Assembly: GCA_009926625.1 (NCBI GenBank)
Contig: RFON01000013.1
Location: forward strand, 1 to 64,000
Reading direction: 5' to 3'
DNA length: 64,000 bases
Source: Planctomycetota bacterium
GTDB taxonomy: Bacteria; Planctomycetota; Phycisphaerae; Phycisphaerales; SM1A02
Positions 1-64,000 of the stretch are shown here, piece after piece (within the stretch, counting starts at the first letter, position 1; the number at the start of each line of letters is the position of its first letter). The position numbers and the translations under genes were made by a program. The notes beneath the pieces were generated by a model. That model was not told the origin of the DNA and ran no database searches. It saw only the letters and a program-made list of their open reading frames with translations.

Positions 1-117
1 CCAGGACACCCAGAAGTCCTTCTCGATGATCACGGCGGAAACGCCACGGCGCGTTGCTGCTTCTTCGAGATAGAGCCGTCGCTCCGACTCCTGAAGCCCG
101 AGGAAGGCAATCCTCAT
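1..117 (-). CDS. abiEii: AbiEii-type nucleotidyltransferase toxin, N-terminal fragment
   Basis: Thirty-nine codons are visible before the window edge. The reading contains IEKDFWVSW, the N-terminal signature of the AbiEii/AbiGii nucleotidyltransferase family. Family members are toxins that block growth during phage infection or when their antitoxin fails, by nucleotidylating RNA. The ATG overlaps the antitoxin stop as ATGA, so the two are translationally coupled in the usual antitoxin-first order. The catalytic nucleotidyltransferase motifs lie outside the window, so integrity cannot be judged. The family call rests on this short motif plus the AbiEi-like neighbour. Confidence 0.75.
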   Translation of the reverse strand, partial: MRIAFLGLQESERRLYLEEAATRRGVSAVIIEKDFWVSW

Positions 118-734
118 CGAGCAGCTCCCGCCAGTTCACGGAAGATCGGGTGCATCCATGCCGGCGCGAAGCGCAGATCCTTGAGCAGCGCCCGTCGCTC
201 AGCAGCCGGAATCGAGCGCTTGAGGTGCGCGATCCGCTGAGGCGTGATGTGCTGGCGGCCAAGCGAGCGAAGCGCTTGAATGAGCAATCCGCTCAGGCGT
301 CCCGCCGTCGCCATGTTCCGGGGAGTCGTGCGGCGCAGCTGGATCGTGATGTTTCCGATCCGCGCCTCACGCGACGCGCCGTCGGTGAGGAACACCACCT
401 TCGCCGGAACCTGCTCGCTGAGCCCCAGCAGGTTTGCCGCATACGCGCCGCTCGGCTGCAGGCGCAGCCGGTCACGGCCCGCGAGGGCAGCGGCGATCGC
501 GTCGGCCGATGGCGTGACCTCTCCCAGGACGCGATGGCGCTTCGGGAGGTCGTAGACGCCGCGTCCCAATCGTCGGATCGCGCCCCGTGCCACCAGCCGA
601 TGCAGGGCGACATCGATGGCGCTCCGGGTCCCGAGTTCGAGGAAGTCGTTGGGAACGAACACGGTTCCTTCGCCGCGCCGCCGGAGCGTGGCGAGGATGC
701 GGGCGTCGATCGAGCGTGCAGGGCGGAGGTTCAT
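114..734 (-). CDS. abiEi: AbiEi-family antitoxin / autorepressor
   Basis: A 206-residue protein with an N-terminal winged-helix region (about residues 8-65, with GRGVYDLP at the wing) followed by the AbiEi C-terminal antitoxin region. Known AbiEi proteins neutralise AbiEii and repress their own operon by binding inverted repeats at the promoter. Here the start codon lies directly beside a 28-bp inverted repeat (737-764), and the next gene downstream is AbiEii-like, so both expected partners are present. No ribosome-binding site precedes the ATG. A TAGTAT box ends 9 bases before it, suggesting a leaderless or nearly leaderless message. The exact subfamily is inferred by eye. Confidence 0.75.
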   Translation of the reverse strand: MNLRPARSIDARILATLRRRGEGTVFVPNDFLELGTRSAIDVALHRLVARGAIRRLGRGVYDLPKRHRVLGEVTPSADAIAAALAGRDRLRLQPSGAYAANLLGLSEQVPAKVVFLTDGASREARIGNITIQLRRTTPRNMATAGRLSGLLIQALRSLGRQHITPQRIAHLKRSIPAAERRALLKDLRFAPAWMHPIFRELAGAAR

Positions 735-736
735 CC

Positions 737-764
737 GTAAGAAATACTACCACAGATTTCTTAC
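737..764. promoter_or_regulatory. Candidate AbiEi operator overlapping the abiE promoter
   Basis: Perfect 9-bp arms, GTAAGAAAT (737-745) and ATTTCTTAC (756-764), flank a 10-bp spacer. The minus-strand TAGTAT hexamer (749-744), the probable -10 element, lies across the left arm and spacer. A repressor bound here would block the promoter. Inverted repeats are the known AbiEi binding sites. Confidence 0.65.
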
Positions 765-867
765 AGCAAAGCGTGTGGCTTGGCCACCATCGGATTCTCC
801 TGAAGGAGCCGCCGCCCGCACGAAACGCGCGCTTGGCATTGTCGTAGAGTATGCTACATTAGAGACC

Positions 868-1260
868 ATGCTCACGATCTCGCTTGCCAGCTCCGTCCCA
901 ATCCACGACCAGCTCGTGGCGGGCCTGCGCGGACTGATCGCCGCGGGAAGCCTGGGAGAGGGCGACGATCTTCCCCCCGTCCGACAACTGGCCGCGGACC
1001 TCGGCATCAACCTCAACACCGTCGCCCGGGCGTATCGCGAGCTCACGGACGCAGGGCTCCTCGCCTCCGTGCGCGGCCGCGGGACCGTGGTCATCGCCAC
1101 CGTCGAGCGGCCGTCCGGACCCAAGTCAGACGAGCGCAAGCGCATCGAGACCGGAATCGCCGCGGCCTTCAGCGACGCCAAGATCGCGGGCATGTCGCGG
1201 GAGGCGGTCGAGGCGATGGTGGAGCGACAGATCAACCGCCTTTGGAGAACCGCGCCATGA
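868..1260 (+). CDS. GntR-family (YtrA-type) transcriptional regulator
   Basis: A 130-residue regulator with the short YtrA architecture: a GntR winged helix (about residues 8-75, with PPVRQLAADLGINLNTVARAY as recognition region) and a short helical dimerisation tail rather than a ligand-binding domain. The ATG at 868 was chosen because it begins at the domain and a TACATT box ends 7 bases upstream, predicting a leaderless message. YtrA-type regulators usually control an adjacent transporter or membrane-protein gene. The next gene overlaps this one as ATGA, so the pair forms an operon. The effector is unknown. Confidence 0.85.
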   Translation: MLTISLASSVPIHDQLVAGLRGLIAAGSLGEGDDLPPVRQLAADLGINLNTVARAYRELTDAGLLASVRGRGTVVIATVERPSGPKSDERKRIETGIAAAFSDAKIAGMSREAVEAMVERQINRLWRTAP

Positions 1261-2177
1261 GCGAACCGCACGTCACCTACGACGGCTTCCCGATCCTCTT
1301 CTTCCCCGTGCTCATGATCGTCCTGCCGATGGTCCTCGCGGCTGGACTGCCGAACCGCGTCACCGAGACAGCGGGCCAAGCGGAGGTCCGGCGATGGATG
1401 GCGCGGCTGGGGATCGGCACCGCCGTGGCACTGGTCGTCTGGGGTGTTACCACGTACTTCTCCGTCAGGACCCCAGGCTACCCATGGGCGACGTTTTTCT
1501 CGTGGCCGCTCTTCTTCCCGCTGTGGTTCGGCCTTGCCATGCCGCTCATCCGGGCCAAGAATCCCGGCTGGGGCCTCGCCAAGCCGGATGCTCTCGGCGG
1601 CTCGGGTGCGGTGCGCACCGCATCGCTTGTGAACCGGGAGCGCGAGAGCCCAGTGACTCGCGCGATGTGGGCCATGGCCATCGTCGCCAACATCGCCGGT
1701 ATCGCCGCGATTGCGGCACGCGGGCTGATGCCGTTCCCGATGGAGTCCTCGGCCGCGAGCGACGCCGCTGCCGCGCAGCGCCTGCAATGGCAGCTGTTCC
1801 TCGGTCTCTCCTGCCTTGGGCCAATCGGCCTCCTGTGGCTACCGCAGATGCTGCGCGCCATGCGGACCGAGCCGGAGCCGATGGACGCCGCGGGCTCGCG
1901 CGAACTGGCTGACCTCTATGCCGCCCAGCGCCGCCGTCGCGTGCTCGGCATGTTCTGGATCAACGGTGTCGCCGGCCCGCTCGCGATCGCAGGCACGTTC
2001 GCGCTGGCCGTCTGGTTTCCCGACCTCGGGGGTTGGTGGGGTGTTGTGGGCGGCGTCGGCGGCAGTGCCGTGGGGATCGCTGGCGCGATCTTCGGCGTGC
2101 GCATGTCGGCCGAGCGCGCGAGGATCGCGGAGGTGCGGGCGCGGCTCGACAATGCGACCTCCTCGGCGACAACGTGA
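1257..2177 (+). CDS. Multi-pass membrane protein co-transcribed with GntR regulator
   Basis: About 306 residues with roughly six hydrophobic segments: near the N-terminus (FPILFFPVLMIVLPMVLAA), at about 50-70, 80-95, 140-160, 180-200 and a pair at about 230-270. A charged cytoplasmic tail follows. The start at 1257 overlaps the regulator stop (ATGA). An in-frame TTG 15 bases upstream is less likely. I do not recognise the family. The pairing resembles YtrA regulators that govern membrane proteins of the cell-envelope stress type. No catalytic motif is apparent. Confidence 0.7.
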   Translation: MSEPHVTYDGFPILFFPVLMIVLPMVLAAGLPNRVTETAGQAEVRRWMARLGIGTAVALVVWGVTTYFSVRTPGYPWATFFSWPLFFPLWFGLAMPLIRAKNPGWGLAKPDALGGSGAVRTASLVNRERESPVTRAMWAMAIVANIAGIAAIAARGLMPFPMESSAASDAAAAQRLQWQLFLGLSCLGPIGLLWLPQMLRAMRTEPEPMDAAGSRELADLYAAQRRRRVLGMFWINGVAGPLAIAGTFALAVWFPDLGGWWGVVGGVGGSAVGIAGAIFGVRMSAERARIAEVRARLDNATSSATT

Positions 2178-2261
2178 GTTCGATCGGGCGGCTACGCACA
2201 GTCCTTGATGCCCGTGATGTCGTCGAGATGAGGCGTCGCGCAGCGACGACGCCGGGAGCGA

Positions 2262-2311
2262 AGCGAAAGAGCGCGCCGCGAGCCATCGGCTCGCGAGCGC
2301 GCTCTTTCGCT
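2262..2311. repeat. Long near-perfect hairpin
   Basis: A 23-bp left arm (2262-2284) pairs fully with the right arm (2288-2311) apart from a single bulged A at 2296, with a three-base loop. It lies 84 bases after the membrane-protein stop and just before the 80-bp direct repeat. It lacks a clean T-run, so it is not a canonical intrinsic terminator on either strand. It may still end transcription or be a recombination relic. Confidence 0.7.
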
Positions 2312-2315
2312 GAAG

Positions 2316-2395
2316 CTCCCTGATCGAAACGGCTTCGAACTTTAGATGGCGTTCTGAGCGCGCCAGAGGGGGTGAAGGGCGATTCCTTCGCTACC
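2316..2395. repeat. 80-bp direct repeat, copy A
   Basis: Matches 6225-6304 at 79 of 80 positions. Weaker similarity continues for about 35 bases beyond (CTGATCGAAACG versus CTGATCGGAACG). The copies lie 3.9 kb apart, and each precedes an acetyltransferase-like sequence. No transposase or terminal inverted repeats accompany it. Confidence 0.85.
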
Positions 2396-2476
2396 TCGGC
2401 TCAGGGTGCTGATCGAAACGCTGGCGAAACCACGCTTCGGCGGGATGATCACGGTGGCACCCGCTGCCCAGCCTGG

Positions 2477-2800
2477 TCAACCCGTGCCGCGGGTTGGCCC
2501 GGAGGGATCGAATCCCATGTCGGCATGGCGCTGCGCCGCCGCCAGCAACGCGGCGCCGGTGCTCGCGGACTTGCCGCGGCTACTGAGCGTGATCACCTCG
2601 CACCGCCAGTTTCCGGGGTCGACATGCAGGGTGACGAGGCCGGCAAACGCGCCTGCTGCCTCGGCGACGAAGCCGGGCAGCGCGTCTGCGAGGTGGCGGC
2701 GGCCCAGCGACCAGATTTCGTTGGAGCTCCAATGCTCCTGCAACTCTGCGCGGATCTCCGAAAGGTCTCGCGCCTCGATGGGCCGGCTCGTTGGCGGCAT
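2477..2800 (-). pseudogene. Truncated GNAT-like acetyltransferase
   Basis: About 107 codons. The reading resembles the first part of a GNAT N-acetyltransferase: an N-terminal strand and helices, then the central strands and a G-rich turn (SSRGKSASTGAALLAAAQRHA) like the acetyl-CoA motif A. Immediately afterwards the reading becomes unrelated (DPSGPTRGTG) and stops, so motif B and the C-terminal strands are missing. The likely start is ATG 2800; an open frame continues upstream to 2857. It lies downstream of the 80-bp repeat, and a rearrangement there may have removed its 3' end. The bases from 2801 to 3079 show no convincing gene. Confidence 0.5.
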
Positions 2801-3079
2801 GGGCGCAGGATACGGCAGCGAAAGCCGCGCCCACTCACCCAGGTACCGCTTCACCAAGCGCCCGACCTCGGTACTGCTCGCGGCGGCCCTCCGCGGTGAA
2901 GCTCGCGACCAGCCTTGGGAGCCGCAGCACCAGCCTGTCGCCGGGCTTGCGATGCGGTTCGACCCTCGGGCGAAGGCCGACGGGAAGAGGTCAGCGCATG
3001 GGCTGCATCATCGTCAGCGGTGGGGTGAGCCGCGCAGAACAGCAAGAATGGCTGAAACGGCAGTAGCCCATTTCCCCAA

Positions 3080-3100
3080 GTAGTGTATCATACATACTAC
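3080..3100. promoter_or_regulatory. Candidate PadR operator/promoter
   Basis: Imperfect palindrome TAGTGTA-N5-CATACTA immediately before the PadR start. It resembles the perfect TAGTGTA-N5-TACACTA at 7840-7858. A TATCAT box (3086-3091) is embedded, so binding would be autoregulatory. PadR proteins commonly bind AT-rich palindromes of this kind at their own promoters. Confidence 0.55.
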
Positions 3101-3104
3101 CGTC

Positions 3105-3467
3105 GTGCCCTCCGACCTCCCCAACAAGATCGAACGAGACCTCAGCGTCGGCACCGCTTGGCTCGTTGTGCTCGCGACCATCGCGGGCGCCGACGAGCCG
3201 ATCCACGGCTACGAGATCGCGCGTCGCCTCGCCGACGACGCTCCCGAAGGGCTTTCCTTCAAGCAGGGGACGCTCTACCCGATGCTCCGCACGATGGAGG
3301 CCGACGGCCTTGTTCGCAGCACGCTGGTGCCGTCGAACGAGGGTCCCGCGCGCAAGTGCTTCACGCTCACGGCAGACGGCAAGCGGGTGCTTGCAGCGTG
3401 GGTCGCGACCTGGCGCCGCACCAACCGATGGGTCAACACGGTTCTAGGAGAGATCGATGTCCGCTGA
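3105..3467 (+). CDS. PadR-family transcriptional regulator
   Basis: A 120-residue winged-helix regulator. It has the PadR pattern of an N-terminal helix, HGYEIARRL, and KQGTLYPMLRTMEADGLV as recognition helix and wing, then a C-terminal dimerisation helix. The start is GTG at 3105, 5 bases beyond the palindromic operator, and no ribosome-binding site is seen. It overlaps the next gene by 11 bases. PadR genes are often followed by a HAAS-domain membrane protein, as here, and the pair is thought to sense envelope conditions. The signal is unknown. Confidence 0.9.
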   Translation: MPSDLPNKIERDLSVGTAWLVVLATIAGADEPIHGYEIARRLADDAPEGLSFKQGTLYPMLRTMEADGLVRSTLVPSNEGPARKCFTLTADGKRVLAAWVATWRRTNRWVNTVLGEIDVR

Positions 3468-4458
3468 TGAGCGCATCCATGAACAGACCGCAAGCCGCGA
3501 CCCGATCCGCGCCTATGTGCGGCAACTCGCGGCCGAACTCGATGGCTGCGATGTGGCACTCAGGCACGACGCGCTGATCGATGCCGAAGTGCACCTGCGG
3601 TCCGCGGTTCGCGCGGGCGCCACGGCCGAGCGCGCGATCGCCGACTACGGCGCGCCCGCCGAGATCGCGCGGGCCTATCGCGAAAGCACGGGCGCAGGGC
3701 CGTCGCTCGCGGCGGGCGCCTCCACGCCGCCTCTCGGCGCGCCTCCAAATGCGGCCGCGCAACGCGGTTTCGGCAGCATCCCGATCATCGGCGTCTGGGC
3801 GCAGCCGGCCGCATGGGGCGGATTGCTCTACTTCGGCGCGCTCGGCTTCGTGCTCGCAATCTGCTACTTCACCTGGGCCGTGACTATCGGTTCGCTTGCG
3901 CTCGGCGCGATGCCGCTCATCATCGGTCTGCCGCTTCTTTTGCTGCTTCTTGCGAGCGCGCGCGGCCTGAGCTTGTTCGAGGGCAGGGTTGTCGAGCTCC
4001 TGCTTCGGGTGCGCATGCCGCGTCGCACGCAGCCTGTCGCAGGACTCGAGGGCGTCGGTTCCGGGACGCGCCTCGGCTTCTGGAAGCGCATCGGTTGCTG
4101 GCTACGCGATGTGCGCAGCTGGATGTCGCTCGGCTACCTGCTCGGAAACCTCCCCGTCAGCACCTTCCTGTTCTCGGTCACGATCACGCTCGTCGTGCTC
4201 AGCGCGTGGCTTCTTGCAGCACCCGTGTTCTACGCGCTCGACATGCCGATCTCGCAGGCCGCGCCCGACGACGGCTTCGTGCTCGAATCCCTCCTCGGCG
4301 TCGAATCCGATGGCAAGATCTTCCTCACCGGCGCCACGGTGGTGCCCGTCTTCCTCATGGGTCTCGCGCTCATGACCGGCACCCTCTGGCTGATGCGCGG
4401 ACTCGGCTTCGTCTACGGCCGCGTCGTACAGGCGATCCAGGTCGCGCGTCCGCAGTAG
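3457..4458 (+). CDS. HAAS-domain putative sensor membrane protein
   Basis: A 333-residue protein. Residues about 15-75 form a helical HAAS (DUF1700-like) module (RQLAAELDG, AVRAGATAERAIADYGAPAEIARAY). A proline/alanine linker follows, then a membrane region with hydrophobic segments near 120-145, 150-172, 230-258 and 290-320. This matches the putative sensor domain of PadR-linked proteins. The ATG overlaps the padR stop by 11 bases, so the genes are coupled. The role is probably membrane sensing or anchoring that alters PadR output; this is inferred from gene pairing, not shown. Confidence 0.75.
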   Translation: MSADERIHEQTASRDPIRAYVRQLAAELDGCDVALRHDALIDAEVHLRSAVRAGATAERAIADYGAPAEIARAYRESTGAGPSLAAGASTPPLGAPPNAAAQRGFGSIPIIGVWAQPAAWGGLLYFGALGFVLAICYFTWAVTIGSLALGAMPLIIGLPLLLLLLASARGLSLFEGRVVELLLRVRMPRRTQPVAGLEGVGSGTRLGFWKRIGCWLRDVRSWMSLGYLLGNLPVSTFLFSVTITLVVLSAWLLAAPVFYALDMPISQAAPDDGFVLESLLGVESDGKIFLTGATVVPVFLMGLALMTGTLWLMRGLGFVYGRVVQAIQVARPQ

Positions 4459-4518
4459 TTCCGCAGCCCAAGCCTCGCTGTCCGACAACCTCACTCTTCT
4501 CCCAAAGGACTCAAAAAC

Positions 4519-5316
4519 ATGAACCGCACTATCTCCATCGACTCGAATAGCCCCGACAACACCGCTGAAATCACCCGCCTCCGCCGCCAGATGCGCATCA
4601 TGCAGGGGTGCACGCTCGCGCTTGCTGCGACGATCGGCGTCAGCTTCATGCTCGGCATGCAGTCTGCGGCGAAGCCCGCATCGCCCGCGGACGGCAAGAA
4701 GGAGCCTGTCCGCTTCGGCGAGATCACCGTCGAGCGCATCAATGTCGCCGGACCTGACGGCGTGCGCCGCTTCATCATCAGCCATGACATGCCGAAGGCG
4801 CCGTTCGCGGGCCGCGAGTGGGAGCGAACCGTGCCGCCGGGGCTCGCGGGACTCATCATGCTTGATCCGAAGGGCAACGAGGTCGGTGGATACGCTGCGA
4901 GCGAGTCGCACAGTCTCATCACCCTCGACTACCGCAACTATCCGCTTGAGGCGGCCGGGATGGTGGCCAGGGTGGCGCCAGACGGCAGTCAGTCGGCCGG
5001 AATGGTGCTGCTTCAGCCACCGAGCGGCCCATTGATCGACATGGATGCAATCCACCGCGGCGCAGAGAAGATGAAGGAGGCAAAGGATGGCAAGCCTGAC
5101 CTCAACGATCCCGATGTGAAGGAACTGCTGCGGTTCCAGGCGATGCAGTTCGCCCGCATCGCGGTGTTCGCCGAGCAGAAGTCTGCAAGCATCGGCCTCC
5201 AAGATTCGCAGGGGCGCCAGAGGCTGCTCCTGCAGGTCGACGAGAACGACAATCCCTCGATCATCTTCTACGACGCCGAGGGCAAGGAGACGACGCGGTT
5301 CCCCGAGGCGAGGTAA
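4519..5316 (+). CDS. Membrane-anchored extracytoplasmic protein, paralog A
   Basis: A 265-residue protein with a short cytoplasmic part rich in RLRRQMR, one signal-anchor helix (about 30-52, ending SFMLGMQ) and an external domain. The domain starts KKEPVRFGEITVERINVAGPDG and contains repeated strand-rich units resembling LTVQRLNV...DGT and LxDxxGRxRLxL patterns. It is clearly paralogous to 7947-8795: same anchor, same VRF-E-TV-R-NV start and the same closing L..D..G.....F pattern. An AAAGGA ribosome-binding site precedes the ATG. It is the third gene after padR, probably in the same operon. The function is unknown. Confidence 0.7.
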   Translation: MNRTISIDSNSPDNTAEITRLRRQMRIMQGCTLALAATIGVSFMLGMQSAAKPASPADGKKEPVRFGEITVERINVAGPDGVRRFIISHDMPKAPFAGREWERTVPPGLAGLIMLDPKGNEVGGYAASESHSLITLDYRNYPLEAAGMVARVAPDGSQSAGMVLLQPPSGPLIDMDAIHRGAEKMKEAKDGKPDLNDPDVKELLRFQAMQFARIAVFAEQKSASIGLQDSQGRQRLLLQVDENDNPSIIFYDAEGKETTRFPEAR

Positions 5317-5721
5317 TAGCCGGCGCTCTCGCGTCGCCCGTGCTTCCGGCGTGGATCTCCCGCGCTAGTTGCGATCGTCGGAATCCGCGGCCTGAGACGA
5401 ACCGTTGCCAGTCGGGCGCGCGATCGTTCCGCTCGAACGCAGCACGAGGAAGACGGCAAGCTCGGAGTGAAGTCGTTGCGTGCTTCGAACTTCCAGCAGT
5501 TCGTCAGGCGTCGAGTGGGGGTGGAGTCAGATCGCAGGGAGGTGACGGAGAGGGGGGGGCTGCTCGGATAGAGCAGTTTCGCGCAGCCGCGGCAACCTGC
5601 AAGTCGCGGCGGTAGGCCATATCGCCGCGAAGGATGGCAGGCAGATGGACGAGGGGCGGCACGGGCGCGGCAATGCGAAAGTGCGATACTCCCGCTCGGG
5701 AACTTCCCGGAGGCCAACGCC
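5317..5721. other. Intergenic stretch without a recognisable gene
   Basis: About 400 bases with no open frame resembling a known family on either strand. The last 30 bases contain GCGATACTCCCGC, shared with the promoter of the second acetyltransferase copy, plus CCGGAGG before the ATG at 5722. Confidence 0.6.
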
Positions 5722-6159
5722 ATGCCCATCACCATCTCCACCGACCCCGCTCGCCACGACCTCGACGCGATCCACCGCATCGTCGCAGGCACCTACTGGT
5801 CGCCGAACATCCGCCGCGAGGTCGTCGCCGAGGCGCTGCGCAACAGCATCACCGCGGTGGCGATCGACGAGTCGACGGGAGCGACCGTCGGCATCGCGCG
5901 CGTCGTCACCGATCGCGCGACCTTCGCGTGGCTCTGCGATGTCGTCGTCCTCGAGCCATGGCGCGGGCAGGGCCTTTCACGCTGCTTGATCGACGAACTC
6001 GAACGGCATCCGTCGCTCCAGACCGTGCGCCGCTGGTGCCTCGCCACGCGCGACGCGGAGGGCCTCTACGAGAAGTTCGGCTACCGGCGGATTCCGCCCG
6101 AGCGGACATGGATGGAAAAGCAGGGGCCGAAGGAGCGGTGGCAGGCGAGCGGGGTCTAG
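5722..6159 (+). CDS. GNAT acetyltransferase, copy 1
   Basis: A 145-residue single-domain GNAT protein. The acetyl-CoA loop is EPWRGQGLSRCLIDEL (about residues 77-92). It is preceded by the strands TVGIARVVTD and FAWLCDVVV and followed by RRWCLATRDAEGLYEKFGY (motif B, with the Asp/Glu-Lys-x-Gly-Tyr ending typical of the family). The family transfers acetyl groups from acetyl-CoA to amines; the substrate is not predictable. A close second copy lies 700 bases downstream (6430-6864). The promoter element GCGATACTCCCGC is shared, so the duplication included the promoter. Confidence 0.85.
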   Translation: MPITISTDPARHDLDAIHRIVAGTYWSPNIRREVVAEALRNSITAVAIDESTGATVGIARVVTDRATFAWLCDVVVLEPWRGQGLSRCLIDELERHPSLQTVRRWCLATRDAEGLYEKFGYRRIPPERTWMEKQGPKERWQASGV

Positions 6160-6199
6160 GCAGACCGCGGCAGCATCCGCCTGTCAACGAAAGGGCGGG

Positions 6200-6229
6200 C
6201 CCCGTTTGAGACCGACCGTTTGAACTCCC
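6200..6229. repeat. 30-bp repeat also found beside tRNA-Asn
   Basis: Matches 9203-9232 at 28 of 30 positions, with an exact 18-bp core CCGACCGTTTGAACTCCC. The second copy sits immediately downstream of the tRNA-Asn 3' end. This copy runs directly into 80-bp repeat copy B. The layout resembles a displaced attachment-site flank. Confidence 0.75.
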
Positions 6230-6304
6230 TGATCGAAACGGCTTCGAACTTTAGATGGCGTTCTGGGCGCGCCAGAGGGGGTGAAGGGCGATTCCTTCGC
6301 TACC
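6225..6304. repeat. 80-bp direct repeat, copy B
   Basis: Differs from 2316-2395 at one position (G for A in GTTCTGAGCG). It is joined at CTCCC to the tRNA-flank repeat 6200-6229, with five bases shared, as expected of a recombination junction. Confidence 0.85.
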
Positions 6305-6429
6305 GGAGCGCGGGGGCCTGATCGGAACGGTGGCGAAACGTGTCGCCGGGGCGAAGGGCGAGCGGGCGGATCAGCGTCTGCATGGCTTCAGTATGGCTGA
6401 TCTGCGATACTCCCGCACGAGGTCAATGC

Positions 6430-6864
6430 GTGTCCATCTCGGTCTCCCTTGATCCCGCCCGCCAGGACCTGGACGCCATCCACGGCATGCTGGCTGCGAC
6501 CTACTGGTCGCCGAACATTCGCCGCGAGGTGGTCGCCGAGGCGCTCCGCAACAGCATCACGGCGGTCGCCATCGACGACGCCACGGGCGCGACGGTCGGT
6601 CTTGCGCGCGTCGTCACCGACCGCGCGACCTTCGCCTGGCTCTGCGATGTCTGCGTCAAGGAGCCGTGGCGCGGCCAAGGCATCGCGCACCGCATGCTCG
6701 AGGCGCTCGAGCGTCACCCCGATCTCCAGACTCTGCGGCGATGGTGTCTGGCGACCCGCGATGCCCACGGTCTCTACGAGCAGTTCGGCTACTGTCCCGT
6801 GCCCGCCGGCCGCTGGATGGAGAAGCCGTGCCCGAAGGAGCGTTGGCAGGCCGGTAGCGCATGA
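6430..6864 (+). CDS. GNAT acetyltransferase, copy 2
   Basis: A 144-residue paralog of 5722-6159. Long identical runs cover TYWSPNIRREVVAEALRNS, the acetyl-CoA loop KEPWRGQGIAHRMLEAL and RRWCLATRDAHGLYEQFGY. The start is taken as GTG 6430 because it aligns with the copy-1 ATG; the frame stays open upstream. The stop overlaps the next gene as ATGA. Divergence is concentrated at the ends and in the helix after the acetyl-CoA loop, so the copies may differ in substrate. The substrate is unknown. Confidence 0.82.
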   Translation: MSISVSLDPARQDLDAIHGMLAATYWSPNIRREVVAEALRNSITAVAIDDATGATVGLARVVTDRATFAWLCDVCVKEPWRGQGIAHRMLEALERHPDLQTLRRWCLATRDAHGLYEQFGYCPVPAGRWMEKPCPKERWQAGSA

Positions 6865-7256
6865 ATCGAACCGACAGCCAAGGACATCCGATGGACATCC
6901 TCTTCCTGCTCTCTCCGGGATTCACCGACAGCGCCCGCGACCACGAAGGCAAGCGCTACTACTGCCCCGACTGCGCGTTCCTCGAGGGCGTGCTGGGTTG
7001 CTGTCCCGAGCTGCGCACGCGCCTGGACATCCGGTACGTCGACTACGTCGACTTCCCGCGGCCGCGACGGGAGATCGTGCAGCTGGTCGGCGACGCGCAC
7101 CAGGGCTGCCCCAATCTCATCCTGGATCCGGCGAACCACCGATTCGTGGACGCGAGCCGGTTCCACAAGGCGGGCGATCGGCTGCACGCCACCGATACGC
7201 GGGTGATCGTCGAGTACCTGGCCGAACGCGACGGGGCGCTCGTTCCCCACTTCTAG
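6861..7256 (+). CDS. DUF3088 family protein
   Basis: A 131-residue protein (or 121 from the internal ATG at 6891). It has the DUF3088 pattern: MDILFLLSPGF at the start, YYCPDCAFLEGVLGCCPEL with a CxxC-like pair, a central FPRPRREIVQLVGD, and an ending near VEYLAERDGALVPHF. The fold resembles a thioredoxin/glutathione-transferase N-domain in my judgement, but no enzymatic role is established for the family. The ATG at 6861 overlaps the acetyltransferase stop. The family body begins at 6891, so either start is possible. Confidence 0.75.
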   Translation: MNRTDSQGHPMDILFLLSPGFTDSARDHEGKRYYCPDCAFLEGVLGCCPELRTRLDIRYVDYVDFPRPRREIVQLVGDAHQGCPNLILDPANHRFVDASRFHKAGDRLHATDTRVIVEYLAERDGALVPHF

Positions 7257-7356
7257 GCGCACGCCGTGATCACGGGAAGCGGCGATCGAAGTCACGGGCG
7301 GCGGCGGGCGCGTCGGTCTGCCTCTTGAGAAGCCGAGCACTGCCGCTCGCGTTCCT

Positions 7357-7780
7357 TCATCGACCCGCGGTCACCGCCTCCAGCGCGGACCGCAGCGAAC
7401 GGTCGAACGCCTCGGGCTCGTCCATCCAGATGCTGTGGCCGGCGTTCTCGATCGTGTGCAGCTGCGCGTTCGGGAGAGCGTCGACGACCTTCGGCCACGG
7501 GCACGAGGTAGCTGTGCTCCATACCCCAGCCTCCGTGCAGAACGATGACGGTGTTGCCGGGCCTCGACTCGATGCCGTACTCCGCGATGTAGTGGCTCAG
7601 CTTGGAGCCATCCGCGTCCTGCGTGTTCATGTACCACTGGTCCACCGGGACGCCGTCCTCCATCGGCAGCGGGATCGGCTTGCCAGCGCCCGCGATCGGA
7701 CTTGGGCGTGCGGCGCAGCCCACGATGGTCTTAAAGACGAGGACTCCGACAAGCGGCAAGGCCGACCTTCGAAATGGCAT
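7357..7780 (-). pseudogene. Internally deleted lipoprotein alpha/beta hydrolase
   Basis: The ATG at 7780 has an AAGGAG box 6 bases upstream. The N-terminal part reads as a lipoprotein (lipobox IVGC) followed by the first strands of an alpha/beta hydrolase (NTVIVLHGGWGMEHSYLVP, carrying the HGG oxyanion motif). The frame then changes, and a second frame gives only the C-terminal end (LPNAQLHTIENAGHSIWMDE, with the catalytic His) to the TGA at 7357. The nucleophile-elbow serine and acid-bearing middle are absent, so roughly half the domain is deleted. It is most like proline iminopeptidase-type hydrolases. It cannot make an active enzyme. Confidence 0.75.
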
Positions 7781-7839
7781 GCATGCTCCTTAGTGCGGGA
7801 TCGCAGGGTCCCGAGACGGAGGTAGCCTGTTGCACACAA

Positions 7840-7858
7840 TAGTGTAGCAAGTACACTA
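7840..7858. promoter_or_regulatory. Palindromic operator TAGTGTA-N5-TACACTA
   Basis: Perfect 7-bp arms. It lies between the decayed hydrolase (minus) and the anchored-protein gene at 7947 (plus). The half-site TAGTGTA is identical to the left half-site of the PadR operator at 3081-3087, suggesting one regulator controls both loci. YtrA-type GntR proteins bind similar palindromes, so the GntR product at 868 is the alternative binder. Confidence 0.6.
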
Positions 7859-7946
7859 CCAAAGTACCGACCGCGGGCGGCTAGGCTGCGCCGCCACGCA
7901 AATCGCCCGCCTTCCAATGGCCGAGCCCACGAAAGGTCCCAGATAC

Positions 7947-8795
7947 ATGAATCAGAACATGATCGCCGAAGCACGACCAGCGCTCAACGGCTCCGAGATG
8001 ATCCGCCTCCGCCGCCAGATCCGGTTGTTGCAGGTTGGCATCCTCGCGCTCATCGCAACGAGTGGGGCCGGCGTGATGCTCGGCATGCAGAACTCGGATG
8101 CCCGCAAGGGTCCCGTGAGATTCGAAGAACTGACCGTGCAGCGCCTCAATGTCGCCGAGGCCGACGGAACGCTTCGCCTCGTCGTATCGAGCCGCGATCG
8201 CTTCCCGGGTGATTTCTACAAGGGTGCCGAGAGTCCGCGGCCGGACCGAAAGCATGTCGCAGGCATGCTGTTCCTGAACGACGAGGGCACGGAGTGCGGC
8301 GGATTGATCTACGGCGCCAAGATGGACGGGGATGGATCCGCCGGCGAGGCAGGCCTTTCGCTGACCTTCGACCGCCTGCGACAGGATCAGACGCTGCAGC
8401 TCCTTCACCAGGAGGGCGGCGGGCGAGCTATGACGGGCGTGTCCATCAGCGATCGTCCAGATGGACTGAAGTACTCGATCGCACAGCTCAAGCGCGATGT
8501 CGCAGAGATCGAGAAGCTTCCGGCCGACCAGCAGCAGGCCGGCTTCTCCGAGCTGAAGGCTGCGGGAAAGTTGGGAAGTTCGCGGGCTTATCTCGGGACC
8601 ACTCCGGATCAGGGCTCTGCACTCGTTCTGAACGATGCTTCCGGCCGCCGGCGTCTCATGCTGCTTGTGACCGCGGAGGGCGAGCCGAAGATGCAGGTCT
8701 TCGATGACAATGGCAAGGTGAAGGGCGAGTTTGCCATCACTGCAGCTGGATCGGCTGCGCCTGCTGCACCCGCAGCGGCGCGCGAGGCGAAGTAG
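7947..8795 (+). CDS. Membrane-anchored extracytoplasmic protein, paralog B
   Basis: About 282 residues. Shared with paralog A (4519-5316) are MIRLRRQIRLLQ before a signal-anchor helix ending GVMLGMQN, then KGPVRFEELTVQRLNVAEADG and a strand-rich outer domain. The domain ends with two LNDASGRRRLMLLV / MQVFDDNGK-type units and an Ala/Pro-rich tail. The ATG at 7947 was preferred because it aligns with paralog A and has an AAAGG upstream; an in-frame ATG at 7917 is possible. It stands alone behind the TAGTGTA palindrome. The function is unknown. Confidence 0.7.
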   Translation: MNQNMIAEARPALNGSEMIRLRRQIRLLQVGILALIATSGAGVMLGMQNSDARKGPVRFEELTVQRLNVAEADGTLRLVVSSRDRFPGDFYKGAESPRPDRKHVAGMLFLNDEGTECGGLIYGAKMDGDGSAGEAGLSLTFDRLRQDQTLQLLHQEGGGRAMTGVSISDRPDGLKYSIAQLKRDVAEIEKLPADQQQAGFSELKAAGKLGSSRAYLGTTPDQGSALVLNDASGRRRLMLLVTAEGEPKMQVFDDNGKVKGEFAITAAGSAAPAAPAAAREAK

Positions 8796-9202
8796 TCGCA
8801 ACAATGCGGATTGGTCAAGGTGCGGAAGCGCTGGTGCGCTGCGGTGTCGCGGAAGTGCCGGTGGTCATCCGTCATTTCCTTTGAGCCTTCATGCGATCCA
8901 CGGTTCGCTGCGGTACGAATGCGCTGGTTCTTGCGTTCTGCGCCATCGCCACCATTCCTGAATGCGCGCCGCGGAAAGGAATCGGCCGACCCCGCCTTGG
9001 CATCGTTCCGATCTACCCCCTGATCTCGGCGAGCCGTTAACCCGTTCAGAGAGCGCGTGAGAGCGGGGCGGCGAATCCACCGTTTCCCCACCGTTCGGAT
9101 CAGACCCTTCGGCTCTCTGCACAAACCCGAGAGCGCGCAACCCCCGCCACGACGCGCCCGCAGGGGGTTTCTCTGGGGTCAGCCTGTAAACAAACCGGTC
9201 GG
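8796..9202. other. Non-coding stretch between accessory genes and tRNA-Asn
   Basis: No supportable gene on either strand. The sequence contains several GAGAGCGCG-type short repeats (around 9045 and 9130) and, at 9197-9220, an 8-bp inverted repeat GGTCGGCC/GGCCGACC. That repeat could form a hairpin downstream of the tRNA transcript, but it has no T-run. Confidence 0.55.
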
Positions 9203-9259
9203 CCCCATTTGAGGCCGACCGTTTGAACTCCCCCAGCTGGACAACTCCCCCAGCTGGAC
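9203..9259. repeat. tRNA-Asn 3'-end duplication with flanking repeat (attachment-site-like)
   Basis: The last 15 bases of the tRNA gene (9245-9259) are repeated at 9228-9242, as a 17-bp tandem unit AACTCCCCCAGCTGGAC. The adjoining 9203-9232 is the partner of the repeat at 6200-6229. Duplication of a tRNA 3' end is the classic mark left by tyrosine-recombinase integration. No integrase gene is present in the window. Confidence 0.55.
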
Positions 9260-9316
9260 TCGAACCAGCAACCTGGCGGTTAACAGCCGCCCGCTCTACC
9301 ATTGAGCTATAGGGGA
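9245..9316 (-). tRNA. tRNA-Asn (anticodon GTT)
   Basis: A 72-base cloverleaf. The acceptor stem TCCCCTA pairs with TGGGGGA, the D stem is GCTC/GAGC, the anticodon stem GGCGG/CCGCC has loop CTGTTAA (anticodon GTT), and the T arm is GCTGG-TTCGAGT-CCAGC. The discriminator base is G. CCA is not encoded. The 3' end faces the accessory region. Confidence 0.97.
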
Positions 9317-9423
9317 ATTGAGTCGAAGCGAAAATAGTAACGGGGGCTGCATCATCGTCAAGCCGCGCGCATTTCTGCACAGTTCTCAGACCGTGGTGGG
9401 ATACGCCTGCCCTGATCGCCCGC

Positions 9424-9451
9424 TTGCATTGCCGCGTGATTTGCCTACACT
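9424..9451 (+). promoter_or_regulatory. Promoter of rpmE
   Basis: TTGCAT (9424-9429), a 16-bp spacer and TACACT (9446-9451) form a recognisable -35/-10 pair 27 bases before the rpmE ATG. Confidence 0.5.
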
Positions 9452-9477
9452 TCGCGACTCGACAGGAAGGCAATGGC

Positions 9478-9738
9478 ATGAAGCAAGACATCCACCCCAA
9501 GTATTACCCAGAGTGCAAGGTGAACTTCCGCGGCGAGGTCGTGATGACCGTCGGCGCAACCGTTCCCGAGCTGAATGTAGAAGTTTGGTCTGGATCGCAC
9601 CCCTTCTACACGGGACAGAAGACCTTCATCGATACCGCGGGGCGCGTGGAGCGGTTCCAGCGGAAGTTCGCAGGCGACTACTTCGGCAAGGACAAGTCGA
9701 AGTCGAAGGGTGCTGCGAAACCCGACGCCAAGAAGTAG
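9478..9738 (+). CDS. rpmE: 50S ribosomal protein L31, zinc-free type
   Basis: An 86-residue protein with the L31 signatures MKQDIHPKYYPECKV at the start, HPFYTGQKTFIDTAGRVERF in the core, and a Lys-rich tail. It is a peripheral protein of the large subunit that bridges to the small subunit. Only one cysteine remains (Cys12); the two Cys pairs that bind zinc in C+ forms are replaced (for example VEVWSGSHPFYTG). This is therefore a C- form, usually favoured when zinc is scarce. The start has an AGGAAGG ribosome-binding site, and a strong terminator follows. The neighbour prfA is a common partner. Confidence 0.93.
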   Translation: MKQDIHPKYYPECKVNFRGEVVMTVGATVPELNVEVWSGSHPFYTGQKTFIDTAGRVERFQRKFAGDYFGKDKSKSKGAAKPDAKK

Positions 9739-9762
9739 ATCCCCCACTCGAAAGACACCATC

Positions 9763-9814
9763 CACCGTGCCCCTCGAACGGGCACGGTGTTTTGTTTGGC
9801 ACGGTGTTTTGTTT
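9763..9814 (+). terminator. Intrinsic terminator of rpmE with duplicated 3' arm
   Basis: CACCGTGCCC (9763-9772) pairs with GGGCACGGTG (9780-9789), followed by TTTTGTTT. The 17-bp unit GGCACGGTGTTTTGTTT is repeated in tandem (9781-9797 and 9798-9814), giving two possible 3' arms each with its own T-tract. Confidence 0.85.
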
Positions 9815-9823
9815 CTCTCGCGC

Positions 9824-10903
9824 ATGACCGAACCCGCTGACAACCTCGTCCGACGGCTCGAGGAAATCGAGAGCGAGCACGGCCGCATCGAGAGCCAGTT
9901 GAACGACCCCGCCGTGCTGGTGCAGCACACGCAGGTCCGCGCACTGATGATTCGCCGCGCAACGATCGGCTCGACGGTCGACGCCTGGCGGCGCTGGAAG
10001 TCGCTCCGAAAGGATGTCGAGTCCGCCGCGCCGTTGGCGGCCGATCCCGATGCTGCAATGGCGGCGCTTGCGCGGGAGGAGATGCGGCGCGCAGCGCTCG
10101 AGTGCGATGCGCTGCTGACCCAACTCGTGCATGAGCTCGTGACGGCCGACGACCGCGCGGTCGCTCGGCTGATTCTCGAAGTGCGCGCGGGAGTCGGCGG
10201 CGATGAGGCGAGCCTGTGGGCGGGCGATCTCATCAACATGTATGCGCGTTACTGCAAGGCACGCGGTTGGCATGTCGAGGAGATGGAGTCGAAGGCGGGC
10301 GATGTCGGCGGCGTGACCCATGCCGTCCTCGGCATCACGGGCGAAGGCGCCTGGAGCGCGCTCGGCTATGAAGGGGGAACGCACCAAGTGAAGCGCGTGC
10401 CTGCCACCGAAGCGCAGGGGCGCATCCACACTTCGACGGCAACGGTGGCGGTGCTTCCCGAACCCGAGTCGATCGACGAGAGCATCGACCCATCGGAGGT
10501 TCGTGAAACGGTCACCACCGCGCAGGGTCCTGGCGGACAGAATGTGAACAAGGTCTCGACTGCCGTTCATCTGGTGCACACCCCGACAGGAATCGAAGTG
10601 CGCATGCAGGAGACGCGGAGTCAACAGCAGAATCGCGACAAGGCGTGGCGCCTGCTGCGCGCGCGCGTACTGGAGCGGCGAAGCGCCGAAGCGCACGCTC
10701 GCCGCGCGACCGAGCGGAGCGCCATGATCGGCTCCGGCGACCGCGCGGAGAAGATTCGGACCTACCGAGCGAAGGAGAACATCGCCGTTGATCACCGCAT
10801 CGAGCAGTCGTTTGCCCTCGACACCCTGCTGTCGGGGGCGATGCAGGAACTGGTGAACGCGCTGGCGATCAAGGACATCGCGGACCGCGTTCAACAGCTC
10901 TGA
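9824..10903 (+). CDS. prfA: Peptide chain release factor 1
   Basis: A 359-residue class I release factor. The GGQ motif (237-239, in GPGGQNVNKV) triggers peptidyl-tRNA hydrolysis. The PAT tripeptide in KRVPATEAQGRIHTS is the RF1 type that reads UAG and UAA, rather than the RF2 SPF. An N-terminal helical domain, the GVGGDEASLWAGDL segment and the C-terminal helix are all present. The ATG at 9824 follows the rpmE terminator by 10 bases. The gene is convergent with the next gene, with only 3 bases between stops. Around the GGQ, N-V-N-K-V-S differs from the usual H-V-N-T-T-D, suggesting a divergent lineage rather than loss of function. Confidence 0.93.
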   Translation: MTEPADNLVRRLEEIESEHGRIESQLNDPAVLVQHTQVRALMIRRATIGSTVDAWRRWKSLRKDVESAAPLAADPDAAMAALAREEMRRAALECDALLTQLVHELVTADDRAVARLILEVRAGVGGDEASLWAGDLINMYARYCKARGWHVEEMESKAGDVGGVTHAVLGITGEGAWSALGYEGGTHQVKRVPATEAQGRIHTSTATVAVLPEPESIDESIDPSEVRETVTTAQGPGGQNVNKVSTAVHLVHTPTGIEVRMQETRSQQQNRDKAWRLLRARVLERRSAEAHARRATERSAMIGSGDRAEKIRTYRAKENIAVDHRIEQSFALDTLLSGAMQELVNALAIKDIADRVQQL

Positions 10904-10906
10904 CGC

Positions 10907-11978
10907 TCAGCGTACGGATAGGACTGCTTCGACATCCGCGGCGCGTGGACCCGCGCGCACCGCGATCGGAACGGTGATGATGCCGCTCGCATCGGCGCGC
11001 GGAGTGATCCGCACCGAAACAGCCGTTCCATCTTCCGCGCCAGGCGCCGTGGCCGCCAGTTCGACGGTGGCATCGGGTGATGTGGTCGTGACGGAATCGA
11101 CTTTCATGTCCTTCAGCTTGAAGACGAATGTTGCCGTTCCACTTGTCCCCTTCGCCACGCGGCCGATGTTCAATCGCTGTTCGATGACCGCGATCTTCGG
11201 CTTCTGGGGCGGATTCCTGCTGCGTACTCGCACATCGACAACCCCCGCTCCTGCTGCATCCGTCTCGACCAACAGGAACGCAGGAAGTGGCGCGCCAGCG
11301 GGCACGCCGCTGATGTCATAGGTCACGACCCACGACGAACGCGGTGCATCCTGCGACCCGTCGCCATACTGAATGACCATCGGCGCGCCAGTCATCGAGA
11401 GAATCTTGAAGGGCTTTCCGTCGATCGATTCGAGCACCAATCTCCCGATGAGGTTCTTGCCGTCGACGGCGTTCACATAAGGCGGAACGCAACGAACCGG
11501 CAGCGTCACCTCTGCTCGCACGGGAATGTCGAGCGGGCGGGTGAACCCATCGACCATGATCTTGACGCTGGAGTTTCGTGGACCGACTGCAGGCGCACCT
11601 TCGAGCTTCACCTTCATCTCGATCGATGAGCCCGCTTCGATGACCTTGCCTACGAGATTGTCGAGCGTCGTGCACTTGCACGACGGCTGCACCTGCGAGA
11701 TGGTCAGCGGCGTGCTGCCGGTATTGAGAATCCGCACCGTTCCCTCCCCCGCCATGTTGGGAGCGAGGAACCCAAGGTCGGCAGTTGGTGGCTCGGCGGC
11801 GAGGGGGGGCACTGGCGCGCCCGTTCTCGGCTGCGCGGGCGCCGCTCCGTCGCGACCGCGAGCGGGCTGCTTCGGAGGGTCTGTCGGGGGCGATTGCTCG
11901 CCTGTCGGAGGAGCCGCTGCAAGCGGCATCATGGCGCAAAGGACTGTCGCCGCGAAAGATCGAAGATGCCAACGACAC
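10907..11978 (-). CDS. Secreted DUF1573 protein with apparent frameshift in signal peptide
   Basis: The main reading (about 11932 to 10907) holds a Pro/Ala-rich linker, a DUF1573 domain (LGFLAPNMAGEGTVRILNTG, PLTISQVQPSCKCTT with the hallmark CKC) and further Ig-like strands. DUF1573 proteins are exported and possibly bind the envelope. In the main frame the signal-like stretch SFAATVLCAMMPLAAA has no start codon before it. A GTG at 11978 with a TACGCA box 6 bases upstream is in the adjacent frame. Skipping one base between about 11966 and 11950 would join them into a normal signal peptide. Either the gene carries a one-base insertion (or an assembly error) or translation starts at ATG 11932 without a signal. 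Confidence 0.7.
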
Positions 11979-12181
11979 TGGCTATGCGTAGATGGGTTGC
12001 TCAAGCGGGCTCCTTGATGGCTAGGTTGTATCCGATCGTCGCGATTTCTCGGCGCAAGAAGGGCTCCGCTGGGGGGGCAGCTTTCGCTCGAACGCAAAAC
12101 GCAGTTCCATTCTGCGAGTGCAATAATTGCACCATTGGCAAAATCTTGCCGCTGAAATTTTACAAGTGCCAGAATGGGGTT

Positions 12182-12394
12182 ATGGTGTCGATCGCAGATG
12201 AGAGTCTGCATCAGCCAGCCTTTTCCGGGTTGGCTGATCAAACAAGCCCTTTTCCCTCCCTCCGCCTCCGAGCCACGTGCTCGGGGGTTTTTTTTCGCCA
12301 ACGCGCGCTTGGCTATCCTCCGCCGCTTCCTCGCTGCCGAAGCACGCAGCCAGTTCCTCAGTCCAGCCAGACTTTTCCAGAGACGCAACCATGA
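12182..12394 (+). other. Structured leader of efp with possible 70-codon upstream frame
   Basis: The bases from 11990 to 12390 hold no recognised gene. An inverted repeat ATCAGCCA/TGGCTGAT (about 12210-12237) is followed by a terminator-like hairpin (12268-12295). An open frame from ATG 12182 runs through both, encodes YPPPLPRC and ends as TGA overlapping the efp ATG (ATGA). No ribosome-binding site is evident. The frame may be chance. The hairpin and T-run suggest an attenuator or a small RNA. AT-rich sequence at 12100-12170 could hold the promoter. Confidence 0.4.
12268..12295 (+). terminator. Terminator-like hairpin in the efp leader
   Basis: CCGAGC (12268-12273) pairs with GCTCGG (12279-12284) around loop CACGT, followed by GGG and eight T residues. 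It lies 96 bases before efp with no plus-strand gene directly upstream. This fits either premature termination of the efp message or the end of a short RNA. Confidence 0.7.
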
Positions 12395-12945
12395 ACTCCA
12401 CCGACCTTCGTCCAGGCATGGCCATCAAACTCGATGGACGCATGTACGTGATCACGCAGTACACCCATGTGACGCCGGGCAACCTTCGGGCTTTCGTGCA
12501 GATCAAGATCAAGGACATCGAGAAGGGCACGCTCTTGGAGAAGCGGCTGCGATCGGGCGAGGCAGTGGAGCAAGTGGAACTGGACCGCCGTCCGATGCAG
12601 TACCTCTATGCCCAGGGGAAGCAGTTCGTGTTCATGGACAACCAGAACTATGAGCAGTTCGAACTCGATCCGGATGTGGTTGGCGAAATGCCGATGTATG
12701 TGCTGCCCGACAAGGAAGTGGTCGTGCTGTGGTGCGATGGGAAGCCTGTGAGCATTGAGCTCCCCAATGTCGTTGAACTGGAGGTCACGGACACACCCCC
12801 AGGCATCAAGGGCGCAACGGCGACCAATCAGCTGAAGGAAGCGACGCTCGAGACTGGGCTGAAGACGCGCGTTCCGCCGTTCATTACGACTGGTGAGCGG
12901 GTGCGCATCAACACCACCGACGGCTCCTACGCGAGTCGCGCCTGA
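12391..12945 (+). CDS. efp: Translation elongation factor P
   Basis: A 184-residue protein with the three EF-P barrels: an N-terminal KOW-like domain, a central OB domain (QYLYAQGKQFVFMDNQNYEQF) and a C-terminal OB domain ending TTDGSYASRA. EF-P rescues ribosomes stalled at proline runs. The loop that reaches the peptidyl-transferase centre reads THVTPGNLRAF. Aligned with E. coli FVKPGKGQAF, the modified Lys34 is Asn31, so lysine or arginine modification as known from EpmA or EarP systems cannot apply. The start aligns with the family. No strong ribosome-binding site is visible. Confidence 0.93.
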   Translation: MNSTDLRPGMAIKLDGRMYVITQYTHVTPGNLRAFVQIKIKDIEKGTLLEKRLRSGEAVEQVELDRRPMQYLYAQGKQFVFMDNQNYEQFELDPDVVGEMPMYVLPDKEVVVLWCDGKPVSIELPNVVELEVTDTPPGIKGATATNQLKEATLETGLKTRVPPFITTGERVRINTTDGSYASRA

Positions 12946-12959
12946 TGCGCGCCGCCGCT

Positions 12960-14273
12960 TCAGTGCGGCAGCGGGAACCGCTCGCAGAATCCGCGGATTT
13001 CCTTTCGAACGGCATCGCAGGTTGCCGTCTCGCCCTTTGATCCAATCACGCGATCGAGCCACTCCGCCACGAGCGACATCTCCGCTTCGCCGAGACCGCG
13101 CGTCGTCAGCGCGGGCGTGCCAAGCCGCAGTCCGCTCGTCACCATCGGTGGACGCGTGTCATTGGGAATGCCGTTCTTGTTGCAAATGATGCCCGCGCGC
13201 TCGAGCCACTTCTCCGCATCGGCGCCAGTCAGGTCGGCGCTGCGCGCGCGAAGGTCGACCAGCATCAGGTGATTGTCCGTCCCGCCCGTGCACAGGCGGT
13301 AGCCGCGCTTGGTGAGCGCCGCCGCGAGCGCCTGCGCGTTGCGCACGACCTGCGCGCAGTACTGCGTGAACTCGGGGCGCAGCGCCTCGCCGAACGCAAG
13401 CGCCTTCGCAGCGATGATGTGCATCAGCGGTCCGCCCTGCGAACCTGGGAAGACCTTTCGGTCGATCTTCGTGGCGAGTTCCTCGTCGTTGGTCAGCACG
13501 AGCCCACCTCGCGGCCCGCGCAGCGTCTTGTGCGTGGTCGTCGTCACGACATGCGCGTGCGGGAACGGCGATGGGTGAACGCCCGTTGCACACAGTCCTG
13601 CGATGTGCGCAATGTCAGCCAACAGGAGGGCCCCCGCCTCATCCGCAATGGCGCGGAATCGCGCGAAGTCGATCGTGCGCGGATAGGCGGAGAAGCCGCA
13701 GATGATGAGCTTCGGCTTGTGCGTTCTCGCGAGATGCGCGATCTCGTCGTAGTCCAGCAGCTCGGTGTCTGGGTGCAATCCGTAATCGATGATGTTGTAG
13801 AAGGTCCCGCTGAAGTTCACCTTCAGTCCGTGGCTGAGGTGGCCGCCCGACTTGATCGGCAGGCTGAGCACGGTGTCGCCCGGGTTCAGCAGCGCCATGA
13901 ACGCGGCAATGTTGGCGTTGGCACCGCAGTGGGGCTGCACATTCGCAAAGCGGCAGCCGAACAGTTGCTTGGCGCGCGTGCGGGCGAGTTCTTCTGCTTG
14001 GTCATGGAACTCGCACCCACCGTAGTAGCGCTTTCCCGGATAGCCCTCGGCGTACTTGTTCGTCATCCAACTGCCGGCCGCGTGCATCACTGCGCTGCTC
14101 ACATGATTCTCGCTCGCGATCAATTCGAGCGTGAACGCCTGGCGATCGCGTTCGCCCGCGAGGATTCGGGCGAGTTCGGGGTCGGTGGATCGCACGAGAT
14201 CGAGCAGGCGCTCTCCCGCGTCCGCATGTGCTGGCGTTGCGTGAGCGTGCGTGTGCGCTGGTGCAGTTGTCAT
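12960..14273 (-). CDS. glyA: Serine hydroxymethyltransferase
   Basis: A 437-residue PLP enzyme that converts serine and tetrahydrofolate to glycine and 5,10-methylene-tetrahydrofolate. The PLP-binding Lys249 lies in [16 protein letters not shown]. Also visible are [22 protein letters not shown], the cofactor aspartate in [12 protein letters not shown], and [15 protein letters not shown] His/Ala-rich extension of about 18 residues precedes the domain. The ATG is preceded at 6 bases by a TACGAT box, so the message is probably leaderless. It is divergent from ogt with 44 bases between starts. It supplies one-carbon units used by purine and folate genes elsewhere in the window. Confidence 0.96.
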
Positions 14274-14279
14274 GAACGC

Positions 14280-14307
14280 ATCGTAGCCCGATGACCCGCG
14301 ATATCAT
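14280..14307. promoter_or_regulatory. Divergent promoter pair glyA/ogt
   Basis: Minus-strand TACGAT (14285-14280) ends 6 bases before the glyA ATG. Plus-strand TATCAT (14302-14307) ends 10 bases before the ogt ATG at 14318. Both fit -10 hexamers giving leaderless or near-leaderless transcripts. Confidence 0.5.
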
Positions 14308-14317
14308 GCGCGGGCCA

Positions 14318-14881
14318 ATGGCTTCCCGGTACGAGCGGATGTGCGGCGGCGTGCTTCAAGTCGACGCGCGCAGCGGCGCCCTGCGCACCCGCTGGCGCGC
14401 CGAGGCGCCACGGAGGCGCGCACTGGCACGAGACATCAACGACGCGCGACTGCTTCGAGATGGGTTGCGCATGCTCCGCGCGTGGCGACGAACCGGCGAG
14501 GTCGATGTTCGATTGCTCGCCCCGCTGCTTCCTGCGGCGAGTGCGTTCACCAGCGCCTGTTGGCTTGCAGCTGCGCAGATCCCGCGCGGACAAACCTGCA
14601 CCTACGCAGAACTGGCAGCGAGGGCAGGTCGCCGCGGTGCTGCGCGCGCTGCGGCATCGGCAATGGCGCGCAACCCGCTGCCACCGCTGGTCCCCTGCCA
14701 CCGCGTCGTTTCGCGCGGCGGCATCGGCGGCTTCTGCGGGGTTGCACAGCGACAGCAGCACCACTGGGCAATCCGCCTCAAGCACGCGCTGCTTCGACGC
14801 GAGCGTGCGATTGGTCCTTACACTTCCACCCCCGCGCCGCGGGCAATCGGTCGAGCGCAACAGCGAAGGAGTCATTCATGA
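14318..14881 (+). CDS. ogt: Methylated-DNA--protein-cysteine methyltransferase-like
   Basis: About 187 residues. The C-terminal half has the alkyltransferase active site PLPPLVPCHRVV (acceptor Cys127), the preceding IPRGQTCTYAELAARAG helix-turn-helix and the following RGGIGGF. The N-terminal half is short and Arg-rich. The family moves O6-alkyl groups from guanine onto its own cysteine in a suicide reaction. The arginine finger position and Asn hinge (AMARNPLPP) are retained. The start at 14318 follows the TATCAT box; an in-frame ATG at 14291 also exists. The gene overlaps the next gene as ATGA. Confidence 0.85.
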   Translation: MASRYERMCGGVLQVDARSGALRTRWRAEAPRRRALARDINDARLLRDGLRMLRAWRRTGEVDVRLLAPLLPAASAFTSACWLAAAQIPRGQTCTYAELAARAGRRGAARAAASAMARNPLPPLVPCHRVVSRGGIGGFCGVAQRQQHHWAIRLKHALLRRERAIGPYTSTPAPRAIGRAQQRRSHS

Positions 14882-16776
14882 AAGTCACGATGGTCGGAAC
14901 GGGTTATGTCGGGCTGGTCACGGGCGCATGCTTCGCGGACATGGGAAACACCGTCACATGCCTCGATGTGGATGCGGCCAAGATCGAGACGCTCAAGCGC
15001 GGCGAGAGCCCGATCTACGAGCCCGGACTCTCGGAGATGATCCAGCGCAACGCGGAAGCGCATCGCTTGCACTTCACGACCGACAAGTGGGAGGCGTATC
15101 GCGAGGCGCGAATCATCTTCATTTGCGTCGGAACGCCGAGCAGCGATGATGGCAGCGCAGACCTGAAGTATGTGCTTCGTGTGGCTGAGGACATCGCCGA
15201 AGCGATCGAACGCCTCGGCACGGGGAGCCAGCCGAAGACGGTGGTGGTGAAGAGCACCGTGCCCGTGGGAACGAGCCACCGTGTGCGCGATGCGATCCGT
15301 GCGAAGACCAAGGTGCCCTTCCATATCGCCGACAACCCCGAGTTCCTGAAGGAAGGCGATGCCATCAATGACTTCATGAAGCCCGACCGTGTGGTGTGCG
15401 GCGTCGATGACCCAACCACGGGCGAACTGATGCGCACGCTGTACGACCCCTTCGTGCGACAGGGCAATCCGATCTTCGTGATGGATGTCCGCAGCGCCGA
15501 GATGGTGAAGTATGCGAGCAATGCCATGCTCGCATGCAAGATCTCGTTCATCAATGAAATCGCGAACCTGTGTGAACGCACGGGTGCTGACATCAACGCC
15601 GTCCGCGAGGGCATGTGTTCCGACAAGCGAATCGGCAACCAGTTCCTGTACCCCGGGCTCGGCTATGGCGGCAGCTGCCTGCGCGGATCGCATCTTGTGC
15701 GCATTCGCGATGCGCATGGCGAGAGCACGCTGCGGCTCGACGAGTTGTTCACGGGCACCGATGATGGAGCGCATGAGTTGTCGGGCGTCGAAGTGCTCTC
15801 CTGGTCGCCGCTTGATCGTCCCGCTGCATTCCGCCGCGTTGTTGGGGTCAGTCGACGCTTCCATGTTGGACGCGGCGTTGAGATTGAGTTGTCCTGTGGC
15901 ACTCGGCTTGTGATGACCGCGGACCATCCGATGGTCGTGCTGCGCCGCGGCGCCGAACCACTGGTGTTTCCAGCGAACGTGGTCTGTGAGGGCGACCTGC
16001 TGCCCTGCGTGGCTGGGGCGACCGCGGACATCGGCACCGATCCGCGGGTCGAGCCGCATGGGTCGGCGGAGTGGTGTTCATCCCGCCAAGTCTCGACAGG
16101 CGCAATTTCGGCAGTTTTGGAGGTTTCTGGCGCGGCGCGGGTCGTTTCCATTCGGCAGATCGACCTGGCGGAACATGTGTTTTCCGTCGAGGTGCCCGAT
16201 GCCCACACCTTCGTCACCTGCGGTGGAGTGGTCGTTCACAACTGCTTCCCCAAGGACACCCAGGCGGTCGTTTCGATGGGGCGCGAACTCGGATTCCCAT
16301 GCAAACTGAACGCGGCGGTTCATGAGGTGAACCAGGACCAACGCGCCCACTTCTGGTCCAAGGTGGAACAGGAGCTCGGAGCGAATCTGAGCGGTAAATC
16401 CTTGGCATTTTGGGGGGTTGCGTTCAAGCCGAAGACCGACGACATCCGCGAGGCGCCGAGCCTGACGCTGATGGAAAGAGCCATCAAGGCGGGCGCCAAG
16501 GTGTGCGCGTACGACCCTGTTGCGCTCGAGCACCTCGCGCATGAGATGCCCGCCGTCGCTCGCGCGGAGGACATGTACAGCGCACTCGACGGTGCCGACG
16601 CGCTGGTGATCTGCACCGAATGGGCCGAGTTTCGCGCTCCAGACTTCGCGGAAATCCGTCGGCGGCTTGCCAAGCCCGTCATTTTCGATGGGCGAAACCT
16701 GTTCCGCCGGGCGCAAATGCAGGAAGCTGGGTTCACCTACGCCTCCGTTGGGCGTGCCACGGTGCGCCCGAAGTGA
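14878..16776 (+). CDS. ugd: UDP-glucose 6-dehydrogenase interrupted by a mini-intein
   Basis: A 632-codon precursor. Extein parts: a Rossmann NAD domain (VGTGYVGLVTGACFADMG at the start), the central lysine region MVKYASNAMLACKISFINE, then GYGGS (262-266); after the insert, CFPKDT (from residue 456) and the C-terminal UDP-binding domain (FWGVAFKPKTDDIREAPS). Removal of residues 267-455 leaves 443 residues, a normal bacterial length. The enzyme oxidises UDP-glucose to UDP-glucuronate for surface polysaccharides. The catalytic cysteine of GGSCFPKD is the residue just after the insert, so the precursor should be inactive until spliced. The ATG overlaps the ogt stop and has an AAGGAG box; a TACACT inside ogt (14819-14824) may add a promoter. 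Confidence 0.96.
   Translation: MKVTMVGTGYVGLVTGACFADMGNTVTCLDVDAAKIETLKRGESPIYEPGLSEMIQRNAEAHRLHFTTDKWEAYREARIIFICVGTPSSDDGSADLKYVLRVAEDIAEAIERLGTGSQPKTVVVKSTVPVGTSHRVRDAIRAKTKVPFHIADNPEFLKEGDAINDFMKPDRVVCGVDDPTTGELMRTLYDPFVRQGNPIFVMDVRSAEMVKYASNAMLACKISFINEIANLCERTGADINAVREGMCSDKRIGNQFLYPGLGYGGSCLRGSHLVRIRDAHGESTLRLDELFTGTDDGAHELSGVEVLSWSPLDRPAAFRRVVGVSRRFHVGRGVEIELSCGTRLVMTADHPMVVLRRGAEPLVFPANVVCEGDLLPCVAGATADIGTDPRVEPHGSAEWCSSRQVSTGAISAVLEVSGAARVVSIRQIDLAEHVFSVEVPDAHTFVTCGGVVVHNCFPKDTQAVVSMGRELGFPCKLNAAVHEVNQDQRAHFWSKVEQELGANLSGKSLAFWGVAFKPKTDDIREAPSLTLMERAIKAGAKVCAYDPVALEHLAHEMPAVARAEDMYSALDGADALVICTEWAEFRAPDFAEIRRRLAKPVIFDGRNLFRRAQMQEAGFTYASVGRATVRPK
15676..16242 (+). other. Mini-intein within ugd (189 residues, no endonuclease)
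   Basis: Begins with Cys1 (CLRGSHLVRI, block A). Block B is GTRLVMTADHPMVV, with the TxxH pair that activates the N-terminal bond. It ends with block F (VFSVEVPDAHTFVT) and block G (VVVHN), followed by Cys+1 of the host. These are all residues needed for class 1 protein splicing: Cys1, B-block Thr/His, penultimate His, terminal Asn and Cys+1. The middle has no LAGLIDADG or HNH motif, so it is a mini-intein that cannot home by itself. Five further cysteines lie inside. A Hint domain of another kind is unlikely because host motifs join exactly across it. Confidence 0.93.
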
Positions 16777-16841
16777 CCGCAGAGGCATTCGACGGATTCG
16801 TGAAAACATCGGAGATTCGTGCATTTTTTGCACGCTGCGCC

Positions 16842-16870
16842 TTGCGGCAAGGTCGCTGAAAGCATTACAT
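16842..16870 (+). promoter_or_regulatory. Promoter of the HU gene
   Basis: TTGCGG (16842-16847), a 17-bp spacer and TTACAT (16865-16870), about 80 bases before the ATG. The space between holds the leader with its GAAAGGACAG ribosome-binding site. Confidence 0.45.
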
Positions 16871-16951
16871 TTCGCGCGTCGCACGCTTTGTGCGGCTGGG
16901 AGCGAGACCAGTTTTCTCGACACGGATCGTCTATGAAAGGACAGTGACCAG

Positions 16952-17356
16952 ATGGCAACGATGACCAAGAAGTCGCCAAAGAAGACGGCGACGAAGACCA
17001 CCACCAAGACCACCAAGACGGTGAAGAAGACCTTCAAGCCCACCAACACCACGAAGCAGCGCTCGCGCAGCCAAGTCATCAGCGAACTCGCAACGGCGAG
17101 CGAGTTGAAGCGTGGAACGGTGAAGGAAATCTTCGACAACCTCACCACGATCATCGGCACCGATCTCGGCACCCGTGGTCCTGGCGTGTTCTCCCTCTTC
17201 GGACTTGCAAAGTTCAAGACCGTCAAGAAGCCCGCCACCAAGGAGCGAACCGGCGTGAACCCATTCACGGGCGAGACGCAGGTGTTCAAGGCGAAGCCAG
17301 CGAGCAAGAAGGTCCGCATCCGTGCGACCAAGACGCTCAACGCTCTCGTCGGCTGA
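16952..17356 (+). CDS. HU-family DNA-binding protein with Lys/Thr-rich tail
   Basis: A 134-residue protein. Residues 1-38 form a histone-like tail of repeated KTATKTTTKTTKTVKK. The HU fold follows: helices RSRSQVISELATASEL and VKEIFDNLTTII, strands FSLFGLAKFKTVKK, and an arm with ERTGVNPFTGE. HU proteins bend and compact DNA as dimers. The tailed form resembles chromatin proteins of planctomycetes and actinobacteria. The leader contains TATGAAAGGACAGTGAC, almost identical to the rplI leader (TGAAAGGACAGCGAC), suggesting a shared strong initiation signal. A strong terminator follows. Confidence 0.9.
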   Translation: MATMTKKSPKKTATKTTTKTTKTVKKTFKPTNTTKQRSRSQVISELATASELKRGTVKEIFDNLTTIIGTDLGTRGPGVFSLFGLAKFKTVKKPATKERTGVNPFTGETQVFKAKPASKKVRIRATKTLNALVG

Positions 17357-17388
17357 TTGACAGTCTGCGATTCGAGAAAGCGACAATC

Positions 17389-17428
17389 GCGCGCCCCTGC
17401 AGTGGATGCAGGGGCGCGCTTCGTTTTT
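17389..17428 (+). terminator. Intrinsic terminator of the HU gene
   Basis: A 13-bp perfect stem GCGCGCCCCTGCA/TGCAGGGGCGCGC with a 5-base loop, then TTCGTTTTT. It lies 32 bases after the stop, between the convergent HU and murQ genes. Confidence 0.93.
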
Positions 17429-17458
17429 GCATCGCGCCTTTGTGTGGGGCTTCGCTCT

Positions 17459-18376
17459 TCAGTGAGCCGCGCCGAGCGCAGCACGAAGCACATCGCCCGC
17501 CTGCGCGAGGCGAGCGACTGCTTCATCGCGTGAATGCCCGCGCAGGTGCATGACGATCGCGACCTTCAGTCGTCCGCCTGCCGCGCCAAGCAGTGCCGAT
17601 GCATCCTCACGCGTGAGCCTCGCATCGATCATCCGGAGCGTGCGAATTGCACGGTCCACCAACTTGTCATTGGTTGCGGCGAGGTCGACCATCAGGTTGC
17701 CATGCACCTTGCCAAGCTTCGTGAACAACACAGTGCTGATGCAGTTCAACGCCAGTTTCGTGGCGGAACCAGCCTTCAGTCGCGTGGACCCCGTCAAGAC
17801 CTCCGCGTTGGTTGCCAGCATGATGAGATGGTCACACGCGGACGGGCGCGCAAGCGGCGAGCACACGATGAACGCGGTCAGTCCGCCTCGAGCGCGCGCG
17901 TGATCGATGGCGCCGAGGGCATAGGGCGTGGTCCCGCCAGCCGCGATTGCGACGAGCGAGTCCCCGCTGCCGAATGCGTGCGCCTCGAGCTCTGGCTGAA
18001 TCCCGTTCGGATCATCTTCACGGCGCTCGCTGCTGCGGCGCAGCGCCGCGTCACCGCCGGCGATGATGCCGATCACCTGCGACGGATCGCTGCAGAATGT
18101 AGGCGGGCACTCTGCTGCGTCGAGAACGCCCAGCCGACCCGATGTGCCCGCACCGCAGTAGAAGAGCCGCCCCCCAGCGCGCATGCGCGGGACGAGCGCG
18201 TCGACGAACGCCGCGATCGCCGGCGCCGCATCATGCACGCTTCGGTGGACCGCAGCGTGGTCATCCGCCATGAGCCGCACCTGTTCGACGGTCGTTTGAA
18301 GATCAAAGTCCGCGCTGCGTTCGTTGCGCTGTTCCGTCGCCACATGGCTGCGGTCGGGCGGCAGCGCATTGCTCAC
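17459..18376 (-). CDS. murQ: N-acetylmuramic acid 6-phosphate etherase
   Basis: A 305-residue SIS-domain protein. Matching motifs are LFYCGAGTSGRLGVLDAAECPPTF, the catalytic-region SERREDDP, VAIAAGGTTPYALGAI and LTGSTRLKAGSATKLALN, with a C-terminal helical domain (EDASALLGAAGGRLKVAIVM). The enzyme cleaves the lactyl ether of MurNAc-6-phosphate to give GlcNAc-6-phosphate and D-lactate in peptidoglycan recycling. The GTG at 18376 overlaps the stop of the upstream peptidase as GTGA, making murQ the last gene of a four-gene operon. Length matches the family (about 300). Confidence 0.93.
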   Translation of the reverse strand: MSNALPPDRSHVATEQRNERSADFDLQTTVEQVRLMADDHAAVHRSVHDAAPAIAAFVDALVPRMRAGGRLFYCGAGTSGRLGVLDAAECPPTFCSDPSQVIGIIAGGDAALRRSSERREDDPNGIQPELEAHAFGSGDSLVAIAAGGTTPYALGAIDHARARGGLTAFIVCSPLARPSACDHLIMLATNAEVLTGSTRLKAGSATKLALNCISTVLFTKLGKVHGNLMVDLAATNDKLVDRAIRTLRMIDARLTREDASALLGAAGGRLKVAIVMHLRGHSRDEAVARLAQAGDVLRAALGAAH

Positions 18377-20508
18377 GGCGTGCCATCCTGCACAGCCAGT
18401 GGGACGGCGTTCAATTCGCGCACGAAGAATGACCACGTTGCGGACCGCTCCGCGCCGCCGAAGCCACCATGCCCAGCGCGCGGGAAGAGCAGCATGTCGA
18501 AGGGGAAATCGCGCTCGAGCAGTCGCTGCGCGAGTGCCCATGCATTCGACGGATGCACATTGTCATCCTCCATGCCGTGGATCAGCAGCAGCCGACCGCG
18601 CAACTTGTCCGCATGCACGACGGCGCTGCCCGCGTCATAGCCCTCGCGGTTTTCCGCTGGGGTTTGCATGAAGCGCTCGGTGTAGATCGAGTCGTACTGC
18701 CGCCAGTCCACTGGTGCGGCGCGCGCGACGGCAACGCTGAACACTTCGGGGTGGCGTACCAGCGCAAGCGCTGCCATGTACCCGCCGTACGACATGCCAG
18801 TGATGCCGATGCGCTTCGAATCGATCCCCGGCCGCTGCGCCACCTGACGCGCGGCCGCAGCCTGATCGTCGAGGTCAGGCCCGCCGAGCCGCAGATAGGT
18901 CGCGTCCTCGAACGCCTTGCCCCGCCCCGGCGTGCCGCGATTGTCCACCTGAAGGACGGCGAATCCAAGTTCGCATTCCTCGCGGGGTTCGCCGAAACGA
19001 TTGAAGACCGTTGCAAAGTAGGGACCGCCGTACACATCGACCACCAACGGGCATGGGCGCTCTGGCGAGAAACCGCTTGGCAAGTGCAGGATCCCGTAGA
19101 GGTCGGTCACGCCGTCGGCAGCCTTCAGCGTCAGCAGTTCTGGGGGACGCGCGCCAGACTTTTCCCACGGATCGGTCGACTCCTCTTGCAGCGCGATCGT
19201 GCGGCTGCCGTCCACTGCATGCAGCCGTGCGAGTGGCGGACGAACGACGGTCTCTTCGGTCGCGACGAACCATGCGCCATCGGGCGACAACTCGAAGCGC
19301 GCGTAGTGCAGGTCATTCGGTGTCAGGCGCCGCTGCCCCGTGCCATCGAGCCCGACGCGCATCAGCTGCGCGTTGATGCGCGTCTCACTCGCACACGCGG
19401 TGTAGAACAGGTGTCCCGCGTCCTCGTCGACTTGCACAATGCGCCCTGCGGGAAACGACCCGTTCGTCAGCGGCACCACCCGACCATCGTCGAGCGATCG
19501 CAGTTCGTACTGCTTGAAGCCGGACGCCTCGGAAGCCCAGATGAATCGACGTCCATCCGCGAGGAAACGCTGTTCTGGATCGTGATGGTTCCAGCGCGGT
19601 TGCGTTTCGCGGACCACCGTTCGCACCTGCATCGACTTCGCGTCCGCCGCACACCACTCGAGCACATCGTGCCTGCGGTTGAGTCGGTGAAAGAGCAGTT
19701 CACGACCCGACGGCGACCACTCGATTCCGTAGATGTATTGATCCGCGCTGCCGACATCGATCGATCGAATGTGCTTCGCGGCATCGCCACTGGGATCTGC
19801 GCAGAACGCTGCCACATCGAGCACCTGCAACCCTGCAATCGGATTGGGATCGCCTGGCTTGGGGTAGCGCTCCGATTCCACCCGCGGGCGAACGCCCGTG
19901 AGTCCCGACAGCAGCGTGTATTCGGGGACCTTGCTGTCATCAAATCGGTAGAACGCAAGCTGCGATCCGTCTGGACTCCACCACATGCCGCTGGTCTGGT
20001 CGAGTTCCTCGCCATACACCCAACTCGCCGTTCCGTAGCGAAGCCCGCCGCCGCCATCCGTGGTGACCGCACGCGACTCTGCGTTCGCGCATGCGAGAAC
20101 CACATTGCCACCCTTGGACTCAGCTCGCATCGAACCATCCGCCGAAGTGGCGACGGGCTGCTGCCGCCCCCGCGCTGGTGGCATCGCCCGCTTCGGTGTG
20201 CGGTCACTGCGCGGCGCACGATCGGGTGGCTGTGCATCGTCCGCCGCGTCGATCACTGCGCCCGTGGAAAGATCCGCAATGCGCCAGACACCGCCGCTCC
20301 GCACCCATGCCTTGCCGTGCGCCATGTCCCAGCGCACATCGCGAAGTCCCTGGCGGCGTTCCTTGGAAAACGCATCCGATTGCCGCGCGCCTTCGACCGC
20401 ACCAGGCAGTTCATTGAACGGCACCCAATCCGCGCGAACGCTGCGCAGCGCAGGGCTCGCTGCGAGGAGCACCACTGCGACGAGCACGCTTGGCGCACGG
20501 GTCGACAT
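18373..20508 (-). CDS. Exported S9 family dipeptidyl-peptidase-like protein
   Basis: A 711-residue protein with an N-terminal signal peptide (SVLVAVVLLAASPALRSVRA), a beta-propeller region resembling DPP IV (including WVYGEELDQTSGMWWSPDGS, like the Glu motif that binds the peptide N-terminus) and a C-terminal alpha/beta hydrolase domain. The catalytic set is visible: Ser in ITGMSYGGYMAAL, Asp in HGMEDDNVHPSN and His in RAGHGG. DPP IV-like enzymes remove dipeptides after proline or alanine. It is presumably periplasmic. It starts at ATG 20508 overlapping the kinase stop (TGATG). Its operon with murQ suggests peptide or wall salvage. Confidence 0.88.
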   Translation of the reverse strand: MSTRAPSVLVAVVLLAASPALRSVRADWVPFNELPGAVEGARQSDAFSKERRQGLRDVRWDMAHGKAWVRSGGVWRIADLSTGAVIDAADDAQPPDRAPRSDRTPKRAMPPARGRQQPVATSADGSMRAESKGGNVVLACANAESRAVTTDGGGGLRYGTASWVYGEELDQTSGMWWSPDGSQLAFYRFDDSKVPEYTLLSGLTGVRPRVESERYPKPGDPNPIAGLQVLDVAAFCADPSGDAAKHIRSIDVGSADQYIYGIEWSPSGRELLFHRLNRRHDVLEWCAADAKSMQVRTVVRETQPRWNHHDPEQRFLADGRRFIWASEASGFKQYELRSLDDGRVVPLTNGSFPAGRIVQVDEDAGHLFYTACASETRINAQLMRVGLDGTGQRRLTPNDLHYARFELSPDGAWFVATEETVVRPPLARLHAVDGSRTIALQEESTDPWEKSGARPPELLTLKAADGVTDLYGILHLPSGFSPERPCPLVVDVYGGPYFATVFNRFGEPREECELGFAVLQVDNRGTPGRGKAFEDATYLRLGGPDLDDQAAAARQVAQRPGIDSKRIGITGMSYGGYMAALALVRHPEVFSVAVARAAPVDWRQYDSIYTERFMQTPAENREGYDAGSAVVHADKLRGRLLLIHGMEDDNVHPSNAWALAQRLLERDFPFDMLLFPRAGHGGFGGAERSATWSFFVRELNAVPLAVQDGTP

Positions 20509-21422
20509 CAGCCGATCCGCACGCTCCGCTGGAACTCTTCCAAGCGTTTCTGGACCTCCGAAGCCTCGAGTGAACGCATGCGATCGAGCCCAAAGGACTC
20601 AAGCGCGAAGCTCGCGACGACCGTTCCAAATCCCATCGCGGACTGCAAGGTGGCGAAGTCACTCGAGTTGGTTCGAGCGACATGCGCCATGAATCCGCCC
20701 GCGAAACTGTCGCCCGCGCCGGTCGGATCGACCACCCGCGCTTCGTCGACAGGGAACGCGGGCACGAGTGCGGTCCCCTGCGGATGGAACAGGATGGCGC
20801 CGTGCTCACCCTTCTTGACGACCGCGAACTTCGGCCCCATCTCGAGGATGCGGCGCCCTGCGCTGACGGCATTGCGGAAGCCAGTCAACTCCGCTGCCTC
20901 GCTGTCGTTCACGATGACGCCATCGACACGCTGGAGCAGCTGATCGACATCGCCGCGCGCCGTGCGGATCCAAAGATCCATCGTGTCGGCGACCACCAAC
21001 TTCTTCTGCGGGAATTGATCGAGAAAGCCCAACTGCACTGCCGGGTGCGTGTTGCCGAGGAACACGAATGTGCTGTCGCGAAATGCGTCAGGCACTCGCG
21101 GCGGCGCTTCCTGCAGCACACCGACTTCGGTGAAAAGCGTCTCACGGCGATTGACATCTTCGAAGTACCGCCCGCCCCACGCGAAGGTGCGCGACGACGC
21201 GCGCGTCTCGAGCCCGTCGAGGCACACGCCAGGCAGTCCACTCAGGATGCGTCGATGCTCGTCGGGCCAATCGCCGCCCACCACGGCAACGACGCGCACC
21301 GGCGTCAGGCGGCTCGCCGCCGCCGCGAAGTATGCAGCGCTGCCGCCGGAAACACCCTCGCGGCTGTCGCGCGGCGTGTGCACGGTGTCGATCCCAATTG
21401 TTCCAGTGACGACAAGGCTCAC
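20508..21422 (-). CDS. PfkB-family carbohydrate/nucleoside kinase
   Basis: A 304-residue ribokinase-fold protein. The N-terminal glycine-rich substrate region reads REGVSGGSAAYFAAAASRL, and the C-terminal PfkB signature VVDPTGAGDSFAGGF carries the catalytic Asp and anion hole. The pattern (TGTIGIDTVHTP, RYFEDVNRRETLFTEVGVL, GNTHPAVQLGFL) suggests the adenosine/sugar kinase branch, but the substrate cannot be fixed. The GTG at 21422 overlaps the upstream membrane-protein stop as GTGA, so it is second of four coupled genes. In this context a sugar released from wall material is possible (inference). Confidence 0.85.
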   Translation of the reverse strand: MSLVVTGTIGIDTVHTPRDSREGVSGGSAAYFAAAASRLTPVRVVAVVGGDWPDEHRRILSGLPGVCLDGLETRASSRTFAWGGRYFEDVNRRETLFTEVGVLQEAPPRVPDAFRDSTFVFLGNTHPAVQLGFLDQFPQKKLVVADTMDLWIRTARGDVDQLLQRVDGVIVNDSEAAELTGFRNAVSAGRRILEMGPKFAVVKKGEHGAILFHPQGTALVPAFPVDEARVVDPTGAGDSFAGGFMAHVARTNSSDFATLQSAMGFGTVVASFALESFGLDRMRSLEASEVQKRLEEFQRSVRIG

Positions 21423-22297
21423 GGCGGGATCGTATCGCTGCGTTTGAAGCTTCGCGCCCAACCGATACCGATGGCGACGCCGATCAGCCCACCCGCGACG
21501 ACATCGAGCGGCATCATGCGTGCGAGCGGCGACAGCGACCCATTGGCAAACTGCGCATCCATCTGTGCGCTGGCGTTGCTCGCCGTGACGACCTGCACCG
21601 CACCCGTGATCAAGATCGGGGCGATGAACGCGAGCACGGGCTGCACATCGCGCGCGAGGAGGCGGAACACGATTCCCACCGCGATGCCGCCGAGGAATGC
21701 GCCGCCGATGGCCTGCCCCTTCATCATCGTGCGCACCACGAACCAAGCCGCGACCGGCAGGAGCAGCCCGGCCACACCGCCTCGAAGCGCATCGACATCG
21801 AAGTACTCGCGCCAGAATGTCGCGCTCGGATCGCGCGGCGGAACATCGAGCAGCGGGCCCGACCATCGAAACACGACGACCGCAGCAACCGAAGTGGCCG
21901 CGCCCCACAGCAGCGTTTCCAATCCAATGCTCCGCAGCGAGGCGCCCATGAAGACCGCGTCAGACGCGCTGCCGCCGGCCATGCTGAAGACCATCAATCC
22001 CCACCCAAGCACGAAGAGACCGACGACCGCATTGATGGAACGCCCGACGACCGCGGCAAGCACCGTCAGCGCCGCGAATGAGGCGAGCATCACCGATGCG
22101 GTGGCGAGCGGCGACTGCGAGAGCACGACGGTGGTTGCGGGAATGCCAAGCCCATCCCGCGTAAGCATCGGCGACGCGAATCCGATCAAGGTTGCAGCGA
22201 GCAGTCCTCCCGCGAGAACGACGCCGCGCGCGAACGCGCGCTCGCCGGACACGCGGGGATCCGCGGGAACGAGCGAGGCTCTCGAGTGTGTGCTCAC
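21419..22297 (-). CDS. Multi-pass membrane protein of unknown function
   Basis: About 292 residues with eight or so hydrophobic segments (for example GVVLAGGLLAATLIGFA, VMLASFAALTVLAAVVG, AVVGLFVLGWGLMVFSMAGG, GGAFLGGIAVGIVFRLLA, MPLDVVAGGLIGVAIGIGWA). I do not recognise the family; no transporter motif is evident. The start is taken as GTG 22297 because a TACACC box ends exactly 6 bases upstream. An in-frame codon at 22315 would put that box inside the gene. It is the first gene of the operon with kinase, DPP and murQ, and is divergent from hutH. Confidence 0.65.
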   Translation of the reverse strand: MSTHSRASLVPADPRVSGERAFARGVVLAGGLLAATLIGFASPMLTRDGLGIPATTVVLSQSPLATASVMLASFAALTVLAAVVGRSINAVVGLFVLGWGLMVFSMAGGSASDAVFMGASLRSIGLETLLWGAATSVAAVVVFRWSGPLLDVPPRDPSATFWREYFDVDALRGGVAGLLLPVAAWFVVRTMMKGQAIGGAFLGGIAVGIVFRLLARDVQPVLAFIAPILITGAVQVVTASNASAQMDAQFANGSLSPLARMMPLDVVAGGLIGVAIGIGWARSFKRSDTIPP

Positions 22298-22386
22298 GCT
22301 GCAGGTGTATCGCATCCCGCTCCGCCGCGCAATTCATCCGCGTCCACAGGGCCGCACGCGCCGCACCACAGCGGTATTCTCGCACC

Positions 22387-23934
22387 GTGCCCGGCGCGCT
22401 CCCGAGCGTGAATCTTGATGGCCGACCCCTCACACTGCTCGAAGTGCGTGCGGTTGCCGATGGCAGCACCGTTCAACTATCGAACGCCGCGAAGGCGCGA
22501 ATGCAAGCGGCGCGCAGTGCGATGCTGGCAGAGGTCGCTGCAGGCGGTGTGTTTTACGGGATCAACACGGGGTTCGGCAGCTTTGCGCATGTTCGGCTCG
22601 GTGCGGAGCAGCTTCGGCAAGTGCAAGCGAACCTGATCCGCTCGCACGCGAGCGGCGTCGGGGAGTTGCTGCCGACGGATGCCGTGCGCGCCACGATGGT
22701 GGTGCTCGCTGCGAGCCTTGCGCGCGGACACTCAGGCGTTCGCAGCGAAGTCGTGGAGCGCATCATCGCGCTGCTGAACGCTGGGATCACCCCCTGCATC
22801 CCGTCCCGAGGGTCCGTCGGCGCATCCGGCGATTTGGCGCCGCTGGCACACCTTGCGCTCGCACTGCTCGGCGAGGGAAGCGTGTTCGTGAACGGAAGCG
22901 TGTTGGATGCACGAACGGCCCTGCGCAACGCACGCATCGAGCCGCTCGAACTCGATGCGAAGGAAGGGCTCGCGCTCATCAACGGCACACACATGATGGC
23001 GGGCATCGGCGCGTTGGCGGCACATGGCGCCCATCACCTGATGCATGCCGCCGTCTGCGCCAATGCGATGGCGATCGATGCCTGCCGAGCCTCTGCGGGA
23101 CCGCTCGATGAACGCATTCATGCCGCGCGAAACCAGATCGGGCAATCGCGCATCGCGGCTGCGCTTCAGTCGCTGCTCGATGGATCCACGATCGGTCCGT
23201 CGCATGCGGTTGGCGATCCGCGCGTGCAGGACCCCTATTCGCTTCGCGCATCACCGCAAGTGCTCGGCGCAGTCCTCGATGCCCTGCTCCACGCCACGGG
23301 GGTGATCGAGGCAGAACTCGGTGCGGTCACTGACAATCCGCTCGTCTTCACCGAGGGGGGCGCGTGCGCGATCCTTTCGGGCGCCAATTTCCACGGCATG
23401 CCGTTGGCGATCTCGCTCGATGTGCTGCGGATCGCACTCTGTCATCTCGCTGGGATCGCCGAACGCCGGATCTACTGGGCGCTTTCGGGCCACGACCGCG
23501 AGAGCCGCCTCCCACCCCATTTGGCTGCGGATGGCGGGCTGCAGAGCGGTTTCATGGTCGTTCAGTATGCGGCCGCCGCGTGCTGCAACGAACTGCGCAC
23601 GCTGGCTTATCCATCGAGCGTCGGGAACATCCCCACCTGCGCGGGGATCGAGGATTACAACAGCATGGGAGCCACGAGCGCGCTGCATGCCGCCGATGCG
23701 CTGCGGCTCGCGCGCGATGTCGTGGCGTGCGAACTGCTGGTGATGAGCCAGTCGCTCGAACACCAGCGTCCGCTGACGAGCGGGCGTGGCGTCGAGCGCG
23801 CGCATGCGATCGTGCGAGAGTGCGCAGCCCCACTGACGGCCGATCGTCCGCCGTCGCCCGATATCGCTGCGATTTCGCAGCGGATCGCCGCGGGTGCGTT
23901 CCGCGTTCCCGTACTCGATGTGTCGGGCGCATGA
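22387..23934 (+). CDS. hutH: Histidine ammonia-lyase
   Basis: A 515-residue protein. The Ala-Ser-Gly (146-148, in GSVGASGDLAPLAH) cyclises to the MIO cofactor. Also present are the Tyr loop FYGINTGFGSF, NGTHMMAGIG, QDPYSLRASPQVLG and GHDRESRLPPH. The enzyme converts histidine to urocanate and ammonia. The GTG at 22387 has a TATTCT box 6 bases before it, predicting a leaderless message. hutU follows 33 bases downstream with its own TACACT box. Aromatic-amino-acid lyases share the MIO fold, but pairing with hutU supports the histidine form. hutG lies at 46 kb; hutI is not in the window. Confidence 0.96.
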   Translation: MPGALPSVNLDGRPLTLLEVRAVADGSTVQLSNAAKARMQAARSAMLAEVAAGGVFYGINTGFGSFAHVRLGAEQLRQVQANLIRSHASGVGELLPTDAVRATMVVLAASLARGHSGVRSEVVERIIALLNAGITPCIPSRGSVGASGDLAPLAHLALALLGEGSVFVNGSVLDARTALRNARIEPLELDAKEGLALINGTHMMAGIGALAAHGAHHLMHAAVCANAMAIDACRASAGPLDERIHAARNQIGQSRIAAALQSLLDGSTIGPSHAVGDPRVQDPYSLRASPQVLGAVLDALLHATGVIEAELGAVTDNPLVFTEGGACAILSGANFHGMPLAISLDVLRIALCHLAGIAERRIYWALSGHDRESRLPPHLAADGGLQSGFMVVQYAAAACCNELRTLAYPSSVGNIPTCAGIEDYNSMGATSALHAADALRLARDVVACELLVMSQSLEHQRPLTSGRGVERAHAIVRECAAPLTADRPPSPDIAAISQRIAAGAFRVPVLDVSGA

Positions 23935-23954
23935 ATTCGTCGAGGTGAACGACC

Positions 23955-23960
23955 TACACT
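23955..23960 (+). promoter_or_regulatory. -10 box of hutU
   Basis: TACACT ends 7 bases before the hutU ATG, so transcription would begin at or next to the start codon. Confidence 0.5.
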
Positions 23961-23967
23961 GCGTGCC

Positions 23968-25632
23968 ATGAGCACCGTGCAAGAGCGTGTCATCCGAGCG
24001 CCGAGGGGAACGGCGATGACCTGCAAGACCTGGGGAGCCGAGGCAGCGCTTCGAATGCTCATGAACAACCTCGACCCAGAGGTGGCGGAACGACCCGATG
24101 ACCTGATCGTGTACGGAGGGCGGGGGCAGGCAGCACGATCGTGGCCCGCGTTCGACGCCATCTGCACGAGCCTCCGCTCGCTCGCGCCCGACGAAACGCT
24201 GCTCGTCCAGAGCGGCAAGCCCGTTGGGATCGTGCGGACGCACATCGATGCGCCGCGCGTGCTGATCGCCAACTCCAACCTGGTGCCGCACTGGGCGACG
24301 CAGCAGCACTTCGATGAACTCTGCGCTCGCGGTCTCATGATGTTCGGCCAGATGACCGCGGGCAGTTGGATCTACATCGGCACGCAGGGCATCCTGCAGG
24401 GGACATACGAGACATTCGCCGAGTGTGCGAGGCAGCATTTCGGCGGCACGCTCAAGGGGACGCTGAATGTGACGGCGGGGTGCGGCGGCATGGGCGGTGC
24501 GCAACCGCTCGCCATCACCATGAACGAGGGAACATGCCTGATCGCCGACATGTGCCGCGAGCGCCTCGACAAGCGCGTGCGCGATCGATACCTCGATGAG
24601 TGGCATCTGGAACTCGACACGGCCATCGACCGTGCGTTGGAACTCAAGCGCCGCGGCGAGGGAGTCTCCGTCGGCGTGCTTGCCAACGCCGTCGATCTGC
24701 TGCAGCGACTGGCTGACCGCGCAATCGTTCCCGACACGCTCACCGACCAGACAAGCGCCCATGACCCGCTCGAGGGGTACTACCCGCAGGGCATCACGCG
24801 CGATGAGGCCGATGCGCTTCGCGCGCGCGATCCGCTGCGCTACCAAGCGCTGAGCACCGCAAGCATGGAGCGGCATGTGCGGCTGATGGTGGATTTCCTG
24901 CGCGCGGGCAGCAAGGTGTTCGACTACGGGAACAACATCCGCCAGCGCGCGCTCGATCACGGATTCGCCGATGCATTCGCATTTCCAGGATTCGTCCCCG
25001 CCTACATCCGCCCGCAATTCTGCACAGGACGAGGTCCATTCCGCTGGGTCGCGCTGTCGGGCGATCCAGAGGACATCCGCGTGACGGACGAGGCAGTGCT
25101 CGAACTCTTTCCGCAGGATGCCAGCCTGCGGCGTTGGATTCGCATGGCGCAGGAGCGTGTGGCGTTCCAAGGCCTGCCCGCGCGCATCTGCTGGCTTGGA
25201 CTTGGTGAACGCCACCGAGCGGGACTGCGGTTCAACGAGTTGGTGGCAAGCGGCAAGGTGAGGGCGCCCATCGTGATCGGCCGCGATCATCTCGACTGCG
25301 GCAGTGTCGCGAGCCCCAATCGCGAGACCGAGGCAATGAAGGACGGCACCGATGCGGTGAGCGATTGGGCACTGCTGAACTTCGCGGTGAACATCGCCAG
25401 CGGCGCGTCCTGGACGAGTTTCCATCACGGGGGCGGTGTCGGCATCGGATTCAGCCAGCACGCTGGGCAGGTGGTTGTGGCCGACGGAACGCCCGAAGCG
25501 GCGCGGCGATTGGAACGCGTGCTGACGAATGACCCGATGATGGGTGTCTTCCGCCACGCCGATTCAGGCGAGGTGATCGCGCAGCGCTGCGCCGATGCAC
25601 TCGGCGTCAAGATTCCAATGCGCGAGTGGTGA
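23968..25632 (+). CDS. hutU: Urocanate hydratase
   Basis: A 554-residue NAD-dependent enzyme that hydrates urocanate to imidazolone propionate, the second step of histidine degradation. Signature segments are [14 protein letters not shown], the NAD-binding [25 protein letters not shown], the catalytic-region [16 protein letters not shown], and [20 protein letters not shown]. The C-terminus has [16 protein letters not shown]. Length is within the normal range (about 550). It is probably transcribed both with hutH and from its own TACACT promoter. Confidence 0.97.
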
Positions 25633-25691
25633 GCGCCTCGTGCGCGAACGCTTCCCGCGGGAGCGCGCGTTCACATCACGAGGTCATGGCG

Positions 25692-26657
25692 TCATGGCGC
25701 CGTCGCGCGGGTCAGTCGATCCTGCACTGCGGACCAAACGCCTCCCCGACCTTCGGGGCGTTCGAGCACGATCCGCTCACAGCCGCATGCGTCGGCGCGT
25801 CGCAGCATGCCATACAGCGCGGCGGCATACTGATCTCCCGAGGCTGGCATCTCCAGTCGAACATGGCCCGCGGGTACCTCGGTGCCGGGCAGGCAAATCA
25901 CCGCAGCGGGTCCGCCGCGGCTCAGTTCATCGGCGAGCCCCTCGCGCGGAACGACCACGGCGGGCAGCGTCGGCGCATAGTGACGAAGCGAACTGCCGGG
26001 ACTGCTGCCCTGCGTGATCGCAACATCGACTTCTATCGGACCGAGCAGTTCCGAGATGCGTTCAATCGTGATCGATCCGAGTCGGCGCACCACAGGCTTG
26101 GACTCGGACAGGTCGACGACGGTCGACTCGATGCCGAGATTGCACGGGCCGCCATCGAGCACGATGAGCCCCGTCTGATCTTGGTAGTCATCCGCGACAT
26201 GCTGCGCCGTTGTCGGGGAAACGCCACCGCTGCGGTTCGCGCTCGGCGCACTGATGGGCGATCCGAACGCGTAGAGAAGACTGCGCGTCAGTGGGTGCCG
26301 TGGGCTGCGAATCGCGATGGTTTCGTGTCCGCCAGTGGCAATCGCAGGCACCTCGGGTCGTCGAGGCAGGATGACCGTGAGCGGTCCCGGCCAGCATGCG
26401 CCGATGAGCCCAAGCGAGCGGCGCGTCCAGCCCGTGGACACGAGTTTCGCCGTCGCGAGGTCGACCACATGCGCAATCAGCGGATTGCCCGCGGGCCGCC
26501 GCTTCAACTCATACACGCGCGCGAGCGCACGCTCGTTGAATGTGCCAGCACCGAGTCCGTACACCGTTTCGGTGGCGAAGGCCACGACCGAGCCACTGCG
26601 AAGTTCGCTCGCCGCGAGCGCGATGCTCGCATCGGTGTAGGGCAAGATCGCTGCCAC
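25692..26657 (-). CDS. Threonylcarbamoyl-AMP synthase, Sua5 type
   Basis: A 321-residue protein. The YrdC domain (residues about 5-200) has FATETVYGLG, VYELKRRPAGNPL, FGSPISAPSANRSGGVSPT and DGGPCNLGIESTVVDL. A C-terminal Sua5 domain follows (GSSPGSSLRHYAP at its boundary). The enzyme makes the threonylcarbamoyl-adenylate used for t6A37 in tRNAs decoding ANN codons. The GTG at 26657 was chosen because a GAGGGAG box lies upstream and it falls just after the stop of the outer-membrane gene; a TTG at 26693 would overlap that gene. It is co-transcribed with the TolC-like gene. Confidence 0.9.
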   Translation of the reverse strand: MAAILPYTDASIALAASELRSGSVVAFATETVYGLGAGTFNERALARVYELKRRPAGNPLIAHVVDLATAKLVSTGWTRRSLGLIGACWPGPLTVILPRRPEVPAIATGGHETIAIRSPRHPLTRSLLYAFGSPISAPSANRSGGVSPTTAQHVADDYQDQTGLIVLDGGPCNLGIESTVVDLSESKPVVRRLGSITIERISELLGPIEVDVAITQGSSPGSSLRHYAPTLPAVVVPREGLADELSRGGPAAVICLPGTEVPAGHVRLEMPASGDQYAAALYGMLRRADACGCERIVLERPEGRGGVWSAVQDRLTRATAP

Positions 26658-26661
26658 GCCG

Positions 26662-28482
26662 CTAGGGTGCTCCCTCGACGACGGCGAGATCAATTCGGTT
26701 CATGGTCAGTCCCGTCCCCATCGCGTTGTACAGGCGCGCCAGCGCACTGTTGTATCCAACCTTCGCGTCGATTTCAGCAAGCCAAGCCGACGCCAGTCGA
26801 TCCTGCGCCACGAACTTCGTCTGGAGGAACTCGGGCGTGAGCGAGGCGAGTGTGTCCTGCAGCGCGGTCAGCGAACGCACGCTCTCGGCAGCTGCGATGC
26901 GGCTCGCGCGCGTTTGCTCGATCAACTCGAAACTCGCGACGACCGCGCGAAGTGATGTCTTGACGGTGAACACCGCGTTCTCGATGGCCGACTGATACGC
27001 AATCACCGCGCCCGATCGCGCAAGGCGCGCGCGGCGGTACTCCGCCTCCGCCGCACGGTTTCCGATTGGCTGGCTGAACGCCAACTGACCGAGCCAGGAA
27101 ACGAAGTTCGCATCGGCGATCTCGTTCATCGCCCCGCCGAACGAGCCTGATCCAGCGTTGGTGTCCTGCCCCGTCAGCGTGACCCCCGCCTGCAGTCCCA
27201 GTTGCGGCAGGCGACCGTTGTCCGCGACCACCATGCCGATCGATGCATCATCGATCCGCAACAGCGCCGTTGCGATCGATGGGTTCTGCTCCATGGTTGA
27301 GACGAGTGCCTCGCGCAGGTTGTAGCGCATCGCTTCATCGCACATCGTGTCCACGGGCACCAGCACCACCTCCGACCCGATGGATGCCGCAGGGTCGTTC
27401 ATCAGCAACTTCAGGCGATCGCTCTCGTCGCGTGCGCGCAAGCACGCGCGGATGAGCGTCGACTTGCGCTGCTCGACAATCGCGACGGCAAGCGCGTAAT
27501 CCGCAACCGTTGCATCAAAGTTCATGCGCCGCTCAAGCTGGTTCCGCACATCCTCGCCGACCTTGACAAGCCATGCAGACGCAACCACCTGCTGCCGCGC
27601 CGAGACCAGCGTCCAATACTGCGTCTCGACCTGCGCAATGAGGTCGAGCAGCGTCTTGCGCAGCGCCACCACCGCCGCGCGATCGCGGTTCCGTGCGAGT
27701 CGAATCTGCGCCTCGTTCACATCGCTGCCGAAACCCTGCAGCAGCGGCTGGTTGATGTTGAAGTTGACCGAGTTGGTCCAGTAGTTGGCGGGGTTGTAGA
27801 TGCTCTGGATCGACTGTTGCGTGTAGTTCGTGTTGAACGACGCGTTGATCGTCCCACCAGAGACCAATCGCTTCTGGATTCCCGTGGACGCCGTCGTCTG
27901 TGAGTTTTCCTGCACGAATGCGTTATTGAGCCCGCCCGGGATATTGATCGGCGGCGGCGGAAGCTTGCTGACTTGATACCCCGTGCCCGCGAGAAGCACC
28001 GCATCGAACGCTGCCTCCGCCTTCACGACATCCGCCTCGGCAACCGCCTGCTCAATGCGCGCACCCTGAAGCGACAGGTTGTTGCGAACCGCCGCCAGCA
28101 TCGCCGCCCGCAGGCTGACCTGGACCACCGGATCGGGCCCATCCGAAACATCGACCCCGAGCGGCAGGTCCGATCCGCCATCACGCGCCTGCGGTCCGAG
28201 TGCGTCGAGTTCCTTCAGCCGTGGAGCCAGTTTTTCAACGATCGCGCTCGTGTCCTGCGTCAGCGGGCGCAGGGGCATGGGCTGCCCCGCTGGCAGTGGC
28301 ACTGCATCTTGCCGCGCAATGGCCGCCTCGATTGCGCCACGAAGCTGGTCGTCGCCTCGATCCGTCCCCAGCGGCGCCCCACAGCCGCTGAGCAGCAGCA
28401 CAGCCGACCCGACGCAGGCCAATCCTCTCCGTGTCAGTGGCTTGAAACAATCGCGCGACACTTGAAAAATTCCTTCAGCCAC
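26662..28482 (-). CDS. TolC-family outer membrane efflux lipoprotein
   Basis: A 606-residue protein. A signal peptide ends in the lipobox LLLSGCG. Two OEP repeats follow, with long amphipathic helices (LRAAMLAAVRNNLSLQGARIEQAVAEADVVKAEAAFD, given in part) and strand regions such as SVNFNINQPLLQGFG and LGQLAFSQPIGNRAAEAEYRRA. TolC-like proteins trimerise into an outer-membrane channel with a periplasmic tunnel for export. No inner-membrane partner lies nearby. A TACCAT box ends 6 bases before the GTG at 28482, suggesting a leaderless message. Confidence 0.88.
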   Translation of the reverse strand: MAEGIFQVSRDCFKPLTRRGLACVGSAVLLLSGCGAPLGTDRGDDQLRGAIEAAIARQDAVPLPAGQPMPLRPLTQDTSAIVEKLAPRLKELDALGPQARDGGSDLPLGVDVSDGPDPVVQVSLRAAMLAAVRNNLSLQGARIEQAVAEADVVKAEAAFDAVLLAGTGYQVSKLPPPPINIPGGLNNAFVQENSQTTASTGIQKRLVSGGTINASFNTNYTQQSIQSIYNPANYWTNSVNFNINQPLLQGFGSDVNEAQIRLARNRDRAAVVALRKTLLDLIAQVETQYWTLVSARQQVVASAWLVKVGEDVRNQLERRMNFDATVADYALAVAIVEQRKSTLIRACLRARDESDRLKLLMNDPAASIGSEVVLVPVDTMCDEAMRYNLREALVSTMEQNPSIATALLRIDDASIGMVVADNGRLPQLGLQAGVTLTGQDTNAGSGSFGGAMNEIADANFVSWLGQLAFSQPIGNRAAEAEYRRARLARSGAVIAYQSAIENAVFTVKTSLRAVVASFELIEQTRASRIAAAESVRSLTALQDTLASLTPEFLQTKFVAQDRLASAWLAEIDAKVGYNSALARLYNAMGTGLTMNRIDLAVVEGAP

Positions 28483-28509
28483 TCGGGGATGGTATCCGAT
28501 AAAAACGAA

Positions 28510-29832
28510 ATGGAGAGAGCATCACTTCCGTCCGTCTTGTTCACGCACGCACTCGTGGCATCAACGCTGCTGCTTCACGGCGCTGCACTGACTGCAGCTC
28601 CGTTGCAGGAGGCCGCTGTCGGTGCCACGCCGCACTTTGCAACGGTGACCGCTGACAATGTGTATGTCCGCAGCGGTCCGAGCGTGCAAAGTTCCTATCC
28701 ATTCGGCAAGATGGACCGCGGCGATGTGGTGCGGGTCGTCGAGGAGAACTTCGGCTGGGCGCGCGTGCAGACCGCGGGCCGTGCGTTCGCCGATTCATTC
28801 GGCTATGTGACGGTGGACGATCGCGTGCAGATGTCGACCGATGGCACGACCATCACCGCGAGCGCGGTTACTGAGGTTCGTGCGCCGAACATCAGCACCG
28901 ACTCGACCCCTGACAGTTCGTGGAAGCAGGTTGCACGGCTTGAGGCGGGTGCGACGCTCCCAGTCGTGCAGCGCATCGATACGGAGCGCGGATCGGTCTG
29001 GTCGGTTCGCCTTCCCGAGAGCGGCGAGGGATGGATCAACTCGAACTTCCTGCGCCGCGCAACTGCGGACGAGGCACGCGGCTACGACCAAGAGGTCGCC
29101 GCTCCTGCATCGGCAAACGGCGTTGCGTCCACCGTGCAGCCGGCAGCGGCGCAAGAGGGCGTCGAAGTCGTGACCGAGTCGGTCACCCAAGAGACGCTCA
29201 CCATCGATGGATCCCGCGACATCGAGGTCAAGACCGTGGAGACCACAGAGGTGGTCGTCCCCGCCAAGACTGCGGAACAGGTCGCTGCGGAGCGGCGCCG
29301 TGCATTGTTCGCCGAACTGGAAGGCAAGTGGCTCGTGATGAAGGGACAACCCATCGAGTCGGCTGAACTCACTGCGCTCTACGCGGGCTACATGACGCTT
29401 GCGGCCGAACCCGGGCTCGAGCGGGCAATCAAGGCGACTGCCGCGACGCGCCTCGAGCAAATCGAGGTGCAGCAGGATGTTCAGGAGCGCATCACGCAGT
29501 TGAAGGACACGAAGGCTCGGCTCGCGCAGGAGTGCGAGCAGATCAACGGCGTCGCATCAGCCATCGAGGCTCGCAGCGAGTACACGGCGGTTGGCGTCCT
29601 CAACGCGTCGATCGTGTACGACGGCAAGACGCTTCCCCTGCTGTTCCGACTGCAGGATCCTGCGAGCGGCCAGACCACTGCGTACCTGACGCCAGCCGAT
29701 GGCTACCAACTGTCGACCATGGTGGGCACGCTCATCGGCGTCAAGGGCGATACTTCGTACGACGATGCACTGAAGCTCGACACGATCACGCCGCGGACGA
29801 TCGACTTCCTGAGTCCGAAGCAGAGCAACTGA
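28510..29832 (+). CDS. Exported protein with two bacterial SH3 domains
   Basis: About 440 residues. After a signal peptide (ALVASTLLLHGAALTAAP) come two SH3b-like domains: TVTADNVYVRSGPSVQSSYP (about 35-95) and VTEVRAPN...WSVRLPESGEGWINSNFL (about 105-180). A charged Val/Thr/Glu-rich linker, a helical region with coiled-coil character (LEQIEVQQDVQERITQLKDTKARL, in part) and a C-terminal beta domain follow. SH3b domains often bind peptidoglycan. The start may be ATG 28510 or ATG 28489; neither has a clear ribosome-binding site. It is divergent from the TolC gene. The function is unknown beyond a probable envelope role. Confidence 0.75.
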   Translation: MERASLPSVLFTHALVASTLLLHGAALTAAPLQEAAVGATPHFATVTADNVYVRSGPSVQSSYPFGKMDRGDVVRVVEENFGWARVQTAGRAFADSFGYVTVDDRVQMSTDGTTITASAVTEVRAPNISTDSTPDSSWKQVARLEAGATLPVVQRIDTERGSVWSVRLPESGEGWINSNFLRRATADEARGYDQEVAAPASANGVASTVQPAAAQEGVEVVTESVTQETLTIDGSRDIEVKTVETTEVVVPAKTAEQVAAERRRALFAELEGKWLVMKGQPIESAELTALYAGYMTLAAEPGLERAIKATAATRLEQIEVQQDVQERITQLKDTKARLAQECEQINGVASAIEARSEYTAVGVLNASIVYDGKTLPLLFRLQDPASGQTTAYLTPADGYQLSTMVGTLIGVKGDTSYDDALKLDTITPRTIDFLSPKQSN

Positions 29833-29870
29833 ACGCTCACGCGGACGGCGCACCGATTCGAAGCCTTCGC

Positions 29871-29876
29871 TACAAT
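29871..29876 (+). promoter_or_regulatory. -10 box of tRNA-Ala
   Basis: TACAAT 20 bases upstream of the mature tRNA 5' end. A convincing -35 is not visible. Confidence 0.45.
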
Positions 29877-29896
29877 CTCCCGCTCGACTGCAGACA

Positions 29897-29969
29897 GGGG
29901 CGTTAGCTCAATTGGGAGAGCGCCGCCTTTGCAAGGCGGAGGTTATCGGTTCGACCCCGATACGCTCCA
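29897..29969 (+). tRNA. tRNA-Ala (anticodon TGC)
   Basis: A 73-base cloverleaf. Acceptor GGGGCGT pairs with ACGCTCC (one G-T pair), D stem GCTC/GAGC, anticodon loop TTTGCAA (anticodon TGC), T arm ATCGG-TTCGACC-CCGAT, discriminator A. CCA is not encoded. Confidence 0.97.
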
Positions 29970-30009
29970 TTTCCCTCGCTGCACGAGCGCCTGCGCCATC
30001 GGTTTGGCG

Positions 30010-30042
30010 CCATCGGCGCGCGCGATGGGACCGCTATTTTTT
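30010..30042 (+). terminator. Possible terminator of tRNA-Ala
   Basis: CCATCG (30010-30015) pairs with CGATGG (30023-30028). Six T residues follow at 30037-30042, separated from the stem by 8 bases. It overlaps the end of rsmE on the other strand. Moderate support. Confidence 0.4.
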
Positions 30043-30813
30043 CTCTGCCTGCGCAGCTGAGCGCGGCGTCGCACCAAGCCGAAGGATTGCGGCTGCGCAA
30101 CTGGCTGCCAACTCGATTCGGAGAATCGATTCTCCGAGCACGAGACGGCGTGCGCCGCGCGCGTGTGCGGCGTTGACCTCGTCTGCGCTGAAACCGCCTT
30201 CGGGCCCGATCAGCACGACGACGCCCGCCCCTTCGCATGCGACCGCAGCAGCCGACGCAGCGTCCTCGGCTGCCGATGGTGCCCCGTTCGCCTCCGTCTG
30301 CGGGTGCGCGAGCAGGATGGACAGTGAACGCCGACGCGCATCGTCACAGCAGTCGGCGACACTTCGCGCGGAGGAGACCTGTGGCACGAACGGCTGCCTC
30401 GACTGCTTGCACGCTGCGACGAGCACGCGCCGTGAACGCTGGGCGAGCGCATCCGAGAAACGCACCACCGAGTGGCAGCAATCGAGCGGTGTCCATGTCG
30501 CAACGGCGAGCGGCGCGATCGACTCCAACAGTGTGGCGAGCCGATCCCCTTTGGGGACCGCACTCGCAATCTCGACGCGCGGCGTGCATGGCGTGCGGCG
30601 TTCCACTGCGGTGAACTGCGCATGAGCGGCACCACCGATGCCCACCACGAAGCGCGCGACTGCGACCGATCCATTCCCGTCGAACACCGTCACCGCGTCT
30701 CCGTCGCGCAGTCGCCTGCTGCCCGCAGCGTGACGCGCCTCTTCGGGGCTGATCGGGACGGTGCCACCCCCCGCCAGTGGAAGCGCCTGCACATGAATCC
30801 ACGGGTTGCTCAT
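30034..30813 (-). CDS. rsmE: 16S rRNA m3U1498 methyltransferase RsmE
   Basis: A 259-residue SPOUT-class methyltransferase. The knotted SAM site shows VVVLIGPEGGFSADEV and LGESILRIELAASCA; the usual LG..ILR.ETA is slightly altered (IEL). The N-terminal PUA-like domain includes HAAGSRRLRDGDAVTVFDG. It methylates U1498 in the decoding region of 16S rRNA. The ATG overlaps the rsmJ stop as ATGA, so both rRNA methylases form one operon. Length fits the family. An Ala-rich insert lies before the SAM loop. Confidence 0.9.
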   Translation of the reverse strand: MSNPWIHVQALPLAGGGTVPISPEEARHAAGSRRLRDGDAVTVFDGNGSVAVARFVVGIGGAAHAQFTAVERRTPCTPRVEIASAVPKGDRLATLLESIAPLAVATWTPLDCCHSVVRFSDALAQRSRRVLVAACKQSRQPFVPQVSSARSVADCCDDARRRSLSILLAHPQTEANGAPSAAEDAASAAAVACEGAGVVVLIGPEGGFSADEVNAAHARGARRLVLGESILRIELAASCAAAILRLGATPRSAAQAEKK

Positions 30814-31484
30814 GCGGTCCGATCTCGAAGCGTGCGAAAGCCGCGCCCTGCACGCAGGTAAACGTCATAGCGCACGAGTTTGCTCTCGAACTGCGCATCG
30901 GGCGGACACACCAGGCTCGGCGCGCCATGCGGCCGCTTGACCACGATCCGCCCAGTGGCTGTCGCGGCGGCAGCGCGCAGCAGCGCATCGGCGTCGGCAT
31001 CGTCGCCGACTGCATCGCGAACCATGCGAATCGACTTTGGGGCAAGCGCATGGCCTCGCTTGGCTGGATACATCGGATCGAGATAGATGGCGGACCACTC
31101 GCCCGCGATCGTTGGCAGCAGTTCGGTGGCATTGCCTTCACGCAAGTCGATTCGCGCAGCCACCGTCGACAGCCGCTCGTCGGCGCTCGCCCGCTGCAAA
31201 CCATCCGCCAGGACCCGCAGCACCAGAGGTGAACGCTCGATCGCCAGTACTTCACACCCCGCGCCTGCGAGCAGCCACGAGTCGCCGCCAAGTCCCGCCG
31301 TCGCATCGACCACCCTGCCGCGTCCGCCACACGCACGCACGAGCGCCAACTTCGCGACGCCGCGCAGTGCGACGCGGCGGAAGTCGACGCACACGCCGAG
31401 CCCAAGTCGGTCTCCATCCCACGCCAATTCCATCCGTCCATCCGGATCGATGCGTGAAACCACCGTTGCGCCGACGCTGACCAT
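30810..31484 (-). CDS. rsmJ: 16S rRNA m2G1516 methyltransferase RsmJ-like
   Basis: A 224-residue class I SAM methyltransferase. Visible are motif I VVDATAGLGGDSWLLAGAG, the acidic loop EVLAIERSPL, and the substrate/catalytic motif AIYLDPMYP, with RIVVKRPHGAP near the end as in RsmJ. The family modifies G1516 of 16S rRNA. The ATG at 31484 has an AATACT box ending 6 bases upstream. Only 23 bases separate it from the divergent cystathionine beta-synthase start. Confidence 0.82.
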   Translation of the reverse strand: MVSVGATVVSRIDPDGRMELAWDGDRLGLGVCVDFRRVALRGVAKLALVRACGGRGRVVDATAGLGGDSWLLAGAGCEVLAIERSPLVLRVLADGLQRASADERLSTVAARIDLREGNATELLPTIAGEWSAIYLDPMYPAKRGHALAPKSIRMVRDAVGDDADADALLRAAAATATGRIVVKRPHGAPSLVCPPDAQFESKLVRYDVYLRAGRGFRTLRDRTA

Positions 31485-31490
31485 GCCCGC

Positions 31491-31501
31491 AGTATTACAC
31501 T
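31491..31501. promoter_or_regulatory. Back-to-back -10 boxes rsmJ/cbs
   Basis: Minus-strand AATACT (31496-31491) and plus-strand TACACT (31496-31501) share one base pair. Each ends 6 bases from its own start codon, filling a 23-bp intergenic gap. Confidence 0.5.
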
Positions 31502-31507
31502 CGCCGC

Positions 31508-32893
31508 ATGCCGACTGCCACGACCGCACCCGTCTACAGCAGCATTCTCGACACGATCGGCAACACCCCGCTGCTGAAGATCCAGCGGCTCGAGACGGGT
31601 CCCTGCGAACTGTTCGTGAAGCTCGAGAACCTGAATCCAGGGCAGTCGATCAAGGATCGCATTGCGCTCACCATGATCGCAGCCGCCGAGCGCGAGGGAC
31701 GCCTGCGCCCCGGCGGTCGCATCATCGAAGCAACCGCAGGCAACACGGGCATCGCGCTTGCGCTCATCGCCGCCGTGAAGGGATACCGACTGACCGTCGT
31801 GATGCCCGACAAGATGAGCGAAGAAAAGATGGCGCACCTCCGCGCGATGGGCGCGGAAGTCGTCCTGACTCGATCGGATGTCGAAAAGGGACACCCCGAG
31901 TACTACCAAGACATGGCGGAGCGCATGGCGTCGAACGATGCGAACTCGTTTTATGTCAACCAGTTCGGCAACGCCAACAATGTGAAGGCGCATTTCGAGG
32001 GAACGGGGCCTGAGATCTGGGAGCAAATGAACGGGCGAATCGACGCATTCGTCGCGGGCGTCGGATCGGGCGGCACCATTGCGGGCGTCGGCGCGTTCCT
32101 CAAGTCGCAGAATCCATCGTGCGAGATCGTGCTTGCCGATCCCGTGGGATCGATTCTTGCGCCGCTGGTGAACGAAGGCAAGACAGTGAAGCCTGGTGCG
32201 TGGCTTGTCGAGGGGATCGGGGAAGATTTCGTGCCGCCCATTCTCGACCTGAAGATCGTCGACAGCGCCATCGCGGTTTCCGATGCTGAGGCATTCGCTG
32301 CCGTTCGCGAACTGCTCCGAACCGAGGGGATTCTCGCGGGTTCGAGCGTCGGAGTGCTGATGCACGCGGCGCTCTCCTACTGTCGTCGGCAGCGCGAGCC
32401 CAAGCGTGTGGTCACGCTGATCTGCGACAGCGGTGCCAAGTACCTGTCGAAGATGTACAACGACTTCTGGATGCGGGATCAGGGATTCCTCGGGCGAAAG
32501 CCAACGGGCGACCTCCGCGATCTCATTGCGCGGCGCCACGACCTGTGCGAGGACTTCGTCCTGCAGCCGACCGTTCCGCTGTCGATTGCCATTCGTCGAA
32601 TGCGGCTCTTCGGCGTCAGCCAGCTTGCGGTGCTCGACGCAGCCGACACGCTGGTTGGGATCATCGACGAAAGCGATGTCCTGCTCGCGCTCGCGCGGCA
32701 ACCGAAAGCAGCCGATGCTCCCGTGGCCGATTACATGGTGACCCGTGTCGAGACGATCCAGCCCGAGAAGCCCATCGGCGACCTGTTCCCGATTTTTCGC
32801 GCCGATCGCGTGGCGGTCGTTCACGACGGCAGCCGCTTTTACGGATTGATCACCAAGATCGACCTTATCAACCACTTGCGCAAGCAGGGCTGA
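31508..32893 (+). CDS. Cystathionine beta-synthase
   Basis: A 461-residue protein. The PLP domain has Lys49 (NPGQSIKDR), the substrate loop EATAGNTGIAL, the phosphate loop GVGSGGTIAGVG, and EGIGEDFVP. A C-terminal pair of CBS domains follows (about 335-460). This architecture marks cystathionine beta-synthase rather than cysteine synthase CysK, which lacks CBS domains. It condenses serine and homocysteine to cystathionine; the CBS pair may bind S-adenosylmethionine or adenosyl ligands. The message is probably leaderless, with a TACACT box 6 bases before ATG. Confidence 0.9.
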   Translation: MPTATTAPVYSSILDTIGNTPLLKIQRLETGPCELFVKLENLNPGQSIKDRIALTMIAAAEREGRLRPGGRIIEATAGNTGIALALIAAVKGYRLTVVMPDKMSEEKMAHLRAMGAEVVLTRSDVEKGHPEYYQDMAERMASNDANSFYVNQFGNANNVKAHFEGTGPEIWEQMNGRIDAFVAGVGSGGTIAGVGAFLKSQNPSCEIVLADPVGSILAPLVNEGKTVKPGAWLVEGIGEDFVPPILDLKIVDSAIAVSDAEAFAAVRELLRTEGILAGSSVGVLMHAALSYCRRQREPKRVVTLICDSGAKYLSKMYNDFWMRDQGFLGRKPTGDLRDLIARRHDLCEDFVLQPTVPLSIAIRRMRLFGVSQLAVLDAADTLVGIIDESDVLLALARQPKAADAPVADYMVTRVETIQPEKPIGDLFPIFRADRVAVVHDGSRFYGLITKIDLINHLRKQG

Positions 32894-33110
32894 TCCGCGC
32901 GCGATGGGTATCGGTCGCGTCCCATCGAGCCATCGTTCGAGTCGTCGTTCAAGTCGCTTGCATTTCAGCGCCGTCTGTGCGACACTTCGCGGCTCGCCCC
33001 CAAAGCGGGGCCCACATCTTCAGCCCGCCTTGCCTCTGCATGCGCAGGGGCAGAACTCGCTGGGGCCGACAGGCGGCACCCCTAACTCTCCACTGAAAGG
33101 ACAGCGACTC
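32894..33110 (+). other. Leader region of rplI
   Basis: About 215 bases with no recognisable gene. The last part carries CTGAAAGGACAGCGAC 12 bases before the ATG, nearly identical to the HU leader. Short GC-rich inverted repeats are present (CCCC AAAG CGGGG near 33000), but no known ribosomal-protein binding structure is recognised. Confidence 0.5.
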
Positions 33111-33743
33111 ATGGCCCGAAACTACGAACTCCTCCTGCTCGAGACGATCGAAAACCTTGGTCTTGTTGGCGATGTCGTCAAAGTGCGACCAGGATTCGCA
33201 CGCAACTTCCTTCTTCCCAACGGGATGGCGGAAACACCGACGCCCGAGAAGATCGAATCGCTGAAGGAAGCGCGGGCGATTGCCGAGGCGCAGGTTGCGA
33301 AGCAGCGTGCGGACCGCGAGGCGCTGATCGCCCGCCTGTCCGGCATTTCGATCACGCTCGTTCGTGCGTGCAATGATCAGGGCATCCTCTACGGCGCGGT
33401 CACGCAGCGTGACATCAGCGATCAACTCATGAGTGATGGCTACGGCGTCGACATGCGCGCCGTTCGCCTGAACAATCCGATCCGCCGCGTCAGCACGGAA
33501 AGCGTCACCATCCAGTTCGGACGCGACCTGATCGCGGAGATCACCGTGTTGGTGAAGCCGGACCGCATCATTGAGCTCGAGACGTCGGCAGCGCCGTCGA
33601 GCAGCAACGAGCAAGAGCCACAAGCCGACGCAGAGGATGGCGAATCCGCCGATGCGGCGGCGGGCGATGCGACGGACGCCAGCGCGAAGTCGAAGGGCAA
33701 GCCTGCTGGAAAGCGACGCGACAAGGCAGCTGCGGCGGAGTGA
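33111..33743 (+). CDS. rplI: 50S ribosomal protein L9 with C-terminal extension
   Basis: A 210-residue protein. The N-terminal L9 domain (LLLLETIENLGLVGDVVKVRPGFARNFLLPNGMA), the long connecting helix (ESLKEARAIAEAQVAKQRADREAL, in part) and the C-terminal rRNA-binding domain end near residue 158. A further 50 residues or so form an acidic, Ala-rich then Lys-rich tail absent from typical L9. L9 bridges ribosomes on the L1 side and influences frame maintenance. The start has a strong GAAAGGA ribosome-binding site. The usual partners rpsF and rpsR are not beside it. Confidence 0.95.
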   Translation: MARNYELLLLETIENLGLVGDVVKVRPGFARNFLLPNGMAETPTPEKIESLKEARAIAEAQVAKQRADREALIARLSGISITLVRACNDQGILYGAVTQRDISDQLMSDGYGVDMRAVRLNNPIRRVSTESVTIQFGRDLIAEITVLVKPDRIIELETSAAPSSSNEQEPQADAEDGESADAAAGDATDASAKSKGKPAGKRRDKAAAAE

Positions 33744-33901
33744 ACTCCGCCCAACCTGTGCGAATCCTCGGATAGGAAATCCGCAGTTCGACCGCTCCGA
33801 TGGTCGATGACCACCAACGCCGCGTGACATGCACGGCGTCGCGGTCAACGATGCGTTGGAGTCGAAGCCGCTGCAGTCGGTACGTCAGGGAGATTTGCAC
33901 C

Positions 33902-34282
33902 ATGAGCCTGAACAGCGCTGGACCGCGACGGGAAGTGCTTCCAGAAACACGCCAGTCCACGACACACAAGTTCTCGATCCAGACCTACGAGGGCTACCTC
34001 ACGATCGGACTGTTCCCGGATGGTCGACCAGGCGAGATCTTCATCAAGATGAGCAAGGAGGGTTCCACGCTCTCTGGTCTCATTCAGGGATTCTGCCGCG
34101 CGTTCAGCCTGTCGCTGCAGCACGGGCTGCCGCTGCGCGACGCGATCGAGCGCTTCCGCGGCATGCGCTTTGAGCCACACGGCAACACGAGCAATCCTGA
34201 CATCCCCGAGTGCGCAAGCATTCTGGACTATGTCGCTCGCTACCTCGAGTTGCACTACATCGAACGCCGCCGCGCGGCTTGA
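33902..34282 (+). CDS. Stand-alone TSCPD-domain protein (class II ribonucleotide reductase C-terminal type)
   Basis: A 126-residue protein. The body THKFSIQTYEGYLTIGLFPDGRPGEIFIKMSKEGSTLSGL (quoted in parts) and FEPHGNTSNPDIPECASILDYVARYL matches the C-terminal TSCPD domain of B12-dependent ribonucleotide reductases. There is no catalytic barrel in this gene and none in the window. In split class II enzymes a comparable domain is a separate subunit. It may assist a reductase encoded elsewhere. The CxxC redox pair of the reductase tail is missing. The start has a GGGAG box. Its 3' end overlaps mfd tail to tail by 28 bases. Confidence 0.8.
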   Translation: MSLNSAGPRREVLPETRQSTTHKFSIQTYEGYLTIGLFPDGRPGEIFIKMSKEGSTLSGLIQGFCRAFSLSLQHGLPLRDAIERFRGMRFEPHGNTSNPDIPECASILDYVARYLELHYIERRRAA

Positions 34283-37200
34283 GACGAATCGGCCGGTCCG
34301 CGCAACCGCTTCAGCAACTCCCGAAGCAGTGCGCGCGGCTGCGGCATCTCGTCGGGTCGCCAGTACACATCCGTCAAACCCCCATCGTCGGCGCTGCCCA
34401 CGACCCGCACGGAACCGTGCGTCCTCCGAAGCAGGTCCTGCACGCTTGTGGGCTCCTGCGCACGGAAGATGAGATCGCCCTCGCGGCGAAGCAGCGCCCG
34501 AACGCCGAGCATCGTCAGCCGGAGCCGCACCTCTGTCAGCAGGAAGAGGTCCTTCACCTCCTCGGGCGGATCGCCGTACGCGCTGTGCAGATCCGCGATG
34601 GACTTCGCCAACTCCTCGGGGCTCTCTGCATCGGTCAGCCGTCGGTGTCCCTCGAGCCGCCGGCGGTCACTGGGGATGTATGAACGCGGCAGCGATCCGC
34701 GCAGACCGACATCGACCATCGTGTCGATCGCGATCACCGTCGGCTCCGCACGCAGGACGCGCACCTCGTGATCAAGCAGCCGGCAATACATCTCGTAACC
34801 GACCGATGTGATGTGACCACTCTGCTCGCGTCCGAGCAGGTTGCCCGCACCGCGCAGTTCGAGGTCCCGCACTGCGATCTTGAATCCGGCGCCGAGCATC
34901 GAGCAGTCCTCGAGCGCTCGCAGTCGCTTCATCGCTTCCGCAGTGACGGTGCGTTCCTGCGGCAGCAGCAGGTAGCAGTACGCGCGGTGGTTGGAACGCC
35001 CCACGCGCCCGCGCAGTTGGTGCAGTTCGGACAGTCCGAAGCGGTGCGCGTCATCGATGATCATCGTGTTGGCGCTGGGGATGTCGATGCCGCTTTCGAT
35101 GATGGTGGTCGAGACGAGGATGTCCGCCTCATGTCGCATGAAGCGGCGCATGACATCCTCGAGCTCGCCGTCGCTCATCTGCCCATGCCCGACCACGATG
35201 CGCGCTTGGGGCGCCAGTCGGCGCACATCATCTGCAGCCGAGAGAATGTCATGCACGCGGTTGTGGACCCAGAACACCTGCCCATCGCGCGCCAGTTCGC
35301 GCGACAGTGCACTTGCGAGGCGTTCGCGCTGATAGGGCATCACCTCGGTCACGATCGCGCGCCGATCTGGGGGTGGCGTCGTCAGGCTTGAGATGTCGCG
35401 AAGGCCGAGCATTGCCATGTGCAGCGTGCGCGGGATCGGCGTGGCGGTCAGCGTCAGCACATCGGCGGTCAGGCGGAACTCGAACAGCCGCTGCTTGTGT
35501 TCGACGCCGAACCTTTGCTCCTCGTCGATGATGACGAGCCCGAGTTCGCGAAAGCGCACATCCGCCGAGAGAAGGCGATGCGTTCCAATCACGATGTCCA
35601 CCTGCCCGTTCCCGAGCCGCTCCAGAATGTCGCGTACCTCGGCGTCGGTCCGGAAGCGGCTCACCGACTCGATGACGAAGGGGAACGCACCCATTCGACT
35701 TCGGAAGGTGCGCTCGTGCTGCTCCGCCAGCACGGTGGTCGGCACAAGCAGTGCCACTTGCCGTCCCGCCTGCGCACACTTGAACGCTGCTCGCAGGGCG
35801 ACCTCCGTCTTGCCGAATCCGACATCGCCGCACACCAGTCGATCCATCGGTCGGGTTGCTTCCATGTCACGCTTCACGGCAGCGATCGCCGTCACTTGAT
35901 CTTCGGTCTCGGTGAACGGGAAGGAGCCTTCGAACTCCACCTGCCACTGCGAGTCTGTTGGACATGAAACGCCCACCGTCGAATTGCGCACCGCCTGCAC
36001 GCGCAGCAGCTCCCCCGCCAAGTCACGCACGGCCTCGGTGACTTCTTCCTTCTGGCGCTTCCAACGCTTGCTGCCAAGTCCGCTCAGTTTCGGCCGCGCA
36101 ACGCCTGCACCGATATAGCGCTGCACGAGCGCGACCTTGCTGGCCGGCACATGCAGGATCGTGTTGCCGTCGAACTCGAGTTTGAGGTGCTCCTCATCCG
36201 CCGCGTCACCCGAGGCGGAGGGCATCCGAACAAGCCCGTGATAGAGCGCGATGCCATGATCACGGTGCACCACGGCGTCGCCCGGACCGAAGCTGAGGAA
36301 CGCCTCGCGCGAGCGCCCGCCGAGCGCCGCGGAAGGTGGCTTTCGGCTTCGCGTTCCAAATCGGTGCAGTAGTTCATGCCACGGCACGAGTGCAAGCGAG
36401 CGCGCGCCATCCTGCCAGATGAACCCGCGGTGAAGATGGCGCTGTTCAATCCGCAGCGCATCTCCGCGCTCGGTGAAGAGTTCGCGCGCGCGCTGGACAT
36501 CGCCTGACGTCTCGCACATCACCACGACATCCGCGTGCTCCGTGAGCGACTGCGCCTGCGCGATCGCCTCGGGCAGCGGCTCGGCAAACATCGGGAGCGG
36601 TGCAGCCGGCACATCGATCCGCGCTCGGGCATCCACCGACTGCACGCTCACGCCGGCTTCGATGGTGGCGTGGCAGTTCTTCACGAGTGCGCGCAAGGAA
36701 TCGGACCAGGGGAAGACACCCGCTCCGTCGGTCACACGGTCGAGGTATGCGCGCGATTGTTCGGCGATCTCCGCTGTCTCGGCGAGCATCAGGACCGTGC
36801 CGTGCGGCAGGCGCGGCGCAACCGACTCCAGCACTTTCGGATCGAACATCCCGTGAACGCACAGCAGGTCGACTACGTCGAGCCGTCGATCCGTTGCCTG
36901 CGTCGCAGGATCCACCTCGAACAGTCCTTCGAGCTCATCGCCGAAGAAGTCCATTCGAACTGGTGCAAGCGCGCCGGCGGGAAAGACATCGATCACGCCG
37001 CCGCGCACAGCGAACGATGCCGGTTGCTCGACGCTCGGGAGTCGGTCATAGCCAGCGCGCGCGAGCCAATCGATGAGCGCTTCCCGCGGTTGCGGCGTCC
37101 CCATTCGAACGGTGCGCATCATCGCGTCCATCGATGACTCCGCCGCCACCCCCTGCATCAGGGCGGGGACGGGTGCAACGATGACATGCGGCGCGGACTC

Positions 37201-37578
37201 GGTGGATCGCTTGCCTGAAGAATGTGCAGCGTCCGCCGCGTCGACTGCGCGCAACACGCGCATCCGCTGCGCTTGAAGCTCCGCGGCTTCCTGCCCATCA
37301 GGCGCCCCCTCGAGTGCAGGGAACAGCAGCACGGGAACGCCGAGCGACTCCAGTTCCGCCGCCGCCTCATCCGCCTCATCGCGGTGTGCTGTGACGAGCA
37401 GAAGCGAACGGTGTGCGGCGAGGCTCACCGCACCTGCAAGAACGGTCGAACTTGATCCAGCGGCCCCGTGGACCGCAATCGGGATCGTGCCGCGCGGCAT
37501 CTCGATGCGCTCCACGATCTGCGCAACGGTCGTCGACGACACGATGCGCGTGAACCAGCGAGGGCGCTCTGCGTTCAC
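34255..37578 (-). CDS. mfd: Transcription-repair coupling factor
   Basis: About 1107 residues. The UvrB-like N-terminal region (including FPAGALAPVRMDFFGDELE), the RNA-polymerase interaction domain (FGPGDAVVHRDHGIALYHGL) and the RecG-like translocase with Walker A CGDVGFGKTEVALRAAF, VIIDEEQRFGVEHKQ, LTATPIPRTLHMAMLG and GRVGRSNHRAYCYLL are all present, with a C-terminal TRCF domain. Mfd removes stalled RNA polymerase and recruits UvrA. The GTG at 37578 overlaps the comEA-like stop (GTGA); an in-frame GTG at 37596 is an alternative. It is the last gene of the operon with the comEA-like and glycoside-hydrolase-like genes. Confidence 0.95.
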   Translation of the reverse strand: MNAERPRWFTRIVSSTTVAQIVERIEMPRGTIPIAVHGAAGSSSTVLAGAVSLAAHRSLLLVTAHRDEADEAAAELESLGVPVLLFPALEGAPDGQEAAELQAQRMRVLRAVDAADAAHSSGKRSTESAPHVIVAPVPALMQGVAAESSMDAMMRTVRMGTPQPREALIDWLARAGYDRLPSVEQPASFAVRGGVIDVFPAGALAPVRMDFFGDELEGLFEVDPATQATDRRLDVVDLLCVHGMFDPKVLESVAPRLPHGTVLMLAETAEIAEQSRAYLDRVTDGAGVFPWSDSLRALVKNCHATIEAGVSVQSVDARARIDVPAAPLPMFAEPLPEAIAQAQSLTEHADVVVMCETSGDVQRARELFTERGDALRIEQRHLHRGFIWQDGARSLALVPWHELLHRFGTRSRKPPSAALGGRSREAFLSFGPGDAVVHRDHGIALYHGLVRMPSASGDAADEEHLKLEFDGNTILHVPASKVALVQRYIGAGVARPKLSGLGSKRWKRQKEEVTEAVRDLAGELLRVQAVRNSTVGVSCPTDSQWQVEFEGSFPFTETEDQVTAIAAVKRDMEATRPMDRLVCGDVGFGKTEVALRAAFKCAQAGRQVALLVPTTVLAEQHERTFRSRMGAFPFVIESVSRFRTDAEVRDILERLGNGQVDIVIGTHRLLSADVRFRELGLVIIDEEQRFGVEHKQRLFEFRLTADVLTLTATPIPRTLHMAMLGLRDISSLTTPPPDRRAIVTEVMPYQRERLASALSRELARDGQVFWVHNRVHDILSAADDVRRLAPQARIVVGHGQMSDGELEDVMRRFMRHEADILVSTTIIESGIDIPSANTMIIDDAHRFGLSELHQLRGRVGRSNHRAYCYLLLPQERTVTAEAMKRLRALEDCSMLGAGFKIAVRDLELRGAGNLLGREQSGHITSVGYEMYCRLLDHEVRVLRAEPTVIAIDTMVDVGLRGSLPRSYIPSDRRRLEGHRRLTDAESPEELAKSIADLHSAYGDPPEEVKDLFLLTEVRLRLTMLGVRALLRREGDLIFRAQEPTSVQDLLRRTHGSVRVVGSADDGGLTDVYWRPDEMPQPRALLRELLKRLRGPADSSQAARRRSM

Positions 37579-37937
37579 GGCGCTGACACGCTGCACACGG
37601 CGTGCGGCTCGACGGCGGCGAGCGTGGCTGGACCGATTCCCTTCACGCGCCGCAAGTCAGCGACCCGCGCGAACGGTCCCTGAGCCGCGCGCGAATCAAT
37701 GATGCGCTGCGCCACTGAAGGGCCGACTTCAGGCAGCAGGCACAGTTGCGCTGCATCGGCGGTGTTGATGTCGACACGCGCCTCATGCACGGAAACGAGC
37801 GGGCGAGGGCGTTCCCACAGCACATCCGCTGCGAGCCCCACAACAGTCATCGCCGAAACAACGCCGATCGCATGACGCGCGCGAACACTCGGCCGCACGC
37901 GGCGTTGCTTGGCTTGACGATTTGGACGAGCGTTCAA
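37575..37937 (-). CDS. ComEA-like helix-hairpin-helix protein
   Basis: A 120-residue protein. A basic N-terminus, one membrane helix (GVVSAMTVVGLAADVLW) and two helix-hairpin-helix motifs: DINTADAAQLCLLPEVGPSVAQRII and GPFARVADLRRVKGIGPATL. ComEA proteins anchor in the membrane and bind incoming DNA in competence; many small HhH proteins have no proven role. The start is TTG 37937, overlapping the upstream stop as TTGA; no better in-frame codon exists after that stop. It is coupled to mfd downstream. Confidence 0.8.
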   Translation of the reverse strand: MNARPNRQAKQRRVRPSVRARHAIGVVSAMTVVGLAADVLWERPRPLVSVHEARVDINTADAAQLCLLPEVGPSVAQRIIDSRAAQGPFARVADLRRVKGIGPATLAAVEPHAVCSVSAP

Positions 37938-39461
37938 GCGTGATCCCCCCCGCTCGCCGATGCCTGCGACCTGACCTGCTGCGTCGATGTGGCGGTCCAG
38001 TCCCCGAGCGGCTTGGCGAGGCGGCGGCGCGCCTTCACCAGCGCCTCGAACGCGGGCTTCGGCATGCCATCGCCCGTAGTCAGTCCGCAGGTCACGCCAC
38101 GCGATGCATCGTCCGCGAGCGTGTTCCACAGGACCGTTCCGACATGCCCCTTGCTGAGTGCGACCTGAAACATCTGCAGCGCCCAAATCGACTGCGACTT
38201 GGCGGACCAGGGCGCGCGCCAGTAGCCGGCCTTCGGATCCGTCGGTCCGCTCGGCACATCGATCGACACGAAGAGCGTCTTGCGGATCGAGCGCAGTGCA
38301 TCGAGCGCTGCGCTCACTTCGAGCAGGTCGCGCGTGAGGTGGTCTGCGCCTGCTTGTCCCATGCAGAACTTCACGAGAACGCAATCAATGCCGACTCCCT
38401 CGGTACCGAGCGTGTCGACCAACGTTGTCGGCGTAACGGCGCGCGACAGCGATCCAACTGCCTCGGCGAAGGGGCGGGGAATCTCCAGCATGATGGGCAC
38501 CTCGCGGCGCGACTTGCGAAGTCCAACGGCGATGCGCCGCGTGACCTCGACCATCTGCTCCAACTTCAGCGGCCACCATGCGCAGTCGTTGATGCCCGCT
38601 GCCACATTCCACATGCCTGTCCGCGCGCCGACCAGGTCGCCGACGGCCTCGGCGTAGCGCCAGACCGCATTACGCAGCGCATCAAAGTCGCCGCAGCGCG
38701 CGCGAAGCCATTCAGGCAGCGCGTGTTCGCGCAGGTCAAGCAGCGGACCAGCCACCACGACCTTGCCTTGCGATGCCGCCCATTCGAGCCAAGGCTCGAC
38801 GGACGAGAAGTCAAAGCGCCCCTCGGTCCGCTCGATCACGCTCCAGTCGAGCGGGACCTGAAGCAAGTCGAACGCCGTCGCAGCCGATGCAATCGCCCGC
38901 TCGCCCGCTCGACCTGTGACGCGCGCCCCAAGGGTGACCCGACCCGCTGGGCGCGGTGGCGGCGACGAACGGCTGGAAGGCGTGGCACACACCGTCACCC
39001 GCGCCGTACACGACCAGCGGCCGGCCCTTGACCAGCGCCAGCGCTGCCTTGCGATCCGCCTCTGCGCCATCGGCACTCGTCATCGACGCGGTGAAGTCGC
39101 TGCGCGCGTCGTTCCACTGTGCGATGGCAGCCGCGCACCCCGGATGATCCCACACCTGCCACTCCTCGCACTTCGCAATGAAGAGTTTGATGCGATGGCG
39201 CGCCAACTCTTGCAAGAGCGCATAACGCTCGTGCCGCTGCTGCAGCAAGCAGGTGGACAGCGCCAGTCGACCCATCGAGCGTGTTTCGCATTCGACGTTC
39301 ACGGCCAACGCGACATCGAGTTCGCTGGCGCAGTCGAGCTTGCCAGGGCGCAGCGTGAGTTCGCCGGCAACAGACAGGTCATTGGCCCCGAGCACATAGC
39401 CATGGCTCGCGTCGACCCGCACGGGCGGCTCGTCCATCGTCTCGAACGCAAAGCGCAGCAT
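37934..39461 (-). CDS. Glycoside hydrolase 10-like protein, frameshifted
   Basis: Two adjacent frames make one protein. The first (39461 to about 38945) starts MLRFAFETMDEP and contains ELTLRPGKLDCASELDVALAV and ALLQELARHRIKLFIAKCEEWQ, an N-terminal domain I associate with planctomycete proteins annotated as xylanase-like. The second (about 38945 to 37934) has the TIM-barrel part (FDLLQVPLDWSVIERTEGRFDF, GMWNVAAGINDCAWWPL, VGIDCVLVKF). Moving between them needs one base skipped near GGGTCGGGTC (38933-38948). This is a real mutation, an assembly error or, less likely, programmed shifting. The barrel acid in the usual GH10 position (WNVxNE) reads NVAAGIND, so activity is doubtful. Confidence 0.7.
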
Positions 39462-39542
39462 CGGCGAAGGCGAGTGTAGCGGTCTGCTTGCACAGAACTC
39501 TGCAGTTGCCGCTTCGGCACACGCGCGTTCGACCTCCGTTCC

Positions 39543-39548
39543 TACACT
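39543..39548 (+). promoter_or_regulatory. -10 box of purC
   Basis: TACACT ends 8 bases before the purC ATG. A minus-strand TACACT (39478-39473) serves the divergent glycoside-hydrolase-like gene. Confidence 0.5.
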
Positions 39549-39556
39549 GCCGCGCC

Positions 39557-40528
39557 ATGCAGACTCCCGCGTGCGACGCGCTGTTCCAGACGCAGCTTGC
39601 CCTGCCTGGACGCCGCGCGGGAAAGGTGCGCGATCTCTACTCGCTTCCTGCTGCGCAGGGCGCTCCACGCATGCTGCTCGTGGCGACCGACCGCATTTCT
39701 GCATTCGATGTGGTGATGCCCACGCCGATCCCCGGCAAGGGTCGGTTGCTGACCACGATTTCGGCAGGATGGTTTGGATTGATTCGCCGCGCGAAACTCG
39801 TCGACGATCATGTCCTCAGCCTTGATGTGCCCACCTGCAGCGGCATCGACCCAGCGCAGCGCGAAGCACTCGAAGGACGCACGATGGTCTGCCGCGCAGC
39901 CCAGGTCGTGCCGATCGAGTGCGTCGCGCGCGGCTATCTCGCAGGCAGCGGATGGAGCGAATACTGCGCGAACCACAGTGTGTGCGGCGTTGCCCTCCCG
40001 CGCGGACTGCGCCAGTGCGAGCGACTACCCGAGCCGATCTTCACGCCTGCGACGAAAGCGGCTGAGGGGCATGACGAGAACATTTCCTTTGAACGTGCCG
40101 CTGCGGCCGTGGGCGAGCAGTTGATGGAACGCCTCCGCGACCTGACGCTGCGCATCTACTCGCTCGCAGCCGAACACGCATTCGCGCGCGGACTCATCCT
40201 GGCAGACACGAAGTTCGAGTTTGGGTTCGAACTCGCAGAAGATGGGCGACCCACGGACCGTCTGCTGCTCGTCGATGAGGTGCTCACACCCGACTCGAGT
40301 CGCTACTGGCCGCTTGACGGTTACGAGGTGGGACGCGATCAACAGAGTTTCGACAAGCAATTCCTCCGCAACTGGCTCCTCGAACTCGTCGCGGCGGGCC
40401 GATGGGGAAAAACACCACCTGGCCCCGAGATTCCAGCGGAAGTCGTCGATGGAACGGCCGCCCGCTACCGCGAAGCCCTCACGCGGCTCTTCGGTGGACG
40501 CTCCTCAGCCGACCTGCTGCGAGGCTGA
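39557..40528 (+). CDS. purC: Phosphoribosylaminoimidazole-succinocarboxamide synthase
   Basis: A 323-residue SAICAR synthetase of the long type. Visible are GRRAGKVRDLYSL, LLVATDRISAFDVVMPTPIPGKG, the signature VVPIECVARGYLAGSGW, FTPATKAAEGHDENISFE and LILADTKFEFGF, and LVDEVLTPDSSRYW. The enzyme joins CAIR and aspartate using ATP in purine synthesis. Motifs are complete. It is convergent with folD, 30 bases apart. The ATG at 39557 is chosen from family alignment and the TACACT box. Confidence 0.96.
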   Translation: MQTPACDALFQTQLALPGRRAGKVRDLYSLPAAQGAPRMLLVATDRISAFDVVMPTPIPGKGRLLTTISAGWFGLIRRAKLVDDHVLSLDVPTCSGIDPAQREALEGRTMVCRAAQVVPIECVARGYLAGSGWSEYCANHSVCGVALPRGLRQCERLPEPIFTPATKAAEGHDENISFERAAAAVGEQLMERLRDLTLRIYSLAAEHAFARGLILADTKFEFGFELAEDGRPTDRLLLVDEVLTPDSSRYWPLDGYEVGRDQQSFDKQFLRNWLLELVAAGRWGKTPPGPEIPAEVVDGTAARYREALTRLFGGRSSADLLRG

Positions 40529-40558
40529 CGCGGCGGAAATCGATCAGCGGACTTGCTG

Positions 40559-41401
40559 TCAACGAAGCGCAGCTTCCGCCACATTTCTCAGCAGCATCGC
40601 CACCGTCATCGGACCGACGCCGCCCGGCACTGGGCTCATCCAGCCGGCGACTGACGCCACATCGGGATGCACATCCCCCACCGTCACTTGTCTCCCATCC
40701 TTCCCGGCAACGCGGTTGATGCCCACATCGACAACGACAGCGCCCGGCTTGATCCATTCGGGAGTGACCAGCGCGGGAACGCCCGCCGCGGCAATCACAA
40801 TGTCCGCCTCGCGCGCGATCTTCGGCAACTCCGTCGTGAATCGGTTCGCACTGATGACCGTTGCCTCCGCGCGCATCAGCAGGACTGCGATGGGCTTCCC
40901 GACGATGTTGCTTGCCCCCACGACGACGCACCGCGCACCGCGCAGCGACGCACCAGTGTGCTCAATCATCTCCAGTACGGCGAGCGCGGTGCATGGAACG
41001 AGGCTTCGCCTTCCGTACACGACATTGCCGATGTTCGCGGGATTCACACCCTCCACATCCTTCTCGGGGGCAATCAGCGACTGAACGCGTTCCGTGTCCA
41101 CACCAGCCGGCAGCGGCAAGTGCAGCATCATCGCGGTGACCGCCTCGTCCGTGTTCATCAGCAGGACTCGGCCTGCGATCTCCTCGTACCCGCTGCCGGC
41201 ACCGAGGCGATGCAGTTGGTATTGGATCCCAGCCTCCTCGCAGGTTCGCACCTGATTTTGCGCGTAGATGGCGGCTGCACCGTCATCACCCACGAGGATC
41301 GCATCGAGCCGCACGGAACGACCGCTTCGCGCGATGCGTTCCCGCAGCGATGAGCGCACCGCGGCACCGAGTTGCTTGCCATCGATGATCCGCGCTCCCA
41401 T
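40559..41401 (-). CDS. folD: FolD-family methylenetetrahydrofolate dehydrogenase with altered cyclohydrolase residues
   Basis: A 280-residue protein with both FolD domains: AILVGDDGAAAIYAQNQVRTCEEAG, LHLPLPAGVDTERV, PEKDVEGVNP and the NADP domain VVVGASNIVGKPIAVLL, with PVPGGVGPMTVAML at the end. FolD normally oxidises methylene-THF and hydrolyses methenyl-THF. Aligned by eye with E. coli FolD at a constant offset of four, Lys54, Gln98 and Asp121 are Gln50, His94 and Glu117. These three residues drive the cyclohydrolase step, so that activity is probably lost or changed. A TACGCT box ends 6 bases before ATG. It is divergent from the thioredoxin-like gene. Confidence 0.92.
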   Translation of the reverse strand: MGARIIDGKQLGAAVRSSLRERIARSGRSVRLDAILVGDDGAAAIYAQNQVRTCEEAGIQYQLHRLGAGSGYEEIAGRVLLMNTDEAVTAMMLHLPLPAGVDTERVQSLIAPEKDVEGVNPANIGNVVYGRRSLVPCTALAVLEMIEHTGASLRGARCVVVGASNIVGKPIAVLLMRAEATVISANRFTTELPKIAREADIVIAAAGVPALVTPEWIKPGAVVVDVGINRVAGKDGRQVTVGDVHPDVASVAGWMSPVPGGVGPMTVAMLLRNVAEAALR

Positions 41402-41468
41402 GCGGGCAGCGTAGCGGTTGCCCGTATGCTCATGCGGAGTCCGGATCCGCCCACTCTCGAGACCAACC

Positions 41469-42596
41469 ATGATCACATCACTCCTCGCGCTGCCGCTGGC
41501 AGGACTGCTGTTCGCCCAAACCGTTCCTGCGACACCCATCACTCCACCGAAGGAGGCAGCAAAGGGTGACGCGAAGGCGTCCCAACCAACCGAGCCCACG
41601 CTCGTGCCTGGCTCACCCGCACCGTTCCCGCAGATCGAGAAGTTCGTCAAGGGCGAAACGGTCTCCTCGTTCAACCCTGGCGGCATCTATGTGATCGAGT
41701 TTTGGGCGACCTGGTGCGGTCCATGCAAGTCGAGCATGCCCCACCTGAGCGAAGTGCAGGAGAAGTATGCGGACAAGGGTGTGCGCATCATCAGCATCAG
41801 CGATGAGAAGATCGACACCGTCACGAAGTTCCTGGAGGACCCCAATTGGGCAGCGAAGACGCGGTACACGCTCTGCGCGGATCCAGATCGATCGGCGCAC
41901 GACCAGTACATGAAGCCCGCGCTGCAGTCGGGCATCCCATGCGCGTTCATCGTGAAGGATGGAACGGTCCAGTGGATTGGGCACCCGATGCAGATGGACC
42001 AGCCGCTTGAGTCCGTGGTGGCCGGCTCTTGGAACATCAATGATGCCAAGGCATCGTTCCTCGGCGCAGCGACGGCAAAGGTGGCGCAGCGGCGGCTCTC
42101 GGCAGCGCTCCGCGATGCCAACAAGAGCGGCGATTTCACGGAATTCCTGACGATGCTCGATGACGCCATCGCCAAGGCGGATCCGGAAACGGCTCGCAGC
42201 ATGCGCCTGCAGAAGTTCCAGCTGCTGCTTGGACCCGTCAACCAGCCCGACAAGGGCTACGAACTCGGTCGCGCGCTCGCCGCAGAGTTCACGCAGACGA
42301 AGGAAGCCATGGGCCTGAACCAGCTTGCGTGGTATGTGCTCGATGCACCGAAGCTCAAGCAGCGCGACCTTCCGTTCGCGCTCGCTACGGCGGAAGCCGC
42401 GGTGACGGCCAGCGGCGGCAAGGACGGCGCGATTCTTGACACGCTCGCGCGCGCGCAGTTCGATTCAGGCAAGGTGTCCGATGCGGTCGCCACGCAGAAG
42501 TTGGCCATCGAGAACACCCCCGCCGGCGACATGCTCACTGAGATGAAGGAAACGCTGACGCGGTACGAGAGCGGCAGCAAACCAGCGTCGAAGTGA
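41469..42596 (+). CDS. Exported TlpA/ResA-like thioredoxin with C-terminal helical region
   Basis: A 375-residue protein with a signal peptide (SLLALPLAGLLFAQ) and a thioredoxin fold (about 40-185). The fold has the redox motif WATWCGPCKSSMPHL and a cis-proline region GIPCAFIVKDG carrying an extra cysteine. The remaining 190 residues are helical, TPR-like (LNQLAWYVLD, ILDTLARAQFDSGKVSDAVATQ). TlpA-type proteins reduce disulfides in the periplasm, often for cytochrome assembly; no cytochrome genes lie nearby. The start ATG 41469 is set by the signal peptide. Confidence 0.87.
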   Translation: MITSLLALPLAGLLFAQTVPATPITPPKEAAKGDAKASQPTEPTLVPGSPAPFPQIEKFVKGETVSSFNPGGIYVIEFWATWCGPCKSSMPHLSEVQEKYADKGVRIISISDEKIDTVTKFLEDPNWAAKTRYTLCADPDRSAHDQYMKPALQSGIPCAFIVKDGTVQWIGHPMQMDQPLESVVAGSWNINDAKASFLGAATAKVAQRRLSAALRDANKSGDFTEFLTMLDDAIAKADPETARSMRLQKFQLLLGPVNQPDKGYELGRALAAEFTQTKEAMGLNQLAWYVLDAPKLKQRDLPFALATAEAAVTASGGKDGAILDTLARAQFDSGKVSDAVATQKLAIENTPAGDMLTEMKETLTRYESGSKPASK

Positions 42597-42617
42597 TTCG
42601 CCAACATCACCGCAGCG

Positions 42618-43703
42618 CTAACGCACTTCCGTTTCGCGCCCAAGCGCGGCACTTTCGTAGATCGCCGCGATGATTCGCTGCAGTTCGAGCCCATCGGCAG
42701 CCGTCGCGGCAGGCTCGCTCACGCCTCGAACCACATCGCCAAAGCGGCGATACTGCGCATCCCACGCCGCATCCCAGCCGCTCATCGATTGCCCGAGCAG
42801 CACGGGTGAACGCTCGTCAAGAAGTTCCCCGTCACGATCGGCGACCGTGCGCACTTCCGCACCAAAGATCTCGAAGTGAACACCCGCCTTCGCACCGCGC
42901 AGCAGCAGACCGTCACGCGCCGCGCCAGAAGGAATGTTCGCCGCCCACGCCACATCCACCTCGATCGAAAGCCCACCGTCACACCGAAGGAGCGCGATCG
43001 CCGAGTCCTCGACATCGAAGGTGCCGTCCACTTTCGGCGGACCGCCCCACATTTCAGGTGAGCGGTACGCCTCGATGGGCGAGCCAAATCGCGACGCGGT
43101 GCACGCACTCACGCGGAGCACACGCGGCCAGCCCGCGAGATGCAGCGCCAGGTCGATCAGGTGAACGCCCACATCGATCATGCATCCTCCGCCCGATCGG
43201 CTTCGCGTCGTGAACCAACCACCCAGCCCAGGGATTCCGCGGCGCCGCGTGCAGCGCGCCTGAATGAAATCGATCGGACCGACGCTCCCAGATCGCACCA
43301 ATCCCATCACATGCTGCGCGGCTGGCGACGAACGGCACACGAGCCCCATCTGAAGCCGCCCCTTGGATCGTCCCGCCGCAGCGCAAATGGAATCGCACTC
43401 GGCGACCGTGAGGGCCATCGGCTTCTCGAGCAGCAAGTGCCGGTTCGATGCGAGCACCGCCTCTGCGCAGTACGCGTGCGCGTCCGTCGGCACGGCGACG
43501 GTCACCGCATCGACCCGCGGATGCCGCAGCAAGGATTCGAGGCTCGACGACGCCGCCGCACCGTGCTTCGAAGCGAGCGCATGCGCTCGTTCAGCCTGCG
43601 AATCCCAGCATGTCACCAGTTGGAAGCCGCTCCGCATCGCTGCGTCCGCGTGCACATTGGCAATCCCGCCGCAGCCGACGATTCCGAGCCCGATTGCGGT
43701 CAT
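42618..43703 (-). CDS. Gfo/Idh/MocA-family oxidoreductase
   Basis: A 361-residue NAD(P)-dependent oxidoreductase. It has a Rossmann start GIVGCGGIANVHADAA, the family signature HLLLEKPMALTVAECD with the catalytic-region Glu-Lys-Pro, and a C-terminal alpha/beta domain with GGGCMIDVGVHLIDLALHL. Substrates in this family are mainly sugars and inositols; the exact one cannot be told. No signal peptide is seen. The start lies 19 bases from the divergent amino-acid oxidase gene, and a TATCCT box ends 5 bases upstream. Confidence 0.9.
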   Translation of the reverse strand: MTAIGLGIVGCGGIANVHADAAMRSGFQLVTCWDSQAERAHALASKHGAAASSSLESLLRHPRVDAVTVAVPTDAHAYCAEAVLASNRHLLLEKPMALTVAECDSICAAAGRSKGRLQMGLVCRSSPAAQHVMGLVRSGSVGPIDFIQARCTRRRGIPGLGGWFTTRSRSGGGCMIDVGVHLIDLALHLAGWPRVLRVSACTASRFGSPIEAYRSPEMWGGPPKVDGTFDVEDSAIALLRCDGGLSIEVDVAWAANIPSGAARDGLLLRGAKAGVHFEIFGAEVRTVADRDGELLDERSPVLLGQSMSGWDAAWDAQYRRFGDVVRGVSEPAATAADGLELQRIIAAIYESAALGRETEVR

Positions 43704-43707
43704 TCCC

Positions 43708-43714
43708 TAGGATA
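43708..43714. promoter_or_regulatory. Overlapping bidirectional -10 boxes
   Basis: Plus-strand TAGGAT (43708-43713) and minus-strand TATCCT (43714-43709) occupy the same 7 bp. The complete intergenic gap is 19 bp, so both divergent genes must start transcription within it or inside each other. Confidence 0.5.
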
Positions 43715-43722
43715 CGGCGGCA

Positions 43723-44997
43723 ATGAGCAGCACCAGGACGGTGATCGTTGGCGCAGGGATCGTGGGCCTGTGCACCGCGTACGAACTCCTGCAGCAAGGG
43801 CGCGATGTCGTCGTGCTCGACCGCGAGTCCACGCTCGACGGCGCATCAGCAGGCAATGCTGGACTCTTCTCGATCGGCCACGCGCCACTCACGAAGCCAG
43901 GCGCATCCTGGCGTGGACTTCGGTGGATGCTCGACAGTCGTTCACCACTGTGGATTCGCCCGAGCCTCTCGCCAGCGCTCCTGCGTTGGTTGTGGACATT
44001 TCACAACCACTGCACGCCAGAGCATCTGGAGCGCGCCACTCGCACGCTGTGCGCGCTCGGATGGCGGACCGTGCAGGCGCTTGAACGCATCCTCGACCTC
44101 GAAGGCATCGACTGCTTCTACCGTCGATGCGGCTGGATGGATCTCATCCTCGATGAACGCAACCTCGACGCAGCCCAGCGAGAGGGACGCGCGCTCGCGC
44201 GCTACGGCTATCGAACGGATCGCATCAGTGGGAACGAACTGCGTCGGCGCGACGGTGCGTACCGAGACGAGGTTGCGGGAGCCATTCACTACCTCGATAG
44301 CGCGATCGTGCACCCAGGACTGCTCCTGCGCGGGCTTCTCGCCGCAGTCCGCACGCGCGGCGGATCGGTGCGGCTCGGCTGCGATGTGGCTGGATTCGAG
44401 CGCGCACACGATGGGCGCTGCGTCGGCGCAAGGCTCCGAAACGGCGAGGTCATCGAAGGCAGCAGCGTGGTGCTCGCCGCGGGCATCTGGTCCGATCCGT
44501 TGGCGTCACAACTCGGCATCGCACTGCCGATGCAAGCCGCACGCGGCTATCACGTGCAACTGGAAGGGACGGGCATCCTGCCGAGAAATGGCGGCGTCAT
44601 GCACGAGACATTTGTCGCGTTCAATCCGATGGGATCACAGCTGCGGCTTGCGGGAACGCTCGAGATCGGACCGACCGGCCGACCCTGGATGCGCAAGCGT
44701 CTCGATGCGCTGACCACTGCAGCGCGCCGCTACCTGCACGGCATCGATCAGGCACACATCACCGCGGAATGGGCGGGCTACCGACCATGCACCGCGGACG
44801 GCATGCCACTTGTCGGTCCCGTGCCGACGATCCCTGGACTGTTCGTGGGAACGGGACACGCCATGATGGGGCTGGTGCTCGGTCCCGTGACCGGCCGCAT
44901 CCTGTGTGCGGACATCTGCGGGACGCGCCATGAGATCGACCCCGAATTGCTCGACTGCATGCGTCCGCATCGGCTGCGCACATCGCGCGCTGCCTAG
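43723..44997 (+). CDS. FAD-dependent D-amino acid dehydrogenase-like (DadA type)
   Basis: A 424-residue flavoprotein. An N-terminal dinucleotide-binding motif [20 protein letters not shown], the DadA-like [15 protein letters not shown], a substrate domain, [10 protein letters not shown] and the C-terminal flavin motif [17 protein letters not shown] with [13 protein letters not shown] are visible. DadA-type enzymes deaminate D-amino acids, passing electrons to the respiratory chain; glycine oxidase and proline dehydrogenase relatives are alternatives. The ATG follows a TAGGAT box by 9 bases. Confidence 0.88.
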
Positions 44998-45893
44998 CAC
45001 ATCGTGAGCCGCGCCGCCCCACGCACGCCGCTCGCATCGCCGTGCATCGCGCTCCGCAGCGGTGTGTTGAATACATCGGAGAAAAGCCGCTGACCGAGGA
45101 GTGAAGGCACACGCTCGTAGAGCGCTGGGATGTTGCTCAGCCCTCCGCCGAGCACGATCACATCGGGATCGATCAGGTGAACGACACCCGCGAGCGCATC
45201 AGCGAGTCTCGTGCAGAGCAGGTCGATCACCCGCTTCGCGCGCTCGTCCCCGTCCGACGCGCGCTCCGCGATCACGGACATCGCAGCCGACTCGCCGCCA
45301 AGCGCGACATGCTCGCGGGTCAGCGCGGGGCCCGATAGAAACTGCTCCGTGCAGCCGTGCAGACCGCAGTAGCACGGGCGCGAGCGGCGCTCCGCCGCAT
45401 CCGTGCCTGGCATTTGGGTGTGCCCCCACTCACCCGCGACGGCGTTCTGCCCGACCAGGATGCGACCGTCAACCACCACGCCGCCACCGATCCCCGTGCC
45501 AAGGATTGCAGCGAAGACCACACGCGCGCCGCTCGCTGCGCCGTCATGCGCTTCACTGAGGGCAAGGCAGTTGGCATCGTTGGCACCTCGCACCTCGCGG
45601 CCGAGCAACCTCGAGAGATCGCCCACCACATCTCGCCCGTTGAGGCAAGTCGAGTTCGCGTTGCGGTGCAGTCCCGTGCGCGGCGACACGCTGCCTGGAT
45701 AGCCGATGCCGACTGGACACTCGCGTTTCGCGACCGCGTCAAGTTGCCGAACCAACTGCGCGATGGCGGCGAGCGTTCCGTCGTAATCGCCGTGCGGAGT
45801 CGACACGCGCGGGCGCTCCAACTCCTCTCCATCATCGTCGAGCAGGCACGCGGCCACCTTGGTGCCGCCAAGGTCGATGCCGATGCGCTTCAT
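44994..45893 (-). CDS. ROK-family sugar kinase (glucokinase-like)
   Basis: A 299-residue protein. It has the phosphate loop GIDLGGTKVAACLLD, substrate residues in NDANCLALSE, ILGTGIGGGVVVDG, the GEWGH motif with its zinc-binding His, and the ROK zinc cluster CYCGLHGCTEQFLSG. A second ATP loop reads IVLGGGLSN. ROK kinases phosphorylate glucose, fructose, mannose or N-acetyl sugars; the presence of catalytic and zinc motifs supports an enzyme, not a repressor, since no helix-turn-helix precedes it. The start ATG 45893 overlaps the hutG stop (ATGA). Confidence 0.9.
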   Translation of the reverse strand: MKRIGIDLGGTKVAACLLDDDGEELERPRVSTPHGDYDGTLAAIAQLVRQLDAVAKRECPVGIGYPGSVSPRTGLHRNANSTCLNGRDVVGDLSRLLGREVRGANDANCLALSEAHDGAASGARVVFAAILGTGIGGGVVVDGRILVGQNAVAGEWGHTQMPGTDAAERRSRPCYCGLHGCTEQFLSGPALTREHVALGGESAAMSVIAERASDGDERAKRVIDLLCTRLADALAGVVHLIDPDVIVLGGGLSNIPALYERVPSLLGQRLFSDVFNTPLRSAMHGDASGVRGAARLTMC

Positions 45894-46843
45894 GGCAGCA
45901 CGGGCAGCGCCCGCACAACGCAGTCGAGCAGCGCAGCGCCGAGGCGCGCGGTGCGCCCCCCGATGTCCAGCGGCGGCGAACACTCTGCCAACTCGATGCC
46001 CGCGACTTTCCCGCTGCCCGCGATTCTGCGAAGCACCGTGCGCAGCATGGCATCAGGCAGGATGCCCATCGGAGATGGCGCACTCACGCCCGGTGCGCTC
46101 GACGCCAGGAATGCATCGAGATCGAGGCTGAGGCACAGGAGGTCGACCGATGCGATGAATCGATTGATGATCGCAGCCATCGACGACTCCTGCGACGGTG
46201 TGAACGCATCCGCATCGACGATCTGCGCTCCGTGCGCCGCGGCGGACTGCAAGAGCGCCGGCGTGTTGTGCGCAGGCTGCATCCCAAGCAACAGATAGCG
46301 AAACGGTGCACCAATCAGCGCGCTGTGGCTGTGCACTTGCATGAACGGCGACCCAGAGTGCGGATGCCCGCGCGTCAGCGGACGCATGTCGACATGCGCA
46401 TCGATGTTGATGCAGCCAACGATCGCGCCCTTCGATGCGGCCTCGACAACGCCGAGCCAGTGACCGAATGCCTGATCGTGTCCCCCACCAAGGACGATGG
46501 GCATCCCACCGCCGACCCGCACCGCTGCGACCGCGGCAGCGAGTGAACGCTGCCAAGCCAGCACATCATCCTTGGGACCCGAGACATCTCCCGCATCAAA
46601 CAGCGAGAAAGCCGACGGCGCAGGCAGGTTGGAACATGCGGTCCGCAGTGCGCTCGGACCCTCCGCGGCGCCCGGGCGACCTTGATTCGCGCGCACGCCC
46701 GCATCGGACGGATACCCGATGACCACAAGCGGGCGCAGACGCTGACGCTCCGCTGGTTCCGCATCCCAAGGATGAATCGCCTGGTGCCACCGCCGTGCCT
46801 CGGGCTGCGGTCCATCATCTCGGCCTCGCCACTGCCACGCCAT
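45890..46843 (-). CDS. hutG: Formimidoylglutamase
   Basis: A 317-residue arginase-fold protein. Metal-binding motifs are GGGHDQAFGH, NIDAHVDMRP and LSLDLDAF. The formiminoglutamase-specific HSGSPFMQ and SSAPGVSAPSPMG are present, distinguishing it from agmatinase. It hydrolyses N-formimino-glutamate to glutamate and formamide, the last step of the hydrolytic histidine pathway begun by hutH and hutU at 22-25 kb. A TAGGAT box ends 7 bases before the ATG. It is coupled to the ROK kinase. The residues before about 38 are not conserved. Confidence 0.88.
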   Translation of the reverse strand: MAWQWRGRDDGPQPEARRWHQAIHPWDAEPAERQRLRPLVVIGYPSDAGVRANQGRPGAAEGPSALRTACSNLPAPSAFSLFDAGDVSGPKDDVLAWQRSLAAAVAAVRVGGGMPIVLGGGHDQAFGHWLGVVEAASKGAIVGCINIDAHVDMRPLTRGHPHSGSPFMQVHSHSALIGAPFRYLLLGMQPAHNTPALLQSAAAHGAQIVDADAFTPSQESSMAAIINRFIASVDLLCLSLDLDAFLASSAPGVSAPSPMGILPDAMLRTVLRRIAGSGKVAGIELAECSPPLDIGGRTARLGAALLDCVVRALPVLP

Positions 46844-46895
46844 GTGCGCGATCCTACGGTTCCAGCGCGAGGGCGGCGCGGATCACCGAAGGCCG

Positions 46896-47753
46896 CTACT
46901 TGCCGCCGCCGTCAAAGATTGACTTGAAGGTGTCCCCGACTTTCTGCAGCCCGTCCCCGATTGCGTTCCCGCTTTTCTCCAAGACGCCACCGAGTTGGGA
47001 TGCGGCGGACTGCAGACCATTCGAGAACGATGCGGGCAATCCTTCGATCTGCGCCTTCGCGATCGCCACGATGAGCTGATCCATCAGTTTCGCGGAGATC
47101 CGAGACGCCACTTCGTCCACCGAGGTCTTCGTGCCGATGTCCTGCACCACGATGTCGGGAATCGTTGCATCGATGGCCTTGCCTGACGCGAGTGCGTTCT
47201 CGAGCCGAGCCTTGACACGAATGCCCGTGATGCGGAGTTCGCGCACGGTCACCGTCGACTTGGACGGCTCTGCAGGCGCGCTCTTGCTCGGCGCATCCGC
47301 GGCTCCGGCGCTCGAAATGTTGTCTGCCACCACCTGCAGGTTGATGCGTCCATTCACCTCGGAAATGTCGACTGCCACACCGCTGATCGCCACTTGGTCG
47401 ATCACGATGTCATTGCTGATCAGTTCGCGGAGCCCAGCGCGCACTTCGACGCGGTCCACCGAAAGCATGGCATCGCCCGTAAAACCAGCTGGCTGCGCCA
47501 CCACAAGTCCATCGACCGATGTCGATCCAGACAAGAGCCCCAGATGCACGCCGCGAACCGAAGTCGCGACGCCTAGGACTCGCGTCCCCGCGGTCGACAC
47601 CAGTCGCGCGGCGACCGCATCAACGAACAGCACGGCCATGACCGCCGCCGCCACCAGCAGCACGGCGAGACCGATCACGACCTTCTTCAACATCGATGAC
47701 TTGCTTGCCTTCGAATTGCTTGGCGCATGCTGGGTGTTTGCGGAGTAGCTCAT
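46896..47753 (-). CDS. AsmA-like membrane-anchored protein
   Basis: A 285-residue protein with one N-terminal membrane helix (VVIGLAVLLVAAAVMAVLFV) and an external strand-rich domain. The domain has features of AsmA/DUF748 proteins (GVHLGLLSGSTSVDGLVVAQPAGF, VDRVEVRAGLRELISNDIVIDQVAISG). AsmA-like proteins bridge the envelope and are linked to lipid transport. The protein is short for that family, so it may be a single repeat unit. The ATG at 47753 has a TAGGCT box 8 bases upstream, overlapping the folE promoter. Confidence 0.7.
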   Translation of the reverse strand: MSYSANTQHAPSNSKASKSSMLKKVVIGLAVLLVAAAVMAVLFVDAVAARLVSTAGTRVLGVATSVRGVHLGLLSGSTSVDGLVVAQPAGFTGDAMLSVDRVEVRAGLRELISNDIVIDQVAISGVAVDISEVNGRINLQVVADNISSAGAADAPSKSAPAEPSKSTVTVRELRITGIRVKARLENALASGKAIDATIPDIVVQDIGTKTSVDEVASRISAKLMDQLIVAIAKAQIEGLPASFSNGLQSAASQLGGVLEKSGNAIGDGLQKVGDTFKSIFDGGGK

Positions 47754-47761
47754 GCGGGCGA

Positions 47762-47771
47762 AGCCTATCAT
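47762..47771. promoter_or_regulatory. Overlapping divergent -10 boxes (asmA-like/folE)
   Basis: Plus-strand TATCAT (47766-47771) ends 9 bases before folE. Minus-strand TAGGCT (47767-47762) ends 8 bases before the AsmA-like start. The whole gap is 27 bp. Confidence 0.5.
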
Positions 47772-47780
47772 TGAAGCCTC

Positions 47781-48389
47781 ATGGACCGCGATACTCCTCT
47801 CGATGCCGAAGCCAATGCCGCACTCGAACATGTTCGTGCGCTACTGAAGTACATCGGCGAAGATCCAACTCGCGAGGGGCTGGTGGATACCCCGCGGCGC
47901 GTGGCCCTTGCGCTGCGCGAGCACTTCGTCGGTTACACGATGGACCCAGCGAAGGAACTGCAGCGAACCTTCTCGGAGATCGAGGGCTACGACCAAATGG
48001 TGCTGCTCACGGGCATTGATGTGCACAGCCACTGCGAGCACCACATGGTTCCGTTCGTCGGAAAGGCGCATGTGGCGTACATCCCGAGCGGACGCGTCGT
48101 GGGGCTCTCCAAGCTGGCAAAGGTCGTGGAGATCTTTGCCAAGCGACTGCAAGTACAGGAAAAGTTGACGGCGCAGATCGCCAACAGCATCCAAGAACAC
48201 CTGCAGCCACTTGGGGTTGCGGTCGTCATCCAGGCACGGCACTTCTGCATGTGCTATCGAGGCGTTCGCCAGCCGCACGCATGGACCACCACCAGCAAGT
48301 TGACTGGCGTTTTCCTCGAAGATCCTGCCACGCGCGGTGAGTTCCTCAGACTCATTTCCATCGGACAGGAACCAGCGACGGGCTTCTGA
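47781..48389 (+). CDS. folE: GTP cyclohydrolase I
   Basis: A 202-residue protein with DPTREGLVDTPRRVA, DVHSHCEHHMVPFVGKAHVAYIP (in part; zinc ligands Cys and His), VGLSKLAKVVEIFAKRLQVQEKLT and RHFCMCYRGV with the third zinc ligand. The enzyme converts GTP to dihydroneopterin triphosphate, the first step of folate or pterin synthesis, as a decamer. All zinc and catalytic residues are present, so this is the zinc-dependent type IA. It stands alone between two minus-strand operons; its message is probably leaderless. Confidence 0.97.
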   Translation: MDRDTPLDAEANAALEHVRALLKYIGEDPTREGLVDTPRRVALALREHFVGYTMDPAKELQRTFSEIEGYDQMVLLTGIDVHSHCEHHMVPFVGKAHVAYIPSGRVVGLSKLAKVVEIFAKRLQVQEKLTAQIANSIQEHLQPLGVAVVIQARHFCMCYRGVRQPHAWTTTSKLTGVFLEDPATRGEFLRLISIGQEPATGF

Positions 48390-48404
48390 GGACCAACCCC
48401 CGCG

Positions 48405-49367
48405 TCAAGCGGTGCGTCCGACCGCGTCGATCGCGATGCACTCGAAGGCCACATGCGCCGCCAGCAGCGCCGTGATTCCAGCGACATCGCGTGCGGGACA
48501 CACTTCGACCACATCGGCACCGACCAACTGTGCCCCCGCGAATGCGCGAACCTGCGCGAGCAGATCACCTGACGACAACCCGCCACACACCGGCGTTCCA
48601 GTGCCAGGCGCGAACGCGGGATCCGCGCAGTCCACATCGCACGACAGATAGAGCGGCGCATCGGCGATGCGGCGGCGGAACGCCTGCACCTGTTCCGCCG
48701 CATCCGCTGCATCGGCATGGAACGCAGCTGCAGGAATCGTGGTCATGCCACTGTCACGCGCGAACACGAGATCGTCGAGCGTGTTCAGTCCCCCGCGCTG
48801 ACCAATGAGCAGCGTGCGAGTCGGATCGATGCATCCATCCTCGACGGCCCGCCGCAGGAACGATGCGTGGCTGAATGGCTCGTCCCACACGCGGTCCACG
48901 CTGTCGACATGCGCATCGAGAACGACGAGCGCGAGTCCGCTCGCGGGTCGCCCGCAGTGCTCCCACGCGGCACGAATGTTCGCGAGCGAGACGGAGTGAT
49001 CGCCGCCGAGCGCCAGGAGATGCGCGCCCGCGCCGCCGAGCGTTTTCGCGAAGTCCGTCACCATGTCAAGGTTGTCCGCACAGGAAAAGGGCGCCACGGG
49101 CGCGTCGCCGGCATCGGCGAGGGAAAACACCTTCGCGGCATCCACCTGCAGCTCGATGCTCGCGGGCTTCACATATTGGCTCGCCTCGCGCACCGCGCGA
49201 GGACCGAATCGCGCGCCTGGATGGAATGTCGTGCCGCCGTCGAAGGGAATGCCGTACACGATCCAGTCGTGCGTTCCTGACGCATCGGACAAGCGCGGAA
49301 AGCGCATGAATGTGGCGAGCCCCGCGAATCGCGGCTGGACCCTTCCGCTCGGCAGTTCAGTCGCCAT
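48405..49367 (-). CDS. Arginase/agmatinase-family hydrolase of the succinyltransferase operon
   Basis: A 320-residue ureohydrolase with a full binuclear manganese site: GGDHSVSLANI, VVLDAHVDSVD and SCDVDCADPAFAPGTGTP. YGIPFDGGTTFHPGARFGPRAVREAS is typical of agmatinase and guanidinobutyrase. Family members release urea from guanidino compounds. It follows astD by 24 bases and closes an operon with astA but no AstB, so N2-succinylarginine is a plausible substrate (inference). Agmatine is the alternative; no arginine decarboxylase is in the window. A TATCCT box ends 6 bases before ATG, giving a possible private promoter. Confidence 0.85.
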   Translation of the reverse strand: MATELPSGRVQPRFAGLATFMRFPRLSDASGTHDWIVYGIPFDGGTTFHPGARFGPRAVREASQYVKPASIELQVDAAKVFSLADAGDAPVAPFSCADNLDMVTDFAKTLGGAGAHLLALGGDHSVSLANIRAAWEHCGRPASGLALVVLDAHVDSVDRVWDEPFSHASFLRRAVEDGCIDPTRTLLIGQRGGLNTLDDLVFARDSGMTTIPAAAFHADAADAAEQVQAFRRRIADAPLYLSCDVDCADPAFAPGTGTPVCGGLSSGDLLAQVRAFAGAQLVGADVVEVCPARDVAGITALLAAHVAFECIAIDAVGRTA

Positions 49368-49391
49368 CGGCGCAGGATAGGCGGACGCGCA

Positions 49392-50903
49392 TCAGAAGGG
49401 ATCCATCCCCGGTGGCAGCGGGGCCGCGTCGGTGCGTTCCTCCAAGTGGGCCACTGGGAACGCGCATGAGTCCACGCTGAACGCCGCCGCCGGTCGATGA
49501 TTGCCCGACAGACCAAGCCCACCAAAGGGCAGTCGACTGCTCGCGCCCGCGGTGCCCACATTCCAGTTCACGCAGCCCGCGCGCAGGCGCGCTCCGATCG
49601 CATGCCAACGCGCCTCATCCGCCGTGAATACCGCTGCAGCAAGCCCGAAGCGCGTGGCATTCGCTTGCTCGACCGCCTCCGCATCATCGTCGACCACGGC
49701 AATCTGCAGCAGTGGACCGAATACTTCTTCATCCGCATCCGCACTGAACCGCTCCACGCGAAGCACGCCAGCCGTCAGGAACCATCCAGCACGCGCAGGC
49801 GCACGCGCCGCGAGCAGTGACACGCAGCCCTCGCGCACCCGCCGTGATTGGAACGCGACGACTGCCTCACGCGCGGCTTCGCTGATGAGCGGCCCCATGA
49901 ACACGCCTGGCTCATCGCCGCCGCCGACGCGAAGGCGCGATGCGACTTCCACCAGCAGACCAGTGAACGCATCCGCGATGCGCCGCTGCACGATCACGCG
50001 GCGCGTGCAGGTGCAGCGCTGCCCAGCAGTCGCGAACGCGGATCGGACGCACTCCACCACTGCCTGCTTCAAGTGACAATCATCGAGCACAACGGCTGGA
50101 TTGCTGCCACCCATTTCGAGCGCGACGATTCGCCCCGGCCGATCGATGTTCGCCTGCAGTATTCGACGGCCGACCGGCCAAGACCCAGTGAACAGGATGC
50201 CGTCGACATGCGCATGTGCAGCGAGCGCGGACGCCCCCGCAGCGGCCGCTTGCACCACATTGAAGACGCCAGGCGGAAACGCCGCTTCTTCGGCGAGTTC
50301 CGCAAGGAGTTGTCCCACTGCAGGCGTGCGCTCGCTCGGCTTCAGCACGACGGTGTTTCCAAGCAGCAGCGCCGGCACGAAATGCCCGTTGGGCAAGTGA
50401 GCAGGAAAGTTGAATGGTCCAAACACTGCCATCACGCCGTGCGGACGGAACGCACAGACGCCGCGCCGCGAGGGCGACAGATCGATGCCGAATCCGCGCA
50501 CGCGCTCGAGGGTGCGTTCCTCGATCGTGATCGTCACCTTCTCCGCAAGCGCCTTCGCCTCGAGCAGCGCCTCGCCACGCGTTTTCCCCGCTTCGAGGAG
50601 CAGCAGATCGGCGATGCGCGACTCATGCTGAACCACGACATCGCGCCAGCGCAGGAGTGCAGCGTGCCGAGTCGCCGCGGGCGCCTCCGCCCACGCGCGT
50701 CCTGCTGATCGCGCCGCGGTGACCGCACGATCGATGTGTGTTGGCTCAGCGGCCGCCTTCCACACGGTCGTCGACGGCTGCGACGGATCAACGCTGCAGA
50801 TCTGCGCCTCTCCCCCCGCCCCGGCGGGAAGCGGTTGCCACGAACCGCCGATGAAGTCCGATGGGGCGTGGCGCAACAAGCCGCGCCGCACTGCCTCACT
50901 CAT
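49392..50903 (-). CDS. astD: N-succinylglutamate 5-semialdehyde dehydrogenase
   Basis: A 503-residue aldehyde dehydrogenase. NAD region VMAVFGPFNFPAHLPNGHFVPAL (in part), LLGNTVVLKPSERTP, the glutamate region ALEMGGSNPAVV and the catalytic cysteine in TAGQRCTCTRRV match AstD, whose PFNFPAHLPNGH and GQRCTCARR patterns are characteristic. It oxidises N-succinylglutamate semialdehyde to N-succinylglutamate with NAD. The ATG at 50903 overlaps the astA stop (ATGA), confirming the pathway assignment. Confidence 0.92.
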   Translation of the reverse strand: MSEAVRRGLLRHAPSDFIGGSWQPLPAGAGGEAQICSVDPSQPSTTVWKAAAEPTHIDRAVTAARSAGRAWAEAPAATRHAALLRWRDVVVQHESRIADLLLLEAGKTRGEALLEAKALAEKVTITIEERTLERVRGFGIDLSPSRRGVCAFRPHGVMAVFGPFNFPAHLPNGHFVPALLLGNTVVLKPSERTPAVGQLLAELAEEAAFPPGVFNVVQAAAAGASALAAHAHVDGILFTGSWPVGRRILQANIDRPGRIVALEMGGSNPAVVLDDCHLKQAVVECVRSAFATAGQRCTCTRRVIVQRRIADAFTGLLVEVASRLRVGGGDEPGVFMGPLISEAAREAVVAFQSRRVREGCVSLLAARAPARAGWFLTAGVLRVERFSADADEEVFGPLLQIAVVDDDAEAVEQANATRFGLAAAVFTADEARWHAIGARLRAGCVNWNVGTAGASSRLPFGGLGLSGNHRPAAAFSVDSCAFPVAHLEERTDAAPLPPGMDPF

Positions 50904-51988
50904 GCGCGGCTCCGACGGCGCGTCGGCGCGCCACTGCGGCGCCGCCCACCGACCACGGGCACTGCACGCCCCTGCGCATCGAATGCGGTGACGGCGATCT
51001 TCGTCCCCTTGGAAGCGCCGAGCGACTCGATGACGCGCTCGGGCAGGACCACCTTCCCTGCCCGCAGCGAAAATCCACTTCGCACGGCACGGAATCCCTG
51101 AGCGCCGGCGCACGACACGATCCCGCGGTGCGAAGCGAGTGCGCCCGCACTGCCGAGCGGCAGCACCGCTGATGCCTTCACGATCGGGATGTCCGCCGTC
51201 ACCGCCTCGAGGTACGGACCACCATCGAAGGGATCGACATGCTCTTGCGGACGGAATCCGAGTTTGGTCAGCATGTGCAGTGCAGGAATCGTCTCCTCGC
51301 CGACCTTCCCCACGAGCTGGCGCGCTTCAGGCGGCAACAGCGATGTGTAGATCTCCACCGACGGGAAGAGCTTGAGGATGAACTCCTTGCTGCGTTGATT
51401 GAAGGTGTCCGCCTCGGTGTACGAAAGATTGATGAAGCGTCGACCGAGGTAATCCCACAGCGTCGATCGGCTGTCCGGCGTGAGCGCGCCCATCATCTCG
51501 GCGATGATGCGCTTCTGGAACTGCTGCGGGCGCGCAGCCATGAACTGGAAGCGCGTGTGCGAGAGGAATGCACCGAGCTTCTGCGGATGGCCGCGGTATC
51601 CAGGCGCGAGGATCAGCCCGCCGATCTCGCTCGGTCCGCTTTCGTCGGTGTCAAGTTGGATCGTGACATGCACCTGCCCCGTTCCGAGGTCCTTGCTGTA
51701 ATGCTCGCGGCGACGCACGCGAAAGAAGAGGTGCGGGTGACCAGGCCACGAAATCCGCGAATACACCGAGCTGGTGCCGATCACCGAGCCCGAATCCGTG
51801 TCCTCGAGCACGAACACGAACTCGCGACCGCGCGAATCCGACACCGACCCTGCGAATGCGCGGTGGCTGCGGTCGAGCTTCGCTGCGAGCGCATCCCGGT
51901 CATGCGGCAAGTTGAAGGAATGAACGAGTCGCGCCAGCTTCAGCAGCTGCGGCATGTCTTCGATGGTCGCTTCGCGGATGACGAACAT
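50900..51988 (-). CDS. astA: Arginine N-succinyltransferase
   Basis: A 362-residue protein with AstA features: IREATIEDMPQLLKLA at the start, LPHDRDALAAKLDRSHRAF, VIGTSSVYSRI, SEIGGLILAPGYRGHPQKLGAFLSHTRF (in part), LWDYLGRRFINLSYTEAD, and VGEETIPALHMLTKLGF with DPFDGGPYLEA. It transfers succinyl from succinyl-CoA to the alpha-amino group of arginine, opening the AST catabolic pathway. It starts one base after the aminotransferase stop and overlaps astD. An Arg-rich tail is unusual. Confidence 0.94.
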   Translation of the reverse strand: MFVIREATIEDMPQLLKLARLVHSFNLPHDRDALAAKLDRSHRAFAGSVSDSRGREFVFVLEDTDSGSVIGTSSVYSRISWPGHPHLFFRVRRREHYSKDLGTGQVHVTIQLDTDESGPSEIGGLILAPGYRGHPQKLGAFLSHTRFQFMAARPQQFQKRIIAEMMGALTPDSRSTLWDYLGRRFINLSYTEADTFNQRSKEFILKLFPSVEIYTSLLPPEARQLVGKVGEETIPALHMLTKLGFRPQEHVDPFDGGPYLEAVTADIPIVKASAVLPLGSAGALASHRGIVSCAGAQGFRAVRSGFSLRAGKVVLPERVIESLGASKGTKIAVTAFDAQGRAVPVVGGRRRSGAPTRRRSRA

Positions 51989-51989
51989 G

Positions 51990-53453
51990 TCAAGCCACCT
52001 TGCCGAGTGCGCGCTCGATGATCTCGAAGACGGGATGGAATTGCGCAGGCTCCATCACCCCGATCGGCGGCAGCAGACGCAGGTGATAGGGACCGTGACC
52101 GCATGTAAGCGCAATCACACCCTCATCGAACATCGCCTTCAGCAGTGCGTTCAAGCGATCCTTGCTTCCGCCGAGCGGCGAAAGGCGCATCATGCCGCCC
52201 GTGCCGCCGACATGCGACGGCTGCGGGCGTCCGAAACTGTCGAGCACCGGCGGGAAGAACTCTGGGCGGCGCCGCACCAGATCCTCGGCCCGCTCGCGGA
52301 ACGCACGGTGCAGCGCCGCGATGCGCCCATTCGGGCCGTAGTAGCCGCCATCGCGCAACGTTTCCAGTGCGCACCGACCGACATGGAATGCGCTCGCGCT
52401 CGAACTGAATGTGCCCGCGAGCAAACCGGGCTGGGGATTGAATTCCTCGCGGAAAAGGCACGCGCACACTTGGCTGAGCTTTCCGACCGTCGCGACATCG
52501 ATGTACTCGCCGAGCCCAAGCGCGTCGAACGCGAACATGCTTTCCGTTCGCCCGAACGACTGCACTTCGTCAGCCCAGACAGGGATTCCGCTTTCACGGC
52601 AGATGCGCATCAGCGCTTCAAGATAGGAACGCGGCGCAACGCGGAACCCACCCTCACCCTGCACCAGTTCCATCACGAAGCACGCGTGCTGCTTCGGATA
52701 CCGCGCGACAAGTTGCCGCAGATGCCAGACCGCGATTTCCGTCGACCGCGCGCCGAGTGCCTCGTCGTAGTACGGCATGTAGTCGACGAGGATGTTCTGC
52801 ACGAGCCCTTGCCGATAGCCCGCGGTGTCTCCGATCTGGCTCATGGTGGTCGAACGACCCATGAAGCAGTCGGCAAACGCGATGACGCGCGGCGCACCCC
52901 CCGTCTTCTGCTGACAGACCTTCAGGGCGTTCTCGTTGGCCATGCAACCTGAATTGGTGATGAAGCAGTGACGCAGTGCGCTCGTGCGCGCGGCCTCCGC
53001 TTGCAGGATCTCCGCAACCGCCAGCACATCGGCATTCGGCTGCAGGTGGCCGCCCATGCAGATGTCCGTGAGCGCCCCGACGATGGCAGCTTCCACCATG
53101 CGCGGATCGGAATGCCCAAACATGTGAACGCCGATCCCGTTAATCATGTCCCACTTGACGCTGCCATCCGCGAGTTGAACGAGCGCACCGTTGCCGATTC
53201 CAGCACCGACATACGGATACATCGTCGGTCGGCCTCGCAGCGCGTTGTGACGCTGCAGCCACGCGGACGCTGCTGCTGCGCGCTCGGGGTCTGCCGCGCG
53301 AACGCCAGTGATTCCAGCCTGCAGCCGACGCAACTCCATCACGATCGCCTGCACCGCCGCACGGACCGCTGGTACTTCGAGAAGCGGTGGCGTCCCATCG
53401 ATCGCAAGCGCGTTCGCGCCGGGCGCAGCGGGTTGGGAGGGCGCCGAAGTCAT
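51990..53453 (-). CDS. Class III aminotransferase (probable succinylornithine transaminase role)
   Basis: A 487-residue PLP enzyme. It has HCFITNSGCMANENALKVC, the aspartate of VWADEVQSFGRTESMF, and the PLP lysine in DVATVGKLSQVCACLF. The lysine context resembles lysine 6-aminotransferases (FGKKTQVC) more than ArgD/AstC (LAKALGGG), so it is an unusual AstC counterpart. In this operon it probably converts N-succinylornithine and 2-oxoglutarate to N-succinylglutamate semialdehyde and glutamate. The start ATG 53453 overlaps the M20 stop (ATGA). A lysine or acetylornithine role cannot be excluded. Confidence 0.85.
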   Translation of the reverse strand: MTSAPSQPAAPGANALAIDGTPPLLEVPAVRAAVQAIVMELRRLQAGITGVRAADPERAAAASAWLQRHNALRGRPTMYPYVGAGIGNGALVQLADGSVKWDMINGIGVHMFGHSDPRMVEAAIVGALTDICMGGHLQPNADVLAVAEILQAEAARTSALRHCFITNSGCMANENALKVCQQKTGGAPRVIAFADCFMGRSTTMSQIGDTAGYRQGLVQNILVDYMPYYDEALGARSTEIAVWHLRQLVARYPKQHACFVMELVQGEGGFRVAPRSYLEALMRICRESGIPVWADEVQSFGRTESMFAFDALGLGEYIDVATVGKLSQVCACLFREEFNPQPGLLAGTFSSSASAFHVGRCALETLRDGGYYGPNGRIAALHRAFRERAEDLVRRRPEFFPPVLDSFGRPQPSHVGGTGGMMRLSPLGGSKDRLNALLKAMFDEGVIALTCGHGPYHLRLLPPIGVMEPAQFHPVFEIIERALGKVA

Positions 53454-54676
53454 GGTCGGCATGGTACGGGCGGTCGCTCCATGATCCGCCGAATCAGCAG
53501 CGCAAGAATCGCTGCTCGTTCGCAAAGGCTGTCGATCACCACGAACTCATCCGTGCGGTGCAAGTTGCCTCCGCGGACCCCGAGTCCATCGAGACATGGA
53601 AGGCCCGCATGTTGCAGGACATTCGCATCGCTGACGCCACCCGTCGACACCGCGCGGCATGCACAGCCCACCTGCGCCGCGCATGCCACCGCCAACGACG
53701 CGAGCGCCTGCACCGAATCCGTTGCCGGCTTTGCGGGGCGGTTGTGCACGACTTCGACCGTCAACCGCGGCAGCGCAGCCTCCTTCGTTGCAATCGCGCC
53801 GAGCACCCGCTCCACCTCTGCGCGTGCGGGCGCCGTGAAGTAGCGCGCGTTGCCCCACGCCGCGGCATCAGCAGGCACCACATTGGTCGCCGCGCCGCCC
53901 TCGAGGGGACCGATGTTCAGGATGCATCCGTTTGCAGGATCGTTCGCGGCAAGCACCGTGCAGATCGCCTGCGCCAGCGCGTGCACCGCTGAAATCCCCT
54001 GCGCTGCGTCACGCCCCGCGTGCGCCGCGCGTCCCTTCGCATCAATGCGGAACTGCGCGGAACCGGGTCGCTCCATCACGAAGTCGTTGCCGACCGCTGG
54101 CTCGAGCACGAGCCCCACATCACACTCGCGCGCCACGCGCTCCAGGATGTGTGCGCTGCAAAAGCTCCCCGTCTCCTCGTCGGCGTTCAGCACGAAGGTC
54201 CAGCGCGGGTGAACGCCCACTTCGGCGAGCACTTCGAGTGCCGCGAGCGCGACCACCAGCCCACCCTTCATGTCTGCCGCGCCGGGACCGTGCCGCATGC
54301 CACCCTGTTCTTCGCCGAGCATGCGAAACGCACCCTGCGGATCATGCACGGTGTCGATGTGACCGCTGAGCAGGATCCGCGGCCCGCTGCCACTCTCGCC
54401 GCCGCGTGCAATCAACACATCGCCCTCATCGTCGCCCGCAGCACTCTCGCGCAACCACGGCGGCCGAACGCCGCCCTTGACGCGTTCCACACGCGCACCG
54501 AGTGCCTCAAGTCGCGCACGCATCCAGACCCGTGCCGCATCAAGCCCGTGCCGATGACCGCAACCCGTGGGGATCGCCACCAGTGCGGCAAGATCCAATT
54601 CCATGGAACCACGCCGCCGATGGGCCGCATCGATCACGCGTTGCACGGCGGCAGCAGCGGTTGCCTCAGCGTCCAC
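53450..54676 (-). CDS. M20-family metallo-deacylase/peptidase
   Basis: A 408-residue protein of the carboxypeptidase G2/ArgE/DapE group. Zinc ligands lie in LLSGHIDTVHDP and GPGAADMKGG, the catalytic glutamate in LNADEETGSF, further ligands in LVLEPA and NLHRTDEF. A dimerisation domain spans the middle (RIDAKGRAAHAG). In the operon it could remove succinate from N-succinylglutamate in place of the unrelated AstE, or act as DapE beside dapF. The GTG at 54676 overlaps dapF by 11 bases; an ATG at 54604 would shorten the first helix. Confidence 0.87.
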   Translation of the reverse strand: MDAEATAAAAVQRVIDAAHRRRGSMELDLAALVAIPTGCGHRHGLDAARVWMRARLEALGARVERVKGGVRPPWLRESAAGDDEGDVLIARGGESGSGPRILLSGHIDTVHDPQGAFRMLGEEQGGMRHGPGAADMKGGLVVALAALEVLAEVGVHPRWTFVLNADEETGSFCSAHILERVARECDVGLVLEPAVGNDFVMERPGSAQFRIDAKGRAAHAGRDAAQGISAVHALAQAICTVLAANDPANGCILNIGPLEGGAATNVVPADAAAWGNARYFTAPARAEVERVLGAIATKEAALPRLTVEVVHNRPAKPATDSVQALASLAVACAAQVGCACRAVSTGGVSDANVLQHAGLPCLDGLGVRGGNLHRTDEFVVIDSLCERAAILALLIRRIMERPPVPCRP

Positions 54677-55637
54677 GACACGGCTCCACAACGGACCCCC
54701 AGATGCCATCGAACGCATGCGTCGCAGGGCCTCGCATTCGCACGGGGCGGTCCGCCGCATCCCACTCGATCCGCAGCCGACCTCCAGGAAGATCGATGTC
54801 GGCCGCACGCGCGCAGCGCCCTTCCAAAGCGCCGGCCACCAGCACCGCGCTCGCCCCGGTCCCGCACGCAAGCGTGATGCCCGACCCGCGCTCCCAGGTC
54901 CGCATGCGCAGATGATCGCGTGCGACCACCGCAGCGAAGTGCACATTGATCCGCTGCGGAAAGTGGTCGTGATGCTCGATCGCTGCGCCGACGCGCTCGA
55001 GCGGAACACCGTCGAGGTCGCTGCACCAGAACACGATGTGTGGGTTCCCCATCGAAACGAGCGTGGCGGTCGGTTCAGTTTGCGATGCACTCCACCACGC
55101 AAGATCAGTGTCCACGATGCTGCCCGTGCGGGAACCATGCGCGGCGATTGCGTCGCGCCACATCGGTGCATCGAACCGTATGCCCACCAGCCGCTGCTCC
55201 CCCGTCACGCCCGGCCAGCGCACGCCCATCTGGGAGGCACTGAGCATCGGTTCACCCATCTCCACCTCCGCTTCCGATACCAGCCCATCCGCGCCGCACC
55301 ACCACCGCACCAGGAGAACGCCACGCCCCGTCTCGATGCGCAGCGGATTGGCGGACGACATCCCGCGATCAATCACGAACTTCGCGACACAGCGCAGTCC
55401 GTTGCCGCACATCTGCGCTTCGCTGCCGTCGGCATTGAAGATGCGCATCCGCGCATCGGCCGCGCAACCGTCGCTCGGACGAGCCACCAGGATCACACCG
55501 TCCCCACCAATGGCCGTGTGCCGATCGCACACCGCGCGTGCGAGCGCAGCGGGATCCCGCACGGGTTCTGCATCGGCATCGATGTACACATAGTCATTGC
55601 CGATGCCGTGCATCTTGCTGAAGCGAATGCTGGTCAT
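54666..55637 (-). CDS. dapF: Diaminopimelate epimerase
   Basis: A 323-residue protein with the two catalytic cysteines: MCGNGLRCVAKF (first half) and LACGTGASAVLVAG (second half). Also KMHGIGNDYVYIDA at the start and VSMGNPHIVFW. It interconverts LL- and meso-diaminopimelate for lysine and peptidoglycan. It is somewhat longer than typical (about 275), with an insert around residues 130-175 (WRDAIAAHGSRTGSIVDTD). It lies between the lipoprotein gene (ATGA overlap) and the M20 gene (11-base overlap). Confidence 0.94.
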   Translation of the reverse strand: MTSIRFSKMHGIGNDYVYIDADAEPVRDPAALARAVCDRHTAIGGDGVILVARPSDGCAADARMRIFNADGSEAQMCGNGLRCVAKFVIDRGMSSANPLRIETGRGVLLVRWWCGADGLVSEAEVEMGEPMLSASQMGVRWPGVTGEQRLVGIRFDAPMWRDAIAAHGSRTGSIVDTDLAWWSASQTEPTATLVSMGNPHIVFWCSDLDGVPLERVGAAIEHHDHFPQRINVHFAAVVARDHLRMRTWERGSGITLACGTGASAVLVAGALEGRCARAADIDLPGGRLRIEWDAADRPVRMRGPATHAFDGIWGSVVEPCRGR

Positions 55638-57094
55638 GCGTCGGGTCGCGGCACTTCGCCAAGGTCAATGACCACCTTGCCGCGGCGATAGAAGTCGGCG
55701 TTGATGCGGTCACGGTCGATGAATGTGAACACCAGCCCATTCACGCCCGTTGCGTCCGCATAGGCGAAGTCGCCCCAGTGCGGACCTGCATATCGACGGT
55801 TGTCGTAGGCCTGTGCGTGGTTGTGGAAATGAAAGAGCGCGTCGTAGCCGGCTTCGAACATGTCGTTGGATGCCTCGAAGCGCACATCGCTGCCCACCTG
55901 GACTGGGCCGAACTCCACCAGTTCGTAGCGCCCTTGGGGATCGAGCCGCAGCAGGCCGCCGTACTCGGTGCGGCGATCCGCCTGATCGCGGTCCGCGATC
56001 TCGAACAAGTGTGCCCGCAGCGGCGGCTGGCGCAGCGCATCACGCGCGACCAAAACTGCCGCGCAGTCGCCCCAGTCCAGGTGTTTGGCGTGCGCGCGCG
56101 GCGTTTCAGCGAGTTCCGTGCCGTAGCCCTCGAACGATGCGCTGTACCGCTTCTCATCTTGCGCTGCGAGGGCAGCGGAGATGTCCGCAAAGAGTTCGTC
56201 GCGCGACCGCGTGAGCAGCGCGGGCTGAATTCGCGCCACCGCTACCAAGACGGGGATGTCGCGAGGTTCGAGCGTGGCGCGCGCCTCGGGCGACAACCGT
56301 GCTGCGGCCGCACGCGCCTCATCCCAGAACGCACGCTTGTCCGGCTTCAGCAGCGCGCGCATCCAGAGGATTTCCTCGCGGTTCGCGGGGATCACGCCGA
56401 GATCGTTGGCACAGCGGCGCATGTCAAGCACGAACGAATCCGTCGTGGCAAGCGTCGTGTCCGCGAGCAGGTCGAGGATTCGCTGGCGTTCACCTGTGGC
56501 AAGCAGCAACTCCCAGCAGCGCGCGCGCAGGTTCGCTTCCTTGATCGGGTCGCTGCGCAGCAGCAGATCGAGCAGCACCTGCGGAACGCGCTCCTCTCCC
56601 CAGAGCTTGCAGAGCGCGTGGTACTCGGGGCGATCCTCGAGCTTGACCGCGAGGATCGGCAGCGGGACCGCCCATGCGCGCACGAGCGTCTGCGTCATGT
56701 CCTTCCAGCCGAGCGCAGCGATGCGGCGGCACACTTCTGTGCGCCACTCATACTGCAGCATTCGCGGCAGGTTGATCTCGAGCACCGACTTCAGTCCATC
56801 CGGGTCGTGCTTGATCAGGCGCTCCCACGCTTCATCGCGCAGCGCACGCACATAGTCGGGCTGCACCACGATTCGCCGGAGCGCCTTCAAGTACGCGGGG
56901 TTGGTGGGATCCGCATCGAGCAGTTGCATGGCGGCAAGCTGTCGCGCAGGCACCAGATCGGTGCGCCCAAGCGACTCCAGAGGGTCGCCTGCAGGGGTTG
57001 CGGCGCACGAAGCAATCCACAGGCACGAAAGTGCAACGAACGCTCGCCAACACTGACGCAGCTGCCGCGCGCGCGTGCCTTCCGTGGCGTTCAT
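55634..57094 (-). CDS. Lipoprotein with helical repeats and C-terminal HxHxH domain
   Basis: A 486-residue protein. A signal peptide ends with the lipobox LWIASCA. A helical, HEAT-like region follows (about 40-330: VLEINLPRMLQYEWRTEVCRRIAALG in part). The last 90 residues are strand-rich with LFHFHNHAQAYDNRRYAGPHWGDFAYADATG. That HxHxH...D pattern recalls metal sites of JAB/JAMM-like domains but is not a clean match. I do not recognise the family. A TACACT box ends 6 bases before the ATG. It leads the dapF-ast operon. Confidence 0.65.
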   Translation of the reverse strand: MNATEGTRARQLRQCWRAFVALSCLWIASCAATPAGDPLESLGRTDLVPARQLAAMQLLDADPTNPAYLKALRRIVVQPDYVRALRDEAWERLIKHDPDGLKSVLEINLPRMLQYEWRTEVCRRIAALGWKDMTQTLVRAWAVPLPILAVKLEDRPEYHALCKLWGEERVPQVLLDLLLRSDPIKEANLRARCWELLLATGERQRILDLLADTTLATTDSFVLDMRRCANDLGVIPANREEILWMRALLKPDKRAFWDEARAAAARLSPEARATLEPRDIPVLVAVARIQPALLTRSRDELFADISAALAAQDEKRYSASFEGYGTELAETPRAHAKHLDWGDCAAVLVARDALRQPPLRAHLFEIADRDQADRRTEYGGLLRLDPQGRYELVEFGPVQVGSDVRFEASNDMFEAGYDALFHFHNHAQAYDNRRYAGPHWGDFAYADATGVNGLVFTFIDRDRINADFYRRGKVVIDLGEVPRPDA

Positions 57095-57100
57095 ATCGGC

Positions 57101-57124
57101 AGTGTAAGGAGTTCGATCTACACT
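57101..57124. promoter_or_regulatory. Divergent TACACT promoters (lipoprotein/nfu)
   Basis: Minus-strand TACACT (57106-57101) ends 6 bases before the lipoprotein ATG and should drive the seven-gene operon. Plus-strand TACACT (57119-57124) ends 12 bases before the Nfu-type start. Confidence 0.5.
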
Positions 57125-57136
57125 TCGCTCGCTCGC

Positions 57137-57418
57137 ATGCCAGCTTCGCGCTCAACTCAAGGTGAAGCTCCCATCGAAGGCGAAGGCGCCGAGGAACTGC
57201 TGCCTCGCGTCCGTGCCGTCGTGGATCTCATGCGCCCTGACATCCAAGCCGACGGTGGCGATGTCGAAGTCGTGGCCGTTCAGGCGGGCATCGTGCAGGT
57301 GCGGCTGCATGGAGCGTGCGTGGGCTGCCCATCGAGCCGCGTCACACTGCAGGATGGACTGGCGCGACTGCTCCGCGAACGGGTGACGGGCATCACGGGC
57401 GTCGAAGCGATCAAGTAA
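57137..57418 (+). CDS. NifU-like C-terminal domain protein (Nfu type)
   Basis: A 93-residue protein. The Nfu domain has VRAVVDLMRPDIQADGGDVEVV and the iron-sulfur ligand motif GACVGCPSSRVTLQDG (CxxC). Such proteins carry a 4Fe-4S cluster to target enzymes. It is the stand-alone domain without the A-type half of NfuA. No suf or isc genes are in the window. It is convergent with csrA, 39 bases between stops. Confidence 0.92.
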   Translation: MPASRSTQGEAPIEGEGAEELLPRVRAVVDLMRPDIQADGGDVEVVAVQAGIVQVRLHGACVGCPSSRVTLQDGLARLLRERVTGITGVEAIK

Positions 57419-57457
57419 TCAAGCAATCAAGCCCACCTGCGGGGCCCAAGACCGATG

Positions 57458-57691
57458 TCAGGCGCCGCCTTCGGCCGGACGGATCTGACCAATGACATTC
57501 TTCGATGGGTCAACGGCCCCAGCAAGGATCTGCTCCGCGACTTCCTTGCGGTGAACGGCGACCTCGCGTGGAAACTCGAAGGCGATGCGCACACGGTCAC
57601 CCTTGATGGAGGCGATGCGAACGATGCCGATCGGGGACGCGGGGTTCCCGATGACGACCTCTTCGCCTTCTCTTCGAGTGATGACCAGCAT
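57458..57691 (-). CDS. csrA: Carbon storage regulator CsrA
   Basis: A 77-residue RNA-binding protein: MLVITRREGEEVVIG at the start, the strand IGIVRIASIKGDRVRIAFEFP, and the RNA-contact region VAVHRKEVAEQIL. CsrA dimers bind GGA in hairpin loops and control translation. The ATG has an AGGAGG box at 9 bases (57701-57706), and that box contains the GGA CsrA would itself recognise, so autoregulation is possible. The leader is long (more than 100 bases) and includes the palindrome CCGACTTAGTCGG. Confidence 0.95.
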   Translation of the reverse strand: MLVITRREGEEVVIGNPASPIGIVRIASIKGDRVRIAFEFPREVAVHRKEVAEQILAGAVDPSKNVIGQIRPAEGGA

Positions 57692-58116
57692 GCCGGTGGA
57701 CCTCCTGCCCATTTTGCAGCGGGACTTCGCCCGCCGACTAAGTCGGTTCGCCTCCGGCGCACCATGCGCCTTCCCTGCGAACAACTTGGACGAGTGTCAT
57801 CGACCAAGTATCCGACCTTCTTGAAGGGTAACCAAGATGGACCTGCGCACGCGGAAACTGCGGCAAATCCCGCGAAAAATGCCCGTTATCGGAGCACAAA
57901 AAAGCCCCCGCGTCGGGCCAGTGACGCGGGGGGCGCAATAACAGTGGCTCCACGCCGACTGTTCGTGCCATGTCGCCATCCTGGCTTCGGCACACCCAAG
58001 GGCCATCCGTGGCCCGATGTTCGTGCTTGAGCGGCGCGTCCCTGCAGCGCCCAAGCGTTGTCGATCCGCGCCGGCTTCCCTGCCGACGCGCGATTGCTAG
58101 CGAGCGTGGCGGTCCT
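57692..58116. other. csrA leader and mraZ trailer, no gene seen
   Basis: Minus-strand transcribed region. It contains the csrA leader with a stem GCGGG(A/C)/CCCGC near 57715-57725 and the mraZ terminator. Open frames here show no family resemblance. Confidence 0.5.
57899..57935 (-). terminator. Intrinsic terminator between mraZ and csrA
   Basis: On the minus strand, an 11-bp stem (57935-57924 with 57915-57905, CGCGTC/GACGCG core), 8-base loop and six T residues (57904-57899). It separates mraZ from csrA transcription. Confidence 0.9.
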
Positions 58117-58587
58117 TCACCGCGCTCCTGTCTGACGAGCGTTCATCAACTGATTGGCCTGCTGCCACAACGATGCCGTGGACGCAGACCTGTCCTTCGC
58201 CCCAGCCTTCCATGCCGCGGATGCGATGAGTTCGAGATGATCGCGCACGCCGAGAATCACGATGGATCCTGCCAAGCCAAAGCGCGTCAAAAGCCGATCT
58301 GGAATGCGAACGCGGCCAGCCGTGTCGAGCGGGCAGCGCGCGGCCTGACTGTAGAACGATCGCTCGAATCGTCGCAGCACATCGTCGCCGATCAGCGATC
58401 CCTCCTGACTCATGGCCAAGCGCTCGAAGGTCTTGCTCGGCCAAAGTGTCAGCACATCGTCCGCTCCAGGCACTGCGACAAAGTGGTCGCCGTTGACCGC
58501 TGGGTTGAGTACTTCGCGCAGCTCGCTCGGAATGGCAAGACGCTGCTTCGCGTCGAGACTGTGTTCGTATTCGCCGAGGAAGAGCAT
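58117..58587 (-). CDS. mraZ: Transcriptional regulator MraZ
   Basis: A 156-residue protein with two AbrB-like MraZ repeats: LGEYEHSLDAKQRLAIPSELR and CPLDTAGRVRIPDRLLTRFGL, each with the D-x-K/x-G-R-x-x-I-P DNA-binding pattern. MraZ forms rings and represses the division and cell wall cluster promoter in other bacteria. Here no rsmH, ftsL or mur gene follows; a terminator and csrA do. The start ATG 58587 aligns with the family. Its own promoter carries two MraZ boxes. Confidence 0.95.
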   Translation of the reverse strand: MLFLGEYEHSLDAKQRLAIPSELREVLNPAVNGDHFVAVPGADDVLTLWPSKTFERLAMSQEGSLIGDDVLRRFERSFYSQAARCPLDTAGRVRIPDRLLTRFGLAGSIVILGVRDHLELIASAAWKAGAKDRSASTASLWQQANQLMNARQTGAR

Positions 58588-58614
58588 TTGCGAGGTCCAT
58601 GAGTGGCTGTGTGA

Positions 58615-58642
58615 ACTATACCCACTATGCCCCACCTTGCAA
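58615..58642 (-). promoter_or_regulatory. mraZ promoter with MraZ boxes in the spacer
   Basis: On the minus strand: TTGCAA (-35, 58642-58637), 16-bp spacer, TATAGT (-10, 58620-58615). The spacer contains GTGGG (58635-58631), five bases, GTGGG (58625-58621): the 10-bp periodic repeat known as the MraZ operator. Bound MraZ would cover the promoter. Confidence 0.75.
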
Positions 58643-58820
58643 CACTTCTCCACAAATTTTGAAGTTTACGCCACACATCGAAGCATTCGATCATGGTCCG
58701 AGAAGACATTCGAATGTCCGCATCGAATCATAAAGCTCTGAAAAATAGATAGTTGTGGACAAAGTTTTTTATCGCCCTACACTCGGCTCGGGCGTAAAGA
58801 TTTTTGGAGACGCAATCCGC

Positions 58821-59387
58821 ATGCAGACCGACAGACCCGCAGCCGTTCGTTCGAGTGTTGCGCACGTGCTTGATCTCGTGCCCGCATCCACATTTCTTCT
58901 GACCGCTGCATTCGGCGAACTGCGAAGCGCAGTCACGGTGCGCTTTGTGCAGCAAGTCGCAACGCAGCCGCCGATGCTGCTCATCGCGATGGAGAAAGGG
59001 CAAACGATCTCGCCGATCATTCGCGACGCACGCAACTTTGCTCTGTGCGTCCTCGACCGACAGGAACGCGTCTTGCCGAGGTTGTTCGCGCAGTCACCCG
59101 ATCAAGGCGTGGATGCATTCCTGACCGTACCGCACATGACCGTGCCTGGAGGCGCGCCCGTGCCAACGCGAGCGCTTGGCTTCATCGCGTGCGAAGTGGT
59201 GCGACACCTTGACATCGAAGCTGACCACGAGGTCTACATCGGCATGGTGCATCATGCGGCCCTGCTTGATTCGAGCCGTAACAGCGGACCGCGCCCTGGC
59301 GGATCAGGCGCTCATCGATCTGCTGCGAAGCGCTCCAAGGGAACGGCGCGCGTCACGCGCGTAGCATCCCGACGCCGCGGCGCCTGA
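58821..59387 (+). CDS. Flavin reductase-like (FMN-binding split-barrel) protein
   Basis: A 188-residue protein. The split-barrel domain has TFLLTAAFGELRSAVTVRFVQQV, PMLLIAMEKGQTISPIIRDARNFALCVL (in part) and IACEVVRHLDIEADHEVYIGMVHHAALLD, matching flavin reductase-like proteins that bind FMN. The partner oxygenase or substrate is unknown. The last 40 residues are basic and Ser/Arg-rich, which is unusual. The ATG at 58821 has GGAG upstream; a TACACT box lies at 58778-58783. It is divergent from mraZ. Confidence 0.8.
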   Translation: MQTDRPAAVRSSVAHVLDLVPASTFLLTAAFGELRSAVTVRFVQQVATQPPMLLIAMEKGQTISPIIRDARNFALCVLDRQERVLPRLFAQSPDQGVDAFLTVPHMTVPGGAPVPTRALGFIACEVVRHLDIEADHEVYIGMVHHAALLDSSRNSGPRPGGSGAHRSAAKRSKGTARVTRVASRRRGA

Positions 59388-59457
59388 TCGCTCGCGGTCG
59401 GACCGCTGACCCGAAGCTCGGCAGCACTCGCGCACCCACCCCGCCTCTCCCGCCTCG

Positions 59458-60651
59458 ATGACTGCGCACGACTCCAATCTGTTCGCGTGGGATTACCGCG
59501 CGCTGGCCGCGCAACTCGGTGAGCCGATCGTGCCGATCATCGATGCTCACGCGCATGTGGCTGGGCTGGATGCTGCACCGATCCTGAAGGAGGCGATGGA
59601 CCTCTACGGCATCGAGCAGATCTGGAGCATGACCTCGAACATCGACGAAGTCGAGGGGCTTCGCGGCATTCTGGGCGATCGCATCGCCTTCATCGCCATT
59701 CCCAACTGGCGCGCCACGGACCTGCGCGAGAGCCACGGCCATGGCTACGCGCAGCAGATCCGCCGATACCACGCACTCGGCGCGCGCGTCGCGAAGTTCT
59801 GGGCTGCACCGCGCGGCATCGACATGGGACTGCAGGCGGGCGATCCTGCGCTCATGCGCCTCGATAACCCCGTGCGTGTTGCGGCGATCGAGACAGCAGT
59901 CGAACTCGGCATGACGCTCATGGTGCATGTGGCCGATCCAGACACATGGTTCGCCACGAAGTACGCCGACGCCGCGAAGTACGGCAGCAAGCGCCAACAG
60001 TATGAACCGCTCGAGGCGCTGATGCAGCGCTTCCCCGTTCGATGGATCGCTGCGCACATGGGTGGTTGGCCCGAAGACTTGGCATTCCTCGACGGTCTGC
60101 TCGAGCGGCATCCGAATCTCGTGCTCGACGCGAGCGCGACGAAGTGGATCGTGCGGGAGATGTCACGCCATCCACGCGAACGCGTTCTGCAATTCTTCAC
60201 GCGCTGGCGGGAGCGGCTCCTGTTCGGGTCAGACATCGTGACGAGCAACGCGCATCTCACGGAAACGCCTGGCGGAACCGAGATGGACTCGAAGGCGCAA
60301 AGCCGTGAGAGCGCATTCGACCTCTACGCAAGCCGCTACTGGGCGCTGCGAACGCTGTGGGAGACAGCATGGAGCGGCCGCAGCCCGATCGCGGATGGCG
60401 ATCTCGCGCTTGTCGATCCGAGCCGTTCCCCGAAGGATTCGCCGATGCTGCGCGGCGTGAAGCTGCCGCGCGAACTTCTGCTGCCATTCGTGCGGGAAAA
60501 CGCCGAGCGCATCATGCGGGAGGCGATGCAGGGTGGCGTGAGCGCGGCGGATTCGAATCAACCTGTCGATGCGAGTGCCGCCACAGCACTGCGCGAGTCG
60601 CTCCACGCAAGCAGCCAGCGCACGAGCGCCAATCGGTCCCCTGGCGCGTAA
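59458..60651 (+). CDS. Amidohydrolase-family (TIM-barrel metal-dependent) protein
   Basis: A 397-residue protein. The HxH metal motif IIDAHAHVAGL opens the barrel. Later ligands are in LMVHVADPD, WIAAHMGGWPEDLAFLDGLL and the catalytic aspartate region LLFGSDIVTSN. This pattern fits the amidohydrolase-2 subgroup (decarboxylases, lactonases, hydrolases); the substrate is unknown. The C-terminal 35 residues after IMREAMQGG are low in complexity and overlap the glycosyltransferase-like gene tail to tail by 94 bases. The start is uncertain because no ribosome-binding site is evident. Confidence 0.8.
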   Translation: MTAHDSNLFAWDYRALAAQLGEPIVPIIDAHAHVAGLDAAPILKEAMDLYGIEQIWSMTSNIDEVEGLRGILGDRIAFIAIPNWRATDLRESHGHGYAQQIRRYHALGARVAKFWAAPRGIDMGLQAGDPALMRLDNPVRVAAIETAVELGMTLMVHVADPDTWFATKYADAAKYGSKRQQYEPLEALMQRFPVRWIAAHMGGWPEDLAFLDGLLERHPNLVLDASATKWIVREMSRHPRERVLQFFTRWRERLLFGSDIVTSNAHLTETPGGTEMDSKAQSRESAFDLYASRYWALRTLWETAWSGRSPIADGDLALVDPSRSPKDSPMLRGVKLPRELLLPFVRENAERIMREAMQGGVSAADSNQPVDASAATALRESLHASSQRTSANRSPGA

Positions 60652-61541
60652 CAGCCTGCCGCACCCGCGCCAGGAAAGCATGATGCGTGCACGAGATCAG
60701 CGCCCGCTGCAAGCGCCCACCAACCGCAGTGCCCCCACCACGCGAGCGGCGCGCCGAACACGCGGCCGAGCACGGGGGTCAGCGCGGGGCGTTGCAGCAG
60801 CGCGACATCGGCAGCGCGCCAGATCTCGCTCGGCGTTCCACACATGTCCGACACGATGAATCGGTCCTGCATATGCAAGCGGCGTGCATGCCGCTGCGTC
60901 TCCGTGACCCACCGCGCAGAGGCAGGAACCATCAGCGCGAGATCGGCCCCGGCGAGCACGGCGCGCCCGACCGCTGCGAGTGCCTCCGCTGCATCGATCG
61001 CGCTCGGCCGATCACCGATGGCGAGCACAAGCCCCGTCGATTCGGCAAGCCCAAGATCCGCGCGAATGGACGCATCGAGATCCGCCCGAGCCGCAGAGCC
61101 GGGACCTGGCACCTTCCAATCGCCGCCAGCGCATGAACGCGCGAACAGCGACGACGCCGACTCACTGCAGCGCAGCGCGAATCCCGCGGGCGGCTGCGCT
61201 GCAACATCGCACGCCACATCACCAAGCGCAGCGCGCACGAGCGGCGCCACTGCGGGTCCATGACAATGCACATGCCGCGGCATGACGCCGCGTGCACGGA
61301 CCCAGTCGCGCAGCCGACGCGCACAGAGCGATGGGATTCCCAGCGGCGGAAGGATCACGCGCGGCACACAACCCCGAACGAGCGACGCCGCGGCGCCACG
61401 CCCTTCGGCACCAATCAGCACGCACGCTTCCGCATTGGCGGGCAAGGCCGCTGCAGCTGTCCAACCCACCGGCTCGGTTGCCTGCACCACATGCAGCACG
61501 CCGCTGCGCGGAAAATGCGCCAGCGATCGCGCCCCCATCAC
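60558..61541 (-). CDS. Glycosyltransferase-like protein
   Basis: A 327-residue Ala/Arg-rich protein. Its layout suggests a GT-B fold: an N-terminal half with GVLHVVQATEPVGWTAAAAL and HVHCHGPAVAPLVRAAL, and a C-terminal half with LGLAESTGLVLAIGDRPSAIDAAEAL and DRFIVSDMCGTPSEIWRAADVALL, the usual region of a nucleotide-sugar site in family 4 enzymes. Key catalytic residues cannot be confirmed. It overlaps the upstream lipoprotein stop (ATGA) and ends a four-gene operon. Confidence 0.55.
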   Translation of the reverse strand: MMGARSLAHFPRSGVLHVVQATEPVGWTAAAALPANAEACVLIGAEGRGAAASLVRGCVPRVILPPLGIPSLCARRLRDWVRARGVMPRHVHCHGPAVAPLVRAALGDVACDVAAQPPAGFALRCSESASSLFARSCAGGDWKVPGPGSAARADLDASIRADLGLAESTGLVLAIGDRPSAIDAAEALAAVGRAVLAGADLALMVPASARWVTETQRHARRLHMQDRFIVSDMCGTPSEIWRAADVALLQRPALTPVLGRVFGAPLAWWGHCGWWALAAGADLVHASCFPGAGAAGCYAPGDRLALVRWLLAWSDSRSAVAALASTG

Positions 61542-62200
61542 TTCTTCACGCCCAGCCGTCCTCCGAGTTCGCGGCGCGGATGCTCGTAGAACAACTTGGC
61601 GACATCCTCCCCGATCTGCGCAGCAAGCTTGTCCTCGATCTCGCGGCGACCCGCACTCGTTTCAAGCAGCGACGGATTGATGTCGAGCAGGTCGCTCTGC
61701 ACTGCTTGGGCACCCACCGACGGCCAGAGGCGCGTTCCATTCGCCGCATCGATCACCTTGACGAGCACAACCGCCTCGGGACCGCCCTCCTTGCGACCGC
61801 CCGCGAGCACGAACTCGTCGACCTCCACATAAATGACTTGTTCCGCTCCGAGCGACTCACCAATGCGCTGGATGGACACGGGCTTTGCAGCGGTGTCGAG
61901 CCGCCGTGCAAGCGCAACCGAATCGCGCGTCGAGATCACCTCGGGCACGACATCGTTTTCGAGCAGTTCGGTGCCCGCCGCATCGCCGATCTCCACCCGC
62001 AGCGCCACGCGCGACATCCGATTCTGCTTGTCGTCCACGACAACGATCGTCTTGCGCGACTGAAGCGCGTAGGCCGCTGGTTCCTTCGGCGGTCCTTGGA
62101 GGATGTAGTTGGCAGGAATGATGTAGTTGCAGCCGACGACCGCGGCCGCCGCACCGAGCAGCGCGCACGCCATTCGGATGGAAGCGCGGGACGCGTTCAT
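61538..62200 (-). CDS. Lipoprotein of unknown function, operon paralog 2
   Basis: A 220-residue protein. A signal peptide ends with the lipobox AVVGCN. A soluble alpha/beta domain follows: KTIVVVDDKQNRMSRVALRV, GAEQVIYVEVDEFVLAGG, and an ending VAKLFYEHPRRELGGRLGVKK. It resembles the preceding gene product in order of elements (IGESLGAEQVIYVEV versus LANELDVDRVLVIDI; KLFYEH versus YLFYDH), so the two are probably diverged duplicates. Such pairs recall outer-membrane transport accessory lipoproteins, but no function is known. It is coupled both ways by ATGA overlaps. Confidence 0.75.
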   Translation of the reverse strand: MNASRASIRMACALLGAAAAVVGCNYIIPANYILQGPPKEPAAYALQSRKTIVVVDDKQNRMSRVALRVEIGDAAGTELLENDVVPEVISTRDSVALARRLDTAAKPVSIQRIGESLGAEQVIYVEVDEFVLAGGRKEGGPEAVVLVKVIDAANGTRLWPSVGAQAVQSDLLDINPSLLETSAGRREIEDKLAAQIGEDVAKLFYEHPRRELGGRLGVKK

Positions 62201-62892
62201 TTGCGCTTGATGCCTCGGTCGGGATACTTGTCTTCGATGTGGTCGTAGAACAGGTACGACACCATGTCGACGAAGGTCTTCTGCAGGCCAATCTCGATTT
62301 CGCGCGCACCTGCCTGCGCTTTGCCGATGCCTTCCATGTCAGGGAACTTCGCGATCACCTGGAACTCCTCGGCGTAGGAGTCGGGGTCGATGCCGTCCCG
62401 CTCCACGATGCCGACATTCGCGGCGGCCACGCCATCCCACAGAAAGCTGTTGCCGAGCGGGTTGAGGCGATACTCGTAGATGTCGATGACCAGCACGCGG
62501 TCGACATCCAACTCATTCGCAAGGTCCGCGAGAGGCGTCGTCGGCCACCCAGGCGTCTGATGCATCCAGGTGATCGAGTACCTCGGATCCATCACACGAA
62601 CGCCTGCGACATTCTGCGTCAGTTCGCTCGCGACATTGCCAACGACATTCGGGATCGCCGTCGGGTACTCGTAGGCGCTTCGCTGGTCCGTGTGCGCAAG
62701 CACCGCGACCGACTTGTTTTCCAGCCCGCGGTACTTGGCAAGGACCTCGATCTCCTTGTTCTTCTCGATGTTCGCACCGACGGCGCTCGCGATGCCTGCT
62801 GCGATGCATCCGTCGCCAGCCGCGAGCAGCGACCCTGCCATCAACGCGGCGACGATTCCACGGACGCAATTCTGGATGCGCGGGCGTTCCAT
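62197..62892 (-). CDS. Lipoprotein of unknown function, operon paralog 1
   Basis: A 231-residue protein. Signal peptide MAGSLLAAGDGC with lipobox-like AGDGC. The domain contains YRGLENKSVAVLAHTDQRS, the acidic core DVDRVLVIDIYEYRLNP and the ending FVDMVSYLFYDHIEDKYPDRG. It is probably paralogous to the next gene. The start ATG 62892 overlaps the DUF2752 stop (TGATG). The pair may act together at the outer membrane (inference). Confidence 0.75.
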   Translation of the reverse strand: MERPRIQNCVRGIVAALMAGSLLAAGDGCIAAGIASAVGANIEKNKEIEVLAKYRGLENKSVAVLAHTDQRSAYEYPTAIPNVVGNVASELTQNVAGVRVMDPRYSITWMHQTPGWPTTPLADLANELDVDRVLVIDIYEYRLNPLGNSFLWDGVAAANVGIVERDGIDPDSYAEEFQVIAKFPDMEGIGKAQAGAREIEIGLQKTFVDMVSYLFYDHIEDKYPDRGIKRK

Positions 62893-63368
62893 CACAGCAC
62901 ACCCCGCATCACGAGGATCTTGTAGCCCCACGCGGCAACCGCGAATGCTCCGAGCGCCCACCAGGCTTTCGAGCCGACCATGCCCCACAGTATGCCGACC
63001 GTTCGCGCACCCGTCGCAGCCGAATGCGCGCTGGCGATCGCGAGCGCAGCCGTGCCGATGGCGAGCAGGAGTCCAAGCGGCTGCGCATGAAACGCGTCGA
63101 TCAGTCGGCCATCCGCAGCCAATGCGAACGCCGTCGTCATCCCGCAGCTGGGGCATGGAATGTTCATCGTCGATGGCCAGGAGCACGAAGGGAGTCCGAG
63201 TTGCCGATGCGTCCCGATCCCGGCAGCCGCGGGTTGCAGCCACGCCGCGATGCCAAGCAGCACTGCACAGGCGAGCGTGACCAGTGCCATCGCAGCGCGT
63301 TCACCGCGTGCGAGGCGGTCCTGCATCGCAACGGGGACTGCAGCGGCGGTGGGGACTGTGCCAATCAT
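62892..63368 (-). CDS. DUF2752 membrane protein
   Basis: A 158-residue protein with about three membrane helices (ALVTLACAVLLGIAAWL, PLGLLLAIGTAALAIASA, WWALGAFAVAAWGYKILV). The DUF2752 signature PCPSCGMTTAFALAADG has a conserved cysteine pair. The function is unknown. It leads the lipoprotein/glycosyltransferase operon. The ATG at 63368 was chosen since a TACGAT box ends 10 bases upstream and overlaps the alternative ATG at 63380. Confidence 0.85.
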   Translation of the reverse strand: MIGTVPTAAAVPVAMQDRLARGERAAMALVTLACAVLLGIAAWLQPAAAGIGTHRQLGLPSCSWPSTMNIPCPSCGMTTAFALAADGRLIDAFHAQPLGLLLAIGTAALAIASAHSAATGARTVGILWGMVGSKAWWALGAFAVAAWGYKILVMRGVL

Positions 63369-63435
63369 GGACCGCAACATCGTAATCGACTCACACCCAA
63401 CGGAAGTCGCACCAGCAGTTGTACGCTGCGAGGCA

Positions 63436-64000
63436 ATGCAGTCGTGGATCGATGGGCATCTTGACCTCGCCTACATCCATCAGGGGTGCGGCGACATCCG
63501 CAGCGCGCCATCCAACAACGAGACTCGTTGCATCAGCATCCCAGCGCTGAACGACGGCGGTTTCCGCATCGTCATTGCGACGATCTTCATCGAACCTGGC
63601 GTGGATTCGGCCACGCACGCCTGGGGATACGGTGGTCCCGACGATCTCGAGGGTGCGCAGCGCGCGGCGCTCGCACAGCTGGCAATCTACGAGTCGCTGG
63701 AGCGGGAAGGGCTGCTGCGAATCATCCGCACCGCACACGACCTGCGTGCGGGCGGCCCGCTCGGCGTCGTGCTGCTCATGGAAGGCGCGGATGCGATCGC
63801 CGGTGGCGCGGACGCCGCGCGCTGGCACGCGCGCGGACTTCGGATGTGCGGGCTGACATGGGCGAAAGGCACGCGGCACGCTGGCGGGAACGCAGCCGGC
63901 GGCGGACTGACCGCGCAGGGCCGCGAGGTCATCTCCGCATTCGATGAACTCGGGATCCTTCACGATGCGAGCCACCTCTCGGACGCTGCGTTCGACGATT
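63436..64000 (+). CDS. Membrane dipeptidase (M19 family), N-terminal part
   Basis: 188 codons are present before the window ends. Zinc-binding DGHLDLAY opens the barrel. LMEGADAIAG holds the bridging glutamate, and GLRMCGLTWAKGTRHAGG and ILHDASHLSDAAFDD are typical M19 segments. The family hydrolyses dipeptides, often with C-terminal D-residues. No signal peptide precedes the barrel, so it may be cytoplasmic. A TACGCT box ends 8 bases before the ATG, predicting a leaderless message. The C-terminal zinc ligands are outside the window. Confidence 0.9.
   Translation, partial: MQSWIDGHLDLAYIHQGCGDIRSAPSNNETRCISIPALNDGGFRIVIATIFIEPGVDSATHAWGYGGPDDLEGAQRAALAQLAIYESLEREGLLRIIRTAHDLRAGGPLGVVLLMEGADAIAGGADAARWHARGLRMCGLTWAKGTRHAGGNAAGGGLTAQGREVISAFDELGILHDASHLSDAAFDD

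Follow-up and report, generated by a model that had tools for sequence, protein, structure and literature searches.

An intein allele in UDP-glucose 6-dehydrogenase was named 'udp' by Soucy et al. 2014 (PMC4071816), and its carriers, in the part of that paper available to us, comprise 7 Halobacteria, 6 other Euryarchaeota including M. jannaschii, and two bacteria belonging to the Fervidibacteria and Dictyoglomus. Its authors suggest that the allele may be old, because this distribution spans class and domain boundaries, and our own set of inteins, in which a halobacterial one (L044) shares the junction described below, agrees with that view. The archaeal precedent cited in the original prediction, an intein in the UDP-glucose dehydrogenase (UGDH) of Methanocaldococcus, is thus borne out by the M. 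jannaschii entry, and that copy may be placed at the junction described below, since it shares the allele name. In the available sections of PMC3184952 and PMC4794789, the cysteine of the GGSCFPKD motif is the nucleophile of the host enzyme (Cys276 in human, Cys260 in S. pyogenes) and forms a thiohemiacetal, while an Asp four residues further on holds the active water, in agreement with the role that had been assigned to this motif. Native intein sites generally lie near active sites, at a mean of 8.3 A versus 21.1 A for other Cys/Ser/Thr residues (PMC3359363, text available in part). No planctomycete UGDH intein appeared among the titles and abstract openings covered by our literature search, the retrieved passages of papers joining inteins with UDP-glucose dehydrogenase held no intein in UGDH, and PMC2814812 makes no mention of UDP, glucose or active site.

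Here we describe an intein at the catalytic cysteine of a planctomycete UGDH, encoded in the window, i.e. the whole stretch of 64,000 nucleotides that was analysed. The UGDH open reading frame (ORF) at 14878-16776 encodes 632 aa, is open throughout, and is organized as follows:

14878..15675, forward strand: UGDH N-extein, 266 aa, ending GYGGS (PF03721, E 1.7e-62; PF00984, E 6.3e-27), covering the NAD-binding domain and the greater part of the central one, as aligned to solved UGDHs
15676..16242, forward strand: mini-intein, 189 aa, Cys1 to His188-Asn189 (PF14890, TIGR01443, PDB inteins, AF2 model, same-junction relatives)
15916..15927, forward strand: block B, T81-A82-D83-H84, with Thr B:7 and His B:10 (nomenclature and roles from the available part of PMC4031507)
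16015..16128, forward strand: linker, intein residues 114-151, defined by the gap against a 490-aa relative, with limits of our own choice
16177..16224, forward strand: block F region, residues 168-183, with Ser170 (F:4) and Cys182 (from the alignment)
16237..16242, forward strand: His188-Asn189, the C-terminal splice residues
16243..16773, forward strand: UGDH C-extein, 177 aa, beginning CFPKD (PF03720, E 3e-30)
16243-16245, forward strand: catalytic Cys codon of the C-extein (role from PMC3184952 and PMC4794789, as above)
16255-16257, forward strand: Asp four residues after the catalytic Cys (role from the same papers)
16774-16776, forward strand: stop codon

The coordinates, length and junctions of the insert, exactly between GYGGS and CFPKD, are as originally claimed, and joining the exteins (266 + 177 aa) leaves a UGDH of 443 aa with all three of its domains (PF03721, PF00984 and PF03720). 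The catalytic Glu, Lys, Asn, Cys and Asp, matched to human numbering by motif and spacing, correspond to E155, K211, N215, C456 and D460, which are invariant in 40 of 40 precursors. Scored with the intein in place, the protein lies above the cut-off of the NCBIfam subfamily TIGR03026 and below the cut-offs of the equivalogs, and its predicted structure has a mean pLDDT of 82.9 and a pTM of 0.68. The gene is the sole ugd match to the N-extein in this draft genome; a second ugd could be missing from the assembly, because the metagenome-assembled genome (MAG) is 91% complete.

By sequence and predicted fold, and beyond what chance would give, the insert is an intein. PF14890 (Intein_splicing) is its only Pfam match at E <= 0.001 (E 1.2e-7), and the 32.1 bits obtained lie under the Pfam curated cut-off of 35.8, as do the 33.3 bits of the 490-aa, endonuclease-bearing relative and the scores of 7 of the 8 other mini-inteins scanned. 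The match to TIGR01443 (intein_Cterm) exceeds its cut-off (20.3 versus 15.6 bits), the nearest solved relative is the Pho RadA intein (E 1.3e-5), and the AF2 model predicts an intein (HINT) fold, whose low-confidence part lies in the linker (pLDDT < 50 at model residues 134-151, equal to intein residues 129-146). With Cys1 at 15676 and Cys+1 at 16243, positions 1 and +1 hold residues that a class 1 intein requires (Cys or Ser at 1; Cys, Ser or Thr at +1). No endonuclease family matched the insert, in line with the original reading, and a PF14890 search of the genome for further inteins matched solely the UGDH insert.

All class 1 splicing residues had been reported as present, and Cys1, Thr81-x-x-His84, His188, Asn189 and Cys+1 indeed make up the class 1 set as given in the available part of PMC4031507. 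A small correction concerns block F:4, where Ser170 takes the place of the usual Asp, so that one assisting residue is unusual. The same source describes F:4 as most commonly Asp and as a less conserved, non-defining position. Across the 55 UGDH inteins that we aligned, Ser170 is invariant, opposite the Asp of the Pho RadA intein, and T81, D83 and H84 are likewise unchanged. Because the whole UGDH intein group has Ser, we regard it as a trait of the group and not as decay. The invariant Ser offers a mechanistic test of how these inteins coordinate splicing without the usual Asp. Splicing would most likely be routine and follow the four standard steps: a thioester would form at Cys1, the chain would be transferred from Cys1 to Cys+1, Asn189 would cyclise with the assistance of His188, and an acyl shift would restore the 443-aa UGDH, with the former Cys+1 as its nucleophile. 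The Cys+1 had been identified as the nucleophile of the enzyme, which the UGDH papers cited above support, although it had been assigned to the intein and is a residue of the C-extein. K211 and N215, which match the catalytic Lys and Asn, are located in the N-extein. Since the insertion splits the active site and sets the nucleophile apart from the rest, the unspliced chain very probably could not complete catalysis, and an inactive precursor is a fair inference.

The occurrence of the intein is patchy within the genus. Among 19 genus genomes searched with the N-extein, 18 carry ugd, with one gene each; G018 additionally shows a 140-aa match where a contig ends. A survey for empty sites had been proposed as a check, and within the genus GYGGSCFPKD is uninterrupted in 13 of the 18 genes, with an intein at the same junction in the remaining 5: 189 aa in the window, 189 aa in G010, 205 aa in G015, 205 aa in G016 and 490 aa in G020. 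Only the 490-aa form has a LAGLIDADG match (LAGLIDADG_3 at residues 338-416; 59.6 bits, cut-off 22.5). The four minis are inserted at the same codon and are 68-79% identical pairwise at the amino acid level (70-79% for the window insert against the other three); none of their ORFs is interrupted by a stop, and the core splicing residues are kept in all four. The genus thus forms a natural series (13 empty sites, 4 minis and 1 endonuclease-bearing form) that suits the study of endonuclease loss and of the intein's persistence afterwards. In a search of the family with profile A1 (in whose alignment L003, L004 and L005 represent the identical L066, L060 and L069), 7 of 181 genomes matched, corresponding to the five genus inteins and two weak matches. 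A match in G075 (E 9.6e-4) was set aside as a relative, as the ORFs listed for its locus are by our reading not UGDH-like. The two weak matches, in G064 and G001, were likewise rejected: they are HINT-like stretches (L101 and L102) from two further genera, cover 70 and 64 model positions, and sit inside giant ORFs (2668 and 2905 aa).

Beyond the genus, the GTDB collection was screened with a degenerate motif for occupied sites, which demands that GGS be followed by C-[codon with T as its second base]-x-G and misses inteins starting otherwise. This gave 68 stretches, 54 of them with a complete intein and both junctions. Five stretches were dropped as non-intein by reading (L024, L026 and L042, with CFPGD, as well as L041 and L028), eight because they end before the C-junction (L015, L017, L025, L038, L040, L052, L059 and L073), and L067 because of a stop ahead of any C-junction. 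By their records, the 54 loci are spread over 13 phyla. Chloroflexota contribute most (16), followed by Actinomycetota (13), Myxococcota (7) and then Planctomycetota (6, of which 4 come from the genus of the window); 9 loci are archaeal. The comparison of insertion points that had been suggested places all 54, including a full-length halobacterial intein (L044) at an identical GGS|CFPKD, at the junction of the window intein. The C-junction reads CFPKD in 53 loci and CFGKD in one, and the inteins end in Asn in 53 (HN 46, SN 5, KN 1, DN 1) and in Gln in one, the latter being L039:6233-7651, with GQ in place of HN before CFPKD. All 55 aligned inteins, window included, have an Intein_splicing match at E <= 0.001. 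LAGLIDADG_3 is matched by 46 of them, the nine without a match being those shorter than 250 aa. A junction occupied in 13 phyla, mostly by LAGLIDADG-bearing inteins, is consistent with a homing site that was chosen because it is conserved. As for possible vehicles, the window intein had no match in a phage collection of 50,697 records, the occupied-site motif had none in viral_contigs, and the plasmid search with the halobacterial UGDH intein yielded nothing beyond a helicase gene of one plasmid, matched at 23%.

Five further UGDH minis of 181-204 aa, without LAGLIDADG match (L009, L012, L016, L029 and L064), belong to Chloroflexota, Myxococcota, Actinomycetota and Planctomycetota and form no single clade with those of the window's genus. 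A Gaiella MAG carries a UGDH intein of intermediate length (L045:3704-4696; 331 aa), longer than a mini and short of full size, that still matches LAGLIDADG at 181-263 and has perhaps been caught in the course of endonuclease decay. An intein-like UGDH frame of Halobacteriales (L067, near 528) meets a stop 345 codons past Cys1, through decay or a frameshift, and the three UGDH-like Rhizobium proteins at L024, L026 and L042 lack an intein and have GGSCFPGD, in which Gly replaces the Lys that usually precedes the catalytic Asp. Apparent cross-domain transfers join a UGDH intein of Gribaldobacteria (L021:6271-7662) to a nanoarchaeal partner (100/91) and one of Borrarchaeota (L074:4843-6276) to one of Chloroflexota (99/99), although binning errors may be involved.

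In a tree of the splicing domains, built from UGDH inteins only, the four genus minis form one clade (100/100) with the 490-aa intein as sister (100/99). The branch leading to the minis is long (1.07), whereas the 490-aa form sits on a short one (0.032); the splicing domain of the minis thus seems to have undergone fast change. The mini state requires six changes on this tree, and at least 4 when strongly supported branches alone are counted; a topology that unites all nine minis in a single clade is rejected (p-AU 0.0004), and endonuclease loss at the UGDH site therefore looks recurrent. The extein tree, in which two outgroup rows are very long-branched and strong support is confined to 2 of 17 inner branches, also unites the four mini-bearing species (90/100) and places G020 among empty-site species (88/95). 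As G020 stands apart from the mini-bearing species, simple vertical inheritance within the genus does not account for the pattern: the intein may have moved within the genus or been acquired repeatedly, or several losses of an older intein may have occurred.

The selection pattern was examined by NG86, with dS near saturation in several pairs. Among the six pairs of mini-bearing species, dN/dS is 0.030-0.056 for the exteins, 0.147-0.219 for the whole inteins, 0.10-0.144 (purifying) for the splicing blocks, and 0.25-1.18 for the linker (4 of 6 pairs computable), where purifying selection is much weaker. The corresponding dS values are of the same order in intein (0.65-1.46) and extein (0.49-0.89). 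The UGDHs of empty-site species give a dN/dS of 0.042-0.143 (28 usable pairs of 78); the enzyme is hence not relaxed in the species with a mini, which speaks in favour of working splicing. Selection of this purifying kind demonstrates a need for splicing and is silent on whether it is regulated.

Taken together, these results make it very likely that the insert is a class 1 mini-intein of the 'udp' kind, derived from a LAGLIDADG intein, having lost its endonuclease, inherited with its gene and splicing routinely. We infer that it splices, and does so constitutively. An ancestral LAGLIDADG-bearing intein would have occupied the same UGDH junction, its endonuclease would have been lost before or in the ancestor of the four-species clade, and the mini-intein would then have been inherited together with ugd; the window intein is probably immobilised.

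The original prediction had gone further and proposed that splicing is an on-switch for UDP-glucuronate production, possibly under redox control through cysteines. The separation of the nucleophile from the remaining active site would suit such a switch, as would the loss of the endonuclease combined with retention under purifying selection, which is compatible with host use, and a redox-toggled intein has been published (DnaBi1, class 3, with a disulfide toggle; PMC6195587, available in part). All four minis have C74 and C182 (the latter numbered 198 where the intein is 205 aa long), which are absent at those positions from the 490-aa relative, while C104 is common to all five genus inteins, the 490-aa form included. 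Against the proposal, the junction is shared by 54 loci in 13 phyla, mostly with LAGLIDADG-bearing inteins (46 of 55), 13 of the 18 genus ugd genes do without any intein, and proximity to active sites is usual for inteins (PMC3359363). Retention is expected anyway, since a fixed mini-intein must keep splicing (PMC4071816, in the part available). We therefore consider conditional splicing unlikely; it finds no direct support, and the two clade-specific cysteines are its one lead. The idea lends itself to a test: should the precursor be inactive, UGDH activity would arise only after splicing. A slightly less probable variant is a domesticated homing intein, which would have shed its endonuclease, changed quickly, fixed C74 and C182, and made splicing of the only UGDH redox-responsive. 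If this were true, the thiol chemistry of the intein would gate the creation of the enzyme's own catalytic thiol.

We give still less credence to an insert that no longer splices, leaving the gene dead or its product inactive. Ser at F:4 could be read in that way, but the strong constraint on the exteins of all four mini-bearing species, their uninterrupted ORFs and the retained core splicing residues speak against it. An assembly or binning artefact is already close to refuted and barely merits consideration: the genomes of the genus are draft assemblies in 30-310 contigs, but the insert recurs at the same codon in four separate genomes with the divergence noted above, intein and extein have dS of the same order, and the ORF is open throughout.

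Returning to routine splicing by a reduced intein, the closest comparison is the 490-aa UGDH intein (G020, with the same intein in L048), which has the junction in common with the window intein and is 46% identical to it across 189 aligned codons. It differs in that approximately 319 aa separate its residues 116 and 436, against approximately 18 at the corresponding place of the window intein, and the linker lies where this relative carries its endonuclease region. The Pho RadA mini-intein (PDB 4e2u, 2lqm and 4e2t) resides in a different host gene and has Asp at F:4, in contrast to the Ser of the UGDH inteins. The published 'udp' allele (PMC4071816, in the part available) occupies the same host gene as the window intein, with no planctomycete among its carriers, and on present sequence comparisons the window intein is best filed as a reduced-form member of this known kind.
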